Source: an uncultured cyanobacterium (GTDB lineage: Bacteria > Cyanobacteriota > Cyanobacteriia > PCC-6307 > Cyanobiaceae). Taken from it: 53,068 bases of DNA. This document shows positions 1 to 53,068 of the stretch, piece after piece. Location of the stretch: positions 1 through 53,068 of the forward strand of contig CAIXBB010000035.1 of the NCBI GenBank assembly GCA_903917565.1. Reading direction: 5' to 3'. The position numbers and the translations under genes are program-made. Each line of letters starts with the position of its first letter. The first letter of the stretch is position 1. The notes below the pieces were generated by a model. It worked only from the letters and a program-made list of their open reading frames with translations. It did no database searches and had not been told where the DNA came from.

Positions 1-138
1 AACACCCGCTGCTGGCGTCAACCCGTAGAAGTGTGGATCAACAAGCCAACAGAGGAACCCAATCCAATGCTCGCGCTACCCTTGATCCAGGCCGCCTGAA
101 TGGCAGCCCAGGAGTGACAACTTCCCTGAAAGTCACCG
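1..138. repeat. Left copy of a 138-base inverted terminal repeat
   Basis: This segment is the exact reverse complement of 52929-53066 as far as base-by-base comparison by eye shows. Identity stops at 138, where the left flank continues with CGGG and the right flank with GGCC. A perfect repeat at both ends of a contig-length sequence usually marks a multicopy element, often an insertion sequence, at which the assembly stopped. No transposase could be recognised in the short visible part, so the element class is unknown. Bases 139-231 between the repeat and the first gene hold nothing I recognise. Confidence 0.85.
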
Positions 139-231
139 CGGGTGGCGATCCCCGTGGACTGGTGGAACGGACGGAAGGTCCACGGGCCCGGCCCGCGCTA
201 GCGTTCAACACATCGTTGTACGGCTGCCGTC

Positions 232-456
232 ATGGTGCTCGGTGTGCGGGTGGAGCCGGAGCTGGAGCGCCAGCTGGATCAGCTCGCGCGGCAGCTGGGC
301 AAGACGCGCAGCGCCTGCATCCGCGAGGCCATCAGCCACTATCTGAGCCGCCATGGCGACGCTGCCGAGGCACGCCGGCAATCGGAACACCTCGCCCAGG
401 TGGAGCCGCCCCACTGGAGTGAGCAGCTGCCCGACTGGAACGACTGGACCGCATGA
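232..456 (+). CDS. Ribbon-helix-helix antitoxin of a MazF-type pair
   Basis: This 74-residue protein begins with a ribbon-helix-helix DNA-binding fold: a short beta strand (MVLGVRVEPEL) and then helices with LDQLARQLGKTRSACIREAI at about residues 15-34, typical of CopG/RelB-type antitoxins. The acidic, Trp-containing tail (PHWSEQLPDWNDW) is the kind of flexible segment that wraps and inhibits a toxin. The stop codon overlaps the start of the next gene by four bases (ATGA, 453-456), so the two are translationally coupled. Antitoxins of this type normally repress their own operon; no operator was identified. The family call is good, but the exact subfamily is not resolved. Confidence 0.8.
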   Translation: MVLGVRVEPELERQLDQLARQLGKTRSACIREAISHYLSRHGDAAEARRQSEHLAQVEPPHWSEQLPDWNDWTA

Positions 457-797
457 CACCAGCCGTTCTGTGCCGCGGATCGGTGGTGACCGTGGCCAGC
501 CCTGGGGTCTACTCCGGAAAACCACGGCCTGCGGTGGTGGTCCAGGCGGATCGCTGGCTCCAGGCCCATCCCAGCGTCACCCTCTGCCCGCTCACCAGCA
601 CCCTCCGGCAGGCCCCCCTGGTGCGGGTCGCCGTGGAGCCCTCAGGGCGCAATGGCCTGCGCAAGCCGTCCCAGCTGATGGTCGACAAACTCTTCACCGT
701 GCCGGTCCAGGCGGTGGGCGAGGTGGTGGGGCAGCTGGAGCCCCAGGTGCTGGTGGATCTGGATCTGGCCCTGCGGGGTTGGCTGGAGCTGCCCTGA
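453..797 (+). CDS. MazF/PemK-type mRNA interferase toxin
   Basis: This 114-residue protein has the PemK/MazF core: an N-terminal RGSVVTVASPG strand, then GKPRPAVVVQAD (a form of the family's KxRPalVvq motif) at about 21-32, and CPLTST at about 45-50, where the family has a strand ending in the catalytic Thr/Ser. The C-terminal GLRKPSQLMVDKL resembles the usual substrate-groove segment that contains LPKPSqv-type motifs. MazF toxins are ribosome-independent endoribonucleases that cleave mRNA at short sites. The ORF starts inside the antitoxin stop codon (ATGA). Length and motifs are complete, so an active toxin is expected. Confidence 0.85.
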   Translation: MTPAVLCRGSVVTVASPGVYSGKPRPAVVVQADRWLQAHPSVTLCPLTSTLRQAPLVRVAVEPSGRNGLRKPSQLMVDKLFTVPVQAVGEVVGQLEPQVLVDLDLALRGWLELP

Positions 798-812
798 GGG
801 CTTGGTGCTCGC

Positions 813-894
813 CGTTTCCTGCATCGTCCGGCCAACGTTTCCTGCATCAGAAGCTCGACGTTTCCAGCATTAGAGTCCCGATATCTGCTGCATC
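813..894. repeat. Four direct repeats with an exact 23-base period upstream of the ATPase gene
   Basis: The 13-mer CGTTTCCTGCATC occurs at 813-825 and again at 836-848. CGTTTCCAGCATT lies at 859-871, and a degenerate fourth copy (TATCTGCTGCATC, 9 of 13 matching) at 882-894. Each start is exactly 23 bases after the previous one, with unrelated 10-base spacers. The array fills the gap between the MazF stop and the DUF4143 ATPase start at 907. A period of about two helical turns suggests a multi-site operator or iteron-like binding array; the binding protein is unknown. It is too short and regular in its spacers to be CRISPR. Confidence 0.75.
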
Positions 895-906
895 GGCACG
901 CCCGCC

Positions 907-2175
907 ATGGCCGCCAGCAACGCCTTGGCCTACCGCCCCCGCATCGCTGACGGCGAGCTGCGCGCCTGCCTGGCTTCCGCCGGCGCGGTGGTGATCGAAG
1001 GACCGAAAGCCTGCGGCAAGACCCGCCTGGCCCAGCAGCTGGCCGCCTCCACCGTGCTGCTGGATGTGGACACCGCCGCCCGCCAGGCGCTGGCGGTGGA
1101 TCCGGCCCTGGTGTTGGCGGGTCCTCGGCCGCGCCTGCTGGATGAGTGGCAGGTGGAGCCGGCGCTCTGGAACCTGGTGAGGCGGGCCGTGGATGCCGTC
1201 GAGGCGCCGGGGCAATTTCTGATCACCGGTTCGGCGGTGCCGGCCGATGACGCCGAGCGCCATACCGGGGCGGGCCGCTTTTCGTTTCTGCGGCTGCGGC
1301 CCATGACCTTGCGGGAGAGCGGCGCCGGCCAGGGCGGCGTCTCGCTGGCGGCGCTGCTGGCGGGGGAGCCGCCCAGCTGCTCCGATCCAGGGCTGGCGAT
1401 GGCGGATCTGGCCGAGCTGGTGTGCCGCGGCGGCTGGCCGGCCCAGCTGGAGCGGCCCCTGGCGGCGGCCTCCCGGGCCGCCCGCGACTACCTGGAGCAG
1501 GTGCGCCAGGTGGATGTGCAGCGGGTGGATGGGCGGCGGCGGGATCCCCAGCGGCTGGGGGCCCTGCTGCGTTCCCTCGGCCGCAACGTGGCCACCGAGG
1601 TGAGCCTGGCCACCCTGGCGGCCTATGCCGGCGGCGCCGATGGCCCGCTCGACCCGCGCACCGTTTCCGACCACCTGTTGGCCCTGGAGCGGTTGATGGT
1701 GCTGGAAAACCAGCCCGCCTGGCGGCCCCATCTGCGTTCCAAGGCGGCCCTGCGCCAGGCCCCCCGGCGCCACTTCTGCGACCCCTCCCTGGCGGTGGCG
1801 GCCCTCGGCGGCAGCCCCGATCGCCTGCTCAAGGATCTGGAATGGCTGGGATTGCTGTTCGAGTCGCTCGTGATCCGTGACCTGCGGGTGCTGGCTCAGG
1901 CGCTCGATGGCGAGGTGTTCCACTACCGCGACAACTACGGCGTCGAGGTGGACGCGATCGTGCAGCTGCGCGATGGCCGCTGGGGCGCGATCGAGGTGAA
2001 GCTGGGCCAGGGCCAGGTGGAGGCCGCCGCCGCAGGCCTGCTGCGCTTTCGCCAACAGATCGACACCAGCCGCACCGGCGAACCCGCCTTCCTGGCGGTG
2101 GTCTGCGGCAGCGGCTATGGCTACCGGCGGGCGGATGGCATCGCCGTGGTGCCGGTGGGGGCGCTGGGGCCGTGA
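907..2175 (+). CDS. AAA-type ATPase with C-terminal DUF4143 domain
   Basis: This 422-residue protein carries a P-loop at about residues 32-39 (GPKACGKT) and a Walker B-like LLDEWQ near residue 79, followed by a LITGSA sensor strand, as in the DUF4143 'ATP-binding protein' family. Its C-terminal third holds the DUF4143 region. GVEVDAIV, then IEVKLG, form the D...ExK pattern of a restriction-endonuclease-like fold. The molecular role of the family is poorly known; it is common in accessory DNA next to toxin-antitoxin genes, as here. The ATG at 907 follows directly after the 23-base repeat array, which probably controls it. Full length, no damage seen. Confidence 0.8.
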   Translation: MAASNALAYRPRIADGELRACLASAGAVVIEGPKACGKTRLAQQLAASTVLLDVDTAARQALAVDPALVLAGPRPRLLDEWQVEPALWNLVRRAVDAVEAPGQFLITGSAVPADDAERHTGAGRFSFLRLRPMTLRESGAGQGGVSLAALLAGEPPSCSDPGLAMADLAELVCRGGWPAQLERPLAAASRAARDYLEQVRQVDVQRVDGRRRDPQRLGALLRSLGRNVATEVSLATLAAYAGGADGPLDPRTVSDHLLALERLMVLENQPAWRPHLRSKAALRQAPRRHFCDPSLAVAALGGSPDRLLKDLEWLGLLFESLVIRDLRVLAQALDGEVFHYRDNYGVEVDAIVQLRDGRWGAIEVKLGQGQVEAAAAGLLRFRQQIDTSRTGEPAFLAVVCGSGYGYRRADGIAVVPVGALGP

Positions 2176-2230
2176 GGCTCTGGGGCCGTGCGTACTGGTC
2201 TAGTCTGGTCTGGTTGATCCGTGTGCGGCC

Positions 2231-2509
2231 ATGGTGTCCCGTACCAGCCCTGGTCAGAGCAGGGGCCCGAGCCGTGTGGTGAACATGCTCGAAGCCAAGA
2301 CCCACCTCTCGCGGCTCGTGGAGGCGATCGAAACCGGCGCCGAAGCCGAAGTGGTGATCGCCCGCAACGGTCGGCCCGTGGCACGGCTCACCAGCCTGCA
2401 GGCCCCTGAACGGCCCCGCCGGTTGGGCATCGCCCGGGGGCAGTTCGTGGCGCCCGACTCCATCGATGGCGCCAACCATCTGATCGCCGACCTGTTCGAG
2501 CAGGGTTGA
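2231..2509 (+). CDS. Phd/YefM-type antitoxin
   Basis: The core NMLEAKTHLSRLVEAIETG, then VVIARNGRPVARL, is the Phd/YefM antitoxin signature: an N-terminal dimerising, DNA-binding domain with a C-terminal toxin-binding tail. The ATG at 2231 gives 92 residues, but the conserved part begins at VVNMLEAK, so GTG at 2276 or 2279, or ATG at 2285, are realistic alternatives and closer to family length. The stop overlaps the start of the VapC toxin gene (TGATG, 2507-2511), giving translational coupling. It should neutralise the downstream PIN toxin and autorepress the pair. Confidence 0.82.
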   Translation: MVSRTSPGQSRGPSRVVNMLEAKTHLSRLVEAIETGAEAEVVIARNGRPVARLTSLQAPERPRRLGIARGQFVAPDSIDGANHLIADLFEQG

Positions 2510-2901
2510 TGCGCCTGCTGCTTGATACCCACACCTTTCTCTGGGCGATCACCGATGACCCGAAGCTTGGGCCCCTCAGCCGTGAGCTGATCACCCAGCA
2601 GGCCAGCGCGGTGTTCCTCAGCCATGTTTCGCTCTGGGAGATCGCCATCAAGCACGGCCTCGCCCGCGGCGACATGCCCCTGTCGGCTCGCGAGGCCATC
2701 CCCTGGGCGGAGCAATCCGGCTTTGCGTTCCTCCCGATCGACCTCCCCCATCTGCTGGCGCTCGAACAGCTGCCCCTGCACCTCCGCGATCCGTTTGACC
2801 GTCTGCTGGTGGCCCAGGCCATCAGCGGCCCGTTCACCCTGCTCAGTGCCGACGCGGCGTTCACCGCCTATGGCTGCCCTCTGCAGGATGCGCGCGGCTG
2901 A
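2509..2901 (+). CDS. PIN-domain toxin (VapC-type ribonuclease)
   Basis: This 130-residue PIN protein has RLLLDTHTFLW at the N-terminus (first catalytic Asp), SLWEIAIK around residues 43-50 (Glu), RDPFDRLLVAQA around 95-106 (third acidic residue) and LLSADAAF near 113-120 (fourth). All four acidic positions expected for Mg-dependent RNA cleavage are therefore present. ATG at 2509 shares its A with the antitoxin stop; an upstream TTG at 2506 is less likely. VapC-type toxins cleave tRNA or rRNA and are held inactive by the cognate antitoxin, here the Phd/YefM-type protein just upstream. Confidence 0.85.
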   Translation: MRLLLDTHTFLWAITDDPKLGPLSRELITQQASAVFLSHVSLWEIAIKHGLARGDMPLSAREAIPWAEQSGFAFLPIDLPHLLALEQLPLHLRDPFDRLLVAQAISGPFTLLSADAAFTAYGCPLQDARG

Positions 2902-2983
2902 AGCGGGCAGAGCCCGGCCACCCACGCCAAACTGGCCCCATGAGCGCCTCGGCCCGCCTCTCCAGCACAGGCTTCCTGCTGCC

Positions 2984-5323
2984 ATGAACGAGGCTGAAAC
3001 CCGCGCCGAGCTGATCGATCCGTTGCTGGTGGCGGCCGGTTGGGGTGTGGTGGAGGGCAGCCGCATTTGCCGCGAGTTTCCGATCGCTCCCGGGCGCATT
3101 GAAGGCGGCGGCCGCCGCGGCAAATCCCTCAGTGCCGACTACGTGCTCAGCTACCGCAACACCGCCCTGGCGGTGGTGGAAGCCAAGGCCGATGGGCTGC
3201 CGCTCTCTGAAGGCGTCGGCCAGGCCAAGGAGTATGCCGCCAAGCTCCAGCTGCGCTTCACCTACGCCAGCAATGGCAAGGGCATCTACGCCATTGATAG
3301 GGACTCGGGCGAGGAGGGGGAGGCCGACGGCTTCCCCACGCCCCAGAAGCTGTGGGCGCGCACCTTCGCCGAAGAGAACGCCTGGCGCGATCGCTTCGCC
3401 GCCATCCCCTACCCCGACAAGGGCGGCAGCTGGCAGATCCGCTTCTACCAGGAGATCGCCGTGAAGCGAGTGCTGGAGGCGATCGCCTCCGGCCACAACC
3501 GCATCCTGCTGACGCTGGCCACCGGCACCGGCAAGACCTCCATCGCCTTCCAGATCCTCTGGAAGCTGTTTGCGGCCCGCTGGAACCTTTCCGGCGAACC
3601 CACCCGCCGGCCCCGCATCCTGTTTCTGGCCGATCGCAACAACCTCGCCGATCAGGCTTTCAACGACTTCACCGCCTTCGCATCCTTCGAAGAGAACGCC
3701 CTGGCGCGGATCGAACCCGATGACTTGCGCAAAAAGGGTCGGGTGCCCACCTACGCCAGCGTCTTCCTCACCATCTTCCAGACCTTCATGAGCGGCCCGC
3801 CGGTGGACGGCAAGCCCTCCCCCTGGTTAGGCCAGTACCCCGCCGATTTCTTTGATGTCATCGTGATCGATGAATGCCACCGGGGCGGCGCCAACAACGA
3901 ATCCACCTGGCGGGGCATCCTCGAGTATTTCGCCCCCGCTGTGCAGCTGGGCCTCACCGCCACCCCCCGCCGCGCCGGCAACACCGACACCTACGCCTAC
4001 TTCGGCGAACCGGTCTACAGCTACTCGCTCAAGGAGGGCATCAACGACGGCTTCCTCACCCCCTTCCGCGTCAAGCAGATCACCACCACCCTCGACGAGT
4101 ACGTCTACACCCCCGACGACACGGTGGTGGAAGGGGAGATCGAGGCCGGCAAGCTCTACAAGGAGGCCGATTTCAACCGCATCATCGAGATCCAGCAGCG
4201 GGAGCGCCAGCGGGTCGAGATCGTCATGGCTCAGATCGATCAGCGCCAGAAGGCGATCGTGTTCTGCGCCACCCAGGACCACGCCCTGGCCATCCGCGAC
4301 CTGATCAACCAGCTCAAGAGCAGCAGCGATCCCAACTACTGCCAGCGGGTCACCGCCAACGACGGCGAGCTGGGCAACACCTGGCTGCGGGCCTTCCAGG
4401 ACAACGAGAAGACGATCCCCACCATCCTCACCACGTCGCAAAAGCTCTCCACCGGTGTGGACGCCCGCAATGTGCGCACCATCGTGCTGCTGCGGCCCGT
4501 GAATTCGATGATCGAGTTCAAGCAGATCATCGGCCGTGGCACCCGCCTGTTCGACGGCAAGGATTACTTCACCATCGTCGACTTCGTGAAGGCCCACCAC
4601 CACTTCAGCGATCCGGAGTGGGATGGGGAGCCGCTGGAGCCTGGGGAGATCGAGCCCAAGGCTGTGGTTCCTGATGGCGAACCCGAGCCGCCCAAGGAGG
4701 GGGACGATGAGCCGGAAGGGCCCAAGCGCCGCCCCACCAAGGCCCGCATCAAGCTGGGTGATGGCAAGGAGCGCTCGATCCAGCACATGCTGGTCACCTC
4801 CTTCTGGCATCCCGATGGCCGGCCGATGAGCTCCCAGCAGTTCATCGAGCTGCTCTACGGCCAGCTGCCGGAGTTCGTGAAGGATGAGGCCGAACTGCGC
4901 GAGCTCTGGAGTGCGCCCGACACCCGCCGCAAGCTGCTGCAGGGGCTGGAGGAGAAGGGCTTCGGCTCTGATCAGCTGGCGGAGATGCAGCGGATCATCG
5001 AGGCCGAGAACAGCGATCTGTTCGATGTGCTGGCCCATGTGGCCTATGCCCTGCCGCCCGTTCCCCGCCAGGAGCGGGCCGAGAACGCCCGCCTCTACAT
5101 CCACTCCAAATTCACCAGCAAGCAGCAGGTCTTCCTCAACTTCGTGCTGCAGCACTACGTGAGCACGGGGGTGCAGGAGCTGGCCACCGAGAAGCTCACC
5201 CCCCTGCTGCAGCTCCGCTACCAGAACTCGATTGCTGATGCCGTCGCCGATCTCGGCCCGCCTACCGAAATCGGCCAGGTGTTTACGGGCTTTCAGCGTT
5301 ATCTCTACGAGCCGCAAGGGTGA
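2984..5323 (+). CDS. hsdR: Type I restriction enzyme R subunit (EcoEI-type)
   Basis: This 779-residue HsdR-like motor nuclease starts at ATG 2984 (MNEAETRAEL). The frame is open far upstream, but that part overlaps VapC and has no homology. The N-terminal nuclease has D52 and E66-x-K68 of a PD-(D/E)xK site. The helicase part has Walker A near 180 (ATGTGKTS), a DECH box at 296-299, LTATPRR, and a late motif IIGRGTRL. The C-terminus matches the EcoEI_R_C type. HsdR translocates and cuts DNA only when docked on an HsdM/HsdS methylase. Neither partner lies in this window; the next gene is on the other strand. It may use subunits elsewhere or be an orphan. Confidence 0.85.
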   Translation: MNEAETRAELIDPLLVAAGWGVVEGSRICREFPIAPGRIEGGGRRGKSLSADYVLSYRNTALAVVEAKADGLPLSEGVGQAKEYAAKLQLRFTYASNGKGIYAIDRDSGEEGEADGFPTPQKLWARTFAEENAWRDRFAAIPYPDKGGSWQIRFYQEIAVKRVLEAIASGHNRILLTLATGTGKTSIAFQILWKLFAARWNLSGEPTRRPRILFLADRNNLADQAFNDFTAFASFEENALARIEPDDLRKKGRVPTYASVFLTIFQTFMSGPPVDGKPSPWLGQYPADFFDVIVIDECHRGGANNESTWRGILEYFAPAVQLGLTATPRRAGNTDTYAYFGEPVYSYSLKEGINDGFLTPFRVKQITTTLDEYVYTPDDTVVEGEIEAGKLYKEADFNRIIEIQQRERQRVEIVMAQIDQRQKAIVFCATQDHALAIRDLINQLKSSSDPNYCQRVTANDGELGNTWLRAFQDNEKTIPTILTTSQKLSTGVDARNVRTIVLLRPVNSMIEFKQIIGRGTRLFDGKDYFTIVDFVKAHHHFSDPEWDGEPLEPGEIEPKAVVPDGEPEPPKEGDDEPEGPKRRPTKARIKLGDGKERSIQHMLVTSFWHPDGRPMSSQQFIELLYGQLPEFVKDEAELRELWSAPDTRRKLLQGLEEKGFGSDQLAEMQRIIEAENSDLFDVLAHVAYALPPVPRQERAENARLYIHSKFTSKQQVFLNFVLQHYVSTGVQELATEKLTPLLQLRYQNSIADAVADLGPPTEIGQVFTGFQRYLYEPQG

Positions 5324-5369
5324 GCATTGGCCTGATCATGCTTTTCGTGAGGTGGGGGCTCTGCCCTGA

Positions 5370-6950
5370 TCAGCGGCGCTGGAACACCCCCTGGCCGTTG
5401 AGGTTGAGATTATCGATCCGCACCGCCGAGGCACGGCTGCCGGGGCCGACCGTGAAGGTCACGGCACTGGGGCCATAGGCGTTCTCGCCGCTGGGCTGGT
5501 AGCGGAAGCTGTCGCCGCTCACCGGGGTGAGCGGAAAGGAGCGGAGCCGGGGGCCCAGCTGCAGGGCCAGACCATCACCGCGGCGCACCACTGAGATCGG
5601 GCCCACGTAGGCGTTGGCGTAGGCCCCGGTGTAGGCGCCGGCGGGGCGGGCCGGCAGCGGCCGGGCCGGGGTGACCACCGTCGGGTAGTCCTGCTGCTGC
5701 ATGGCCTGGAACAGGGGGTGCAGGGCGGCCAGGTAGTCAAGCCGAACCTCTCCGGTGGTGGCCAGGTCGAGGAAGCTGAGGCTCAGGGCCTCCGGCACCC
5801 CCAGCGGCTGGCTGTTGGAGAGCACGGCGATGCCGAGGGATTCCGCCGGCAACAGGTAGACGGCCGTGGCGGCGCCGAGATCGAAGGCTCCCGAATGGCT
5901 CAGCTGCACCGTGCCACGGTCTGTGTAGCTCACGTTCCAGCCCAGTCCGTAGAAGCCGGCCCGGTCGGTGGCTGGATCGCGGGGCTGGTGGCTGACGATC
6001 TGGGGCCGGTGGGTCTCGGCGAGGGCCGCCGCAGCCACCACCGGACGGCCATCGAGACGGCCGCCAGCCAGCTGCAGCCGCAGCCACTGGCCCAGATCCC
6101 TGACGCTGGAGCTCACCCCGCCGGCGGGAGCCTGGGCATCGGCATCCCGCTGGTAACGGGCCACCCAGCGGCCCCCCTCCGGCACGTGCAGGGACGCGTG
6201 GTTGGTGGCGTTGACGAAATCGCTGTACCGGGAGCTGGTGCGGGCCATACCCAGGGGCCGGTAGAGCCGTTCGCTGGAGAGCTGCTCCCAGGGGCGGCCC
6301 ACGGCGTTGGCGGCGGCCACGGCGCCGGCGGTGAAGCCGAAGTTGGTGTAGGCGTAATCGGCACGGAAACGGTTGCCGGTGGGGAGCAGCCGCAGGCGCG
6401 CGAGGATCGTGGCCCGATCGAAGCCCAGGTCTTCGAGGTGATCGCCGGCGTGGTCGGGCAGGCCGCTGCGGTGGGCCAGCAGATCGCGGATGGTCACAGC
6501 GGCGGCGATGGCCGGCGGACCGATCCGGGCCTCCGGCAGGGTGCGCAGCACCGGGTCGTTCCAGCCCAGGCGCCCGTCGCCCACCAGGCCCGCCACCACC
6601 GTGGAAGCGATCGGCTTCGAGAGCGACGCCAGCTGGAAGATGGTGTCGGCATCGACGGCACCGGGCTGTCCCACCTTCCGTACGCCGTAGCCCTTGAGGA
6701 ACACCACCCGGTCGCCCTGCACCACAACGATCGCCAGGCCCGGCACGCCGGTGCGGCGCAGCATCCCGCTGGCCAGGGCGTCGAGCTTCGGCAGGGCGGC
6801 GGTCAGCCGGCCCGCCGTGACCTGGCGCGGTGGCGGGGGTGGCCCGGAAGGGGGCTCGGCGCCCCTGGCGGCACGGAGAGGGTGGACCGCCAGGGCAAGG
6901 CCTAGGACCAGAGCGGCCGCCCCGGGGCGACGGAGGACGCGTGGGGCCAA
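5370..6950 (-). CDS. Serine hydrolase of the class C beta-lactamase / D-peptidase family
   Basis: This 526-residue exported protein has a signal peptide at residues 1-30 (hydrophobic ALVLGLALAVHPL, cleavage near ARG-AEP). The serine hydrolase triad motifs are intact: S109-x-x-K112 (SLSK), Y201-T-N203, and an HSG box near residue 355 replacing KTG. Downstream is a roughly 100-residue beta-rich domain (GAYTGAYANAYVGPI...) like the DUF3471 domains found behind such enzymes. Family members are D-aminopeptidases, esterases or penicillin-binding-like hydrolases; this sequence does not fix the substrate. It stands alone, convergent with hsdR and 35 bases after the FUSC gene on the same strand. Confidence 0.8.
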   Translation of the reverse strand: MAPRVLRRPGAAALVLGLALAVHPLRAARGAEPPSGPPPPPRQVTAGRLTAALPKLDALASGMLRRTGVPGLAIVVVQGDRVVFLKGYGVRKVGQPGAVDADTIFQLASLSKPIASTVVAGLVGDGRLGWNDPVLRTLPEARIGPPAIAAAVTIRDLLAHRSGLPDHAGDHLEDLGFDRATILARLRLLPTGNRFRADYAYTNFGFTAGAVAAANAVGRPWEQLSSERLYRPLGMARTSSRYSDFVNATNHASLHVPEGGRWVARYQRDADAQAPAGGVSSSVRDLGQWLRLQLAGGRLDGRPVVAAAALAETHRPQIVSHQPRDPATDRAGFYGLGWNVSYTDRGTVQLSHSGAFDLGAATAVYLLPAESLGIAVLSNSQPLGVPEALSLSFLDLATTGEVRLDYLAALHPLFQAMQQQDYPTVVTPARPLPARPAGAYTGAYANAYVGPISVVRRGDGLALQLGPRLRSFPLTPVSGDSFRYQPSGENAYGPSAVTFTVGPGSRASAVRIDNLNLNGQGVFQRR

Positions 6951-6985
6951 GAGGGCTCTGCGACTGGAGAAAAGCTAGGCCCGCG

Positions 6986-8125
6986 CTAGCGGAGCTCCCG
7001 CAGTGGGTCCATGACGGGGGAGGGACCCGCCAGGGATTGCCCCAGCCAGCGGGCTTCCTCCATCGCCGCCGGGCGCAGGCGAGCCAAGGCGTCAGCCGAG
7101 GCCTCCCCCGTGAGCAGCAAGGCCCGGTACTGCTTCAGGGCCGACGTGGGACGGAACAACAGGCCCGCCGCCAGGGCCAGACCGCAGCCCATCAGGTAGT
7201 CGATCCAGCGGTGGGGGATGTACCAGGCCACCAGGGGGCCGTAGCCGACAAAGGCCACGCCACTGGAAATCAGCGCCGTACGCAGGTACTGAGTCCTGTT
7301 CACGGCCACCATCAGAGCGGCCGTTCCCCCCAACACCAGGCCGGTGCTGACCTCGTTGAGGCCGATGCTGTTGAACACCAGCAGGGGCATCAGGATTCCA
7401 AGGGTCACGCCCACCATTCGATCCCGCACCCGGCCCAGGGTGGCCCCGAGGCTGTCGTTGAGCAGCAGCACCACACCGAAGTAGAGGTATTTGGGCTCAA
7501 CGGCGCCGAGGCCTTCGCCGATGGCCAGGGCCAGCGCCGCGAACACGAGCTTGCGCCAGAAGAAGGCGGAAGCGAGGTTGGTGCGGAGGCGCTGGGCCAG
7601 GGGCGGCTCCCCAGCAGCCGATTCCTTGGTGGGCCTCTCCTTTTGTGGCAGGCCTGCAGGAGTGAGGACGATCTGGGTGACGCTGCCGATGGCGAGCCCG
7701 AGCACGATCGCAGCCAGTTGGTTGCCCACACTCGTCCAGCTGCTGGTGGCACTGAGCAACGGCAGCACACCGGTGATGGCGAGCACGTTGGCCAGCGGCC
7801 GCAGTTTGCCGGGCAGCAGCAGCATCAGACATTGCATGGTGGCCGCCACCAGCCCGAACACGAACACCGTTGGCGCCCCGGCGAAGGCCTCACCCATCAG
7901 CAGGCCGATGGCCATCGACAGGCCAATCACCCCCACCAGCACGGGATAGATCGGCAGCGGCCAGCGGCTGAAATCCGGCCGCACCACCAGCGCGGCCACG
8001 ATCACCCCGTAGGCGGCCTCGCCGCTGGCCAGGCCTAACCCCGCCGCGATGGCGGCCGTGAAGGCCGAAGCCAGGCCGATCACCAGCGCCGCCCGCAACC
8101 CCAAGGGGGGAGCCATGGCGCTCAT
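6986..8125 (-). CDS. FUSC-family (aromatic acid exporter-like) inner-membrane permease
   Basis: About 379 residues from ATG 8125, with many hydrophobic helices: a first block at residues 10-150, a polar middle (TPAGLPQKERPTKES), then a second block from about 190. This two-half arrangement is typical of FUSC/AaeB-like permeases. The longer frame up to 8251 adds only a low-complexity Gly/Ala extension. The start overlaps the stop of the small membrane protein (ATGA, 8122-8125), and that gene overlaps the HlyD adaptor in turn, so the three form one coupled operon. With the divergent TolC gene they make a plausible tripartite efflux pump for organic acids or drugs. The substrate is unknown. Confidence 0.75.
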   Translation of the reverse strand: MSAMAPPLGLRAALVIGLASAFTAAIAAGLGLASGEAAYGVIVAALVVRPDFSRWPLPIYPVLVGVIGLSMAIGLLMGEAFAGAPTVFVFGLVAATMQCLMLLLPGKLRPLANVLAITGVLPLLSATSSWTSVGNQLAAIVLGLAIGSVTQIVLTPAGLPQKERPTKESAAGEPPLAQRLRTNLASAFFWRKLVFAALALAIGEGLGAVEPKYLYFGVVLLLNDSLGATLGRVRDRMVGVTLGILMPLLVFNSIGLNEVSTGLVLGGTAALMVAVNRTQYLRTALISSGVAFVGYGPLVAWYIPHRWIDYLMGCGLALAAGLLFRPTSALKQYRALLLTGEASADALARLRPAAMEEARWLGQSLAGPSPVMDPLRELR

Positions 8126-8328
8126 CGGCGGCGGCCGCCAAGGGCCTGCACCCAGCCCACCAGCAGCACCACCACCAGCAGCGCCACCCAGAACCACAAC
8201 CGCGGCGGGCTGCTGGCGGCGGCCAGGGCCAGCAGCAGCAGGGCCAGCCACGGGGCCGGGGCCGCCCAGGGCGCCAGCCAGGGCCGGAGGGCCTCGCGGA
8301 TCGGATGCTTCTGGCGCGCTTCGTTCAA
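8122..8328 (-). CDS. Small membrane protein of the efflux operon (DUF1656-like position)
   Basis: This 68-residue protein has a charged N-terminus (MNEARQKHPIREALRP), two hydrophobic helices at about 25-40 and 45-60, and a basic end (GGRRR). Its start and stop codons both overlap its neighbours by four bases (ATGA with hlyD at 8325-8328 and with FUSC at 8122-8125), strong evidence that it is translated. In proteobacterial aae-type operons a tiny two-helix protein (AaeX/DUF1656) sits next to the permease and adaptor; this protein has the same setting, though I cannot confirm sequence homology. Role unknown, perhaps assembly or stability of the permease. Confidence 0.7.
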   Translation of the reverse strand: MNEARQKHPIREALRPWLAPWAAPAPWLALLLLALAAASSPPRLWFWVALLVVVLLVGWVQALGGRRR

Positions 8329-9560
8329 TGCTCGGTCCCCCCGATCCAGCGCAGGAATGGCATCACGAAACTCAGCAGGGGTCGCCGCTCCAGATCCACC
8401 CGGGCGAGGGCCGGGGTGCCGTTCTCCAGCTCCAGATCGGGGCCGGACCCGCCGCTCCAGTGCAGGCCGCTGGGGGTGGGGCCCCGCTCCAGATCCACCA
8501 GCACCAGCACCATCGGCGAGGTGACCTTGTCTCCCAGGGTGGCGAGCGGATCACCGCCTTCGCCGAAGGCCTCCTGACGGGTGCGGGAGGCCAGATTGAT
8601 GGCCAGATCGGTATCGCCCACCACCCGGGTGAGGGCCTCCACATTCAGGGAGATGGGCGACAAGGAGCGGATGTGGCCGGTCAGGGAGCCGTAGCGCTGA
8701 TCGGTGCCCCCGTAGCGAGCCCGGGTCTGCAGTTGGGGTTCCACCATGATCTCGGCCCCGGGACGCAGCCGGCTGGCATCGGCCTCCGTGAACAGGGCGA
8801 TGGCCGTGTGGTGGTGCGACACAGGCTGGGGCGGGGAGCCCACGATGGCGATCCGTTGGCCCGGGATCACCGCCTGGCCCGGGGCCACCAGCAGCGACAG
8901 CAGGGCGCCGCCCCGGGGGGAGAACACCTTCTGGCTGGTGCTCTGGGCCTGCAGTTCGGCGCGTCCCGCCTCCAGCTGGGCGATCTGGGCTTCCAGGGCC
9001 CGCATCTGGCTCTTGTTGCGCAGGTAGAGATCCTGGGCCCCCACCCAGAGGGGGCTGTAGCGGGGGATGACTTCGTCTTTTCGCAGGGATTCGAGGGCGG
9101 ACAGCTGCTGCCCCACGGGCCCATTGGTGGTGCGCAGGGTCGCGATCTGGCTGCGCATCGCCGCCTGCTGCTGATCGATGGCCAGGTTCTGGCGGCGGAT
9201 CGCATCGGGGTTGGCCGCCACCCAGCCGCCACCGGGGGCCGCCTGGTCGACCCGGTTGATCGTGGCCAGCAGTTGCCCCTGCTGCAGTGGAGCGCCGACT
9301 GCAACGGCTAAGCGCTGGATCTGGCCAGCAGAGCGGGCGTAGACACCGCTGCGACTTTCCGGCTCCAGCAGCACGGCGCCACCATGCACCTGGACCGGCA
9401 CCCCGGGGGAGAGAGCCCAGGCCAGGGCAAGGCCGCTGACGGCCCCGATCGGCAGCAGCCGGGGCAGAAGTGGATCAGATGCAGCCCTGGCGCCGGAGTC
9501 TGCAGGGATCGTGGCGTCTACCATGCACCACGGGCCCGAGGGCGCAGACGGAGCCCGCAT
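8325..9560 (-). CDS. HlyD-type periplasmic adaptor (membrane fusion protein)
   Basis: A 411-residue adaptor. An internal ATG at 9524 (MVDATIPADS) is a likely alternative start. One membrane anchor lies at about residues 35-52, followed by a lipoyl-like half motif (AGQIQRLAVAVGAPLQQGQ) near 84-102. A coiled-coil hairpin covers roughly 120-230, and a second half-lipoyl motif (FSPRGGALLSLLVAPGQAV) lies near 245. The layout matches HlyD proteins, including those of NHLM-type bacteriocin exporters, but no peptidase-ABC exporter is nearby. It is the first gene of the operon with the small protein and FUSC permease, and faces tolC across a 17-base gap, so promoters must overlap coding sequence. Confidence 0.8.
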   Translation of the reverse strand: MRAPSAPSGPWCMVDATIPADSGARAASDPLLPRLLPIGAVSGLALAWALSPGVPVQVHGGAVLLEPESRSGVYARSAGQIQRLAVAVGAPLQQGQLLATINRVDQAAPGGGWVAANPDAIRRQNLAIDQQQAAMRSQIATLRTTNGPVGQQLSALESLRKDEVIPRYSPLWVGAQDLYLRNKSQMRALEAQIAQLEAGRAELQAQSTSQKVFSPRGGALLSLLVAPGQAVIPGQRIAIVGSPPQPVSHHHTAIALFTEADASRLRPGAEIMVEPQLQTRARYGGTDQRYGSLTGHIRSLSPISLNVEALTRVVGDTDLAINLASRTRQEAFGEGGDPLATLGDKVTSPMVLVLVDLERGPTPSGLHWSGGSGPDLELENGTPALARVDLERRPLLSFVMPFLRWIGGTEH

Positions 9561-9577
9561 AGGATAGGAGCGCGTGC

Positions 9578-11137
9578 ATGGATGGCTCCTTGGCAGGCGG
9601 CAGGCGTCGAGGATTCAGCGCTGCGCTGCTGTTCGCCTGGCCGCTCGCGGCATCCTCAGCCGCATGGGCTGGCCCGCCCGCAGCCGCCCTGGCCGGCCAG
9701 GCCACTGCCGTGATCAACCTGAGCCTCCAGCAGGCCCTGGGCCTCGGGATGGAGCGCTCCCTGGCCATGCGCAGCGCCGCCGTGGCCATCGAGCAGGGCC
9801 GGGCCCTGGTGGCACTGGCCGGCAGTCCGTTTCTGCCCAAACTCGATCTGGTGGGTCTGGGCACCTACGCCCAGGTGGGCACCGACATCAACTTCATCAG
9901 CAATCTCTCGTTCCTCGGCGACCTCAACCTCAACCTGGGCAGCAAGGGCTATGCGGTGGTGCGCAACAGCTTCGGCAACCTCGGCCTGGCGCTCAGCTAT
10001 CAGCTGATCGATTTCCGGCGCGGGCCCCTGCGGGAGGCGGCGAAGGCGGGCTTTGCGGCGTCGCAATCGGCTGAGTTGGAGCAGCAACGGCTCAGCCGCT
10101 TCGCCATTACGGCGGCCTACCTCAACCTGCAGCTCGCCGATGCGCTGATCCCCGTATGGCAGCGCTCGCTGGCGGTGTCCACCACCCTCAACCGAGATGT
10201 GGCCGCCATCCGCGCCCGCGGCTTGGCCAGCCGCCTCGAAAGCTTCCAGGCCGAGGCGTTGATCCAGAAGGATCGCCAGGGGCTGGCGGAGGCGGAAGCC
10301 CAGGTGCAGATCGCCGGCAGCGGCCTGGCGCGGTTGCTGGATCTGCCGGCGGATCAGCTCGTGGCCGCCAGCGATCCATTGCGGCCCGGTCCGGCCTGGG
10401 GGCTGGATCTGGCCAGCACGATTCGCCGCTCCCTCCTCGATCGCCCCAGCCTTACCGCGCTGGAACAGCAGCGGCAGGCCCAACTGGCCCAGGTGCGGCT
10501 GGCCCGCTCCGCCATGCTGCCGTCAGTCGGTGTCGTGCTGGGGGGCGGCATCAACGCCAACCGCATCGACCAGGTCGTCACCACCACCACGTCGGGGACC
10601 AGCGGGGACCCCGGCGTCAACCTGCCAAAGCAGAGCCTGAGCGCCAGCCAGTCGGGCACCTTCTACGACTGGGGGGCCCTGCTCGCCCTGCGCCAGCCCC
10701 TGTTCGATGGCGGCAGCTCCCGGGCCTCGGCGACCCTGGCGCAACGGCAGGCGGACCAGCAGCAGATCGCCATCGAGACGACCCAGCAGGCGATCACCCA
10801 GAGCGTTCAGACCTGGTGGTACACCCACCAGGCCGCCTCCCAGCAGATCACCGCCGCCGAAGCAGCCGCCACCGCCGGAGAGCGGGCGGTACGGGATGCC
10901 CAGCTGCGCTACCGCGCCGGCATCGGTCCGATCCTGGATGTCCTCAGTACACAACGGGATCTTCAGGTGGCCCGCTCCTCGCTGGCCCTGGCCCTCCACC
11001 GCTGGAACCTCAGCCATGCCGGGCTGGAGTTGGAAACCGGCACCGATGGCGCGGAAACCCCTGCCAGCCCTCGCGTCGATCCGCGATTGATCACCCCGTC
11101 GGCTGGTTCAGCACCTGCGGCAGCTGGGGCGCCGTAA
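9578..11137 (+). CDS. TolC-family outer-membrane efflux channel
   Basis: This 519-residue outer-membrane efflux protein has a signal peptide (residues 1-31, cleavage near AAWA-GPP) and two repeats of the OEP domain. The helical hairpins include SLQQALGLGMERSLAMRSA near 50-68 and LRYRAGIGPILDVLSTQRDL near 445-464, the classic end-of-repeat signature. TolC trimers span the outer membrane and dock with an HlyD adaptor; the divergent adaptor/FUSC operon is the obvious partner. The segment encoding DLQVARSSLA...RWNLS recurs, diverged, at 18787-18862. No damage seen. Confidence 0.88.
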   Translation: MDGSLAGGRRRGFSAALLFAWPLAASSAAWAGPPAAALAGQATAVINLSLQQALGLGMERSLAMRSAAVAIEQGRALVALAGSPFLPKLDLVGLGTYAQVGTDINFISNLSFLGDLNLNLGSKGYAVVRNSFGNLGLALSYQLIDFRRGPLREAAKAGFAASQSAELEQQRLSRFAITAAYLNLQLADALIPVWQRSLAVSTTLNRDVAAIRARGLASRLESFQAEALIQKDRQGLAEAEAQVQIAGSGLARLLDLPADQLVAASDPLRPGPAWGLDLASTIRRSLLDRPSLTALEQQRQAQLAQVRLARSAMLPSVGVVLGGGINANRIDQVVTTTTSGTSGDPGVNLPKQSLSASQSGTFYDWGALLALRQPLFDGGSSRASATLAQRQADQQQIAIETTQQAITQSVQTWWYTHQAASQQITAAEAAATAGERAVRDAQLRYRAGIGPILDVLSTQRDLQVARSSLALALHRWNLSHAGLELETGTDGAETPASPRVDPRLITPSAGSAPAAAGAP

Positions 11138-11488
11138 GCCCCCCTCCAGTCCCTCAAGGTCAGGCGCGGCAGAAGTCCTGAAGTTCCTTCGAACGTGGAC
11201 GACCACCACTGAACCGTCCTGCGATCAAGCCTGGCCCAGGCCATCCTTGCGGTGGGCATCGCCGTTGCCGTACTGGGCATCGTGCTTCCACACCCCCATT
11301 TGGGATCTGCTGGCTCAGTCAATCGATCACGTCGTCCTGACGGAATACCGATAGACCAAAAGATACATCAGCTAGATCGGGAATGACGATTGGTGCCTGC
11401 AAGTTGCTTTGGTAATCGTTTGCAACGAATGGAAATCGGTGCATAGTGGCCAATGTTAAATTAATTTCAAAAATGGAGAAAGGAAGCC
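11138..11488 (+). other. Intergenic stretch with a possible gene remnant
   Basis: A 351-base gap without a convincing gene. Around 11222-11300 one frame reads a very hydrophobic run (LAQAILAVGIAVAVLGIVLP), and the neighbouring frame continues with HTPIWDLLAQSIDHVVLTEYR (in part) to a stop near 11350. Together these could be the frameshifted remains of a small membrane protein, but no family was recognised. From about 11340 the sequence becomes AT-richer and runs to the ribosome-binding region of the next gene; the promoter of the hydrolase probably lies here. Confidence 0.3.
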
Positions 11489-13129
11489 TTGTTCAATCGA
11501 GCGATCGCAGGCTTCTTGATAGGACTTGCTGTCCCAGTGATGGCCATCAGCCCTGTCCATGCCGGAGAACTTCTTTCCTTTTCCTATGGTCCGCTGATTC
11601 GCTCCCTAAGGATCAGCTCCCTGCAGGCTTTCGCAAAGGACGGCACCGTTGCCGATGATCTGGCGTTTTTTCTGCAATTTACACCTGCAAGCAAGCGGGA
11701 GGCTTTGCGATCAATCCTGTTGAAGCGGGCTGACATCAGCCCGCTGACGGTATCGCGCTTCTTCTCCAGCAGAATCGGAGAAGATGTGCTCGAGAGGCTC
11801 GGGCGAGGCATCACGCTGCGGCAGGGCGGCAACGGCAAATTCGCGCTTCGCTCCGCTCTGGTGGGTGCAGCCTTCTCCAGCGACGGCTTGAGCCTGCTCA
11901 GCGTGCTCAAGCAACTGCCCACCAACATCCAGATTCACGGAGAGAGGGTCCTTGCGGTCGCCAAGGCCGGGGAGAGGGTCGTCGCCTCCACCGATGCCGT
12001 TACCTCCGCTCTGAGAGCGCTTACGGCCAAGGAAGCAGCCGCCGAGCCGCCCGTTGACTTCAGCTCCTTGCCAAATCCCGCCAAGCCGGGGCCCTTCGCT
12101 GTGCGCAAGGAGGTCTGGAATCTGGTGGATGCCAGCCGTCAGCGAGCCTTCTATGTGGACGTCTACATTCCAAAGGAGAACACGGCTGCACAGATCCCGG
12201 TCATCCTGTTCTCCCACGGTCTGGCCTCAAGCCCGGAGGCTTACGCCCAAGGCCTGCAGCATCTGGCTTCCTACGGCTACGTGGTGGCGGCTCCACAGCA
12301 TCCCGGCAGCGACAACATCAGGCTGAAGGGAATGCTGAAGGGATTGCATCAGGACATTTTTGATGTACAGGACTTCATTCAGCGTCCCAAAGACATCAGC
12401 TACGTGATCGACGAGTTGGGCAGGCGTAATGCCAGTTCCTTCGACGGCAAGTTGAACCTCGCCTCGGTGGGTGTCGCTGGTCACTCCTTCGGCGGCTACA
12501 CAGCTCTGGCGGTGGCCGGAGCCACGATTGATTTCGAGAGTCTCAAAACCGATTGCACGCGTCCCTATTGGGCCCTCGACATCTCTCTGCTGCTGGAATG
12601 CCGAGCACTTGAACTGCCTCGCAAGTCCTATGTGCTTCAGGATCCAAGGGCCCGCGCGGTGATCGCGGTCAATCCCGTGATGCGCGGCATCTTCGGGCAG
12701 AAAGGAATCAGTTCGATTGCCATTCCAGTGATGCTCGCCTCCGGCAGTTACGACCCAGCCGCACCCGCTGCTCTCGAGCAGGCTCGCCCTTTCACCTGGC
12801 TCACGGAACCCAAGAAGTACTGGATGTTATTGGAAGGTCAGGCCCATGTGAATTTCACCCAGATTGATCCCGGGATCAGGCAGGCCATCGAGTCCGTTGG
12901 GGATCTCACACTTCCCAGCCAGGGATTGATCAACTCCTACGTGAATGCCACCACTGTTCCCTTCTTCGAGATCTTTCTCCGCAACAACAAGACCTACCTC
13001 CCATTTCTCAGTTCCTCCTACGCAAAAAACCTCAGCAAGGGCCAGAAGTTCCGGCTCAATTTCATCAGCGGAGCCTCGTCCCCCGGTGTCGTCAGCGCCA
13101 TCGAGACTTTTCGCAGAACCCATCCTTAG
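11489..13129 (+). CDS. Exported alpha/beta hydrolase with N-terminal DUF1400 domain
   Basis: A 546-residue protein with a signal peptide (FLIGLAVPVMAISPVHA-GEL), a cyanobacterial DUF1400 domain at about 27-150 (GPLIRSLRISSLQAFAKDG) and an alpha/beta hydrolase domain from about 190. The nucleophile elbow is GHSFGG with Ser333; VILFSHGLASSPE forms the oxyanion region; a late His near 453 (GQAHVNF) is the probable catalytic base. Start: TTG at 11489, preceded by GGAG/AGGAAG; no in-frame ATG gives a better signal peptide. DUF1400 hydrolases are predicted dienelactone hydrolase- or lipase-like enzymes, with unknown substrate. Its slightly less GC-biased codons than the neighbours are notable. Confidence 0.8.
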   Translation: MFNRAIAGFLIGLAVPVMAISPVHAGELLSFSYGPLIRSLRISSLQAFAKDGTVADDLAFFLQFTPASKREALRSILLKRADISPLTVSRFFSSRIGEDVLERLGRGITLRQGGNGKFALRSALVGAAFSSDGLSLLSVLKQLPTNIQIHGERVLAVAKAGERVVASTDAVTSALRALTAKEAAAEPPVDFSSLPNPAKPGPFAVRKEVWNLVDASRQRAFYVDVYIPKENTAAQIPVILFSHGLASSPEAYAQGLQHLASYGYVVAAPQHPGSDNIRLKGMLKGLHQDIFDVQDFIQRPKDISYVIDELGRRNASSFDGKLNLASVGVAGHSFGGYTALAVAGATIDFESLKTDCTRPYWALDISLLLECRALELPRKSYVLQDPRARAVIAVNPVMRGIFGQKGISSIAIPVMLASGSYDPAAPAALEQARPFTWLTEPKKYWMLLEGQAHVNFTQIDPGIRQAIESVGDLTLPSQGLINSYVNATTVPFFEIFLRNNKTYLPFLSSSYAKNLSKGQKFRLNFISGASSPGVVSAIETFRRTHP

Positions 13130-13377
13130 CTGGGTCAGGCCATCGCGTGTGCTGTCCCAGAGAGTTGCAAGCAAAGTCGCTGTGGCTTCCCAGGATCGAG
13201 ATTGATCGGCGGAATGGCCTCGAACGAGTGCTCTAACGGGCAGGAAAGCTGACTTTCCATCAGGGTTTTAGGCGCTGTGAGGGGGGGGGAAGGGCCTCGC
13301 CCCATCCACCCACCAACGATTCCCCACGTTCACCGTCAGGGCCGGGGACCCTCCTTAGGTTGAGCTTGGGTTGATCA

Positions 13378-13911
13378 ATGAGGCGTTCCATGCTCTCTGC
13401 TTTCCAGACCGCCCTGGCCGTCGCCAGGGGCACCGGCCTACTGCCCAAGGATGCCCCGGCGGAGGAACCCCAAAGTGGCCACAGCTCCACGGGCTACGTG
13501 CTGCGGGACGCCCATGGCGGGGTGCTGTGCGAGGTGCCCCTGGAGACGATGCGCTCCTGGATCCCGAGTCATTCCGACCATCCGTTCAGCATCGAGTCGA
13601 TCATCGGTGCCCCCACCGGGGATCGCTGGGAGTACTGCTTCCTGCTGGTGGAGTTCGGCGTAGGGGAGCGGGGCGCAGTCTTGGAGCGGGTGCTGATCAA
13701 CAACCAGGCCATCTCCACCAGCACTGCCGGCGGCCCGCTGCCCTTCAACCAGTTCCATGAACTGCTCAACCTGCTGGGCGACCGCGGTTGGGAGCTGGGG
13801 AGCACGGTGCTGCGCAACCTCGATGGCCAGGGCGTCGGCCGCAGCTATTCGCTGATCTTCAAGCGCCCGGCCGTTGGCAACGACGACAGTTCAGCAGAGC
13901 ACTCCGCCTGA
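13378..13911 (+). CDS. DUF4177-like hypothetical protein
   Basis: A 177-residue soluble protein. WEYCFLLVEFG near residue 82 and FHELLNLLGDRGWELGSTV near 122-140 match the general shape of DUF4177 proteins (WEYkvv... lN.lG..GWELv). The first 75 residues and the polar tail are not recognised. The function of the domain is unknown. The start ATG at 13378 is followed by a second Met four codons later. It lies 77 bases upstream of ppk2 on the same strand and may be co-transcribed. The 248-base gap before it (13130-13377) shows no clear gene. Confidence 0.6.
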   Translation: MRRSMLSAFQTALAVARGTGLLPKDAPAEEPQSGHSSTGYVLRDAHGGVLCEVPLETMRSWIPSHSDHPFSIESIIGAPTGDRWEYCFLLVEFGVGERGAVLERVLINNQAISTSTAGGPLPFNQFHELLNLLGDRGWELGSTVLRNLDGQGVGRSYSLIFKRPAVGNDDSSAEHSA

Positions 13912-13988
13912 GCCACCCCAGAGGACGGCGTTCCCCAACCAGCGCCCCTCTCCGGAACCTGATCCACTGCACCCCACACCGACCAGCC

Positions 13989-14828
13989 ATGGGCCGTCAT
14001 CACGACAAGCACCAGAGCCACGTTGAGCAGGACTCCGCCCCCACAGACCAAGGGGTGAAGCTTTCCCGCAAAGACTACGAAAAGGAGATGAAAAAGCTGC
14101 AGATCGAGCTGGTGCTGCTGCAGCAGTGGGTGGTGAAGACCGGCGCCAAGATCTGCGTGATCTTCGAGGGCAGGGACGGCGCCGGCAAGGGGGGCGCCAT
14201 CCGCAGGATCACTGAACGGGTCAGCCCGCGGGTGTTTCGGGTGGTGGCCCTGCCCGCCCCCAGCGACCGCGAGAAGAGCCAGATGTACGTGCAGCGTTAC
14301 CTGCCGCACCTGCCCGCCGGAGGTGAGGTGGTGATCTTCGATCGCAGCTGGTACAACCGCGCCGGCGTCGAGCGGGTGATGGGGTTCTGCAGCGAAGAGG
14401 CGGTGGAACGGTTCCTGACGATGGCGCCCGCAGTCGAGAAGGCGATCGTCGACTCCGGGGTGCTGCTGCTCAAGTACTGGCTGGAGGTGGGTGAAAAGGA
14501 GCAGACCAGGAGGCTGGAGGCGCGCATCCATGACGGCCGCAAGACCTGGAAGCTCTCTCCCATGGATCTGAAGTCCTACAGCCGCTGGTACGACTACTCC
14601 CGTGCCCGCGATGCGATGTTCGCCGCCACGGACCGGGAGCCTGCCCCCTGGTACGTGGTGGACTCCAACGACAAGAAGCTCTCGCGCCTCAACATCATCC
14701 ACCACCTGCTGGATCAGATTCCCTATGAACGGGTGAAGACCCCGGAGGTGAAGCTGCCGGATCGTCAGAAGCCTGGGGATTACAGGGAGCCCACGGCGCG
14801 GCCGCGCTCCATCCCCGAGCACTACTAA
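13989..14828 (+). CDS. ppk2: Polyphosphate kinase 2
   Basis: A 279-residue PPK2 enzyme. P-loop GRDGAGKGG lies at residues 61-69, the lid region includes YVQRYLPHLPAGGE near 100-113, and Walker B with VVIFDRSWYNRAG is at 114-126. KYWLEVGEKEQTRR and the C-terminal PWYVVDSNDKK are also typical. PPK2 transfers phosphate between inorganic polyphosphate and nucleoside diphosphates, usually making ATP or GTP from polyP. The length fits the short one-domain class. The start is ATG 13989 (MGRHHDKHQS); upstream in-frame sequence overlaps the preceding gene and is not conserved. No phosphate-starvation box was identified. Confidence 0.93.
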   Translation: MGRHHDKHQSHVEQDSAPTDQGVKLSRKDYEKEMKKLQIELVLLQQWVVKTGAKICVIFEGRDGAGKGGAIRRITERVSPRVFRVVALPAPSDREKSQMYVQRYLPHLPAGGEVVIFDRSWYNRAGVERVMGFCSEEAVERFLTMAPAVEKAIVDSGVLLLKYWLEVGEKEQTRRLEARIHDGRKTWKLSPMDLKSYSRWYDYSRARDAMFAATDREPAPWYVVDSNDKKLSRLNIIHHLLDQIPYERVKTPEVKLPDRQKPGDYREPTARPRSIPEHY

Positions 14829-14935
14829 GTGTTGAGCTCGTACCTGCCTCAGATCTCGATGGCCTGCTAGCCACTGGCGAGGTTCCCAGGTCGATTGCCG
14901 TCATCACGTCACCCTTGCTGGGGCTGCGGCCGACC

Positions 14936-16702
14936 CTACGCGGACAGTGTTTCGCGCCAGTCCAGCACCGCCTGCTCAAGCGTCGGGAAGCTGCGGCTGA
15001 AGATGCTGGCATCGCCGATCCCCATGGACCTGCGCAACTCGATCAACTCGGTCATGCGCCCGGCGATCATCAGCTCCGCGCCCCGAGCCCGCAACATCTG
15101 CGCCAGATCATCCAAGGCACCATAGGCAGTCACGTCCACTTGCGTCACGGGCAGTGCGTCAAGCACGAACCACTTCAGGTCCGGGCCGGCGTCGTCCATG
15201 GCCGCCTGGGCCTTCTGCTTGAAATGGGGCGCGTTGAAGAACATCAGCGGGGCGTTGAAGCGGAACAGGAGCAACCCCGGAGGGCACAGGGCGGTGGGGT
15301 GACGGGTAACGGAGTGGAAGCCCGGCAGCCCTTCGACCTCGCCGAGAATCTCGACATGGGGCCGCGCGGTCAGTCGGATGAAATGCAACAGCGCCAGGAC
15401 GACAGCCACCCCGATGGCATCAATGGCGCCTACCCAGATGACGCCGATGGTGGCGACCAAGGAAAGGACAAATTCAAAGCGGTTGAGCCGATAGAACTGG
15501 CGCACGGTCTGCACATCCAGCAGGGACAGCGAGGCCATGATCAGCACGGCGCCCAACCCGGCCATCGGGATGAAGCGAAGGGGTGCGGTGAACAACAGCA
15601 GAACGAGGGCGATCACCGCCGCCGCGACCAGGCCCGTGACCTGGGTGCGACCGCCTGACGCATCGGCCATCGCGGTACGCGAGTCGGCACCGCTGATGGC
15701 GAAGCCCTGCGACAGGGCGGCGGCAAGATTGGCAACGCCGAGGGCGGTCATCTCCCGGTCGACGTCGATCTCGTAGTGATTCCTGGCGGCGAAACTCCGC
15801 GCCGTCAGCATCATGCTGGTGAAGGTGATCAGCGCCAGACCCGCCGCCGAGCTGGCCACGGCGCCAAGCTGGTCGAGCGACATATTCGGCAGGCGCAACT
15901 AGGGCAGCCCCGCCGGCACCGCCCCCACCACAGCGACACCGCGGCCATCCAATCCCAGCAGCGCCACGATCAAGCCTGAGCTCACCAGGGCCACCAAGGG
16001 GGCGGGCCATCGCGGTAGATATCGTTTCGAGACGTTATAAATGACGAGCGTGGCGACCCCCACCGCCAGGGTGGGCCCGTGGGTCTGATGAATCTTCTGA
16101 GCCAGTTCCACGAGCTTGGGTGTGATGCCAGTCGCAGTAATGGGAAACCCGATCAGTTTGCCGAACTGACCAACAAGAATGTAAAGGGAAATGCCGTTGA
16201 GAAAGCCAACTAAAATGGGCTTGGAAAGGAAGTCGGCAACGGCACCAAGACGCAGGAAACTGGCACCGATGCAGAACAGCCCGGCGAGGGTGGTCATGGT
16301 CATCGTCAGCGACAGGTAGAGCGCCTGATCGCCGCCCGCCAGGGGCGTCACCGCCGCGGCGACCAGGGCGCAGGTGGCGGCATCGGGACCGACAACCAGT
16401 TGCCTTGAGGTGCCGAACAGGGCATAGGCCAACAGGGGCAGAATGCTCACATAGAGGCCGACGACTGGATTGAATCCGGCGAGCTGGGCATAGGCGACGC
16501 CGACCGGCAGGGCCACCGCAGCGACCGACAGACCGGCCATCAGGTCGTGCGGCAAATCGGCACGACGGTAGCCAAGTAGCGCCGGCAGGCCCGGCGCCAG
16601 GCGTGCCAACCGGTCGGTCAGGGTCCTGGTGTGAGAAGGGTCCGTTGTGGTCATCATTGAATGGGGTTCCCACGGTTCTGTGGACAAGCCGGTAAGGGTC
16701 AC
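14936..16702 (-). pseudogene. SulP-family anion transporter interrupted by an in-frame amber stop
   Basis: Two abutting frames in the same phase make one SulP protein. The N-terminal part (16702 to 15902, likely true start ATG 16657) has the SulP membrane core (LMAGLSVAAVALPVGVAYAQ). A TAG at 15899-15901 ends it after VPAGLP, and the frame resumes at once with LRLPNMSLDQL. It continues through the remaining helices and a complete C-terminal STAS domain (LLFRFNAPLMFFNA, WFVLDA) to 14936. Family members read GLPxxxLP without a break, so a single nonsense change is the simplest explanation. The intact gene would make about 588 residues, moving sulfate, bicarbonate or another anion. Sequencing error or readthrough cannot be excluded. 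Confidence 0.8.
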
Positions 16703-16726
16703 GCAAGACCATCAGATTGTCCTCCG

Positions 16727-16861
16727 ATGACCAACCCCACCAAGAGCCGGCGCCCGTTCACGGCGCAGCAGAAGCAGGAGGCCTTGGAGGTCCGCCTGCA
16801 GGAAGATCTCTCCTGCCATGCCGTCGCCCAGCGGCTGGGCTTGCCCTCCAACAGGCTGGCG
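16727..16861 (+). pseudogene. Remnant of a transposase OrfA (IS3-like helix-turn-helix)
   Basis: From ATG 16727 the frame reads a basic helix-turn-helix start (RRPFTAQQKQEALEVRLQED, then CHAVAQRLGLPSNRLA), as in IS3/IS911-type OrfA proteins. Homology is lost after about 45 codons; the rest of OrfA and all of OrfB are missing. No terminal inverted repeats were found. It sits next to the broken SulP gene and supports past insertion activity in this stretch. Confidence 0.6.
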
Positions 16862-17274
16862 GCAGCGCAATTTGCCCTAGCCCGCAGGGATTCTGCTTGC
16901 GGTAGGAGCAGCTGCCGCCTAGAGGTATCGTCTGTTCCACGATATAGCGGACTGCCCCTCAGTGGACTGGTTTTTCGGCCAGCTGATAGTGGTCCGAAGC
17001 GGCTGCTCCGCTTGGCGACAGGAAAAACAGAACCCTAGTCCAAGGGACCAGGAGAACCCGTGAGCAGAGCTGAGATCCAGGAGGGTGTTTCAGCGACAAC
17101 AGTGCCATTGCGGTCTCCCCGGATCCACCAGGCGCCCGTGGTATGTATCGCCAAGCGGCGGTGGGGCTGTTGCGATGGTTCTGGTTGGAGAACAGCAGGT
17201 CCCGAATGCCCCCCGGCACGTTTCTTCTCGCTGGCGGACGCCGCAAACCCCCTGCGGTCACAGGTGGTGTCAGC
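16862..17274. other. Gap without recognisable gene
   Basis: About 410 bases between the transposase remnant and the 3' end of the porin gene. Short frames exist on both strands but none has homology I recognise, a plausible ribosome-binding site or consistent codon use. It probably consists of decayed sequence left by insertion and deletion events. Confidence 0.5.
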
Positions 17275-18730
17275 TCAGAACTTGATCGTGGTCTGCAACA
17301 GCACTCCCAGGTCGCTGAAACGGCCATCGGCATTCCGGGCGCCGGCGGCGTTTCGGGTCAGTTGACCGAAGGGGCGACTCAGGTAGAAGACGGCTGGTGT
17401 CACCGTGATCGCTTCGCTCACCTGCAGCGAAGGCCAACGACCAGGAGCGGCTGGCGCGGACGTTGGTCAAGGCGTTCAGAGGCTGGGGCGTGGGGAAGGC
17501 CTCGGCGTTCTGGCGGATCCAGCTGCTGCCCCAGCCAGCGCTGATTGAGGGGAACCAGCCGCTGTGCAACGGTTGCCAGTAGCCACTGATGGCCAGGTTC
17601 AGGCTGAAGGCAGCCGAGCCTGGTTCGCCGGCCGCCAGGATCGCGCTGCCCAGGCTGGTGCCCACGTTGGCTCGGGTGTCAGCCTGGCCGTTCCGGATGG
17701 CGGCAGCCAGGGCCCACTGGGGAGCCTGGTAGCCGACCTGGGCGGTGAGGTTGGCGCCGCTGTTGCCATTGAAGAGACCGCCGGCAGAGGGCTCTCCAAA
17801 CCGGCCCCTCTGGGCGACATAACTCAACGACCCTCCCCAGCGGCCCCGCCCCTTTGGCTTCTGCTGCATCCAGATCGCGCCGAGGGTGACGCCGGTGGCC
17901 TTGTTGTAGACCGCCGGAGCCCCATAGAAGGTGAAGAACTCCAGCACCCGATCACCCCGGTTGCCGTATACAGAAGGAAAGATCGCCAGGGTGTCGTTGT
18001 TGCGGCTCAAGGGGCCGACCTGGAGTGTGACCTGCCGGCTGATCGGGAAGCGGTAGAAGAGTCGATCAAGCCGTACCCCATTCTCCGCCGCCTGGGAGCC
18101 GCCGCCTGCCACGGTGACCGTGGGGCTGAAGGCCGCATCGATCTTGGAGAGCCGCACTGGCGTGCCGTCGAAGGCGCTGGCGTTGAAGTTGCCGGAGCGC
18201 AATCGGGTGTAGAGCAGGTCCTTTCCGGTGAAGCTGGTTTGGAAGATCAGCCTCAACTCGTAGTTGAAGCTGACGCCGTTGCGGGGGGCGTTGCCGGGGT
18301 TGGTGCCCGGCAGGTTGGTGGCCACATCACCCCCATAGGCGGTGCCCCCCAGCACGAAATGGCTCTCGCCCGACAGGGTCGTGGTGGTGGAGAAGGCCGT
18401 CGCCTCCAGCTGAGCCAGCCGTCCCTCCAGCTCCGCCATCCGCCCCTGCAGCTGCTTCAGTTCTGGTGCGAACTCCTCAACCAGGCGAAGCAACGCGTCG
18501 GTCACCGTGGGAGATCGCGCCAGGCAGGACTGGAGCAGGGCCGCTGCCTCCCAGCGGCCGAGGGGGCTTCGGTCTGCGACGCGGCCGTCGGTGAAGCCGG
18601 CCCCGCGGTCCTGACGCTCCAGAAGAGCCTCCAGGGCAGTCGTCTCCGCCTGAACCTTCGCCGGTGCCCCGGTGATTGCCAAGGCCAGGGCCACGATCGA
18701 TGCGGGCAAAGCACGTGGAATCGCGCCCAT
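17275..18730 (-). pseudogene. Cyanobacterial porin with internal deletion and frameshift
   Basis: From ATG 18730 (MGAIPRALPASIV) the frame encodes a signal peptide and an SLH-like stretch (SPLGRWEAAALLQSC). A coiled coil follows (LKQLQGRMAELEGRLAQLEA) and then an OprB/iron-uptake-type beta barrel (LRSGNF, RLDRLFYRFPI, LGAIWMQQKPKGRG). After SWSLAFA near 17440 the barrel breaks. The expected last strands (QVSEAITVTPAVFYLSRP..., ending LGVLLQTTIKF) are present, but in another frame, down to a stop at 17275-17277. Compared with the family, about 40-50 residues are missing at the junction. The product would lack its closing strands, so the gene is probably dead. Such porins pass solutes and inorganic nutrients through the outer membrane. 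Confidence 0.8.
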
Positions 18731-18786
18731 GGGCTGACGGTCCAGGGGAGACCTCTTGAGGGGGGGAAACCTACGACCTTCGTCTT

Positions 18787-18862
18787 GAAAAGCACCGAGA
18801 GCGATCTGCAGGTGGCCCGCTCCTCGCTGGCGCAGGCCCTCCACCGCTGGAACCTCAGCCCG
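18787..18862 (+). pseudogene. Short remnant of a TolC-like gene 3' end
   Basis: About 25 codons read STESDLQVARSSLAQALHRW followed by NLS. This parallels STQRDLQVARSSLALALHRW-NLS at the C-terminal end of the TolC gene at 9578-11137, and the DNA is nearly identical over about 55 bases. Upstream and downstream sequence does not match, so this is a fragment of a paralogue or a recombined copy, not a functional gene. It lies between the porin start and the ureD stop, at a likely rearrangement scar. Confidence 0.65.
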
Positions 18863-18881
18863 CGCGCAAGTGCGCGAACGA

Positions 18882-19781
18882 TCAGCCCAGCGGCTGCTCC
18901 TGGAAGGGCCACACCCGTGGGATCAGGGGGGCGCCCAGCCCCTGGACGGAGCGCAGCCGCGCCCACATCCTGGTGAACCAGCAGCGGGCATCCCCGCTCG
19001 AGGCGCCCCGGTAGCGGGCCACCAGTCCCTGGTCGAGGGGCCCGCAGGCCATGCTGCCCTGGAGGCCCTGGCGATCACGCCGGCAGTCCTCCAGCAGCTG
19101 AACCAGCACCTTGCCGGCCAGCGGCTCGGGCGCGGCCCACACCAGCGAACCGAACACGGGCACGCCGTCCATGCCATGGCAGCCCCTGAGGCTGGCGCCC
19201 CCCAGCTCGATCCGATCCACCAGCTCCCAACGGTCGGCTTCGGTGGCGGTCGCCCCGAGGCGGCGGATCTCCAGCAGGGAGCGCCAGCGCCCCTCCCCCA
19301 GATCCTCACCAGCCGCCGTCCGGCCCAGCCGCACCACCTCGCCCCCCAGCCAGCCGGCCCCCGGGGCCAGCGTCACCTGGGTGCGCTGCTCGAACAACCC
19401 ACCCGCGAAGAGCACCAGCTCCTGGGGCAGCCACTCCAGATCGGCTCCCGCCTCCACGGCGAACACCAGGTCCTGGCTGGCCCAGCTGCCGGCCGGGGCC
19501 CGGCGGGAGCGTCCGATCGAGCCATACACCTTCTGGGCCGCCACGCTGGTGAGCAGGGCCCTGCTGCCGGCCTCCAGGGTGGCGGCGATGCTGAGCCGGT
19601 CCCCGCCCACCAGGCCGCCCGCCGTGTGCAGGATCGGCAGCTCGCAGCGGCCATCGGCCTGCTGGAAGGACCGCTGCACCTTGAGCGGGGAGGTGGTGCC
19701 GCCCTGGTGCCGCGTGCCCTGGGCCCCCCGGGCGAACCGCAGGCTCGCCGTGCCGCACCAGTGGCTCGCTGTGTCACCCAT
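18882..19781 (-). CDS. ureD: Urease accessory protein UreD
   Basis: About 299 residues from ATG 19781 (MGDTASHWCG); an ATG at 19841 would add 20 non-conserved residues. The UreD pattern is clear: LPILHTAGGLVGGDRL, ALLTSVAAQKVYGS, LEWLPQELVLFAGG and WFTRMWARLR near the end. UreD scaffolds urease apoprotein and, with UreF and UreG, delivers nickel to the active site in the cytoplasm. It is divergent from ureE with a short gap, suggesting a shared control region. In many picocyanobacteria ureABC follow ureD on this strand; here they do not. Confidence 0.93.
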   Translation of the reverse strand: MGDTASHWCGTASLRFARGAQGTRHQGGTTSPLKVQRSFQQADGRCELPILHTAGGLVGGDRLSIAATLEAGSRALLTSVAAQKVYGSIGRSRRAPAGSWASQDLVFAVEAGADLEWLPQELVLFAGGLFEQRTQVTLAPGAGWLGGEVVRLGRTAAGEDLGEGRWRSLLEIRRLGATATEADRWELVDRIELGGASLRGCHGMDGVPVFGSLVWAAPEPLAGKVLVQLLEDCRRDRQGLQGSMACGPLDQGLVARYRGASSGDARCWFTRMWARLRSVQGLGAPLIPRVWPFQEQPLG

Positions 19782-19846
19782 CGGCCTGCGGATCCCTGCT
19801 CGAACGACCACACTCTGGGGGGTGAAACGCCGCGAAGTCATAGGCC

Positions 19847-20359
19847 ATGGCCGAGAGGGAACCGGAGCCGCTGCTGCTCACCGGCCGGGTGGCTCCGGGC
19901 CGGGTCCTCGAGGGCATCGCCGCGCCCGTGCCGTTGCAGCTCGAACTGAGCGCCGATGAACGCACCCGGCTGCGGGGCCACCGCCGCAGCCGCTGCGGCC
20001 GCGACCTGCTGCTGCAGCTGCCCCGTGGCGCAGCCCTGGAGCCGGGCGAGTGGCTCGCCGGCCCCGACGGCACGCCCAGGGTGCAGGTGGAGGCCGCCGC
20101 CGAGCCCCTGCTGCTGGTGAGCTCAGGCCATCCCCTGGCCCTGCTGCGGGCGGCTTATCACCTGGGCAATCGCCACGTGGCCCTGCAGGTGGGGGAGGAG
20201 GGCCTGCGGCTGCTGGACGATCCGGTGCTGGCGGATCTGCTGCACCAGCTGGCGGACCTGCATCTGGAGCGGCGGCTGGAGCCCTTCCTGCCGGAGGCCG
20301 GCGCCTACGGCGGCACGCTTCACGCCTCCGGCCACGCCCATCCCCATCGCCACCCATGA
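19847..20359 (+). CDS. ureE: Urease accessory protein UreE (nickel metallochaperone)
   Basis: A 170-residue UreE. The N-terminal peptide-binding domain includes LTADERT-like LSADERTRLRGHRRSRCG near 35-52; the C-terminal metal-binding domain includes LLRAAYHLGNRHVALQVGEE near 100-119, whose HLGNRH holds the family's central His. The tail (ASGHAHPHRHP) is His-rich, as in nickel-storing UreE. It binds Ni2+ and passes it to UreG/urease. Its stop overlaps the ureF start (ATGA, 20356-20359), so the two are translationally coupled. Confidence 0.93.
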   Translation: MAEREPEPLLLTGRVAPGRVLEGIAAPVPLQLELSADERTRLRGHRRSRCGRDLLLQLPRGAALEPGEWLAGPDGTPRVQVEAAAEPLLLVSSGHPLALLRAAYHLGNRHVALQVGEEGLRLLDDPVLADLLHQLADLHLERRLEPFLPEAGAYGGTLHASGHAHPHRHP

Positions 20360-21039
20360 GCCTCAACCGGCTGCGCCTCTTCCAACTGGTCAGCCCGGCC
20401 CTGCCGGTGGGGGCCTTCAGCTATTCCGAGGGCCTGGAAGTGCTGGTTCAGGCGGGCGATCTGCAGGACGCGGCCAGCGTGCGCCGCTGGCTGGAGGCGG
20501 AACTGGACCGCGGGGCCCTGACGATCGAGGCGGCCAGCCTGAGCCGGCTGATGGACGCCCTGGCCCACTGGCGGGACCGCCCCGGTGCGGAGGGATGGGA
20601 GACGGTGCGGCACCGTGACGGCTGGCTGCTGGCCCAGCGGGAGGCGGCCGAGGTGAGGGCCCAGCAACGGCAGATGGGTCGCTCCCTGCTGGAGCTGCTG
20701 GCGGATCTGGGCCTGCCCCTGCCGGGGGGGGGCACGCCACGGCTGGCCTGGCCAGCGGCCTGGGCCTGGGCGGGGCTGGCCCTGGAGATCGCTCCCCAGG
20801 AGGTGGTGGAGGCTTACCTCTACGGCTGGATCGCCACCCAGCTCAGCGCCGCCGTGCGGCTGGTGCCCCTGGGCCCCACCGAAGCCCAACGGCTGCAGCT
20901 GGCCCTGGCTGCCGCCATCGCCGCGCGGGCTGCGGTGCTGGTGGACGCCGATCCCGAGACCCTCTGGAACGGGGGCGTGGGGGCGAGCCTGGCCCAGCTG
21001 GGCCATGGTGAGCTCTATTCGCGATTGTTCCGCAGCTGA
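20356..21039 (+). CDS. ureF: Urease accessory protein UreF
   Basis: A 227-residue UreF starting with the diagnostic LRLFQLVSPALPVGAFSYSE (residues 5-24). Helical segments follow, ending in LWNGGVGASLAQLGHGELYS, a normal UreF C-terminus. UreF gates GTP hydrolysis by UreG in the UreD-UreF-UreG activation complex. ATG 20356 overlaps the ureE stop, and its own stop overlaps the next ATG at 21039, so a three-gene coupled unit is likely even though the third gene is not a urease factor. Confidence 0.93.
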   Translation: MSLNRLRLFQLVSPALPVGAFSYSEGLEVLVQAGDLQDAASVRRWLEAELDRGALTIEAASLSRLMDALAHWRDRPGAEGWETVRHRDGWLLAQREAAEVRAQQRQMGRSLLELLADLGLPLPGGGTPRLAWPAAWAWAGLALEIAPQEVVEAYLYGWIATQLSAAVRLVPLGPTEAQRLQLALAAAIAARAAVLVDADPETLWNGGVGASLAQLGHGELYSRLFRS

Positions 21040-22052
21040 TGTCCATGGCGCGGAGCACCAGCCGGCGTCAGGCCCTGCTCCTGCTGGGCGCCGCCGCCTT
21101 CGGTGGGACGCTTCTGGCCGCCGGATGCACGTCCCGCTCCCGCCCCCCGGGGCCGCCCCGGCTTGGTCTGGTGCAGTACGTGCACGGGGCGGCCCCCGAT
21201 GCCGCCCGGCGAGGATTTGTCCAGGCCCTGGCCAGGGGCGGCTTCCGGCCGCCGGCCGGCTTGACCCTGCTGGAGCGCTTCGCCGAAGGCAGCATGGCCA
21301 CCAGCCGTGCCCAGGTGATCGAGCTGCTGGAGGGCGGGGTCGACATGCTGGTGGCCATCGGCACCCCTCCTTTGGCGGCGATCCTGGCCGTCGCCCCCGC
21401 CCGGGTGCCGGTGGTGTTTGCCTACTGCTCCAACCCCTGGGGAGCGGGGGCCGGCACCAGCTACAGCCTCCACCGGCCCAACGTGGTGGGCACGGTGAGC
21501 ACCAGTCCCCTCGCCGAGCAGCTCGACCTCGCCCGCCGGATCACACCCGGCCTGTCCAGCGTCGGGCTCGTCTTCAATCCCTCCGAGGCCAATGCCAGTT
21601 TCGAAGCGGAGCTGTTGCGCCGGGACGCCACCCAGCGCTCCATCGCGGTCGTGATCGAGCCGGTCTCCGGACCGGGGGAGGTGGCCCGTGCCGCCGGCGC
21701 GTTGGCCTCCCACCGGGTGGGGGCCCTGGTGCGGGTGGGCGACTACGCCACCAGCGTGGGCTTCCCCGTCCTGGCCGCAGCGGGGCTGCGCCATCGCCTG
21801 CCGGTCTATTCCGTCGACCCCTCCGACATCTCCACACCGGGCTGCCTGGCGGTGGTGGGCTGGGATCCGGAGGCCGATGGGGCCCTGGCCGGTGATCTGG
21901 CGGTCAAGGTGCTGCGTGGCCGCTCCCCCGCCGACCTCCCTTTTGAACCGGTGACCCGGAAGCTGCTGCTGCTGAACCAACGCACGGCCCGGGCGATCGG
22001 GGTGGCGTTCCCGCCCGAGCTGCTGCGCCAGGCCGACCTCCTGGTGGGCTGA
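21039..22052 (+). CDS. ABC-type substrate-binding lipoprotein (COG2984-like)
   Basis: A 337-residue protein. The N-terminus has a twin-Arg-like STSRRQALLLLG and a lipobox LLAAGC (Cys near residue 30), so it should be a membrane-anchored periplasmic lipoprotein. The body matches COG2984 binding proteins: PRLGLVQYV, AQVIELLEGGVDMLVAIGTP, VPVVFAYCSNPWGAGAG, and the end ELLRQADLLVG. These proteins usually work with their own permease and ATPase, often annotated as tryptophan/tyrosine or unknown-substrate systems; no such partners are adjacent. Its start overlaps the ureF stop, and convergent MlaD follows 15 bases on. Confidence 0.8.
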   Translation: MSMARSTSRRQALLLLGAAAFGGTLLAAGCTSRSRPPGPPRLGLVQYVHGAAPDAARRGFVQALARGGFRPPAGLTLLERFAEGSMATSRAQVIELLEGGVDMLVAIGTPPLAAILAVAPARVPVVFAYCSNPWGAGAGTSYSLHRPNVVGTVSTSPLAEQLDLARRITPGLSSVGLVFNPSEANASFEAELLRRDATQRSIAVVIEPVSGPGEVARAAGALASHRVGALVRVGDYATSVGFPVLAAAGLRHRLPVYSVDPSDISTPGCLAVVGWDPEADGALAGDLAVKVLRGRSPADLPFEPVTRKLLLLNQRTARAIGVAFPPELLRQADLLVG

Positions 22053-22067
22053 GCCGCTCCACGGCCT

Positions 22068-22946
22068 TCAGGGCGATCGGGGCCTGCGGTCCTTGAGGTG
22101 ATCCCCGGGCCGGTCGATCAGCTCGAACAGCCAGCTCTCATTGAGGGTCTTGACGAGGCGGTTGGTGGTGGACGCCATGGTGGTCAGCTCCCGCAGGGTC
22201 TGGAGCAGCAGCGGCCGCGTCTGGGATTCGGTGCTCTCGAGGCGCCGGATCAGGGCCGAGAGGTCGGCGGCGGTGCCGTCGGCGCGGCCCTCCAGGCGCT
22301 CCGCCAGTTGGCGGGTGGCGCCCAGGGTGCGGTTCAGCTCGGTGCTGCTGCGCTGGGCGTCGGCCTCCAGGCGTGTCGCCAGACGGCGGCTGGCGGCCAG
22401 GGTCTGGTCCAGCTGATCGAGGCTGCGGGGCAGGCGGGTCTCCGCCAGAGTGAGACCACTGCTGAGGGCGCGCTGGAGGGGGATGCGGCTGCTGGCCACC
22501 TCGGCGAGCAGATCGTCGAGATCGGGACGGCTGGTGAACACGAGCGTCTCGCCATCGCCGATCGGCGACTGGCCGACCGCCGCCGGATCGGGCGTGATGG
22601 CGATGTAGCTCTCCCCCAGGAGCCCGACCTGGGCCAGTTCCGCCCGGCTGCGGCGCCCCACCATGGAGCGATAGGGGTCCCGCAGCTCCAGTTCCACCAG
22701 CACCTGGGCATCGGGTTGGAGCAGGATCCGGCGCACCTGGCCCACGGCGAACCCCGAGATCCGCACCGCCATGCCCGTCTGCAGCCCGGCGGCGTCGAGG
22801 GTGCGGAACTGCAGGCGCACGCTGGGCGCCAGCCAGTTGCTGGAGCGAGCGATTCCCACCACGAAGAGCCCCAGTAAACCCACCGCCCCCGCCAGGAAGG
22901 CCAGGCTCTGGGGGCCGGGGCGACGCCGCTGTCCATTGGACGTCAC
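22068..22946 (-). CDS. MlaD/MCE-domain lipid-transport protein
   Basis: A 292-residue protein with one N-terminal transmembrane helix (LAFLAGAVGLLGLFVVGIA, residues 15-33) and an MCE domain (AGLQTGMAVRISGFAVGQVR near 53-72; LLGESYIAITPDP). A long, probably helical region with repeated LxxxLxxT spacing (residues 150-270) follows. MCE proteins form rings that carry phospholipids between the membranes; in cyanobacteria the same family serves outer-membrane lipid supply. The MlaE-like permease precedes it by two bases in the same operon. The ATPase (MlaF) is not in the window. Confidence 0.85.
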   Translation of the reverse strand: MTSNGQRRRPGPQSLAFLAGAVGLLGLFVVGIARSSNWLAPSVRLQFRTLDAAGLQTGMAVRISGFAVGQVRRILLQPDAQVLVELELRDPYRSMVGRRSRAELAQVGLLGESYIAITPDPAAVGQSPIGDGETLVFTSRPDLDDLLAEVASSRIPLQRALSSGLTLAETRLPRSLDQLDQTLAASRRLATRLEADAQRSSTELNRTLGATRQLAERLEGRADGTAADLSALIRRLESTESQTRPLLLQTLRELTTMASTTNRLVKTLNESWLFELIDRPGDHLKDRRPRSP

Positions 22947-22948
22947 GG

Positions 22949-23608
22949 TCAGCTCCCTCCCATCCGCAGGGGATCGACGGCGATCGTCCAGAGCAGGTCG
23001 AGGCAGAACAGCACCCCAAAACCCAGCAGGAACGATCGGGACATGCGGGAGGCCATCGCCAGGGCGCCGGTGGAGGAGCGCCGAGCCTGGTTCAGGCAGA
23101 TGGCGGCGGTGATCGCGCCGTAGACGCCCGCCCTGGCCAGGGCGGCGGCGAAGCGGGCCGGCTCCAGCTGGCTGATCAGGAAGCCCACCTCCGCCACCAC
23201 ATCGCCCTGGTTCAGGGTGACGCTGGCGGTGATCATCACCGCTGCCATGTAATAGAGCAGCAGCACGACGCTGAGCAGACCACTGGCCAGCAGTTCCGGC
23301 CCCCAGGAGCCGGGGGAACGGCGTTCCCCCAGCAACAGCGGGCCATCGCGCAGCAACAGCAGCAGGCTGACCAGCAGCGGCCCCATGAACAGCAGGGCCC
23401 GCACCGCCAGCAGTTCAATCGTGACTCTGGAGAGCTGCTGCAGGGGACTGCGCAGCAGTTCGATGAACCCGAGGCAGACCACCACCCCCATCCCCGTCAC
23501 CGTCGCGATGAGCCGCCCATCCAGTCGCTCGAAGCGGCGGATCAACCTGGGGATCGGCTCATCACTCACCGCGACCATCGGCGCTGGCGTCAGGATGACA
23601 CTGATCAT
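22949..23608 (-). CDS. MlaE/YrbE-like ABC permease for lipid transport
   Basis: A 219-residue inner-membrane protein with about five hydrophobic segments (e.g. [11 protein letters not shown] near 76, [17 protein letters not shown] near 112). [16 protein letters not shown]-like sequence near the C-terminal end resembles the G..c..G segment of MlaE permeases. It is shorter than the usual 250-260 residues and the N-terminal motif is degenerate, so it may be a divergent cyanobacterial version. It is upstream of mlaD, and its start lies only 11 bases from the start of divergent ureG, leaving no room for separate promoters. Confidence 0.7.
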
Positions 23609-23619
23609 GGAATCGGACG

Positions 23620-24267
23620 ATGGGCAGCAAACTGCGGGTCGGCGTGGCGGGCCCAGTGGGGTCCGGCAAGACGGCCCTGGTGGAGGCCCTGTGCCGCCGG
23701 CTGCGGGACCGGCTGCAGCTGGCGGTGGTCACCAACGACATCTACACCCAGGAGGACGCCCAGTTCCTCACCCGCGCCGGTGCTCTGGAACCGGCGCGGA
23801 TCCGCGGCGTGGAGACGGGAGGTTGCCCCCACACCGCCATCCGTGAGGACTGCTCGATCAACCGGGCCGCGGTGCAGGAGCTGGAGGAGGCCTTCCCGGA
23901 CCTGGATCTGGTGCTGGTGGAAAGCGGTGGCGACAACCTGGCGGCCAGCTTCAGTCCGGAACTGGTGGATCTCTGCATTTACGTGATCGATGTGGCCGCC
24001 GGCGACAAGATCCCCCGCAAGGGCGGGCCCGGCATCACCCGCTCCGATCTGCTGGTGATCAACAAGATCGACCTGGCACCCATGGTGGGGGCCAGCCTGG
24101 CGGTGATGGAAGTGGACACCGAACGCATGCGCGGGGGTCGCCCCTGGTGCTTCACGAATCTGCGCAGCGGTGAAGGCCTCGATCAAGTCGAGAGCTTTCT
24201 GCTGCGGCAGCTCCCTCAGGCGGCCCCTGATCTTTTTTCACCAATTCATCACCCAAACCGTAGGTAA
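23620..24267 (+). CDS. ureG: Urease accessory GTPase UreG
   Basis: A 215-residue SIMIBI GTPase. P-loop GPVGSGKT lies at 11-18, the nickel-binding CPH motif at 69-71 (ETGGCPH), with switch and base-recognition elements [10 protein letters not shown] and NKIDLAP. UreG dimerises with Ni2+ and GTP and loads urease in the UreDFG complex. It is separated from ureEF by the lipoprotein and mla genes. The urtA promoter begins 64 bases after its stop, so ureG is probably transcribed apart from urt. Confidence 0.96.
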
Positions 24268-24331
24268 TGCAACATATCGACAGGACGTCGACGAGCAATT
24301 CCTCACTCCAGCAAACCCTGGGTCATGTTCT

Positions 24332-24373
24332 GTCTCATTGGATACCGGGAATAACCACGTCCTTCTTTACCTT
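24332..24373 (+). promoter_or_regulatory. NtcA-activated promoter of the urt operon
   Basis: GTC-N8-TAC at 24332-24345 matches the NtcA half-sites (consensus GTA-N8-TAC, with GT and AC the key pairs). Exactly 22 bases later lies TACCTT (24368-24373), a TAN3T -10 box. This is the class II NtcA promoter geometry known from nitrogen-regulated cyanobacterial genes. The predicted start is near 24380, giving a leader of about 45 bases to urtA. 2-oxoglutarate-bound NtcA should switch urea uptake on under nitrogen limitation. Confidence 0.75.
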
Positions 24374-24423
24374 TTCGTTTGCCGTCGGTTACGGCGACTT
24401 CAATTTATCTTGAACAGGATTCA

Positions 24424-25719
24424 ATGTCTCTGCATCTTTCAAGGCGACTGACAGCTGCACTCGCCGTAACTGCTGTGAGCGTAACCCTCGTCTCCTGTGG
24501 GGGCGGGTCTGGATCCGGCGGCAATTTCGACGGTGAAGTGAAGGTTGGCATCCTTCATTCACTCAGTGGCACCATGGCCATTTCCGAAACGACTTTGAAA
24601 GAAGTCGAGGAAATGGCGATCAAGGAAATCAATGATGCCGGCGGCATCAAAGTTGCTAGCAAATCGTACAAGATCGTCCCTGTCATCGAAGACGGCGCCT
24701 CCGACTGGCCCACCTTTGCCGAGAAAGCCCAGAAGCTGATCGACTCCGACAAGGTGGCCGTGGTCTTCGGCGGCTGGACCTCCGCCAGCCGCAAGGCGAT
24801 GCTGCCGGTCTTCGAATCGAAGAACCACATCCTCTTCTACCCGATTCAGTACGAAGGCCAGGAGTGCTCCAGAAATATCTTCTACACCGGCGCCGTTCCG
24901 AACCAACAGGCCGAGCCTGCGGTTCAGTGGCTGATGGACAAGTTCTCGGGCAAGCTCGGCAAGAAGGTGTATCTGGTTGGCTCTGATTACGTGTACCCGC
25001 GCACGGCCAACACGATCATCAAGGAGCAGATGAAGGCGCTTGGCGGCGAAACGGTTGGCGAGGACTACATCCCGCTCGGCAACACCGAGGTGGCCCCGAT
25101 CATCGCCAAGATCAAGAAGGCCTTCCCGGATGGCGGCATCATCATCAACACCCTGAACGGCGACTCCAACGTCGCTCTGTTCAAGCAGTTCAAGGCCGCG
25201 GGCATCGATCCAGCCAAGTATCCGATCATGTCGTTCTCCATCGCCGAAGAGGAGATCCGCCAGATCGGTCCGGAGTACACCAACGGAACCTACGCGGCCT
25301 GGAACTTCTTCATGAGCCTGGACACTCCAGCCTCCAAGAAGTTCACAGCCGACTTCCAGAAGATGTATGGCGCCGACCGGGTGACGGGCGACCCGGCTGA
25401 ATCCGCCTACAACATGGTCTATCTCTGGAAAAAAGCCGTCGAAAAGGCGGGCACCTTCGAGGATCTCGACAAGGTGCGCAAGGACATGATCGGGCTCACC
25501 TTCGCCGCCCCCCAGGGCGAGATCAAGATGTTCCCGAACCATCACACCTCGGAGCGGGTGCTAATCGGTGAGGCCGAGCCCACCGGTCAGTTCAAGATCC
25601 TCTACGACAGCGTCAAGGCCATCCCCCCGATGCCCTGGAACCAGTTCGTTCCGGAGACCAAGGGCTACACCTGCGACTGGACCCAGAACCGGCCCGATGC
25701 CGGCAAGTTCAAGATGTGA
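24424..25719 (+). CDS. urtA: Urea ABC transporter substrate-binding lipoprotein UrtA
   Basis: A 431-residue binding protein. The signal ends in lipobox LVSC (Cys25), followed by a Gly/Ser linker. VKVGILHSLSGTMAISETT, VVFGGWTSASRKAMLPVFE (residues near 121) and LFYPIQYEGQECS are hallmark UrtA segments that bind urea. The start is ATG 24424; the upstream ATG at 24379 lies too close to the predicted promoter. It is the first gene of urtABCDE, and the hairpin after it may hold back transcription so that UrtA is made in excess. Confidence 0.96.
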   Translation: MSLHLSRRLTAALAVTAVSVTLVSCGGGSGSGGNFDGEVKVGILHSLSGTMAISETTLKEVEEMAIKEINDAGGIKVASKSYKIVPVIEDGASDWPTFAEKAQKLIDSDKVAVVFGGWTSASRKAMLPVFESKNHILFYPIQYEGQECSRNIFYTGAVPNQQAEPAVQWLMDKFSGKLGKKVYLVGSDYVYPRTANTIIKEQMKALGGETVGEDYIPLGNTEVAPIIAKIKKAFPDGGIIINTLNGDSNVALFKQFKAAGIDPAKYPIMSFSIAEEEIRQIGPEYTNGTYAAWNFFMSLDTPASKKFTADFQKMYGADRVTGDPAESAYNMVYLWKKAVEKAGTFEDLDKVRKDMIGLTFAAPQGEIKMFPNHHTSERVLIGEAEPTGQFKILYDSVKAIPPMPWNQFVPETKGYTCDWTQNRPDAGKFKM

Positions 25720-25766
25720 TCGCAGCAGTCCATCTTCTGCGCTGAGTCCTGCACTGAGGAACGTTC

Positions 25767-25788
25767 GGTGGTCCCTGCGGGGACCACC
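25767..25788 (+). terminator. Perfect hairpin between urtA and urtB
   Basis: GGTGGTCCC (25767-25775) pairs fully with GGGACCACC (25780-25788) across a TGCG loop, followed by a pyrimidine-rich CCTTTCCCGTTCC rather than a clear T-run. In ABC operons a stem after the binding-protein gene commonly acts as a partial terminator or 3' stabiliser, which fits here. The rest of the 165-base gap shows nothing else. Confidence 0.6.
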
Positions 25789-25884
25789 CCTTTCCCGTTC
25801 CACTCCAGTTCAGCACAGCACCACGTTCGACCCGGTTCAGCAGTGCGTCTGCGTTGCTGGATCTAACGTTCAAACCTGATTCCG

Positions 25885-27042
25885 TTGGAACTCTTCTTTT
25901 CTCAGATCCTCGATGGTCTCAGCATCGCCTCTGTACTGCTGTTGGCAGCTACCGGGCTGGCCATCGTGTTCGGACTGATGGGTGTCATCAATCTCGCCCA
26001 TGGCGAGTTTCTGATGCTCGGCGCCTATGTCACCTATGTGGTGCAGTCGGCGTTCAAGCCCATGGGTGGCTTGATCTTCGAACTGTATTTCCCGATCTCC
26101 CTAGTGCTGTCCTTCGTCGTGACGGCGCTCATCGGTGTGCTTCTGGAAAGAACGTTGATCCGACAGCTCTACGGCAGGCCATTGGAAACCTTGCTGGCCA
26201 CCTGGGGTGTGAGCCTGATTCTCATCCAGTGGATTCGCAGTGTGTCGACAGCCATGATGCTCGGCATCCTGATTGCCGTGGCCGTTGGGTTCATCATCTC
26301 AAAGCTCCTGGCATCCAGGTTCTCCGAGAAGCCTTTCTTCACCTATCTCAACGGACTGGGTTGGGCGATCTCGATCGGAGTCGGCCTGATCGCCATCAAT
26401 GTGCTCGATGACATCCAGCCCATCTCCAGAGCCTGGTTCGGGCCACGCAACATCGACGTGACGGCCCCGAAATGGCTGCAGGGCAGCTGGGGCATGATCG
26501 GCAAGATCGAGCTGCCAGGCCTGCGGATCTTCATCATCCTGTTGTCGGCTCTGCTGCTGCTGGCCACCTACTGGTTCCTGAACAAAAGCGTCTGGGGTCT
26601 GCGCATCCGTGCCGTGACGCAGAACCGACAGATGAGCAACTGCCTCGGCATTCCCACCGATCGGGTCGACAGCATCACCTTCGGCATCGGCTCAGGGCTC
26701 GCAGGGGTGGCCGGTTGCGCCATCACGTTGCTGGGGTCCGTGGGCCCGAACCTGGGTGCCGCCTACATCGTCTCCTGTTTCATGGTGATCGTGCTGGGGG
26801 GGGTGGGCAATCTGCTCGGCACGGTGCTGGCCGCCCTGCTGCTGGGCATCATCCAGTCGGTGATCGGTTCGGGCACGCTGCTCACGATCTTCCCGGATAT
26901 GCCTGCGGCCGCCAAAGGAGTTGTCGAGTTCTTCGCCACCACCAGCATGTCGCTCGTGCTGGTGTTCATCTTCATCATTGTGTTCCTCCAGTTCCGTCCA
27001 AACGGGATGTTCCCTCAGAAGGGGCGTTCGGTCGATGCCTGA
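25885..27042 (+). CDS. urtB: Urea ABC transporter permease UrtB
   Basis: A 385-residue LIV-type permease. The N-terminus (LDGLSIASVLLLAATGLAIV, then FGLMGVINLAHGEF) is characteristic of UrtB, and the conserved cytoplasmic loop (WGLRIRAVTQNRQMSNCLGI) precedes the last helices. The start is probably TTG 25885 (reads MELFFSQIL), since no in-frame ATG gives the conserved beginning. About 100 residues around 110-190 are longer than in simple LIV permeases, normal for UrtB. It forms the channel with UrtC. Confidence 0.94.
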   Translation: MELFFSQILDGLSIASVLLLAATGLAIVFGLMGVINLAHGEFLMLGAYVTYVVQSAFKPMGGLIFELYFPISLVLSFVVTALIGVLLERTLIRQLYGRPLETLLATWGVSLILIQWIRSVSTAMMLGILIAVAVGFIISKLLASRFSEKPFFTYLNGLGWAISIGVGLIAINVLDDIQPISRAWFGPRNIDVTAPKWLQGSWGMIGKIELPGLRIFIILLSALLLLATYWFLNKSVWGLRIRAVTQNRQMSNCLGIPTDRVDSITFGIGSGLAGVAGCAITLLGSVGPNLGAAYIVSCFMVIVLGGVGNLLGTVLAALLLGIIQSVIGSGTLLTIFPDMPAAAKGVVEFFATTSMSLVLVFIFIIVFLQFRPNGMFPQKGRSVDA

Positions 27043-27102
27043 GTCCCTCCGTCAACGCTGCTGCAGCCTTCCGTTCCAACTCCCCACAAGGAGGCCCTTG
27101 CC

Positions 27103-28209
27103 GTGAAACTCTTCCAACGACTCGTCCCCTGGATCCTGCTGGCGATCGCGCTGTTCATCCTGCCGGCTGCCCTGGATGATTTTCGTCTCAACCTGTTCGG
27201 CCGCTACTTCGCTCTGGCGATAACAGCCTTGGCGATCGACCTGATCTGGGGATACACCGGCCTGCTGAGCCTGGGTCAGGGGATCTTCTTCTCCCTGGGG
27301 GGCTACGCGGTGGCCATGTACCTGATGCTCAACACCAAGAGCCTGGCGGGTGGGAACGGCATTCCCAAGTTCTTCGAGAACTACGGCGTCGAGCAGCTGC
27401 CCTTCTTCTGGCAGCCCTTCTGGTCGCCGGTGTTCACCCTGATTGCCATCTGGGCGATCCCGGCGGTGGTGGCGGGCGTGGTGGGCTGGCTGATCTTCCG
27501 GAACCGCATCAAGGGGGTGTACTTCTCGATCATCACCCAGGCGGCGCTGATGGTGTTCTTCCACTTCTTCAACGGCCAGCAGAAGCTCTTCGATGGAACC
27601 AACGGCCTCAAGACCAGCACCTCGGAACTGTTCGGAGAGCTCGTCGGCTCCCCCGACATGCAGGCCTGGTTCTACCGCCTGACGGTGGTGCTGCTGCCGT
27701 TGACCTTCCTCGTCTGCCGGTACTTCACCAGCGGTCGCTTCGGTGATGCCCTGATCGCCATCCGTGACGATGAGAGCCGCCTGCGCTTCGCCGGTTTCAA
27801 CCCCGTGCCCTTCAAGACGATCGTCTTTCTGGTGGCTGGGGCCCTCTGTGGCATCTCTGGTGCCCTTTACACGGTCCAATCCGGCATCGTGTCGCCGCAG
27901 TACATGTCGATCTCCTTCTCGATCGAGATGGTGATCTGGGTGGCTGTGGGGGGAAGGGGCACCCTGGTGGGCCCGATCATCGGCGCCACCGTGGTGAATT
28001 ACCTGCGCAGCCTGGTCAGCGAAGCACTGCCGGAGGCCTGGCTGTTCGTGCAGGGGGCACTGTTCATCTTCGTGGTGGTCCTGATGCCCGACGGCATCTA
28101 CGGCTGGATCACCAAAGGAGGCTTCCGCACCTTTCTGGCCGCCTTCGGCATCGCCAAGAAGGCCAAGACCTACCCCCAGCTGGACAAGGAGGCCATTCCG
28201 GTGGATTAG
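27103..28209 (+). CDS. urtC: Urea ABC transporter permease UrtC
   Basis: A 368-residue permease with GTG start at 27103 preceded by AAGGAGG, a strong ribosome-binding site. Motifs include ALAIDLIWGYTGLLSLGQGI and FFSLGGYAVAMYLML near 45-75, and the EAA-like loop FGDALIAIRDDESRLRFAGF near 210-229. It pairs with UrtB; the C-terminus ends in a polar tail (KAKTYPQLDKEAIPVD). Nothing unusual. Confidence 0.95.
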   Translation: MKLFQRLVPWILLAIALFILPAALDDFRLNLFGRYFALAITALAIDLIWGYTGLLSLGQGIFFSLGGYAVAMYLMLNTKSLAGGNGIPKFFENYGVEQLPFFWQPFWSPVFTLIAIWAIPAVVAGVVGWLIFRNRIKGVYFSIITQAALMVFFHFFNGQQKLFDGTNGLKTSTSELFGELVGSPDMQAWFYRLTVVLLPLTFLVCRYFTSGRFGDALIAIRDDESRLRFAGFNPVPFKTIVFLVAGALCGISGALYTVQSGIVSPQYMSISFSIEMVIWVAVGGRGTLVGPIIGATVVNYLRSLVSEALPEAWLFVQGALFIFVVVLMPDGIYGWITKGGFRTFLAAFGIAKKAKTYPQLDKEAIPVD

Positions 28210-28272
28210 TCCCCCAGGAGCACCGTCCTGGTCTGTCTGCTGTGACTGCTTTTTCGATTTCGCACCCTTCCG

Positions 28273-29025
28273 ATGTCCATGTCAGAACCTCTACTCGAGC
28301 TCAATGACGTCAGCGTGAGTTTCGACGGCTTCTATGCCCTCACAGACCTCAGCCTGAAGCTCTACAAGGGTGAGCTGAAGTCCATCATCGGCCCCAACGG
28401 TGCCGGCAAGACCACCTTTCTGGATGTCATCACAGGCAAGGTGCGACCCACGAAAGGGACGGTGACCTTCAAGGGCAAGTCCCTGCTCGGCGTCTCAGAA
28501 CAGAAGATCTCACGCGATGGTATCGGCCGCAAGTTCCAGACCCCACGGGTGTTTGAGAATCTCACCGTGCTGCGCAACCTGGAGCTCTCCGCCTCCCCCG
28601 AGAAGAACGCCTTCAGCCTGCTGGGCTCCGGCCTGCCCCAGTCCTCAAAGGATGAGGTGCATCGGATCATGAATTACGTGGGCCTCACTCCGTTTGCCAC
28701 CGTCAAGGCCGGCTCCCTGTCCCACGGCCAGAAGCAGTGGCTGGCGATCGCCTCCCTCGTGGCCCAGGCCCCCGAAGTGCTGCTGCTGGATGAACCCGTC
28801 GCTGGCCTCACCGATGAGGAAACCCTGCGCACCGCCGAGCTGATCAAGTCGCTTGCCGGCGACCACACCGTGGTGGTGATCGAGCACGACATGGAGTTCA
28901 TCCGCGACCTGGGTTTCGACGTCACCGTTCTGCACCAGGGACAGGTGCTCACGGAGGGGCCGCTGGAGAAGGTCAAGTCCGACCCGCGGGTGATCGAGGT
29001 GTACCTGGGGCCGCCCGAACAGTAA
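28273..29025 (+). CDS. urtD: Urea ABC transporter ATPase UrtD
   Basis: A 250-residue ABC ATPase of the LivG type: Walker A GPNGAGKTT near residue 43, a Q-loop region with GIGRKFQTPRVFE, signature LSHGQKQW near 150 (the family form of LSGGQ), Walker B VLLLDEPVAGL near 173, and H-switch VVVIEHDMEF. It powers UrtBC together with UrtE. ATG 28273 is followed by a second Met; either could be used. Confidence 0.95.
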   Translation: MSMSEPLLELNDVSVSFDGFYALTDLSLKLYKGELKSIIGPNGAGKTTFLDVITGKVRPTKGTVTFKGKSLLGVSEQKISRDGIGRKFQTPRVFENLTVLRNLELSASPEKNAFSLLGSGLPQSSKDEVHRIMNYVGLTPFATVKAGSLSHGQKQWLAIASLVAQAPEVLLLDEPVAGLTDEETLRTAELIKSLAGDHTVVVIEHDMEFIRDLGFDVTVLHQGQVLTEGPLEKVKSDPRVIEVYLGPPEQ

Positions 29026-29054
29026 TCACTTCCCGACCATCACCCACCGACCCC

Positions 29055-29780
29055 ATGTCCACCACCAGCACCCAACCCCTGCTCCAGGTCTCCGACCTGA
29101 ATGTCTATTACGGAGAAAGCCACATTCTCCGTAACGTTGACCTGACCATCCACAAAGGCAAGATGGTCTGCCTGATCGGCCGCAATGGCGTCGGCAAGAC
29201 CACCTTCCTCAAGACCGTCATCGGCCTGTTGCAGCAGCGATCCGGGACGATCAGTTATCAGGATGGCCAGCTCACCACCCAGCCGCCCTACAAGCGGGCC
29301 CGCTCAGGCATCGGCTATGTGTCCCAGGGCAGGGACATCATTCCCCAGGTGACCGTGAAGGAAAATCTGCTGCTCGGCATGGAAGCCCTGCCCGGGGGCC
29401 TCGAAAAGAACCGCCACATCGATCCGCTGATCTTCGATCTGTTCCCGATCCTCGAGAAGTTCCTCAAGCGCAAAGGCGGCGACCTCAGTGGCGGTCAGCA
29501 ACAACAGCTGGCCATCGCCCGTGCCCTGCTGGGCAAGCCCAAGCTGCTGCTCCTCGATGAACCCACCGAAGGGATTCAACCCTCCATCATCCTCGACATC
29601 GAGCATGCCGTGCAGCGGATCATGAAGGAAACCGGCATCAGCGTGTTGCTGGTGGAGCAGCACCTGCACTTCGTTCGCCAGTCCGACTTCTATTACGCCA
29701 TGCAGCGCGGCGGCATCGTCTCCAGCGGCGAAACCGACCAGCTCTCCGACGACGTGATCAAGGAATTCCTCACGGTCTGA
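29055..29780 (+). CDS. urtE: Urea ABC transporter ATPase UrtE
   Basis: A 241-residue LivF-type ATPase. Walker A is GRNGVGKTT near 40, SGIGYVSQGRDIIPQVTVKE resembles UrtE proteins, the signature is LSGGQQQQLAIARAL near 144, and Walker B is LLLLDEPTEGI near 165. It is the second ATPase of the heteromeric urea importer and the last gene of the operon; a convergent fmdB-like gene follows 22 bases after the stop. Confidence 0.95.
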   Translation: MSTTSTQPLLQVSDLNVYYGESHILRNVDLTIHKGKMVCLIGRNGVGKTTFLKTVIGLLQQRSGTISYQDGQLTTQPPYKRARSGIGYVSQGRDIIPQVTVKENLLLGMEALPGGLEKNRHIDPLIFDLFPILEKFLKRKGGDLSGGQQQQLAIARALLGKPKLLLLDEPTEGIQPSIILDIEHAVQRIMKETGISVLLVEQHLHFVRQSDFYYAMQRGGIVSSGETDQLSDDVIKEFLTV

Positions 29781-29802
29781 GACACGCCTGTTCCCCAGAG
29801 CC

Positions 29803-30075
29803 TCAACAGCCGCGATTGAGCATCCAAGGCCGGGTGCCGCTCTCCTTGAGCCGCTGCCTTCCGGCCACTTCCTTGGTTTCCTTGCGGACCAGGCGAGGTC
29901 CGGACTGCTCCTGCTTCAGCCTTAGGGGGCCGCTGAGCGACATGACAGGCGTGAACACGCGCAGGCCTGCCGCCGTGCAGGTTGGGCAGTTGGTCTCCTT
30001 CTGGCGCTCATCGATGCTGCGCCAGACTTCATAGTTGTCGCAGCCATTGGTGCAGCGGTATTCGTAGACAGGCAT
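29803..30075 (-). CDS. FmdB-family zinc-ribbon protein
   Basis: A 90-residue protein from ATG 30075 (MPVYEYRCTN). The N-terminal zinc ribbon uses CTNGCDNYEVW and CPTCTAAGLRVF (CxxxC ... CxxC), as in FmdB regulatory proteins. The tail is basic and polar and not conserved. FmdB was first described next to the amide-induced formamidase genes of Methylophilus and proposed as a regulator; here it also lies just downstream of fmdA, on the same strand with an 86-base gap. The start at 30114 adds a non-conserved leader. Confidence 0.8.
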   Translation of the reverse strand: MPVYEYRCTNGCDNYEVWRSIDERQKETNCPTCTAAGLRVFTPVMSLSGPLRLKQEQSGPRLVRKETKEVAGRQRLKESGTRPWMLNRGC

Positions 30076-30161
30076 CGCAAAAAAGAGGGGAGATACGAGA
30101 GCACAATGAGGCATAAAAGAAAAGGGGCCTGACGCTCAGGCCCACCATTCCACGTTGCTGA

Positions 30162-31367
30162 TCAGCAGGGGAGAATGTCCTGGTCGAAGATCGAGGTGGG
30201 GATGGCCAGGGTGCAGCAGGCGTTGGGGATATCAACGATGCCGCTGATCCTGCCTTCCACCGGCGCGCAGCTCAGCAGCAGGTAGGCCTGCTCACCGGTG
30301 TAGCCGAACTTCTTGAGGTACTCAATGGCGTTGAGGCAGGCACGTCGGTAGGCGATGTGCACATCCATGTAGTACTGCTTGCCTTCAAATTCATCGACAG
30401 AGATGCCTTCGAACACCAGGTAGTCGGCGTAGTGGGGTTCCACCGGGCTGGTTTTGAACATGGGATTGACCATCCCATACTTGGCCATGCCGCCCTTGAT
30501 GATCTCGACATGAAGATCGAGGTAGCCGGACATCTCGATGGCGCCACAGAAAGAGATCTCACCGTCTCCCTGGGAGAAGTGGATGTCGCCCATCGAGAGC
30601 TTGGCGCCTTCGACATAGACGGGGAAGTAGATCCGCGTGCCCTTGGTGAGGTTCTTGATGTCGCAGTTGCCGCCGTGCTCCCTGGGCGGCACGGTGCGGG
30701 CGGCTTCATTCGCCACCCGCTCGAACTCACTGGAGGGGAGGGTGCCGAGGATGGCGCTGTTGGGATTGGGCAGGGCCGCCAGCACCGGCTCGCTGCCGGA
30801 GAGGCCAGCGCCGTAGGTGCGGCGATCGGGGGCGGTCTTCACCAGTTCCGTCTCCCGACGGTTCCATTCATTCAGCAGTTCCTGGGAGGGGGCGCAACCG
30901 ATCAGGCCAGGGTGGGTGATGCCGGCGAAACGCACGCCGGGAATGTGGCGGGAGGAGGTATAGATGCCTTCCAGATCCCAGATGGCCTTGGCGGCCTTGG
31001 GATAGTGATCGGTGAGGAAGCCACCACCGTTCTCCTTGGCGAAGATGCCCGTGAAACCCCACTCATCCCCCTGCAGAGCGCCGACATCGAGAATGTCGAC
31101 CACCAGGATGTCCCCGGGCTGGGCCCCATTGACCCAGATCGGTCCACTGAGGACGTGGACGACCTCCAGATTCACATCTTCGATGTCCTTGGGGTCGTCA
31201 TTGTTCTTGATCTGGCCATCGGTCCAGTCCTTGCATTCGATCCGGAACACATCACCAGGATTCACCGAGGCCACGGCAGGAATCTCGGGATGCCAGCGGT
31301 TGTGGCCGGGCATGTCCTGTTGATCCATCGGTTTGGTGAGATCGACGGAAAAGAGTGTTTTTGGCAT
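30162..31367 (-). CDS. fmdA: Formamidase FmdA
   Basis: About 401 residues from ATG 31367 (MPKTLFSVDL). Segments PGHNRWHPEIPAVASVNPGD, VVDILDVGALQGDEWGFTG and RTVPPREHGGNCDIKNLTKG are characteristic of the FmdA/AmdA acetamidase-formamidase family. The HFSQGDGEISFCGAIE stretch holds a likely catalytic Glu/Cys region. The enzyme hydrolyses formamide to formate and ammonium in the cytoplasm, giving another nitrogen source beside urea. It is followed by an FmdB-like protein and preceded by a candidate NtcA site, consistent with nitrogen-stress expression. Confidence 0.92.
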   Translation of the reverse strand: MPKTLFSVDLTKPMDQQDMPGHNRWHPEIPAVASVNPGDVFRIECKDWTDGQIKNNDDPKDIEDVNLEVVHVLSGPIWVNGAQPGDILVVDILDVGALQGDEWGFTGIFAKENGGGFLTDHYPKAAKAIWDLEGIYTSSRHIPGVRFAGITHPGLIGCAPSQELLNEWNRRETELVKTAPDRRTYGAGLSGSEPVLAALPNPNSAILGTLPSSEFERVANEAARTVPPREHGGNCDIKNLTKGTRIYFPVYVEGAKLSMGDIHFSQGDGEISFCGAIEMSGYLDLHVEIIKGGMAKYGMVNPMFKTSPVEPHYADYLVFEGISVDEFEGKQYYMDVHIAYRRACLNAIEYLKKFGYTGEQAYLLLSCAPVEGRISGIVDIPNACCTLAIPTSIFDQDILPC

Positions 31368-31395
31368 CGAGACACCGAGGTGCAATTTCCTCACC

Positions 31396-31437
31396 ATCCA
31401 AAAGGAAGGCCTGCGGCTCGAAAGTGTCTGTTGCTAC
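31396..31437 (-). promoter_or_regulatory. Candidate NtcA promoter of fmdA
   Basis: On the minus strand, GTA-N8-CAC (31437 to 31424) keeps the GT...AC pair spacing of NtcA sites. Exactly 22 bases downstream is TTGGAT (31401 to 31396), a weak -10 that departs from TAN3T at its second base. The spacing is right and the regulon fits, but the match is less good than at urtA. Confidence 0.45.
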
Positions 31438-31533
31438 CGGATAGTGGCGGCTTAGGGTGTGCTTAACGAGATCGAAGCAAGAATCATTATCAAGCGATCG
31501 GTTTCCCTTCTCCTTGTCGTGGTGGCAGCAGGA

Positions 31534-32031
31534 TCAGGTGTGCTTGAAATCACCTTTCCGGCACAGATTGTCCTTCAGTCGTGAGACCCAGCCGCTGGAA
31601 TCAAGCGTTCCAGTCTTTTCGGTTCGGCCGTCAAAATGGAACAGGAACTGCCAGCGATCCTTGACCGGAAATGGTCTTTTGGCGTTGAGATCGCTGATAG
31701 GATCTCCATAGATATTGTCATAGGTTGGCCAGCCCGGCTCTCCCTTGACGCTGCAGATAGCTGTGACTTCATACAACTTTTCCTTGGCATCTCCGGCCTC
31801 GGAGGTGATCTTCACGACACCCTTATGTAACCCATTGGCAATTCCTGGCGTGAAGGCCTTAACCAACTCCACCCGGCTGCCATCGGCGTTCGCCAGCAGG
31901 TCGCCTGGCTTGGCGTTCTTGATGGCCACCTCCTCGGAGTTGGCACCACAGCCGGCCAGGGCGAGCCCCAGACAGGCCAGCAGCCCTGCCACGTGCCTCC
32001 GGGCCCCCAGGCCCCCCACAGCGTCGAACAA
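31534..32031 (-). CDS. Hypothetical lipoprotein
   Basis: A 165-residue protein with signal sequence and lipobox LALAGC (Cys28). The mature part contains AKPGDLLANADGSRVELVKA, YEVTAICSVKGEPGWPTYDN and WVSRLKDNLCRKGDF. Two Cys (in AICS and NLCR) may form a disulfide. The family was not recognised. It is monocistronic, between fmdA and pabC on the same strand, with 26 bases to pabC, so its promoter could be read from pabC upstream. Its lower GC content compared with pabC suggests separate origin. Confidence 0.6.
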   Translation of the reverse strand: MFDAVGGLGARRHVAGLLACLGLALAGCGANSEEVAIKNAKPGDLLANADGSRVELVKAFTPGIANGLHKGVVKITSEAGDAKEKLYEVTAICSVKGEPGWPTYDNIYGDPISDLNAKRPFPVKDRWQFLFHFDGRTEKTGTLDSSGWVSRLKDNLCRKGDFKHT

Positions 32032-32057
32032 GGTGATCCATCGACTCGCGCGCCAAC

Positions 32058-32933
32058 CTATGACGACGCCAGCAGCCGCTCCCAGAAGCCCTCAGCCCCA
32101 AGCGGCAGGGGCAGATCGCTGGCCTGGCAGCGGCGGATCGCCCGGTGGCCCAGGCTGTTGATCAGCAGGGCCCCCTCGCTGGCCAGCAGGTCCGCGAGGC
32201 CCAGGCGGCCCTCCCGCACCAGGCCCAGGGCCAGGCCACGGCCCCGCATCACCCCCGGCAGGCAGCCGCTGGCCAGGGGCGGTGTGATCCATTCGCCCTG
32301 CCGCCGGACCAGCAGGTTGGCGCTGGTGCCGCAGCAGAGGTCGCCGCCTTCCCCGAGCAGCAGGGCGTCGTCGGCGCCGTTGGCCCGGGCCTCGCGCAGG
32401 GCCTGGATGGCACCGCCGTAGGCGAAGGTCTTGCAGCGGCTGACCAGGCTGCCTGAGTTGCGCCGCTCCAGGCGACTCAGGATCACCGCCACCGGCGTGC
32501 TGTCACGCCTCCAGGGGCTCAGCTGCAACCAGAAGCGCGGCCGCCCCTGGGGTTCGCCTGGCCCCGGTAGGGCGAGGCCCCGCCGACTGCCGCCACTCCC
32601 CCGGCTCCAGTTGAGCCGCAGGGCGCCGTCGCCGCGGAGGCCGCTGCGGGCCAGGGCCTCCGCCAGCAGCGGAAGCACCCGATCGGCGCCGGGGGGGGCT
32701 TCCATGCCCAGGCTGGCGGCCGAGGCCTGCCAACGCGCCAGGTGCTCCGCCAGCAGCCGGGGTCTCCCCGCCTGGATCAGCACCGTCTCGAACAGCCCGT
32801 CGGCCAGCAGCAGGCCCCGGTCGCTCAGGGGCAGGCAGAGTTGGTCCGGGTCGCCCCAGGATCCGTCCGGCAATGGCGCGTCGATCCAGGCGATGGCCGT
32901 GGGCCCCAGGCCGGTGTCACCGCCGCCGCTCAT
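32058..32933 (-). CDS. pabC: Class IV aminotransferase, probable 4-amino-4-deoxychorismate lyase
   Basis: A 291-residue fold-type IV PLP enzyme. RGLLLADGLFETVLIQAGRP near residues 38-57 is the conserved N-terminal motif. The PLP Lys lies in SLVSRCKTFAYGGAIQALRE near 165, where Y/K motifs of the family fall, and CCGTSANLLV near 198 is the usual glycine-asparagine stretch. PabC splits aminodeoxychorismate into p-aminobenzoate and pyruvate for folate. It overlaps pabB by four bases (ATGA), supporting this role over branched-chain or D-amino acid aminotransferases. Confidence 0.85.
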   Translation of the reverse strand: MSGGGDTGLGPTAIAWIDAPLPDGSWGDPDQLCLPLSDRGLLLADGLFETVLIQAGRPRLLAEHLARWQASAASLGMEAPPGADRVLPLLAEALARSGLRGDGALRLNWSRGSGGSRRGLALPGPGEPQGRPRFWLQLSPWRRDSTPVAVILSRLERRNSGSLVSRCKTFAYGGAIQALREARANGADDALLLGEGGDLCCGTSANLLVRRQGEWITPPLASGCLPGVMRGRGLALGLVREGRLGLADLLASEGALLINSLGHRAIRRCQASDLPLPLGAEGFWERLLASS

Positions 32934-34246
32934 GCCAGGGCCTCCAGCAGGGGTTCGATCTTCCAGCCCATCTCCCGGGCCTCCCCCGCCGGGTCGGAGT
33001 CGGCCACAATGCCGCCGCCCGCGTGCAGCCGCAGGCGGCGGCCCTTCTGCAACAGGGTGCGGATGAGGATGCTGCTGTCGAAGCCACCGTCGGCCCCGAG
33101 GTGGAACAGGGAGCCGCAGTAGGGCCCCCGCGGCACCGGCTCGAGCTGGTTCAGGCGCCGGCAGGCGCGCACCTTGGGGGCGCCGGTGATCGAGCCCCCC
33201 GGCCAGCAGGCCCTCAGCAGGTCCACCAATCCGCAGCCGTCGGCGAGCTGGCCCATCACCACCGAAGTGAGGTGGTGCACATGGGCGTAGCTCTCCAGCC
33301 CCAGCAGCTGGGGCACGTGCACCGATCCCGGCACGCAGACCCGGCCCAGGTCGTTGCGCAGCAGATCGACGATCATCACGTTCTCGGCCCGGTCCTTGGG
33401 GTCACAGATCAGGGCGGCGGCACTGGCCGCATCGGCATCGGGGTCGCCATGGCGCGGCCGGGTGCCCTTGATCGGCCGCGTCTCCAAGCGCCGGTCGGGG
33501 TGCAGGCGCAGGAAGCGCTCGGGGGAGGCCGAGATCACGGCCTCCTCGCCGGCGATCGCCAGACCCGCGAAGGGGGCCGGCCCGTGCCGGACCAGGCGGC
33601 GATAGAGCGTCAGGGGGTCGGCCCGCTCAGGCCGCAGGCTCTCGCAGCAGGCAGTGAGGTTGGCCTGAAACAGATCACCGGCCGCGATCCACTCCCGCAG
33701 GATCCGCACCTGCCCGGCGTAGTCCTCCGGGGAGGTGTGCCAGTGCCAGTCGCTCCTCGGGATACCCACATCTGGAATGCCCCCGGCCCCGGCCCCCGCC
33801 GCGGCCGTAGCCGTGGCGGGGGCCTCCAGCAGCCGGCCCATGGCGGCGAACCGGGTGGGGTCGTCGCCCTCGAGCCAGAGCCGTTGCTCGCCCCGATCGA
33901 AGTGGATCAGGGGGTCGTGGCGGGCCGCCCAGAGGGTGGCCATGTCGGAGACCTGCCAGTGGCCTGAGGGCTCCACCCAGGCCCCAGCCTCGTAGCCGAG
34001 CCAGCCCAGCCACGGCCCCCCCTGGCGCTCCAGATCCGCCAGGACGGCGAAGGGATCGCCCGCGCCCGTCGTGCCCGGCAGGCCCCGGCAGTCCACCGTG
34101 GCCACCGGATCCACCCCGAGCACGCCGCGGCGACCGAGGGGGCTGCCGTCCCCATCGAGCAGCACCAGCCCATCCTGGCCGAAGCGCGCCGCCAGGACCC
34201 GGGCCAGGGCCCGGGGCTCCAGCCAGGGGAGCGGCTTCCTCTTCAA
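32930..34246 (-). CDS. pabB: Aminodeoxychorismate synthase component I
   Basis: A 438-residue chorismate-binding enzyme. [14 protein letters not shown] near residue 265 has the PIKGT Lys typical of PabB (TrpE has PIAGT). [30 protein letters not shown] and [14 protein letters not shown] near 350 complete the catalytic domain. The N-terminus (residues 1-150) is the usual variable domain; no glutaminase is fused. PabB aminates chorismate using ammonia from PabA, which is not in this window. It overlaps queC by four bases upstream and pabC by four downstream. Confidence 0.92.
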
Positions 34247-34953
34247 CGGTCTGCTCCGGAGCGGATGGCGGCTCCGGCGCGGATGGCGGCGCTGGCCAGG
34301 TCGGCGCGGCCGGCGGCGGCCAGGGCGGCATCGCGGATGCGGCAGCTGTCGCAGCGGCCGCAGGGAAGGTCATCCCCGCTGTAACAGCTCCAGGTGGCCG
34401 CGATCGGCACCCCCAGCCGCAGCGCTTCGCGCACGATGGTGGTCTTGTCCCAGGCCACGAGCGGCGCCCAGAGGCGGGCCCCATGGCCCTGGCGCCCTGC
34501 CTTGCTGGCCAGGTCGGCCAGGCTCTGGAAGGCGGCCAGGTAGTCGGGGCGGCAATCGGGGTAGCCGGAATAATCCACCGCGTTGACCCCGAGCACCAGG
34601 CTGCCGGCGCCGCGGGCTTCGGCCAGGCTCAGCCCCAGGGCGATGAAGACCGTGTTGCGGCCGGGCACGTAGGTGCTGGGGATCACCCCGTCGCACACCC
34701 CCGCCTCGGGCACAGGGATGGCCGGATCGGTGAGGGCCGAGCCGCCCCAGGCCGCCAGGTTCACGGCGATCACCTGGTGCTCTTCGAGCGCCAGGGCGCC
34801 GGCCACCGCTGCGGCGGCGGCGAGCTCGCGCCGGTGGCGTTGGCCGTAGTCGAAGGAGAGGCCGATCACCCGGTGGCCCGCCTCGATCGCCAGGGCGGCA
34901 GCGGTGGCCGAATCCAGGCCGCCGGAGAGCAGGGCGATGGCGAGCGACTTGGA
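34243..34953 (-). CDS. queC: 7-cyano-7-deazaguanine synthase QueC, start unclear
   Basis: The frame from [20 protein letters not shown] encodes a complete QueC of about 236 residues: PP-loop [23 protein letters not shown], and the C-terminal zinc site [15 protein letters not shown] (CX8CX2CX2C). It makes preQ0 from carboxy-deazaguanine for queuosine. No ATG, GTG or TTG precedes the PP-loop in this frame. Eight G (plus strand 34955-34962) lie just upstream; losing one base there would join an ATG at 35011, adding one would join an ATG at 35045. A sequencing or real indel in the G-run, or a non-standard start, is therefore likely. Confidence 0.85.
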
Positions 34954-35054
34954 TGGGGGGGGCTTGGCAGGGGGGCGCGTGATGGGGCCTGCGGGAGCAA
35001 GGTGCCCCCATTGTGGAAGCGGTCGGAGGGACCGGAGGATGCCATCGTGAGCAG

Positions 35055-35603
35055 ATGAGGATCCCCATGGCCCACGCCCTGCGCCGCGCCAGCGTGACGG
35101 CAGCGGCTGTCTCCCTGCCGTCCCTGCTCGGGGGATTGGGGGCTCCGGCCATGGCCATCCCCCAGCTCGATCTCAAGCCCTACCCCGCCGCCGCCGCCGG
35201 CCAGACCCGCTGGGTGATCCAGCTGGGCGGCGTGCTGCCCCCAGGCGCCGATCCGCGCCTCTCCCCCAGCCCGAGCGACTGGCGGGTGCAGCTGATCCCC
35301 GGCCGCCAGGTGGAGGCCGACTGCAACCAGCAGGCCTTCCGCGGCCGCTTCCGCGCCAGCAAGCTGAAGGGCCTGGGCGTCAGCGTCTACACCGTGAGCG
35401 CTGTGGGCCCGATGGTGACGACCCTGATGGCCTGCCCCCCCGGCCAGGCCAAACGCAAGGTGTTCGTTCCCATGGGCAGCAAGCCCTTCGTGGTGCCCTA
35501 CGACGCCAGCCGGCCGATCGTCGTGTACACCCCCAAGGATCTGGAGCTGCGCTGGCGGCTCTGGAAGGCGGAGAAGGTGCAGCAGCCGGCCCAGGCCCTC
35601 TGA
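35055..35603 (+). CDS. Ecotin-family serine protease inhibitor, exported
   Basis: A 182-residue protein with an N-terminal signal ([20 protein letters not shown], cleavage near GAPAMA-IPQ). The mature part follows ecotin: [43 protein letters not shown] and [20 protein letters not shown]. The paired Cys (DCN and MACP) of the ecotin disulfide are kept, and Met in LMACP aligns with the P1 Met of E. coli ecotin. It should block trypsin-fold proteases in the periplasm. Starts at 35055 or 35067 are both possible. It lies between queC and queE, divergent from the first and convergent with the second. Confidence 0.85.
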
Positions 35604-35607
35604 GGCT

Positions 35608-36225
35608 TCAGCGCAATCCCAGCCACTTATGGCTCTGCAGGCTGAGCCGCCAGCTGGGGTGGCGGCGTACGTAGGCCACCGCCAGTGCCTGGGCGGCCGG
35701 GTCGTCCCAGGCGGGCTGGAGCAGGAGTTCCGGCCCGGCAGCGGCGGCGGCCATGGCTTCGGCGAAGGCCAGGTCGTCCTGGGAGGTCACCACCACCTTG
35801 AGCTCGTCGCAGCGGGCCAGGAGGTCGGCGGCCGGGGGGCGGTGGGCTTTGGGGGAGAGGGTGATCCAGTCGAAACGGCCGCTGAGGCACCCCACGCCGC
35901 TGGTTTCCAGGTGCAGCGGCAGGCCGACGGGGGCCAGGGCGGCGCAGAGGCCGTCGAGGGGTTGCTGCAGGGGCTCGCCGCCGGTGATCACCACGAAGGC
36001 GGCACCGGCGGCGGCGGCAGCGGTGGCCTCTGCAGCCAGTTCGCCCAGAGGACGCCGGGGATGGGCCGCCTCCGGCCAGGAGTGCTTGGTGTCGCACCAG
36101 GGGCAGCCCACGTCGCAGCCCGCCAGGCGTATGAAGAAGGCGCTGCGGCCGGCATGGAGACCCTCCCCCTGCAGGGAGTGGAAGGTTTCCACCACGTTCA
36201 GCGCCGGCAGGGCTTGGGCAGGCAC
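35608..36225 (-). CDS. queE: 7-carboxy-7-deazaguanine synthase QueE
   Basis: About 205 residues from GTG 36225, the best start for the conserved NVVETFHSLQGEGLHAGRSA; the longer frame overlaps the VapC remnant and is not conserved. The radical-SAM cluster motif is CDVGCPWC (CX3CX2C), followed by DTKHSW. VVITGGEPLQQP and LHLETSG are further QueE signatures, and SHKWLGLR is the normal C-terminus. QueE contracts carboxy-tetrahydropterin to carboxy-deazaguanine, the step before QueC. It is separated from queC only by the ecotin gene. Confidence 0.93.
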   Translation of the reverse strand: MPAQALPALNVVETFHSLQGEGLHAGRSAFFIRLAGCDVGCPWCDTKHSWPEAAHPRRPLGELAAEATAAAAAGAAFVVITGGEPLQQPLDGLCAALAPVGLPLHLETSGVGCLSGRFDWITLSPKAHRPPAADLLARCDELKVVVTSQDDLAFAEAMAAAAAGPELLLQPAWDDPAAQALAVAYVRRHPSWRLSLQSHKWLGLR

Positions 36226-36280
36226 GGGCAGGGTGGGTGAAAGCAGGAAGGTCTCTTCAGCCTGCCACCGGGAGAGCGTC

Positions 36281-36748
36281 TCAATCGCCGCCACGGGAAT
36301 CAGTCTGCAGGAGTTCCAGATCGAGCCCCGCCCCGAGAAACTGGCGAAAATCCTGATCCAACGTGACGATCCGGGTGGAGCTGCTGATGGCGAAGGCCGC
36401 CAGGTAGGCGTCCATCCAGCGTTTCGGTGCGGCAACGGCGAGCCCAGCCAAACGCCACCAGAGAGCCTCCATCCCGATCGGCTCGTCCACCAGGTCCACC
36501 TGGGGCAGGGCCTGGAAAGCCTCAAGTGCAGCCAGTGCCTCCTGGTTCGTGACCGACGCCGACTGGTAGGCCCTGAAGATCGCCGGGGTGGAGACCAGCC
36601 GCAGAAAACTCTGCTGGGTGGCTCAGCAGATCAGGGCCGGAGCGGCGGGCGTGGCCTGAAGCAGCACCGCCTGGGCGGTGTGATGGGCTGGATGGGCTTC
36701 GAAGGCCGCCGCCACCCACACATTCCCATCAAGCAGGCAGGCCGGCAC
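36281..36748 (-). pseudogene. VapC-type PIN toxin interrupted by an in-frame UGA
   Basis: From GTG 36748 the frame starts as a PIN toxin: CLLDGNVWVAAAFEAHPAHH with the first Asp. It reaches ALIC, meets TGA at 36623-36625, and continues in phase with ATQQSFLRLVSTPAIFRAYQ. It runs through the later acidic motifs (RWMDAYLAAFA, IVTLDQDF) to 36281. Family members usually have Arg or Trp at the position of the stop, so a CGA-to-TGA or TGG-to-TGA change explains it. It overlaps the intact antitoxin gene by 20 bases. The toxin is probably inactive unless the base is miscalled. Confidence 0.75.
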
Positions 36749-37028
36749 GGCGGAGGTCCTCCAACTCGAGTCCGCGTTGCTCCAGTTGCAAGGCCGTTTC
36801 AAGATCGATCCCCGGTCGGCCGCTGGCTGGCTCAGACCGGAACACCGGCAGGCCCGCCGGATCCACCGTCACCCCATCGCTGGCGGCGATCACAGACGGA
36901 GACTTGACGCCATGGAGGCCCTGGCGGATGTACTCAGCCACAAGTTCCTTGAGGGTGCGCCCCTGTTGAAGGGCCCGTTGCTTGGTCTGGCGCACGAGGT
37001 GATCCGGCAGATCCAAGGTCGTTTTCAT
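36729..37028 (-). CDS. VapB-type antitoxin
   Basis: A 99-residue protein from ATG 37028 (MKTTLDLPDHLVRQTKQRAL). The N-terminus is a ribbon-helix-helix type start common to VapB antitoxins (TTLDLPDHLV, then AEYIRQGL). The middle is a variable linker and the C-terminal helix (LETALQLEQRGLELEDLRRA) would bind the toxin. The upstream extension of the frame to 37187 overlaps the pyrG tail region and is not conserved. It is intact although its partner toxin is broken. Confidence 0.75.
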   Translation of the reverse strand: MKTTLDLPDHLVRQTKQRALQQGRTLKELVAEYIRQGLHGVKSPSVIAASDGVTVDPAGLPVFRSEPASGRPGIDLETALQLEQRGLELEDLRRAGLPA

Positions 37029-37113
37029 CAGCTCAGGCCTGCTGGTAACCCAGTTTACGGGCAAGCAAGCAAGCTGGGTTACCAGTTGTTGGCGAACCGA
37101 TCCCCTGCGGCAG

Positions 37114-38983
<1,870 letters not shown>

Positions 38984-39469
38984 TCAACCCTCCAGGAGGC
39001 TCCGCAGCATCCAGGCGGTTTTCTCGTGGATCTGCAGCCGCTGGGTGAGCAGGTCGGCGGTGGGCTGGTCGTTGGCCCCATCGGCTGTGGTGAACACCGA
39101 GCGGATCGTGCGGGCCACGGCCTCATGGCCCTCCACCAGTTCCCGCACCATGGCCAGGGCGGCGGGGACGCCTTCGGCCTCGGGGATCGAGGAGAGACCG
39201 GCATAGAGGGTGCCGCCGTAGGGGGCGGGGAAGCCGAGGGCACGGATGCGCTCGGCGATCAGGTCGAGGGCGGTCCAGAGCTCGGTGTACTGGTCCATGA
39301 ACATCAGATGGAGGGTGTTGAACATCGGCCCGGTGACGTTCCAGTGGAAACCGTGGGTCTTGGCGTAGAGCACGGTGCTGTCGGCCAGCACCCGGCTCAG
39401 CCCCTCGGCGATCTGCTGGCGCTGGGCCTCGGGGATGCCGATGTCGATGGGGGGAGCGGTGACGGCCAT
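38984..39469 (-). CDS. dps: Dps-family ferritin-like DNA-protection protein
   Basis: A 161-residue Dps-like protein. The ferroxidase half-site residues are present in [18 protein letters not shown] (residues near 37-54) and [20 protein letters not shown] (near 59-78). The C-terminal helices include [17 protein letters not shown]. Dps dodecamers oxidise Fe2+ with peroxide and store iron, protecting DNA. The product starts at ATG 39469. It is monocistronic; the 97-base leader to aspS shows no obvious Fur or oxidative-stress operator. Confidence 0.9.
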
Positions 39470-39566
39470 GGAAAAGGAAGGTGAAAGGGGTGGTACTGCG
39501 AAGCTACTGAGAGATCGTCCGTTCGTTCCGTCTTCCCGGGATCGGCGTGGCCCATACCGGCGGCGC

Positions 39567-41387
39567 CTAGGCCTCCTCCTCCCAGGTGCTGGCCACGTGC
39601 AGCTCCTCCAGCTGGGCCTCGCTCACATCGGCCGGGGCGCGGGTGAGCAGGCAGCGGGCCTGCTGGGTCTTGGGGAAGGCGATCGTGTCGCGGATCGACT
39701 CCTCGCCCGCCAGCAGCATCACCAGCCGGTCCATGCCGAAGGCGATGCCGCCGTGGGGCGGGGCGCCCATGTCGAGCGCCTCCATCAGGAAGCCGAACTG
39801 GCGCTCGGCCTCCTCCAGCGGCAGGCCGATGGTCTGCAGCACCTGGCGCTGCAGGGCCGAATCGTGGATCCGCAGCGAGCCGCCCCCCAGCTCCAGGCCG
39901 TTGAGCACCAGGTCGTAGGCCTGGGCCCGGGCTGTGGGCAGGGTGGCCGCCCACTGGCCGGGATCGCTGCCCAGGTCGCCCGGGTTGGGGGCGCAGAAGG
40001 GGTGGTGCAGGGCCTCGAGCCGGTTCTCGCCGGCGTTGAACTCGAACATCGGGAAATCCACCACCCAGAGGAAGTTCCACTGGTCGTTGTCGCGCTCGGG
40101 CTTCACCAGGCCGAGCTCGCGGGCCAGGTACTGGCGCACCCGATCGAGCGCCTTGTTCACCGTGGCGGTGTCGCCGGCGCCGAACAGCAGCAGGGTGCCC
40201 TCCGTGGCGCCGGTGCGCGCCAGAAGCTCGGCCTTCATCGCCGCCGAGAGGTTGTCCTTGATGGCGCCGATCGTGTCGATCTCGCCGCCCGCCCGCACCC
40301 GGATGAAGGCCAGGCCGCCGGCGCCGGCCTTCTGGGCCTCGCTGAACACATCACCGCCGGGCTTGATGCGCACGTTGCTGACGGCCTCGTTGCCGCCGGG
40401 CACCGGCAGCACCTTCACCGCGCCCCCGGCCGCCACCGCACCGGAGAACACCTTGAAGCCCATGCCGGCCACCAGGTCGCTCACGTCGGTGAGCTCCATG
40501 CCGTAGCGGGTGTCGGGCCGGTCGGTGCCGTAGCGGGCCATCGCCTCGGCCCAGGTGAGCCGTGGGAACGGCCGGGGCAGCTCGATCCCCTTGACGGCCG
40601 TCCAGACGGCGGCGATCAGCCCCTCGTTGAGCGCCAGAATCTGCTCCTGGTCCATGAAGCTCATCTCCATGTCCAGCTGGGTGAACTCCGGCTGGCGGTC
40701 GGCCCGCAGGTCCTCGTCGCGGAAGCAGCGGGCCAGCTGGTAATAGCGCTCGATGCCGCCCACCATCAGCAGCTGCTTGAACAGCTGGGGCGACTGGGGC
40801 AGGGCGAACCACTCGCCGCCGCACACCCGGCTGGGCACCAGGTAGTCGCGGGCGCCCTCGGGAGTGGAGCGGGTGAGCACCGGGGTTTCCACCTCGATGA
40901 AGCCCTCCCCCTCCAGGTAGCCCCGAGCCGCACGCACGGTGGCGTGGCGCAGCCGCAGGTTCCGCGCCATGCGCTCACGACGCAGATCCAGGTAGCGGTG
41001 GCGCAGGCGCAGTTCCTCGCGGGTGTTCTCCTCGTCGTGCACCGACACCGGAAAGGGCAGGTTGCCACGCACCTCGTTGAGCACCGTGATGCCGGTGGCC
41101 AGCACCTCGATGGCGCCGGTGGCCAGGCGCTCGTTGAGGGACTCGGCCGGCCGGGCCCGCACCTTGCCCTCCACCTGGAGCACGGTCTCGTTGCGCAGCC
41201 GCTCGGCCACGGCGAAGGCGGCGGGGGCCAGGTCGGGATCCACCGTGATCTGCACGGTGCCGCTGCGGTCGCGCAGGTCGATGAAGATCACGCCGCCGTG
41301 GTCGCGGCGCCGATCGACCCAGCCGCACAGCTGCACGCCCTGGCCGATGGCGTCGTTGCGCAGATCGCCGCACCCGTGGCTGCGCAT
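39567..41387 (-). CDS. aspS: Aspartyl-tRNA synthetase
   Basis: About 606 residues from ATG 41387 ([10 protein letters not shown]); TTG 41399 is also in frame. It has the OB-fold anticodon domain ([20 protein letters not shown]), class II motif 2 ([20 protein letters not shown]) and motif 3 ([15 protein letters not shown]) near the end. The bacterial-type GAD insertion is present (residues about 310-420). The protein charges tRNA-Asp, and probably tRNA-Asn, in organisms lacking AsnRS. Normal length, no anomalies. Confidence 0.97.
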
Positions 41388-41459
41388 GGTGGAAAACAAA
41401 GTCAGTCAGCGAGTTTCCCACAGGGCGCCCACCGCCCGGGCCTCCTCAGTACTCAGTCC

Positions 41460-42575
41460 TCAGCCGCGCCGGTAGAAGGGGCGCTTCACCACCACCGCGG
41501 TCTCGGCCCGGCCGCGGATCTCCACCGCCAGCTCCGTGCCCAGCTTCGCCGCCGCCGCTGGCACGTAGGCCAGGGCCACCGCTTCCCCCAGGGTGGGGGA
41601 CCAGGTGCCGCTGGTGACCTCACCCACTGGCACCCCATCCAGGAGCACCGGGTAGCCGTGGCGGGCGATGGCGCGGCCCTGCAGCTTCAGCCCCACCAGC
41701 TTCCGGCCCACCCCCTCGGCGCTCTGGCGCTCCAGGGCGGCGCGGCCGATGAAGTCGGCGGGCATCTCCAGGTGCACCAGCCAGCCCAGCCCCGCCTCCA
41801 GGGGGGTGGTGGCGGCATCCATCTCGTTGCCGTAAAGATGCATCGCCGCCTCCAGCCGCAGGGTGTCGCGGGCCCCGAGGCCGCAGGGGGTGACCCCTTC
41901 GGCCAGCAGGCGCTGCCACAGCGCCAGCCCCGCTCCGCGGCCCAGCAGCAGCTCAAAGCCATCCTCGCCGGTGTAGCCCGTACGGCCCACGAACAGTGGC
42001 GCCCCGTCGATGCTCAGCTCCCGGTGGCCGAAGCGGGGCAGGCCCGCCAGGCTGGTGCCCGTGAGCGCCTCCAGGCGGGCGGGCGCTTCCGGGCCCTGCA
42101 GGGCCAGCAGCACCCCATCGCCCTTGCGGTCGCTGATGACGATCCCCTCGGGTTCCAGCTGGCTGGCGATCCAGGCGGTGTCGGCCTCGGCGCAGGCGGC
42201 GTTGATCACCAGCACCAGTTCATCCCGCTCCCCCTCGGGACCGTCCACCCGGCCCCGGTCGTAGACGATCAGGTCGTCGCGGATGCCGCCGGCCTCGTTG
42301 AGCAGCACCGTGTAGCAGGCCTCGCCGGGGCCGATGCGGAACAGGTCAGTGGGCACCAGCCGCTGCAGGGCATCCTTGGTGCCTTGCCCCCGCAGGGTGA
42401 GCACCCCCATGTGGGAGATGTCGAAGACACCGCAGTGCTGCCGCACGGCGTTGTGCTCCTGGACCAGGCCGGAGAACTGGATCGCCATCTGCCAGCCGGC
42501 AAAGGGCACCAGGCGGGCGCCAGCGGCGACGGCCGCGGCGTCCAGGGGGGTTCGGCGCAGGGGGGTGGAATCCAT
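41460..42575 (-). CDS. gcvT: Glycine cleavage system T protein (aminomethyltransferase)
   Basis: A 371-residue GcvT from ATG 42575 (MDSTPLRRTP). GVFDISHMGVLTLRG near 50-64, GGIRDDLIVYDRG near 95, GRTGYTGEDGFELLLG near 190 and RDTLRLEAAMHLYGNEMD near 230 are family signatures, the last including the folate-contacting region. GcvT transfers the methylene unit from the H-protein aminomethyl group to tetrahydrofolate. The 5' leader contains a 9-bp stem, but no glycine riboswitch pattern was found. P, H and L proteins are not nearby. Confidence 0.95.
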   Translation of the reverse strand: MDSTPLRRTPLDAAAVAAGARLVPFAGWQMAIQFSGLVQEHNAVRQHCGVFDISHMGVLTLRGQGTKDALQRLVPTDLFRIGPGEACYTVLLNEAGGIRDDLIVYDRGRVDGPEGERDELVLVINAACAEADTAWIASQLEPEGIVISDRKGDGVLLALQGPEAPARLEALTGTSLAGLPRFGHRELSIDGAPLFVGRTGYTGEDGFELLLGRGAGLALWQRLLAEGVTPCGLGARDTLRLEAAMHLYGNEMDAATTPLEAGLGWLVHLEMPADFIGRAALERQSAEGVGRKLVGLKLQGRAIARHGYPVLLDGVPVGEVTSGTWSPTLGEAVALAYVPAAAAKLGTELAVEIRGRAETAVVVKRPFYRRG

Positions 42576-42602
42576 CAATGGCAGCCGGCCGGCCAAGGGG
42601 AC

Positions 42603-42646
42603 GCCGGTGCCCGGTGGGGCGATCCTATGGAGGAACCGGCACCGGC
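42603..42646 (-). other. Stem in the gcvT leader region
   Basis: GCCGGTGCC (42603-42611) is fully complementary to GGCACCGGC (42638-42646) with a 26-base loop, just upstream of the gcvT start at 42575. It may be a leader structure or a chance palindrome in GC-rich DNA. It does not resemble the conserved cores of the glycine riboswitch. Confidence 0.35.
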
Positions 42647-42757
42647 CCCGAGCGGCGTAATCGCCTCCAATACCGAAGAAAGCCTGTGATTCGGCTTCCA
42701 CCCCTATCACACTAGCAAGGAAATGCGTACGTTAAATCCCCTTAATAGGTCAAGAGG

Positions 42758-42997
42758 ATGGGTAACCGTCCCAACTGCCGCAGCTGCCGCCATTGCACCC
42801 CTCCTGCCGGTGTGGAGATGGGCTGGTGCCAGCTGCGCCAGCTACCCATCCACGCCGAGCTGGTGGCGGACCTCTGGTGCCACCACTGGACGGCACGCCC
42901 GCCCCACCTGCCGGTGGTGTCCCCCGAAGGCCTGCTGAAGCACAACCACGTTCCGGTGGGCAGCCAGCAGCTGAGCCTGGCCACGGGGCTCTCCTGA
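42758..42997 (+). CDS. Small Cys/His-rich protein, conserved in cyanobacteria by impression
   Basis: A 79-residue protein opening with NCRSCRHCTPPAGVEMGWCQ. Cys at CxxCxxC and a later WC, then LWCHHW, give six Cys plus His, suitable for a zinc or Fe-S site. Met at 42758 is preceded by AGAGG directly before the ATG, an unusually short spacing. The protein is soluble and unlike a known named family; similar tiny Cys-rich proteins occur in marine Synechococcus, from memory. It is divergent from gcvT, with a roughly 180-base shared leader region. Confidence 0.6.
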   Translation: MGNRPNCRSCRHCTPPAGVEMGWCQLRQLPIHAELVADLWCHHWTARPPHLPVVSPEGLLKHNHVPVGSQQLSLATGLS

Positions 42998-43138
42998 TTT
43001 CAAGCGCACGGGAAATGTGTCGGTCGATGCCCTTATGGCGTTCTTCCGCCGTTTCACCCCTCCTTCTCCTAGCAAAACGTCCCGTTTGGCCCTAGGACTA
43101 CAAAACTCCATCCACCCACACCAAGGAGGTTCCCTGAA

Positions 43139-43537
43139 TTGATCAGAGCCACCACATCCCCATCACCCATCGATCTGATGGGCGTTCATGTGGATTGTGA
43201 AACCTTCACCCTTCCCACAGGGGCCCACGTCTTCTGCCGCGGCGCCAGCGCCAACACGATCTACGCGGTCCGTCGCGGCATCGTCGAACTGGTGGGTGAG
43301 CAGGGAGAGAAAACCTGTTTCCGCCCCGGTGAGCTGTTCAGCTACCAGGACATCACCTGGCGTGAACTGAGCCATCGCAGCGACGCCTTCGCCCGAACGC
43401 CGGTGGAGGTGCTGCGGCTTGATCGGCTCCGCTTCCTCAACCTGCTGCACAACCACCCCACCCTGGCCGTGCAGCTCATCGGGCAGCAGCACACCCGCCT
43501 GCGGGAGCAGCGCGCCAGCGGCACCTGCTGCTACTGA
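43139..43537 (+). CDS. Cyclic-nucleotide-binding-domain protein (truncated Crp-like)
   Basis: A 132-residue protein formed by a cNMP-binding jelly roll: FTLPTGAHVFCRGASANTIY near 20-39 and IYAVRRGIVELVG near 38-50, then RPGELFSYQDITW near 60. No helix-turn-helix follows, so it is a stand-alone sensor domain; the tail is Cys-containing (SGTCCY). The start is TTG 43139, chosen because AAGGAGG lies 9 bases upstream; ATG 43178 would cut the fold. The canonical phosphate-binding arginine motif is not clearly kept, so ligand binding is uncertain. It is convergent with speB, overlapping by seven bases. Confidence 0.7.
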   Translation: MIRATTSPSPIDLMGVHVDCETFTLPTGAHVFCRGASANTIYAVRRGIVELVGEQGEKTCFRPGELFSYQDITWRELSHRSDAFARTPVEVLRLDRLRFLNLLHNHPTLAVQLIGQQHTRLREQRASGTCCY

Positions 43538-44409
43538 GCGCCGGAAGCCAGCGGGCGGCCGAGCAGCAGCAGCAGACTCCGGGTCACCTTGGCGGCCAGC
43601 ACGGCACTGACGCCGCTGGGGTCGAGCTGGGGGGCCAGTTCCACCACATCGGCAGCCACCAGCTGGTGGTGGCGCAGCTCCTCCACCAGCTCGGCGAAGT
43701 GGGTCCAGTGGAAGCCGCCGGGCTCAGGGGTGCCCGTGCCCGGCAGCGCGGCGGGATCGAACCAGTCGAGGTCGACGGTGAGATAGAGAGGCCGGCCCCG
43801 CAGGGGCGCCAGGGCCGCGGCCATCGCGGCGATCGGCACCAGCCGACCACTGGCGCGCAGCTCCTGGAATTCCTCGCGGGTGCCGCTGCGGATGGCGATC
43901 TGGCGCAGCTCTCCACTGGGCAGCACCTCCAGGCAGCGGCGCATGGCGCAGGCATGGCTGTGCCGGGCACCGAGCCAGCTCTGGCGCAGGTCGGCGTGGG
44001 CATCAAGCTGCACCATCACCAGATCCGGGCGGCGCTGCGCCACCGCCGCCACGGCCCCACTGCTGATCGAGTGCTCGCCGCCCAGCATCAGGGGCGCCAG
44101 GCCCAGGTCCAGCACCGCCTCGGTGGCCCGGCGCACCGCCGCCACCACCGGCTCCGGGGCGCCGAAGGGGATCGCCACGGCCCCCAGGTCGGCAAAGGCC
44201 AGGTCCTCGAGATCAAGGTCGAGCTGGGGGTCGTAGCTCTCCAGGCCGCTGCTCACCTCCCGGATCGCCGCCGGGCCGAAGCGGGCACCGGGGCGAAAGG
44301 AGGTGGTGCCGTCGTAGGGAACGCCGAACAGGCCCACGGCGCAGCCCAGCGGCTCGCGGCGGGCGCCCATGTAGATCGCCCCTTCGGTGTCGAACAGCTC
44401 CAGGCTCAT
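43531..44409 (-). CDS. speB: Agmatinase / arginase-family ureohydrolase
   Basis: A 292-residue ureohydrolase. Mn-ligand motifs are complete: GGEHS near 117, DAHADLR near 140 and DLDWFDPA near 220, with a downstream Glu in ELAPQLDP. It releases urea from agmatine to give putrescine, and SpeE then makes spermidine. It overlaps speE by four bases (ATGA, 44406-44409). Urea released here could feed urease, though the urease genes are elsewhere. Confidence 0.9.
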
Positions 44410-45281
44410 GGCTGGGCGGCGGCGGCGGCCAGCTGGCGCTCCACGAAGGCCGGAACCGCCTCGAAGGCGCCCCGCTGCCAGCGGGGCGACCAGATGGCGC
44501 AGCCGGGCGCCACCGCCGCAGCGCGCTCCGCCAGCGGCTCCCGGTAGCGGGGGCCATCGGGGCAGGCGAAGGTCCAGCTCCACCAGCCGCTGGGGTACAT
44601 GGGCACCCAGCCGTAGAGGGGATCGGCATGACCGAACACCTCGCGCAGCAGCCGCACGGTGTCGATGTGCACCTGACGGAAGGCCTCGGGGGATTCGCTC
44701 TGGGTGGCGAACACGCCGCCAGGGCGCAGCAGGCGGCGGCAGTGCTGGAAGAAGCTGCGATTGAACAGGCCCTCGGCCGGTCCGGCGGGATCGGAGCCAT
44801 CCACCAGCACCACATCGTAGCTGGCGTCGGGGGCGGCAGCCGCCCAGGCGATACCGTCGCCCACGGTGAGGTGGAAGCGGGGGTCGCTCCAGGCGTCGCC
44901 GCCGAGGCTGGGCAGGTGCTTGCGGGAGAGCTCCACCACCAGTCCGTCGATCTCCACCATGTCGAGGTGGGCGACGCCGGGATGGCGCAGGCACTCGCGG
45001 GCGGTGCCGCCATCGCCGCCACCGATCACCAGCACCCTCTCGATGGAGGCGGCGGCGCAGAGGGCCGGATGCACCAACGGTTCGTGGTAATGCCGCTCCT
45101 GCCGCTCCGCCGTCATCCAGCAGCCATCGAGCAGCAGGCCCTTGCCGTAGGTCTGGCTGTCGATGATCGTGATGCGCTGGTAGGGGCTGGTGTGCTCCTC
45201 CACCACGGTGGCGGCCAGGCCGTAGCGCACTCCGCCCAGCTCCTCGTCCACCCAGGCGCTCCGTGGCTGTTGCGGTCCCAT
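44406..45281 (-). CDS. speE: Spermidine synthase (polyamine aminopropyltransferase)
   Basis: About 291 residues from ATG 45281 ([10 protein letters not shown]). Conserved SpeE parts include [20 protein letters not shown] near 34-53, [12 protein letters not shown], and the dcSAM-binding [19 protein letters not shown] near 85-103. [20 protein letters not shown] near 155 holds the catalytic Asp. It transfers aminopropyl groups from decarboxylated SAM to putrescine. It is upstream of and coupled to speB, and divergent from the carbonic anhydrase gene. Confidence 0.94.
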
Positions 45282-45338
45282 GCGGTTGGCTCGTGGCTTT
45301 CCAGCTAAACCTTCGGCAGGACCTCTTGTCACGGCGCC

Positions 45339-46076
45339 ATGGCACATTCCAGACGCCACCTGTTGCTGCTCCTTGGCCTGGCGGGCGCCGGGCTGGCCCT
45401 GGACACCCTGCTGCCGGCGGCAGCGGCGGCCGCCGACGGCACCCTTGTGGAACGGCTGTCGGTGTGCCGCCCCGACGGCGACCCGCTGCAGGAGCTGCTG
45501 CGCCGCAACCGCGACTTCTCCCGCACCTGGCAGGCCGCCGAGCGCAGCAACGATCCCCAGGGCCGAGCCACCCTGCTGCATGAAACCTGGCCGCTGCACT
45601 GCCAGGTGCGACCGGATGCCCTGGCCGCCGGCCAGCGGCCCTGGGCTTCGGTGCTCTGCTGCGCCGATTCGCGGGTGGCGCCGGAGTGGATCTTCGCCTG
45701 CGGCGCCGGGGAGCTGTTCGAGGTCCGCAGCGCCGGCAACACGGCCTTCGACGAGGGTGTCGCCTCGCTGGAGTACGCCGTAGCGGAGCTGGCGATGCCC
45801 CTGATCCTGGTGATGGGCCACAGCGGCTGCGGTGCGGTGACCGCCGCCATGGCCAGCGCCCCGCTCACGCCCCTGCTGGAGAACCTGGTGGCACCGATCC
45901 GGGCCAGCCTGAAGCCGGGGGCGGACCTGGCCGAGGCGGTGCGCCGCAATGCCGCCGCGGCCGCCGCCGAGCTGCCGAGACGCAGTGCCCTGCTGCGCGA
46001 GGCCGTGGCGGACGGGCGCCTGCACATCCAGGCCGCCTACTTCGACATCGGCAGCGGCGAAGTGAGCCTGGTGTGA
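45339..46076 (+). CDS. Exported beta-type carbonic anhydrase
   Basis: A 245-residue beta-carbonic anhydrase. Zinc ligands are in CADSR (Cys near 109) and GHSGCG (His/Cys near 166-169), and the Asp-Arg dyad is present. The N-terminus is an export signal with twin Arg ([18 protein letters not shown], then AAAAAADG), so it should act in the periplasm or thylakoid lumen. There it could convert CO2 and bicarbonate for uptake, like EcaB-type enzymes. Its stop overlaps the start of arfB. Confidence 0.9.
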
Positions 46077-46507
46077 GCGGTGATCTGCCCCTGGGGAATG
46101 GCCTGGTGATCCCGGCGGCCGAGCTGAGCTGGCGCTTCTCGCGTGCCTCCGGGCCCGGGGGGCAGGGGGTGAACACCACCGACTCCCGGGTGGAGCTGGT
46201 GTACGACCTGGCCACCAGCGGCGCCCTGCCGCCGACCCTGCGGGAGCGGGCCCTGCGGCGACTGGCCGCCCGGCTCACCCCGGCCGGCCTGGTGATCGTG
46301 GCAACAGAGCACCGCTCCCAGTGGCAGAACCGCCAGGCGGCCCGGAAGCGCCTGGTGGAGCTGATCCAGGCGGCCATCGCGCCGCCGCCGCCGCCCCGCC
46401 GCCCGACGAAGCCCAACCGCGGCTCGGTGGAGCGCCGGCTGAAGGCCAAGCGGCAGCGGGGATCGCTCAAGAACCATCGCCGGCAGGGTCCCCAAGAGGA
46501 GGCCTAG
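46073..46507 (+). CDS. arfB: Ribosome-rescue peptidyl-tRNA hydrolase ArfB
   Basis: A 144-residue ArfB/YaeJ-type factor with GTG start 46073, overlapping the upstream stop (GTGA). The catalytic loop is GPGGQGVN (GGQ near residue 28), and [18 protein letters not shown] is the characteristic helix. The basic tail ([18 protein letters not shown]) enters the empty mRNA channel of stalled ribosomes. It frees ribosomes without a stop codon. Convergent mazG overlaps its 3' end by about 41 bases. Confidence 0.9.
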
Positions 46508-47393
46508 GGCCCAGCTCCTGCTCGGCGCGGATCTGGGCCTTGGCCGCCTGCCAGTGGCCCTCCAGTTCCGCGAGGCCCCTGCCGCCGAGATCACCGCCCA
46601 GGGCGGCCTCCACCCTGGAGAAGCGGTCGAGGAAGCGGCGGTTGGTGCCGGCCAGGCCTTCCTCAGGGTCGAGGTGGCACCAGCGGGCCACGTTCACCAG
46701 GGTGAAGAGCACGTCGCCCAGTTCCTCCTGGGCATGGGCCCGGTCGCCGCTGGCCACCGCCTCCCGCAGCTCGTCCATCTCCTCCTGCACCTTGGCCCAC
46801 ACCCCCTCCATGGCGTCCCACTCGAAGCCGGCGGCGGCGGCCTGGCGCGAAATGGTCATGGCGCCGGCCAGGGCCGGCTGGCCGCGCACCTTCTGGGCCA
46901 GCCGGTCACTGAGGGGGCTGGCGGCCTGGGCCTGCGGAGCGGGACTGGCGGTGGCCCGCTCACGCTCCTGGCGTTCGGCGGCCTTGATCACCTCCCAGCT
47001 GCGGCGCACGGCCTCCGGGTCGTCGGCCCGCTCCGCCGCCGGGTCGAACACATGGGGATGGCGGCGCACCAGCTTGGCGGCGATGCTCCGGGCAACAGCG
47101 GCCAGATCGAAGCGGCCCGCTTCGCTGGCGATGCGGGCATGGAGCACCACCTGCAGCAGCAGGTCGCCCAGCTCTTCGGCCAGATGGCCGTCATCGCCCT
47201 GGCGGATCGCATCGGCCACCTCGTGGGCCTCCTCCAGCACGTAGGGAATCAGGGAACTGTGGGTCTGGGCCAGGTCCCAGGGGCAGCCCCCTTCCGGATC
47301 ACGCAGCCGGTCGACGATCGCCACCAGCTCGCCGAAGGCCGCGAGGCTGGCGCCATCGGCTGCAGAACTGGAGAACGGCCGGGAACCGGACAT
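46467..47393 (-). CDS. mazG: Nucleoside triphosphate pyrophosphohydrolase MazG
   Basis: A 308-residue protein with two MazG domains. The first has CPWDLAQTHSSLIPYVLEEA and EELGDLLLQVVLHARIA (residues about 35-90). The second has EEMDELREAVASGDRAHAQE, then EELGDVLFTLVNVARW (about 220-255). Each EExxE...ExxD set binds Mg2+. Ala/Gln-rich sequence joins them. MazG cleaves NTPs to NMPs and can lower ppGpp. The start is ATG 47393; an ATG at 47414 is also possible. The opposite-strand long frame is a shadow. Confidence 0.92.
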   Translation of the reverse strand: MSGSRPFSSSAADGASLAAFGELVAIVDRLRDPEGGCPWDLAQTHSSLIPYVLEEAHEVADAIRQGDDGHLAEELGDLLLQVVLHARIASEAGRFDLAAVARSIAAKLVRRHPHVFDPAAERADDPEAVRRSWEVIKAAERQERERATASPAPQAQAASPLSDRLAQKVRGQPALAGAMTISRQAAAAGFEWDAMEGVWAKVQEEMDELREAVASGDRAHAQEELGDVLFTLVNVARWCHLDPEEGLAGTNRRFLDRFSRVEAALGGDLGGRGLAELEGHWQAAKAQIRAEQELGPRPPLGDPAGDGS

Positions 47394-47504
47394 CACGGAA
47401 GGGAGGAACCACATCAGCCATCCTTGGCGATGGAATTGAGCCTGGCTGGCAACAGCGCGGCACCCCTTCCACCTAAAACTGCTGCTAACCCCTTTTCCCA
47501 CTTG

Positions 47505-48845
47505 ATGGATTTGTTGCCCACGCTGCTGATGGACGTCGGCAGCCACCAGGTTGAAGTGACGGAAACCCTGATCGGGGTTGGACGTTTTCTGGTGATTTTC
47601 GTGGCAGCTCGTGTCATGGCGGAGCTGATGGTGCGGCTGCAGCTCCCCACGATCCTGGGCGAACTGGTCGCCGGGGTGGTGATCGGCGCCTCCGGCCTGC
47701 ATCTGGTGGTCCCCCCCGAGACGCAGGCCCAATTGAGCGGTGCGGTCCTGGGGCTGCTGAGCTCCCTGGGGGGGCTGACGCCTGAAGGAGTCAACTCCCT
47801 CTACGGCGAGACGTTTTCGAGCCTGCAGGCGGTGGCCGAGATCGGCCTGTTTTCCCTGTTGTTCCTGACGGGGCTCGAAAGCGAGCTCGATGAACTCGTG
47901 GCCGTGGGAATCCAGGCCGGCTCCGTGGCCTTCACCGGGGTGGTGCTGCCCTTCGCCGCCGGCACCGCCGGCCTGTACTACCTCTTCCACGTGCCGTTCA
48001 TCCCGGCGGTCTTCGCCGGCGCCGCCATGACGGCCACCTCGATCGGCATCACAGCGAGTGTCTTCGGTGAACTGCAGTGGCTGAAGCGCAAGGAGGGGCA
48101 GATCGTCATCGGTGCCGCCGTGCTCGACGACATCCTCGGCATCGTGATCCTGGCCGTGGTGGTCTCCCTGGCCGGAGGCGGTTCCTTCACCCTGGGGCCG
48201 GTGCTGAAGCTGTGCGCCGCTGCGGTGATTTTCGTGGCTGTGGCGCTGTTGCTGAGCCGCTACGCCGCGCCGGCCTTCGACTGGGTGGTGGACCACCTCA
48301 AAGCGCCCGGTGATGTGGCGGTGGCCAGCTTCGTGGTGCTCACCCTCTGCTGCTTCGCCGCCCAGGCGATCGGCCTCGAGGCCGCCCTGGGGGCCTTCGC
48401 CGCCGGCCTGATCCTCAGCGCCTCCAAGCACACCCACGCCATCGACAGCACGGTCAAACCCCTGGTGGCCCTGTTCGCGACGGTGTTCTTCGTACTGATC
48501 GGCACCGGCATGGACCTCTCGGTGCTCAATCCCTTCGATCCCGCCAACCGCGAGGGTCTGGTGGTGGCCCTGTTCCTGCTGGTGGTCGCCGTGGCGGGCA
48601 AGGTGGCGGCGGGCTGGACGTACACCAGCAAGGACCCCACCAACCGGCTGGTGGTGGGTCTGGGGATGATGCCCCGCGGCGAGGTGGGTCTGATCTTCCT
48701 GGGCCTGGGCACCCAGGCCGGCATCCTCACCCCGGCCCTCGAAGCCGCCATCCTGTTGATGGTGATCGGCACCACCTTCCTGGCCCCGGTTCTGCTGCGG
48801 CTGGTGATCGGTGCTCAGACGGAGGCCGCGGCTCAGACCACCTGA
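47505..48845 (+). CDS. Cation/proton antiporter of the CPA2 (KefB/NapA) type
   Basis: About 446 residues from ATG 47505 (MDLLPTLLMD); an ATG at 47430 gives 471. Roughly 12 hydrophobic helices. LPTILGELVAGVVIGASG near 49-66 and TATSIGITASVFGEL plus AAVLDDILGIVILAVV near 170-215 contain the two family Asp residues (LDD) used for ion exchange. GMMPRGEVGLIFLGLG near 385 is typical of CPA2 antiporters. No RCK/TrkA-N domain follows, so it is unlike full Kef proteins. It exchanges Na+ or K+ for H+; regulation is unknown. Confidence 0.85.
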   Translation: MDLLPTLLMDVGSHQVEVTETLIGVGRFLVIFVAARVMAELMVRLQLPTILGELVAGVVIGASGLHLVVPPETQAQLSGAVLGLLSSLGGLTPEGVNSLYGETFSSLQAVAEIGLFSLLFLTGLESELDELVAVGIQAGSVAFTGVVLPFAAGTAGLYYLFHVPFIPAVFAGAAMTATSIGITASVFGELQWLKRKEGQIVIGAAVLDDILGIVILAVVVSLAGGGSFTLGPVLKLCAAAVIFVAVALLLSRYAAPAFDWVVDHLKAPGDVAVASFVVLTLCCFAAQAIGLEAALGAFAAGLILSASKHTHAIDSTVKPLVALFATVFFVLIGTGMDLSVLNPFDPANREGLVVALFLLVVAVAGKVAAGWTYTSKDPTNRLVVGLGMMPRGEVGLIFLGLGTQAGILTPALEAAILLMVIGTTFLAPVLLRLVIGAQTEAAAQTT

Positions 48846-48850
48846 GAACC

Positions 48851-49822
<972 letters not shown>

Positions 49823-50698
49823 CATCCCGCCCCACCTCCGCTCCACCCTCAGCAGCAGCGCCGACCTGCGCACCAGCGCCTGCTGTGATGCCGGCAGCGT
49901 GCCTGCACCCCTGCGGCCCCTGCTGGCCCACCTCCACCCGGAGGTGCTCAGTCGCTACTACGACTGCGGCCTGGTGGTGCCGCCGCTGCTGGAGGGCCTG
50001 CGGGTGCTCGACCTGGGCTGCGGCAGTGGCCGCGATGTGTGCCTGCTGGCCCAGCTGGTGGAGCCCGGCGGCTTCGATCTGGTGATCTCCAACTGCGTGG
50101 TCAACCTCTCATCCGACAAGCTGGCGGTGCTGAAGGGGTGCGGCGGCGGCTCAAACCTGGCGGCGAGTTCTTCTTCGCCGACGTCTACGCCGACCGGCGC
50201 GTGCCCGAAGCCCTGCACCACGACGCGGTGCTGCACGGCGAATGCTTCAGCGGCGCCCTCTACTGGAACGACTTCCTGCGGCTGGCGCGGCGTGCCGGCT
50301 TCGCCGATCCCCGCCTGGTGGACGACCGCCCCCTGGAGATCACCGACCCGGAGCTGGCCGGGCGCACCGGGGCGATCCGCTTCTTCTCCGCCACCTACCG
50401 GCTGTTCCACATCGAGGCGCTGGAGGACGCCTGCGAGGACCACGGCCAGGCGGTGATCTACCGCGGCAGCATCCCCGGCCCCCCCGACGCCCTGCCCTTC
50501 GACAAGCACCACCGCATCGCAACGGGCCGGGTGTTTCCGGTGTGCGGCAACACCTTCCGCATGCTGGCCGAAAGCCGCCTGGCGCCCCACTTCAGCTTCA
50601 TCGGCGATTTCAGCCGCCACTACGGCCCGTTCGAGGGCTGCGGCAGCGCCATTCCCTTCGACGGGGCCGCCGCCGCCACCAGCGGCGCCTGCTGCTGA
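49823..50698 (+). pseudogene. arsM: Arsenite methyltransferase ArsM-like gene with deletion and frameshift
   Basis: The ancestral frame reads SSADLRTSACC, HPEVLSRYYDCGLVVPP and the SAM motif VLDLGCGSGRDVCLLAQLVE. It then jumps from EPGG to FDLVISNCVVNLS, near 50068-50073, where about 45-50 residues of the family are missing. At a four-G run (50135-50138) a base is lost, and the rest (RRRLKPGGEFFFADVYADRR to CGSAIPFDGAAAAT-SGACC) lies in the next frame. No usable ATG begins it; a GTG at 49899 opens a truncated frame. Two lesions make it non-functional as read. ArsM methylates arsenite using SAM. Confidence 0.8.
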
Positions 50699-51185
50699 GG
50701 CGTCGCAGCAGGCGCGGCAGCCGCGGGATCGGATCGCCGTCCTGAAGAAGATGCAGCCAGCTGCTGGCCTCCAGGCCCACGAAGGCCGTCAGCAGCAGGG
50801 GCCGCTGGGCGCGCCAGAGCTCCTGGCCCCGCTGCAGCAGCTCCGGCGGAGCCGGGGTGCCAAGGGGCTCCAGGGCGGCGCAGACGACGAGCACCACCAA
50901 GGCCAACCAGAGCAACCGCAGGGCCGTGCCCAGCAGGGGGCTGTGGGAGAGGAGGGAACGGTGGCTGAGCAGGCGCCGGTACGGCCACCAGAGCAGTTGC
51001 AGGGGGCCCCAGCGGCGGGTGGCGTTGGAGCGTGTGTCGAGGTCGGGGGAGAGCCAGAGGCCGCCGACCAGGAAGGCCCCGGCGGCGACGGCCACACCCG
51101 CCGGCCCCAGGGCAGGCCACCAGAGCAGAGCGAAAGGCAGAGCCAGCCGTCGGGTGGCGCGATCGTGGCTGCGGCCGCTGGCCAT
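50610..51185 (-). CDS. DUF2227-family membrane protein
   Basis: A 191-residue protein. The N-terminus GRSHDRATRRLALP, the LWLSPDLDTRSNATRRWGPL near 43-62 and HRSLLSHSPLLGTALRLLWL near 75 match DUF2227 proteins. These have H/D residues suited to metal binding and hydrophobic helices around them; sometimes annotated metal-binding. A late HLLQDGDPIPRL is also typical. The last 30 basic residues overlap convergently with the end of the arsM remnant. The family function is unknown. Confidence 0.75.
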   Translation of the reverse strand: MASGRSHDRATRRLALPFALLWWPALGPAGVAVAAGAFLVGGLWLSPDLDTRSNATRRWGPLQLLWWPYRRLLSHRSLLSHSPLLGTALRLLWLALVVLVVCAALEPLGTPAPPELLQRGQELWRAQRPLLLTAFVGLEASSWLHLLQDGDPIPRLPRLLRRLSSRRRWWRRRPRRREWRCRSPRTGRSGG

Positions 51186-51260
51186 GGCCGGGGTCCGGAC
51201 GCTGCCGGCAAGGTACCGGCCCTCGGCGAGCGGCGCCCTTTCCGCCAGAATGCCGCCACC

Positions 51261-51636
<376 letters not shown>

Positions 51637-51840
51637 CGTGCCTCAGACAGGATGGCTTCCTGCTTCGCGCTGGGGTTCAGGATGCAGGCAGTGCCCTTGT
51701 CCAGGATGCTGCGATTGGCCTTATCAGTAGCGGCGGTGCTCACGGCGCTTCGGCTTCGGCGAGGATCGATTTCATGGCTACTTCTTCGGGAAGTACGGTA
51801 ATGACGGTGGCGCTAGAGTGGTTCATTGCTGCATTGTCGA

Positions 51841-52305
51841 ATGACTGCAACATTGGCACGGATTAGTGGTACATCAACGGTGGATTTATCCGCTTCGATG
51901 CTGCGAGCATTCGCAAGCGTTGTACCGGTCCCGTCGGCATACAAGCCGGTCCCGAGGGTCTGCATCCTCGATCCCCTTCCTGATGACCGGGTGCGGGCCT
52001 TTAGTGCCGATGGTGTTTCTGCTGTGATCGTCAAGGCGGAGGGCCACTGTCAGCGGCCTATGGCTTTGGAGATGCCGATTCTGCGGCGCCTATTGAACGC
52101 ACACCGAGATGCGGAACTGGTGTCGATCGTGGCCCGCGAAGATGAGCCGTTCCTGCGGCTGCGATCTTTCAGCACTGGCATGACCCTGGCGATCGAGGCG
52201 GTGGCCGTAAAGTGTTTTGCCGATGCCGCTGCCATCAACCGGATCGAGGCCATGGGCGATGGGAAGACAGGCGGGGCGGCCACCATGTCGGTGCTGGCGC
52301 TGTAG
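51841..52305 (+). CDS. Hypothetical protein
   Basis: About 154 residues from ATG 51841 (MTATLARISG); ATG 51826 adds five more. Segments PSAYKPVPRVCILDPLPDDR, VVIVKAEGHCQRPMALEMP-like sequence and LRLRSFSTGMTLAIEAVAVK look like ordinary soluble protein with natural codon use on this strand; the antisense frames look worse. No family was recognised. It sits in the accessory stretch after tRNA-Val, opposite in direction to the small ORFs at 51292-51826. Confidence 0.5.
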   Translation: MTATLARISGTSTVDLSASMLRAFASVVPVPSAYKPVPRVCILDPLPDDRVRAFSADGVSAVIVKAEGHCQRPMALEMPILRRLLNAHRDAELVSIVAREDEPFLRLRSFSTGMTLAIEAVAVKCFADAAAINRIEAMGDGKTGGAATMSVLAL

Positions 52306-52394
52306 CTGGGGCCAGAGCCTGTTGGTGGTGTCAGGATGGGCGAGTCCCAATCCGGCACAGGCTCTTGGTCACTTGACCGCCAGGGAACCCCTGA

Positions 52395-52438
52395 GGCTTT
52401 TTCCATGAAAAAGCCCAGGGACTTCTACCTCCCTGGGC
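52395..52438. terminator. Two nested, mutually exclusive hairpins, probable bidirectional terminator
   Basis: GGCTTTTT (52395-52402) pairs with AAAAAGCC (52408-52415), and GCCCAGGGA (52413-52421) with TCCCTGGGC (52430-52438). The two stems share GCC, so only one can form at a time. On the minus strand the second stem is followed by GGCTTTTTC, a terminator-like T-run. The remaining gap from 52306 to 52637 is AT-richer and shows no gene; it probably carries the promoter of the next ORF. Confidence 0.55.
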
Positions 52439-52637
52439 CTGCCCGGTTGGGGCGTTCTTTAGGAGTTTGCTGAAAACGCCTGGCCGTCTGTGCGAAAATC
52501 GTCAAAACAACCTCCTGCGGTGGTTTGAGGTTTCGCCGGCGTACGCATGTAAGGCGCACGTCGCCCGAATCCGATCGTCGCATGTGTGTTGAGCACAACT
52601 GTGACTGACTTTCATCAGACCTATTTACTAAATTATT

Positions 52638-52934
52638 ATGAGACGTCAAGCCACTCAGAAAATTGCACTATTTCTGATTGGGTTTGTCATGTTTTCGACG
52701 GGCTTTCTCCTGTCTGTCTATGAGTCGTTGGAGCTCTCGGACTATGCGATGGGTTGTGCTCCGTTTGGTAGCGTGCCAAGCCGTGCAAATCCGTGCAGGT
52801 GGTGGGGGTATGACCTTTCGACTATGTCTCCCCATGGCTTTTGGATACTCATCATTCCATTCGCAATCGGGATGTCAATGATCCTGTCCAGGGCTTATCC
52901 ACGGCTGGGATGGTTCCTTTCCCTGGCCCGGTGA
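52638..52934 (+). CDS. Small membrane protein, cut by or ending at the terminal repeat
   Basis: A 98-residue protein with two hydrophobic helices (IALFLIGFVMFSTGFLLSVY near 9-28; FWILIIPFAIGMSMILS near 68-84), separated by a Cys-containing loop (CAPFG...NPCRWWG). Codon use is clearly less GC-rich than in the rest of the window, suggesting recent acquisition. Its stop TGA (52932-52934) lies inside the terminal repeat, which begins at 52929, so the natural C-terminus may have been replaced by the element. Function unknown. Confidence 0.5.
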   Translation: MRRQATQKIALFLIGFVMFSTGFLLSVYESLELSDYAMGCAPFGSVPSRANPCRWWGYDLSTMSPHGFWILIIPFAIGMSMILSRAYPRLGWFLSLAR

Positions 52935-53066
52935 CTTTCAGGGAAGTTGTCACTCCTGGGCTGCCATTCAGGCGGCCTGGATCAAGGGTAGCGCGAGCAT
53001 TGGATTGGGTTCCTCTGTTGGCTTGTTGATCCACACTTCTACGGGTTGACGCCAGCAGCGGGTGTT
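52929..53066. repeat. Right copy of the 138-base inverted terminal repeat
   Basis: Exact inverted copy of 1-138. Two more bases (53067-53068) follow that cannot be compared because the left copy begins at the window edge. Frames through the repeat on either strand are short and unrecognised. It may be the end of an insertion sequence or another multicopy element. Confidence 0.85.
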
Positions 53067-53068
53067 TC

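Follow-up and report, generated by a model that had tools for sequence, protein, structure and literature searches.

A direct-repeat array with a widely kept 23-nt period in front of AAA_14-DUF4143 (PDC-S01) genes as a likely self-bound operator

The repeat array, its promoter and its neighbours

The window, as we call the whole 53,068-nt stretch of cyanobacterial DNA that was analyzed, carries an AAA_14-DUF4143 gene (907–2175, forward strand, 422 aa) with an array of direct repeats just in front of it. The window makes up one entire contig, and the genome, judged by its relatives, is Cyanobium/Synechococcus-like. Upstream of both lie, by Pfam, genes for an RHH antitoxin (232–456) and a PemK toxin (453–797). 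Directly behind the DUF4143 gene a Phd/YefM (2231–2509) and a PIN gene (2506–2901), likewise named from Pfam, form a toxin-antitoxin pair that is followed by a type I restriction-like gene, the whole making up a small defence island. The first-pass annotation had described a four-unit direct repeat with a strict 23-nt period at 813–894, and reading the window directly confirmed it. The units, all on the forward strand, occupy 813–825 and 836–848 (both CGTTTCCTGCATC), 859–871 (CGTTTCCAGCATT) and 882–894 (TATCTGCTGCATC), and their cores, which start at 814, 837, 860 and 883, are GTTTCCTGCAT at 814–824 and again at 837–847, GTTTCCAGCAT at 860–870 and ATCTGCTGCAT at 883–893. A repeat search grouped units 1–3 as one family at spacings of 23 and 23, Tandem Repeats Finder reported a repeat of period 23 at 807–874, and lag 23 gave the top self-match score of region 780–906, a score that none of 2000 Markov-1 resamples equalled at any lag between 10 and 60. 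In the 3.02-Mb genome, which holds a single DUF4143 match (the gene at 907–2175), a gapped core-pair pattern found two overlapping matches, both in the array, and the core pair with up to three mismatches found three, all in the array, so that at this tolerance no further core pair that would mark a regulon was present in the genome. The single 11-mer GTTTCCWGCAT has five exact genomic matches, three of them in the array.

Two details of the first description had to be revised. The 10-nt spacers had been called unrelated, which does not hold for the second and the third (AGAAGCTCGA and AGAGTCCCGA), as these are alike by eye. The gene-proximal unit had been regarded as decayed; it nevertheless begins with AT and ends with GCAT in all 13 sequences of a set made up of the window and 12 cyanobacterial homologs, so it is better seen as a variant that these homologs retain. 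This set was anchored on GCATTAG, which favours unit 3; in it, the mean major-allele frequency was 0.90 for core columns, 0.70 for spacers and 0.85 for third codon positions. Directly upstream of the array, at and just past the end of pemK, two 15-nt copies (768–782 and 791–805, 87% alike) also stand at a 23-nt lag and in phase with it. Their sequence differs from that of the array, and the common phase is probably a coincidence. Elsewhere in the window, at 22281–22427, a 75-nt unit occurs twice with 77% matches.

The predicted −10 element with the top score in the region, TAGAGT (871–876, forward strand), lies between the cores of units 3 and 4 and adjoins unit 3. Unit 3 is followed without gaps by TAGnnT in 13 of the 13 cyanobacterial sequences, where the anchoring on GCATTAG leaves no more than the final T and its surroundings as independent evidence. 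Transcription would then probably start within the span of unit 4. Of 118 arrays, 107 stood before genes whose start codon could be assigned, and we surveyed the promoters of these. The median array spanned 87 nt (about 3.8 units) and ended 14 nt before the start codon; the best −10-like hexamer lay inside the array in 86 of the 107 genes, was repeated one period away in 25, and scored above shuffles in 82 (Wilcoxon p = 8e-10). Since −10-like hexamers lie inside the arrays, the repeat units are probably operator sites spread over the promoter, and the repeats cover the promoter of their own gene, as is proper to an operator array, with the promoter itself a predicted one. The 14-nt distance to the start codon would also suit an array that acts in RNA, as repeats of a 5′ leader bound by the encoded protein or by some other factor, but in those 86 genes the position of the hexamer would leave many units upstream of the transcript, and we hold such an action to be very unlikely.

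To see what is inherited with the array, we compared the window with 21 cyanobacterial loci by blastn. In eight of them (L036, L040, L041, L042, L044, L045, L046, and L049) a shared block extends from about 782–842, at the array, to 2175, at the stop codon, and no homology to the window was found in front of it. PemK homology stands directly before the gene in L037 and L038, as a short piece in L043 and 1.8 kb away in L039, and in genus-level homology searches PemK and DUF4143 appear as separate blocks in many genomes. Because the block spans array to stop codon and PemK is separate from it, the array and one gene constitute a unit of inheritance. Conversely, when ten PemK-bearing loci were scanned for TTTCCNGCAT, the only core sought, nine lacked it, and the one with a single core (L016) also has DUF4143 fragments. 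Judged by these homology blocks, the array belongs to the AAA_14-DUF4143 gene and not to the upstream RHH/PemK pair. An RHH/PemK operator was accordingly rejected, as the array does not go together with the pair in either comparison. The first-pass annotation had named the RHH antitoxin as a possible reader, and RHH proteins do bind repeated operators and the pair adjoins the array in the window; with eight loci that have the array without PemK homology in front, nine PemK-bearing loci without the core, and arrays in many phyla, we regard the antitoxin as a highly improbable reader. In L036, short pieces of a DUF4143 gene and of a PIN gene adjoin at 6650–6950 and are likely a relic of the same island.

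A block that runs from array to stop codon is also what would be seen if the array were the end at which a mobile cassette of one gene recombines or homes, recognized by the nuclease. Relatives of the gene occur on 213 plasmid records and 4 phage-labelled scaffolds, which would fit such a cassette, but inspection by eye shows no second copy at the right end, there is no core pair elsewhere in the genome, and the array overlaps the predicted promoter, all of which makes it unlikely. We also looked at viral contigs with two exact cores 23 nt apart. Eight matched, five of them inside a mechanical open frame of at least 80 aa; none of the eight encodes a DUF4143 relative in the DNA available for it (tblastn, best E 2.4), nor did a protein scan of viral contigs find one. 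These scans give no support for the array as a nuclease target, and phage targets are neither proven nor excluded by them.

Conservation of the period across phyla

A total of 346 distinct DUF4143 genes was analyzed, in a sample that does not extend to archaeal members. The first homolog set comprised 80 loci, of which 76 were used (L066, L071, L079, and L090 were left out). Another 80 regions, all with an identity of at least 35%, were picked by hand from match lists; since many listed matches are not among these 80 regions, the sampling leans toward the relatives of the query. Another 72 DUF4143 matches gave 69 places after omission of three small pieces, with five short ORFs skipped and 11 duplicates removed. 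Five duplicates and five short ORFs were removed from a 90-locus set, and nine duplicates and one late start from a later 140-locus set. For the 69 places and the 90 loci a wider upstream region was used, in which the start codon is not fixed. Six plasmid or phage loci were added from the 213 plasmid and 4 phage records. The phylum samples consisted of 149 genomes for Actinomycetota, 299 for Pseudomonadota, 148 for Bacteroidota, 297 for Acidobacteriota, and 298 for Gemmatimonadota, the phylum of each being inferred from the named loci at its centre.

The lag scan covered 75 loci of the first homolog set (L061, whose upstream region was too short, was omitted). Lag 23 was top among lags 6–60 in 60 of these 75 upstream regions, against 3 of 575 control regions, and the mean match was 0.43–0.44 at lag 23 and 0.27–0.28, near background, at lags 22 and 24. 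The first-pass annotation had proposed a search for GTTTCCTGCAT-type arrays in relatives. The 23-nt period is indeed conserved there; the core sequence is not, being specific to clades, and the arrays of distant homologs come in other spellings, for example CGCCAAAACTATC, CTTTGTCCGTTTCACCCGCT, GTTACAATTCTATCGCTG, GCGAAACGGTAGCGT, and TTTACAATTGGACG. In 216 genes binned by how closely they match the window protein, an array call was obtained for 99 of 106 at 35% identity or more, for 12 of 15 at 28–35% and for 19 of 95 below 28%. In the later set they were called in 63 of 69 genes at 55% identity or more, in 18 of 19 and 15 of 17 in the bins that follow, and in 22 of 25 in the lowest (25–35%). 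One locus with masked bases (L106) keeps its array score when N counts as a mismatch.

In the tree of the 346 genes, the largest split that contains the window and has arrays in at least 88% of its members defines a clade of 262 genes (support 1.0). An array was called just upstream of 238 of the 262, which answers the earlier question of whether homologous genes consistently lack arrays: they do not. The period is 23 nt in 228 (211 by the strict criterion, 17 weaker) and 22 nt in 10 (8 strict), and 24 genes have no call. Outside the clade, 10 of 84 genes have a called array, a contrast that follows in part from the choice of clade, because its border was set by array frequency; the controls and the identity bins are independent of that choice. 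Among those controls, upstream regions of other ORFs passed the 23-nt criterion in 5 of 796 cases (strict) or 9 of 796 (loose), and stretches inside genes in 1 of 785 (strict) or 5 of 785 (loose); the strict 22-nt criterion was passed by none of the 796 and by 2 of the 785. Arrays are also found on plasmids of Bacteroides ovatus, Collinsella aerofaciens, Prosthecochloris aestuarii, and Lentilactobacillus hilgardii and on two phage-labelled faecal scaffolds, and plasmid and phage loci together have them in six of the six examined. Short tandem repeats arise often, and a neutral tandem duplication without function would account for an isolated case, but a period of 23 nt in 228 of 262 genes despite sequence change, with conserved cores and free spacers within cyanobacteria, renders that origin barely conceivable.

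Three of the 24 clade genes without a called array have clear 24-nt arrays, and in some of the 24 none is visible. Lag 24 is the top lag in L190, L343, L344, and L346, the three clear examples being among these four and L344 also scoring as a weak 23-nt array. The pitch may thus differ from lineage to lineage within a range of 22–24 nt. A genome of the Elusimicrobia (G049) has 32 DUF4143 matches, and most of these genes are without a called array.

Core drift and the encoded protein

The core changes from gene to gene and the period does not. Among 87 non-redundant arrays, core similarity tracks protein identity (Mantel r = 0.30, reached in 0 of 1000 permutations). In the 231 arrays of 23 nt it declines steadily with identity, to 0.29 at 55–60% against a phase-shuffled null of 0.25, and is near chance below about 60% protein identity, with the period unchanged. 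At the upper end, core similarity lies above the 99% null for 342 of 376 gene pairs that share 80% identity or more, and among the 231 arrays for all 108 pairs from different genomes with more than 90% identity. For 80 paralog pairs, each from one genome, in 23 genomes, mean core similarity was 0.326, against 0.323 for identity-matched pairs from different genomes (p = 0.75); 54 of the 80 lie within the 95% null, 11 lie above the 99% null, and no pair reaches more than 0.6. Only genes with a recorded genome entered the same-genome pairs, so a few others were counted as different-genome pairs. The cores are not wholly unrelated, because TGCA occurs in 87 of 228 consensus cores against 18 after shuffling. 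A core shared between hosts is CGTTGAAA..TGTCT, which recurs across different genomes of the Gemmatimonadota sample (e.g., L375, L377, L380, and L384).

These comparisons of cores and proteins show that core drift follows the protein and not the host. They bear directly on the idea that the gene is under the control of a host protein, either a transcription factor or a nucleoid protein, that binds the array. Host factors do read many operators, the arrays overlap a predicted promoter, TGCA-type cores recur, and 11 of the paralog pairs are above the 99% null; a host factor would, however, be expected to impose one core per host, and the opposite pattern is seen, as the cores of paralogs are no more alike than those of matched pairs, and close orthologs in different hosts mostly share theirs. 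We thus consider a host reader quite unlikely. Because only the DUF4143 gene is co-inherited with the array, its own product is the most likely protein to read it. Co-descent alone would yield joint divergence of core and protein, and the argument for a function is carried solely by the fixed period and the independence from the host. As one idea, the fast drift of the core may reflect avoidance of cross-talk between coexisting paralogs, with which their mostly different cores are consistent.

The window protein matched DUF4143 (106.2 bits, cut-off 28.1) and AAA_14 (40.8 bits, cut-off 27) in Pfam; at E 0.001 these were its only Pfam domains, with no Rep domain among them. NCBIfam gave no match for the ATPase, and a sequence search of solved structures gave none for the protein at E 1. 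DUF4143 AAA ATPases are what we take to be COG1373. In PADLOC, the PDC-S01 model PDLC04790 matched the gene with an E-value of 2.4e-66, which makes it a candidate phage-defence gene, PDC-S01 being a candidate single-gene system. The accessible text on PDC-S01 describes it as an ATPase fused to PD-(D/E)XK, the same fusion and the same AAA_14 and DUF4143 domains as in the window protein, and gives anti-phage validation as pending for most candidates of this type (PMC12988326).

The structure model (mean pLDDT 91.4, pTM 0.92) was aligned with VIA-align over approximately residues 4–316, with Z of 9.6–15.2 and 6–16% identity, values that speak for a shared fold, which does not in itself establish membership. 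The partners were archaeal AAA+ ATPases (2qen, Z 15.2; 2fna, Z 14.0) and NLR/STAND-type proteins (WRR4A, Z 12.3; CED-4, 11.5; Avs5, 9.6), and Foldseek matched RuvB and origin- or DNA-bound Cdc6/Orc1 at low TM-scores of 0.1–0.5. The Walker A loop comprises residues 32–39 (1000–1023; this and the following segments are on the forward strand), with K38 in 262 of 262 clade genes, and the Walker B residues D79 and E80 are present as well. From model secondary structure and fold matches we assigned a winged-helix region to residues 213–290 (1543–1776), within which the model places a predicted recognition helix at residues 249–262 (1651–1692) and a predicted wing at 279–289 (1741–1773). Model and residues together identify residues 334–422 (1906–2172) as a domain of PD-(D/E)XK type, in which D349 is kept in 260 of 261 clade genes, E363 in 261 of 261 and K365 in 258 of 261. 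As each of the catalytic residues K38, D79, E80, D349, E363, and K365 is all but invariant (each in at least 258 of 261–262 genes), both the ATPase and the nuclease are predicted to be active. The model thus depicts a STAND-like ATPase that also has a winged helix and, by prediction, an intact PD-(D/E)XK site.

To locate the segment that changes with the core, we compared core similarity, corrected for overall identity, with the similarity of each of 412 windows of 11 residues, drawing about 95 disjoint pairs 200 times from the 231 arrays. The two top peaks of the main run, at residues 279–289 (mean r 0.40) and 249–259 (0.34, in a peak over about 245–259), fall on the wing and the recognition helix as predicted, and for a single draw the family-wise 95% null was 0.375. 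Under eight further settings both were always among the first four peaks, with r over all settings at 0.29–0.46, near the family-wise null limit of 0.34–0.42. The windows 19–29 and 368–378 score close to them and in some settings above the winged helix. An earlier map from 111 proteins and non-independent pairs, with peaks at 105–117 (the top one), 335–347/343–355, and 249–261, is superseded by this version. The signal is modest. It suggests that recognition helix and wing belong to the segments whose changes follow those of the core most closely, and it falls short of proof because one conserved segment reaches an r of −0.36.

A proposed self-bound operator and its relation to known systems

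Taken with the shared inheritance and the promoter survey, the array is likely to be a self-bound operator of the DUF4143 (PDC-S01) protein on its own promoter. The protein would read the core of about 10–13 bp through its winged helix, and several copies would line up head to tail, one per 23 bp, across the −10 region. As 23 bp make about 2.2 turns, each copy would be turned by roughly 70 degrees against the one before it, and contacts between neighbours would set the spacing. The spacing would be conserved because these contacts fix it, while the core would be free to drift jointly with the recognition surface, giving each family member a private address. A period that stays while the core varies is most simply explained by a core-reading protein whose copies contact one another at a set distance. 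On this account binding would be direct and cooperative, the effect would be repression more likely than activation, between which sequence alone does not decide, and infection or nucleotide state would bring about release. The earlier proposal of a phased array bound cooperatively by one protein is retained in so far as a single protein is concerned, most likely the ATPase itself, and dropped as to the RHH protein. Given binding, self-repression would be the likeliest outcome, because the sites overlie the predicted promoter, and by analogy with RptR we think it reasonably probable.

A more far-reaching reading, which we put forward as doubtful, sees the proteins of this large clade as self-addressed, STAND-like defence ATPase-nucleases that polymerize on the 22–24-bp-phased array of their own promoter, the assembly serving as repressor and as resting scaffold until infection dissolves it. 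The trigger could be breakdown of host DNA, an altered nucleotide pool, or phage DNA; dissolution would derepress the gene and free the nuclease at once, and the fast drift of the core would keep coexisting paralogs from regulating one another.

Plasmid Rep proteins have comparable sites in their iterons, direct repeats with a pitch of about 22 bp that are bound head to tail by winged-helix proteins acting as repressors of their own gene. The window array resembles them in its direct repeats about 20–23 bp apart; the window gene differs in having AAA+ and nuclease parts in place of a Rep initiator domain. Toxin-antitoxin operators are self-regulated by the module they precede, and similar self-regulation is proposed here, yet for a single gene and with an array unlinked to the neighbouring toxin-antitoxin genes. 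The ATPase and winged-helix core can be aligned, in the model, with those of STAND/NLR proteins and archaeal SSO1545-type ATPases, from which the window protein is set apart by a predicted nuclease that follows the winged helix; the winged helices of NLR proteins have no known role in reading DNA. The closest parallel in regulation is RptR, which according to the accessible text of its description is a homodimer that controls a restriction-modification island and represses the defence-island promoter through three direct repeats of 9 bp with a 6-bp palindrome, two of them overlapping the −10 box (PMC12255303). In both cases direct repeats lie over the −10 of a defence promoter, promoter and defence role being predicted ones here; unlike RptR, a single ATPase-nuclease would regulate itself, and the core varies from gene to gene.

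DUF4143 is a very common, uncharacterized bacterial gene with a suspected part in antiviral defence. The open-access literature, in the parts accessible to us, stresses the abundance of DUF4143/PDC-S01 and holds no mention that we found of a promoter array or of a DNA partner for the family, in which the array is mostly present in the 262-gene clade and mostly absent in the other 84 of the 346 genes. Self-regulating operator arrays as such are known; what is new, as far as we know, is an array of nearly invariant pitch whose spelling is private to each gene, on a STAND-like ATPase-nuclease. If the protein reads the array, most clade genes carry a ready-made DNA substrate, and binding, oligomerization, ATP dependence, and release become testable at once. 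A recognition code could be learned from the 231 genes for which a 23-nt array was called, with coexisting paralogs as natural specificity swaps. In and near the 22-nt group, five loci (L208, L256, L264, L320, and L135) have upstream repeats that by eye look partly inverted, for example GGTTGAAATTCAACC, and a switch in binding geometry is possible there.
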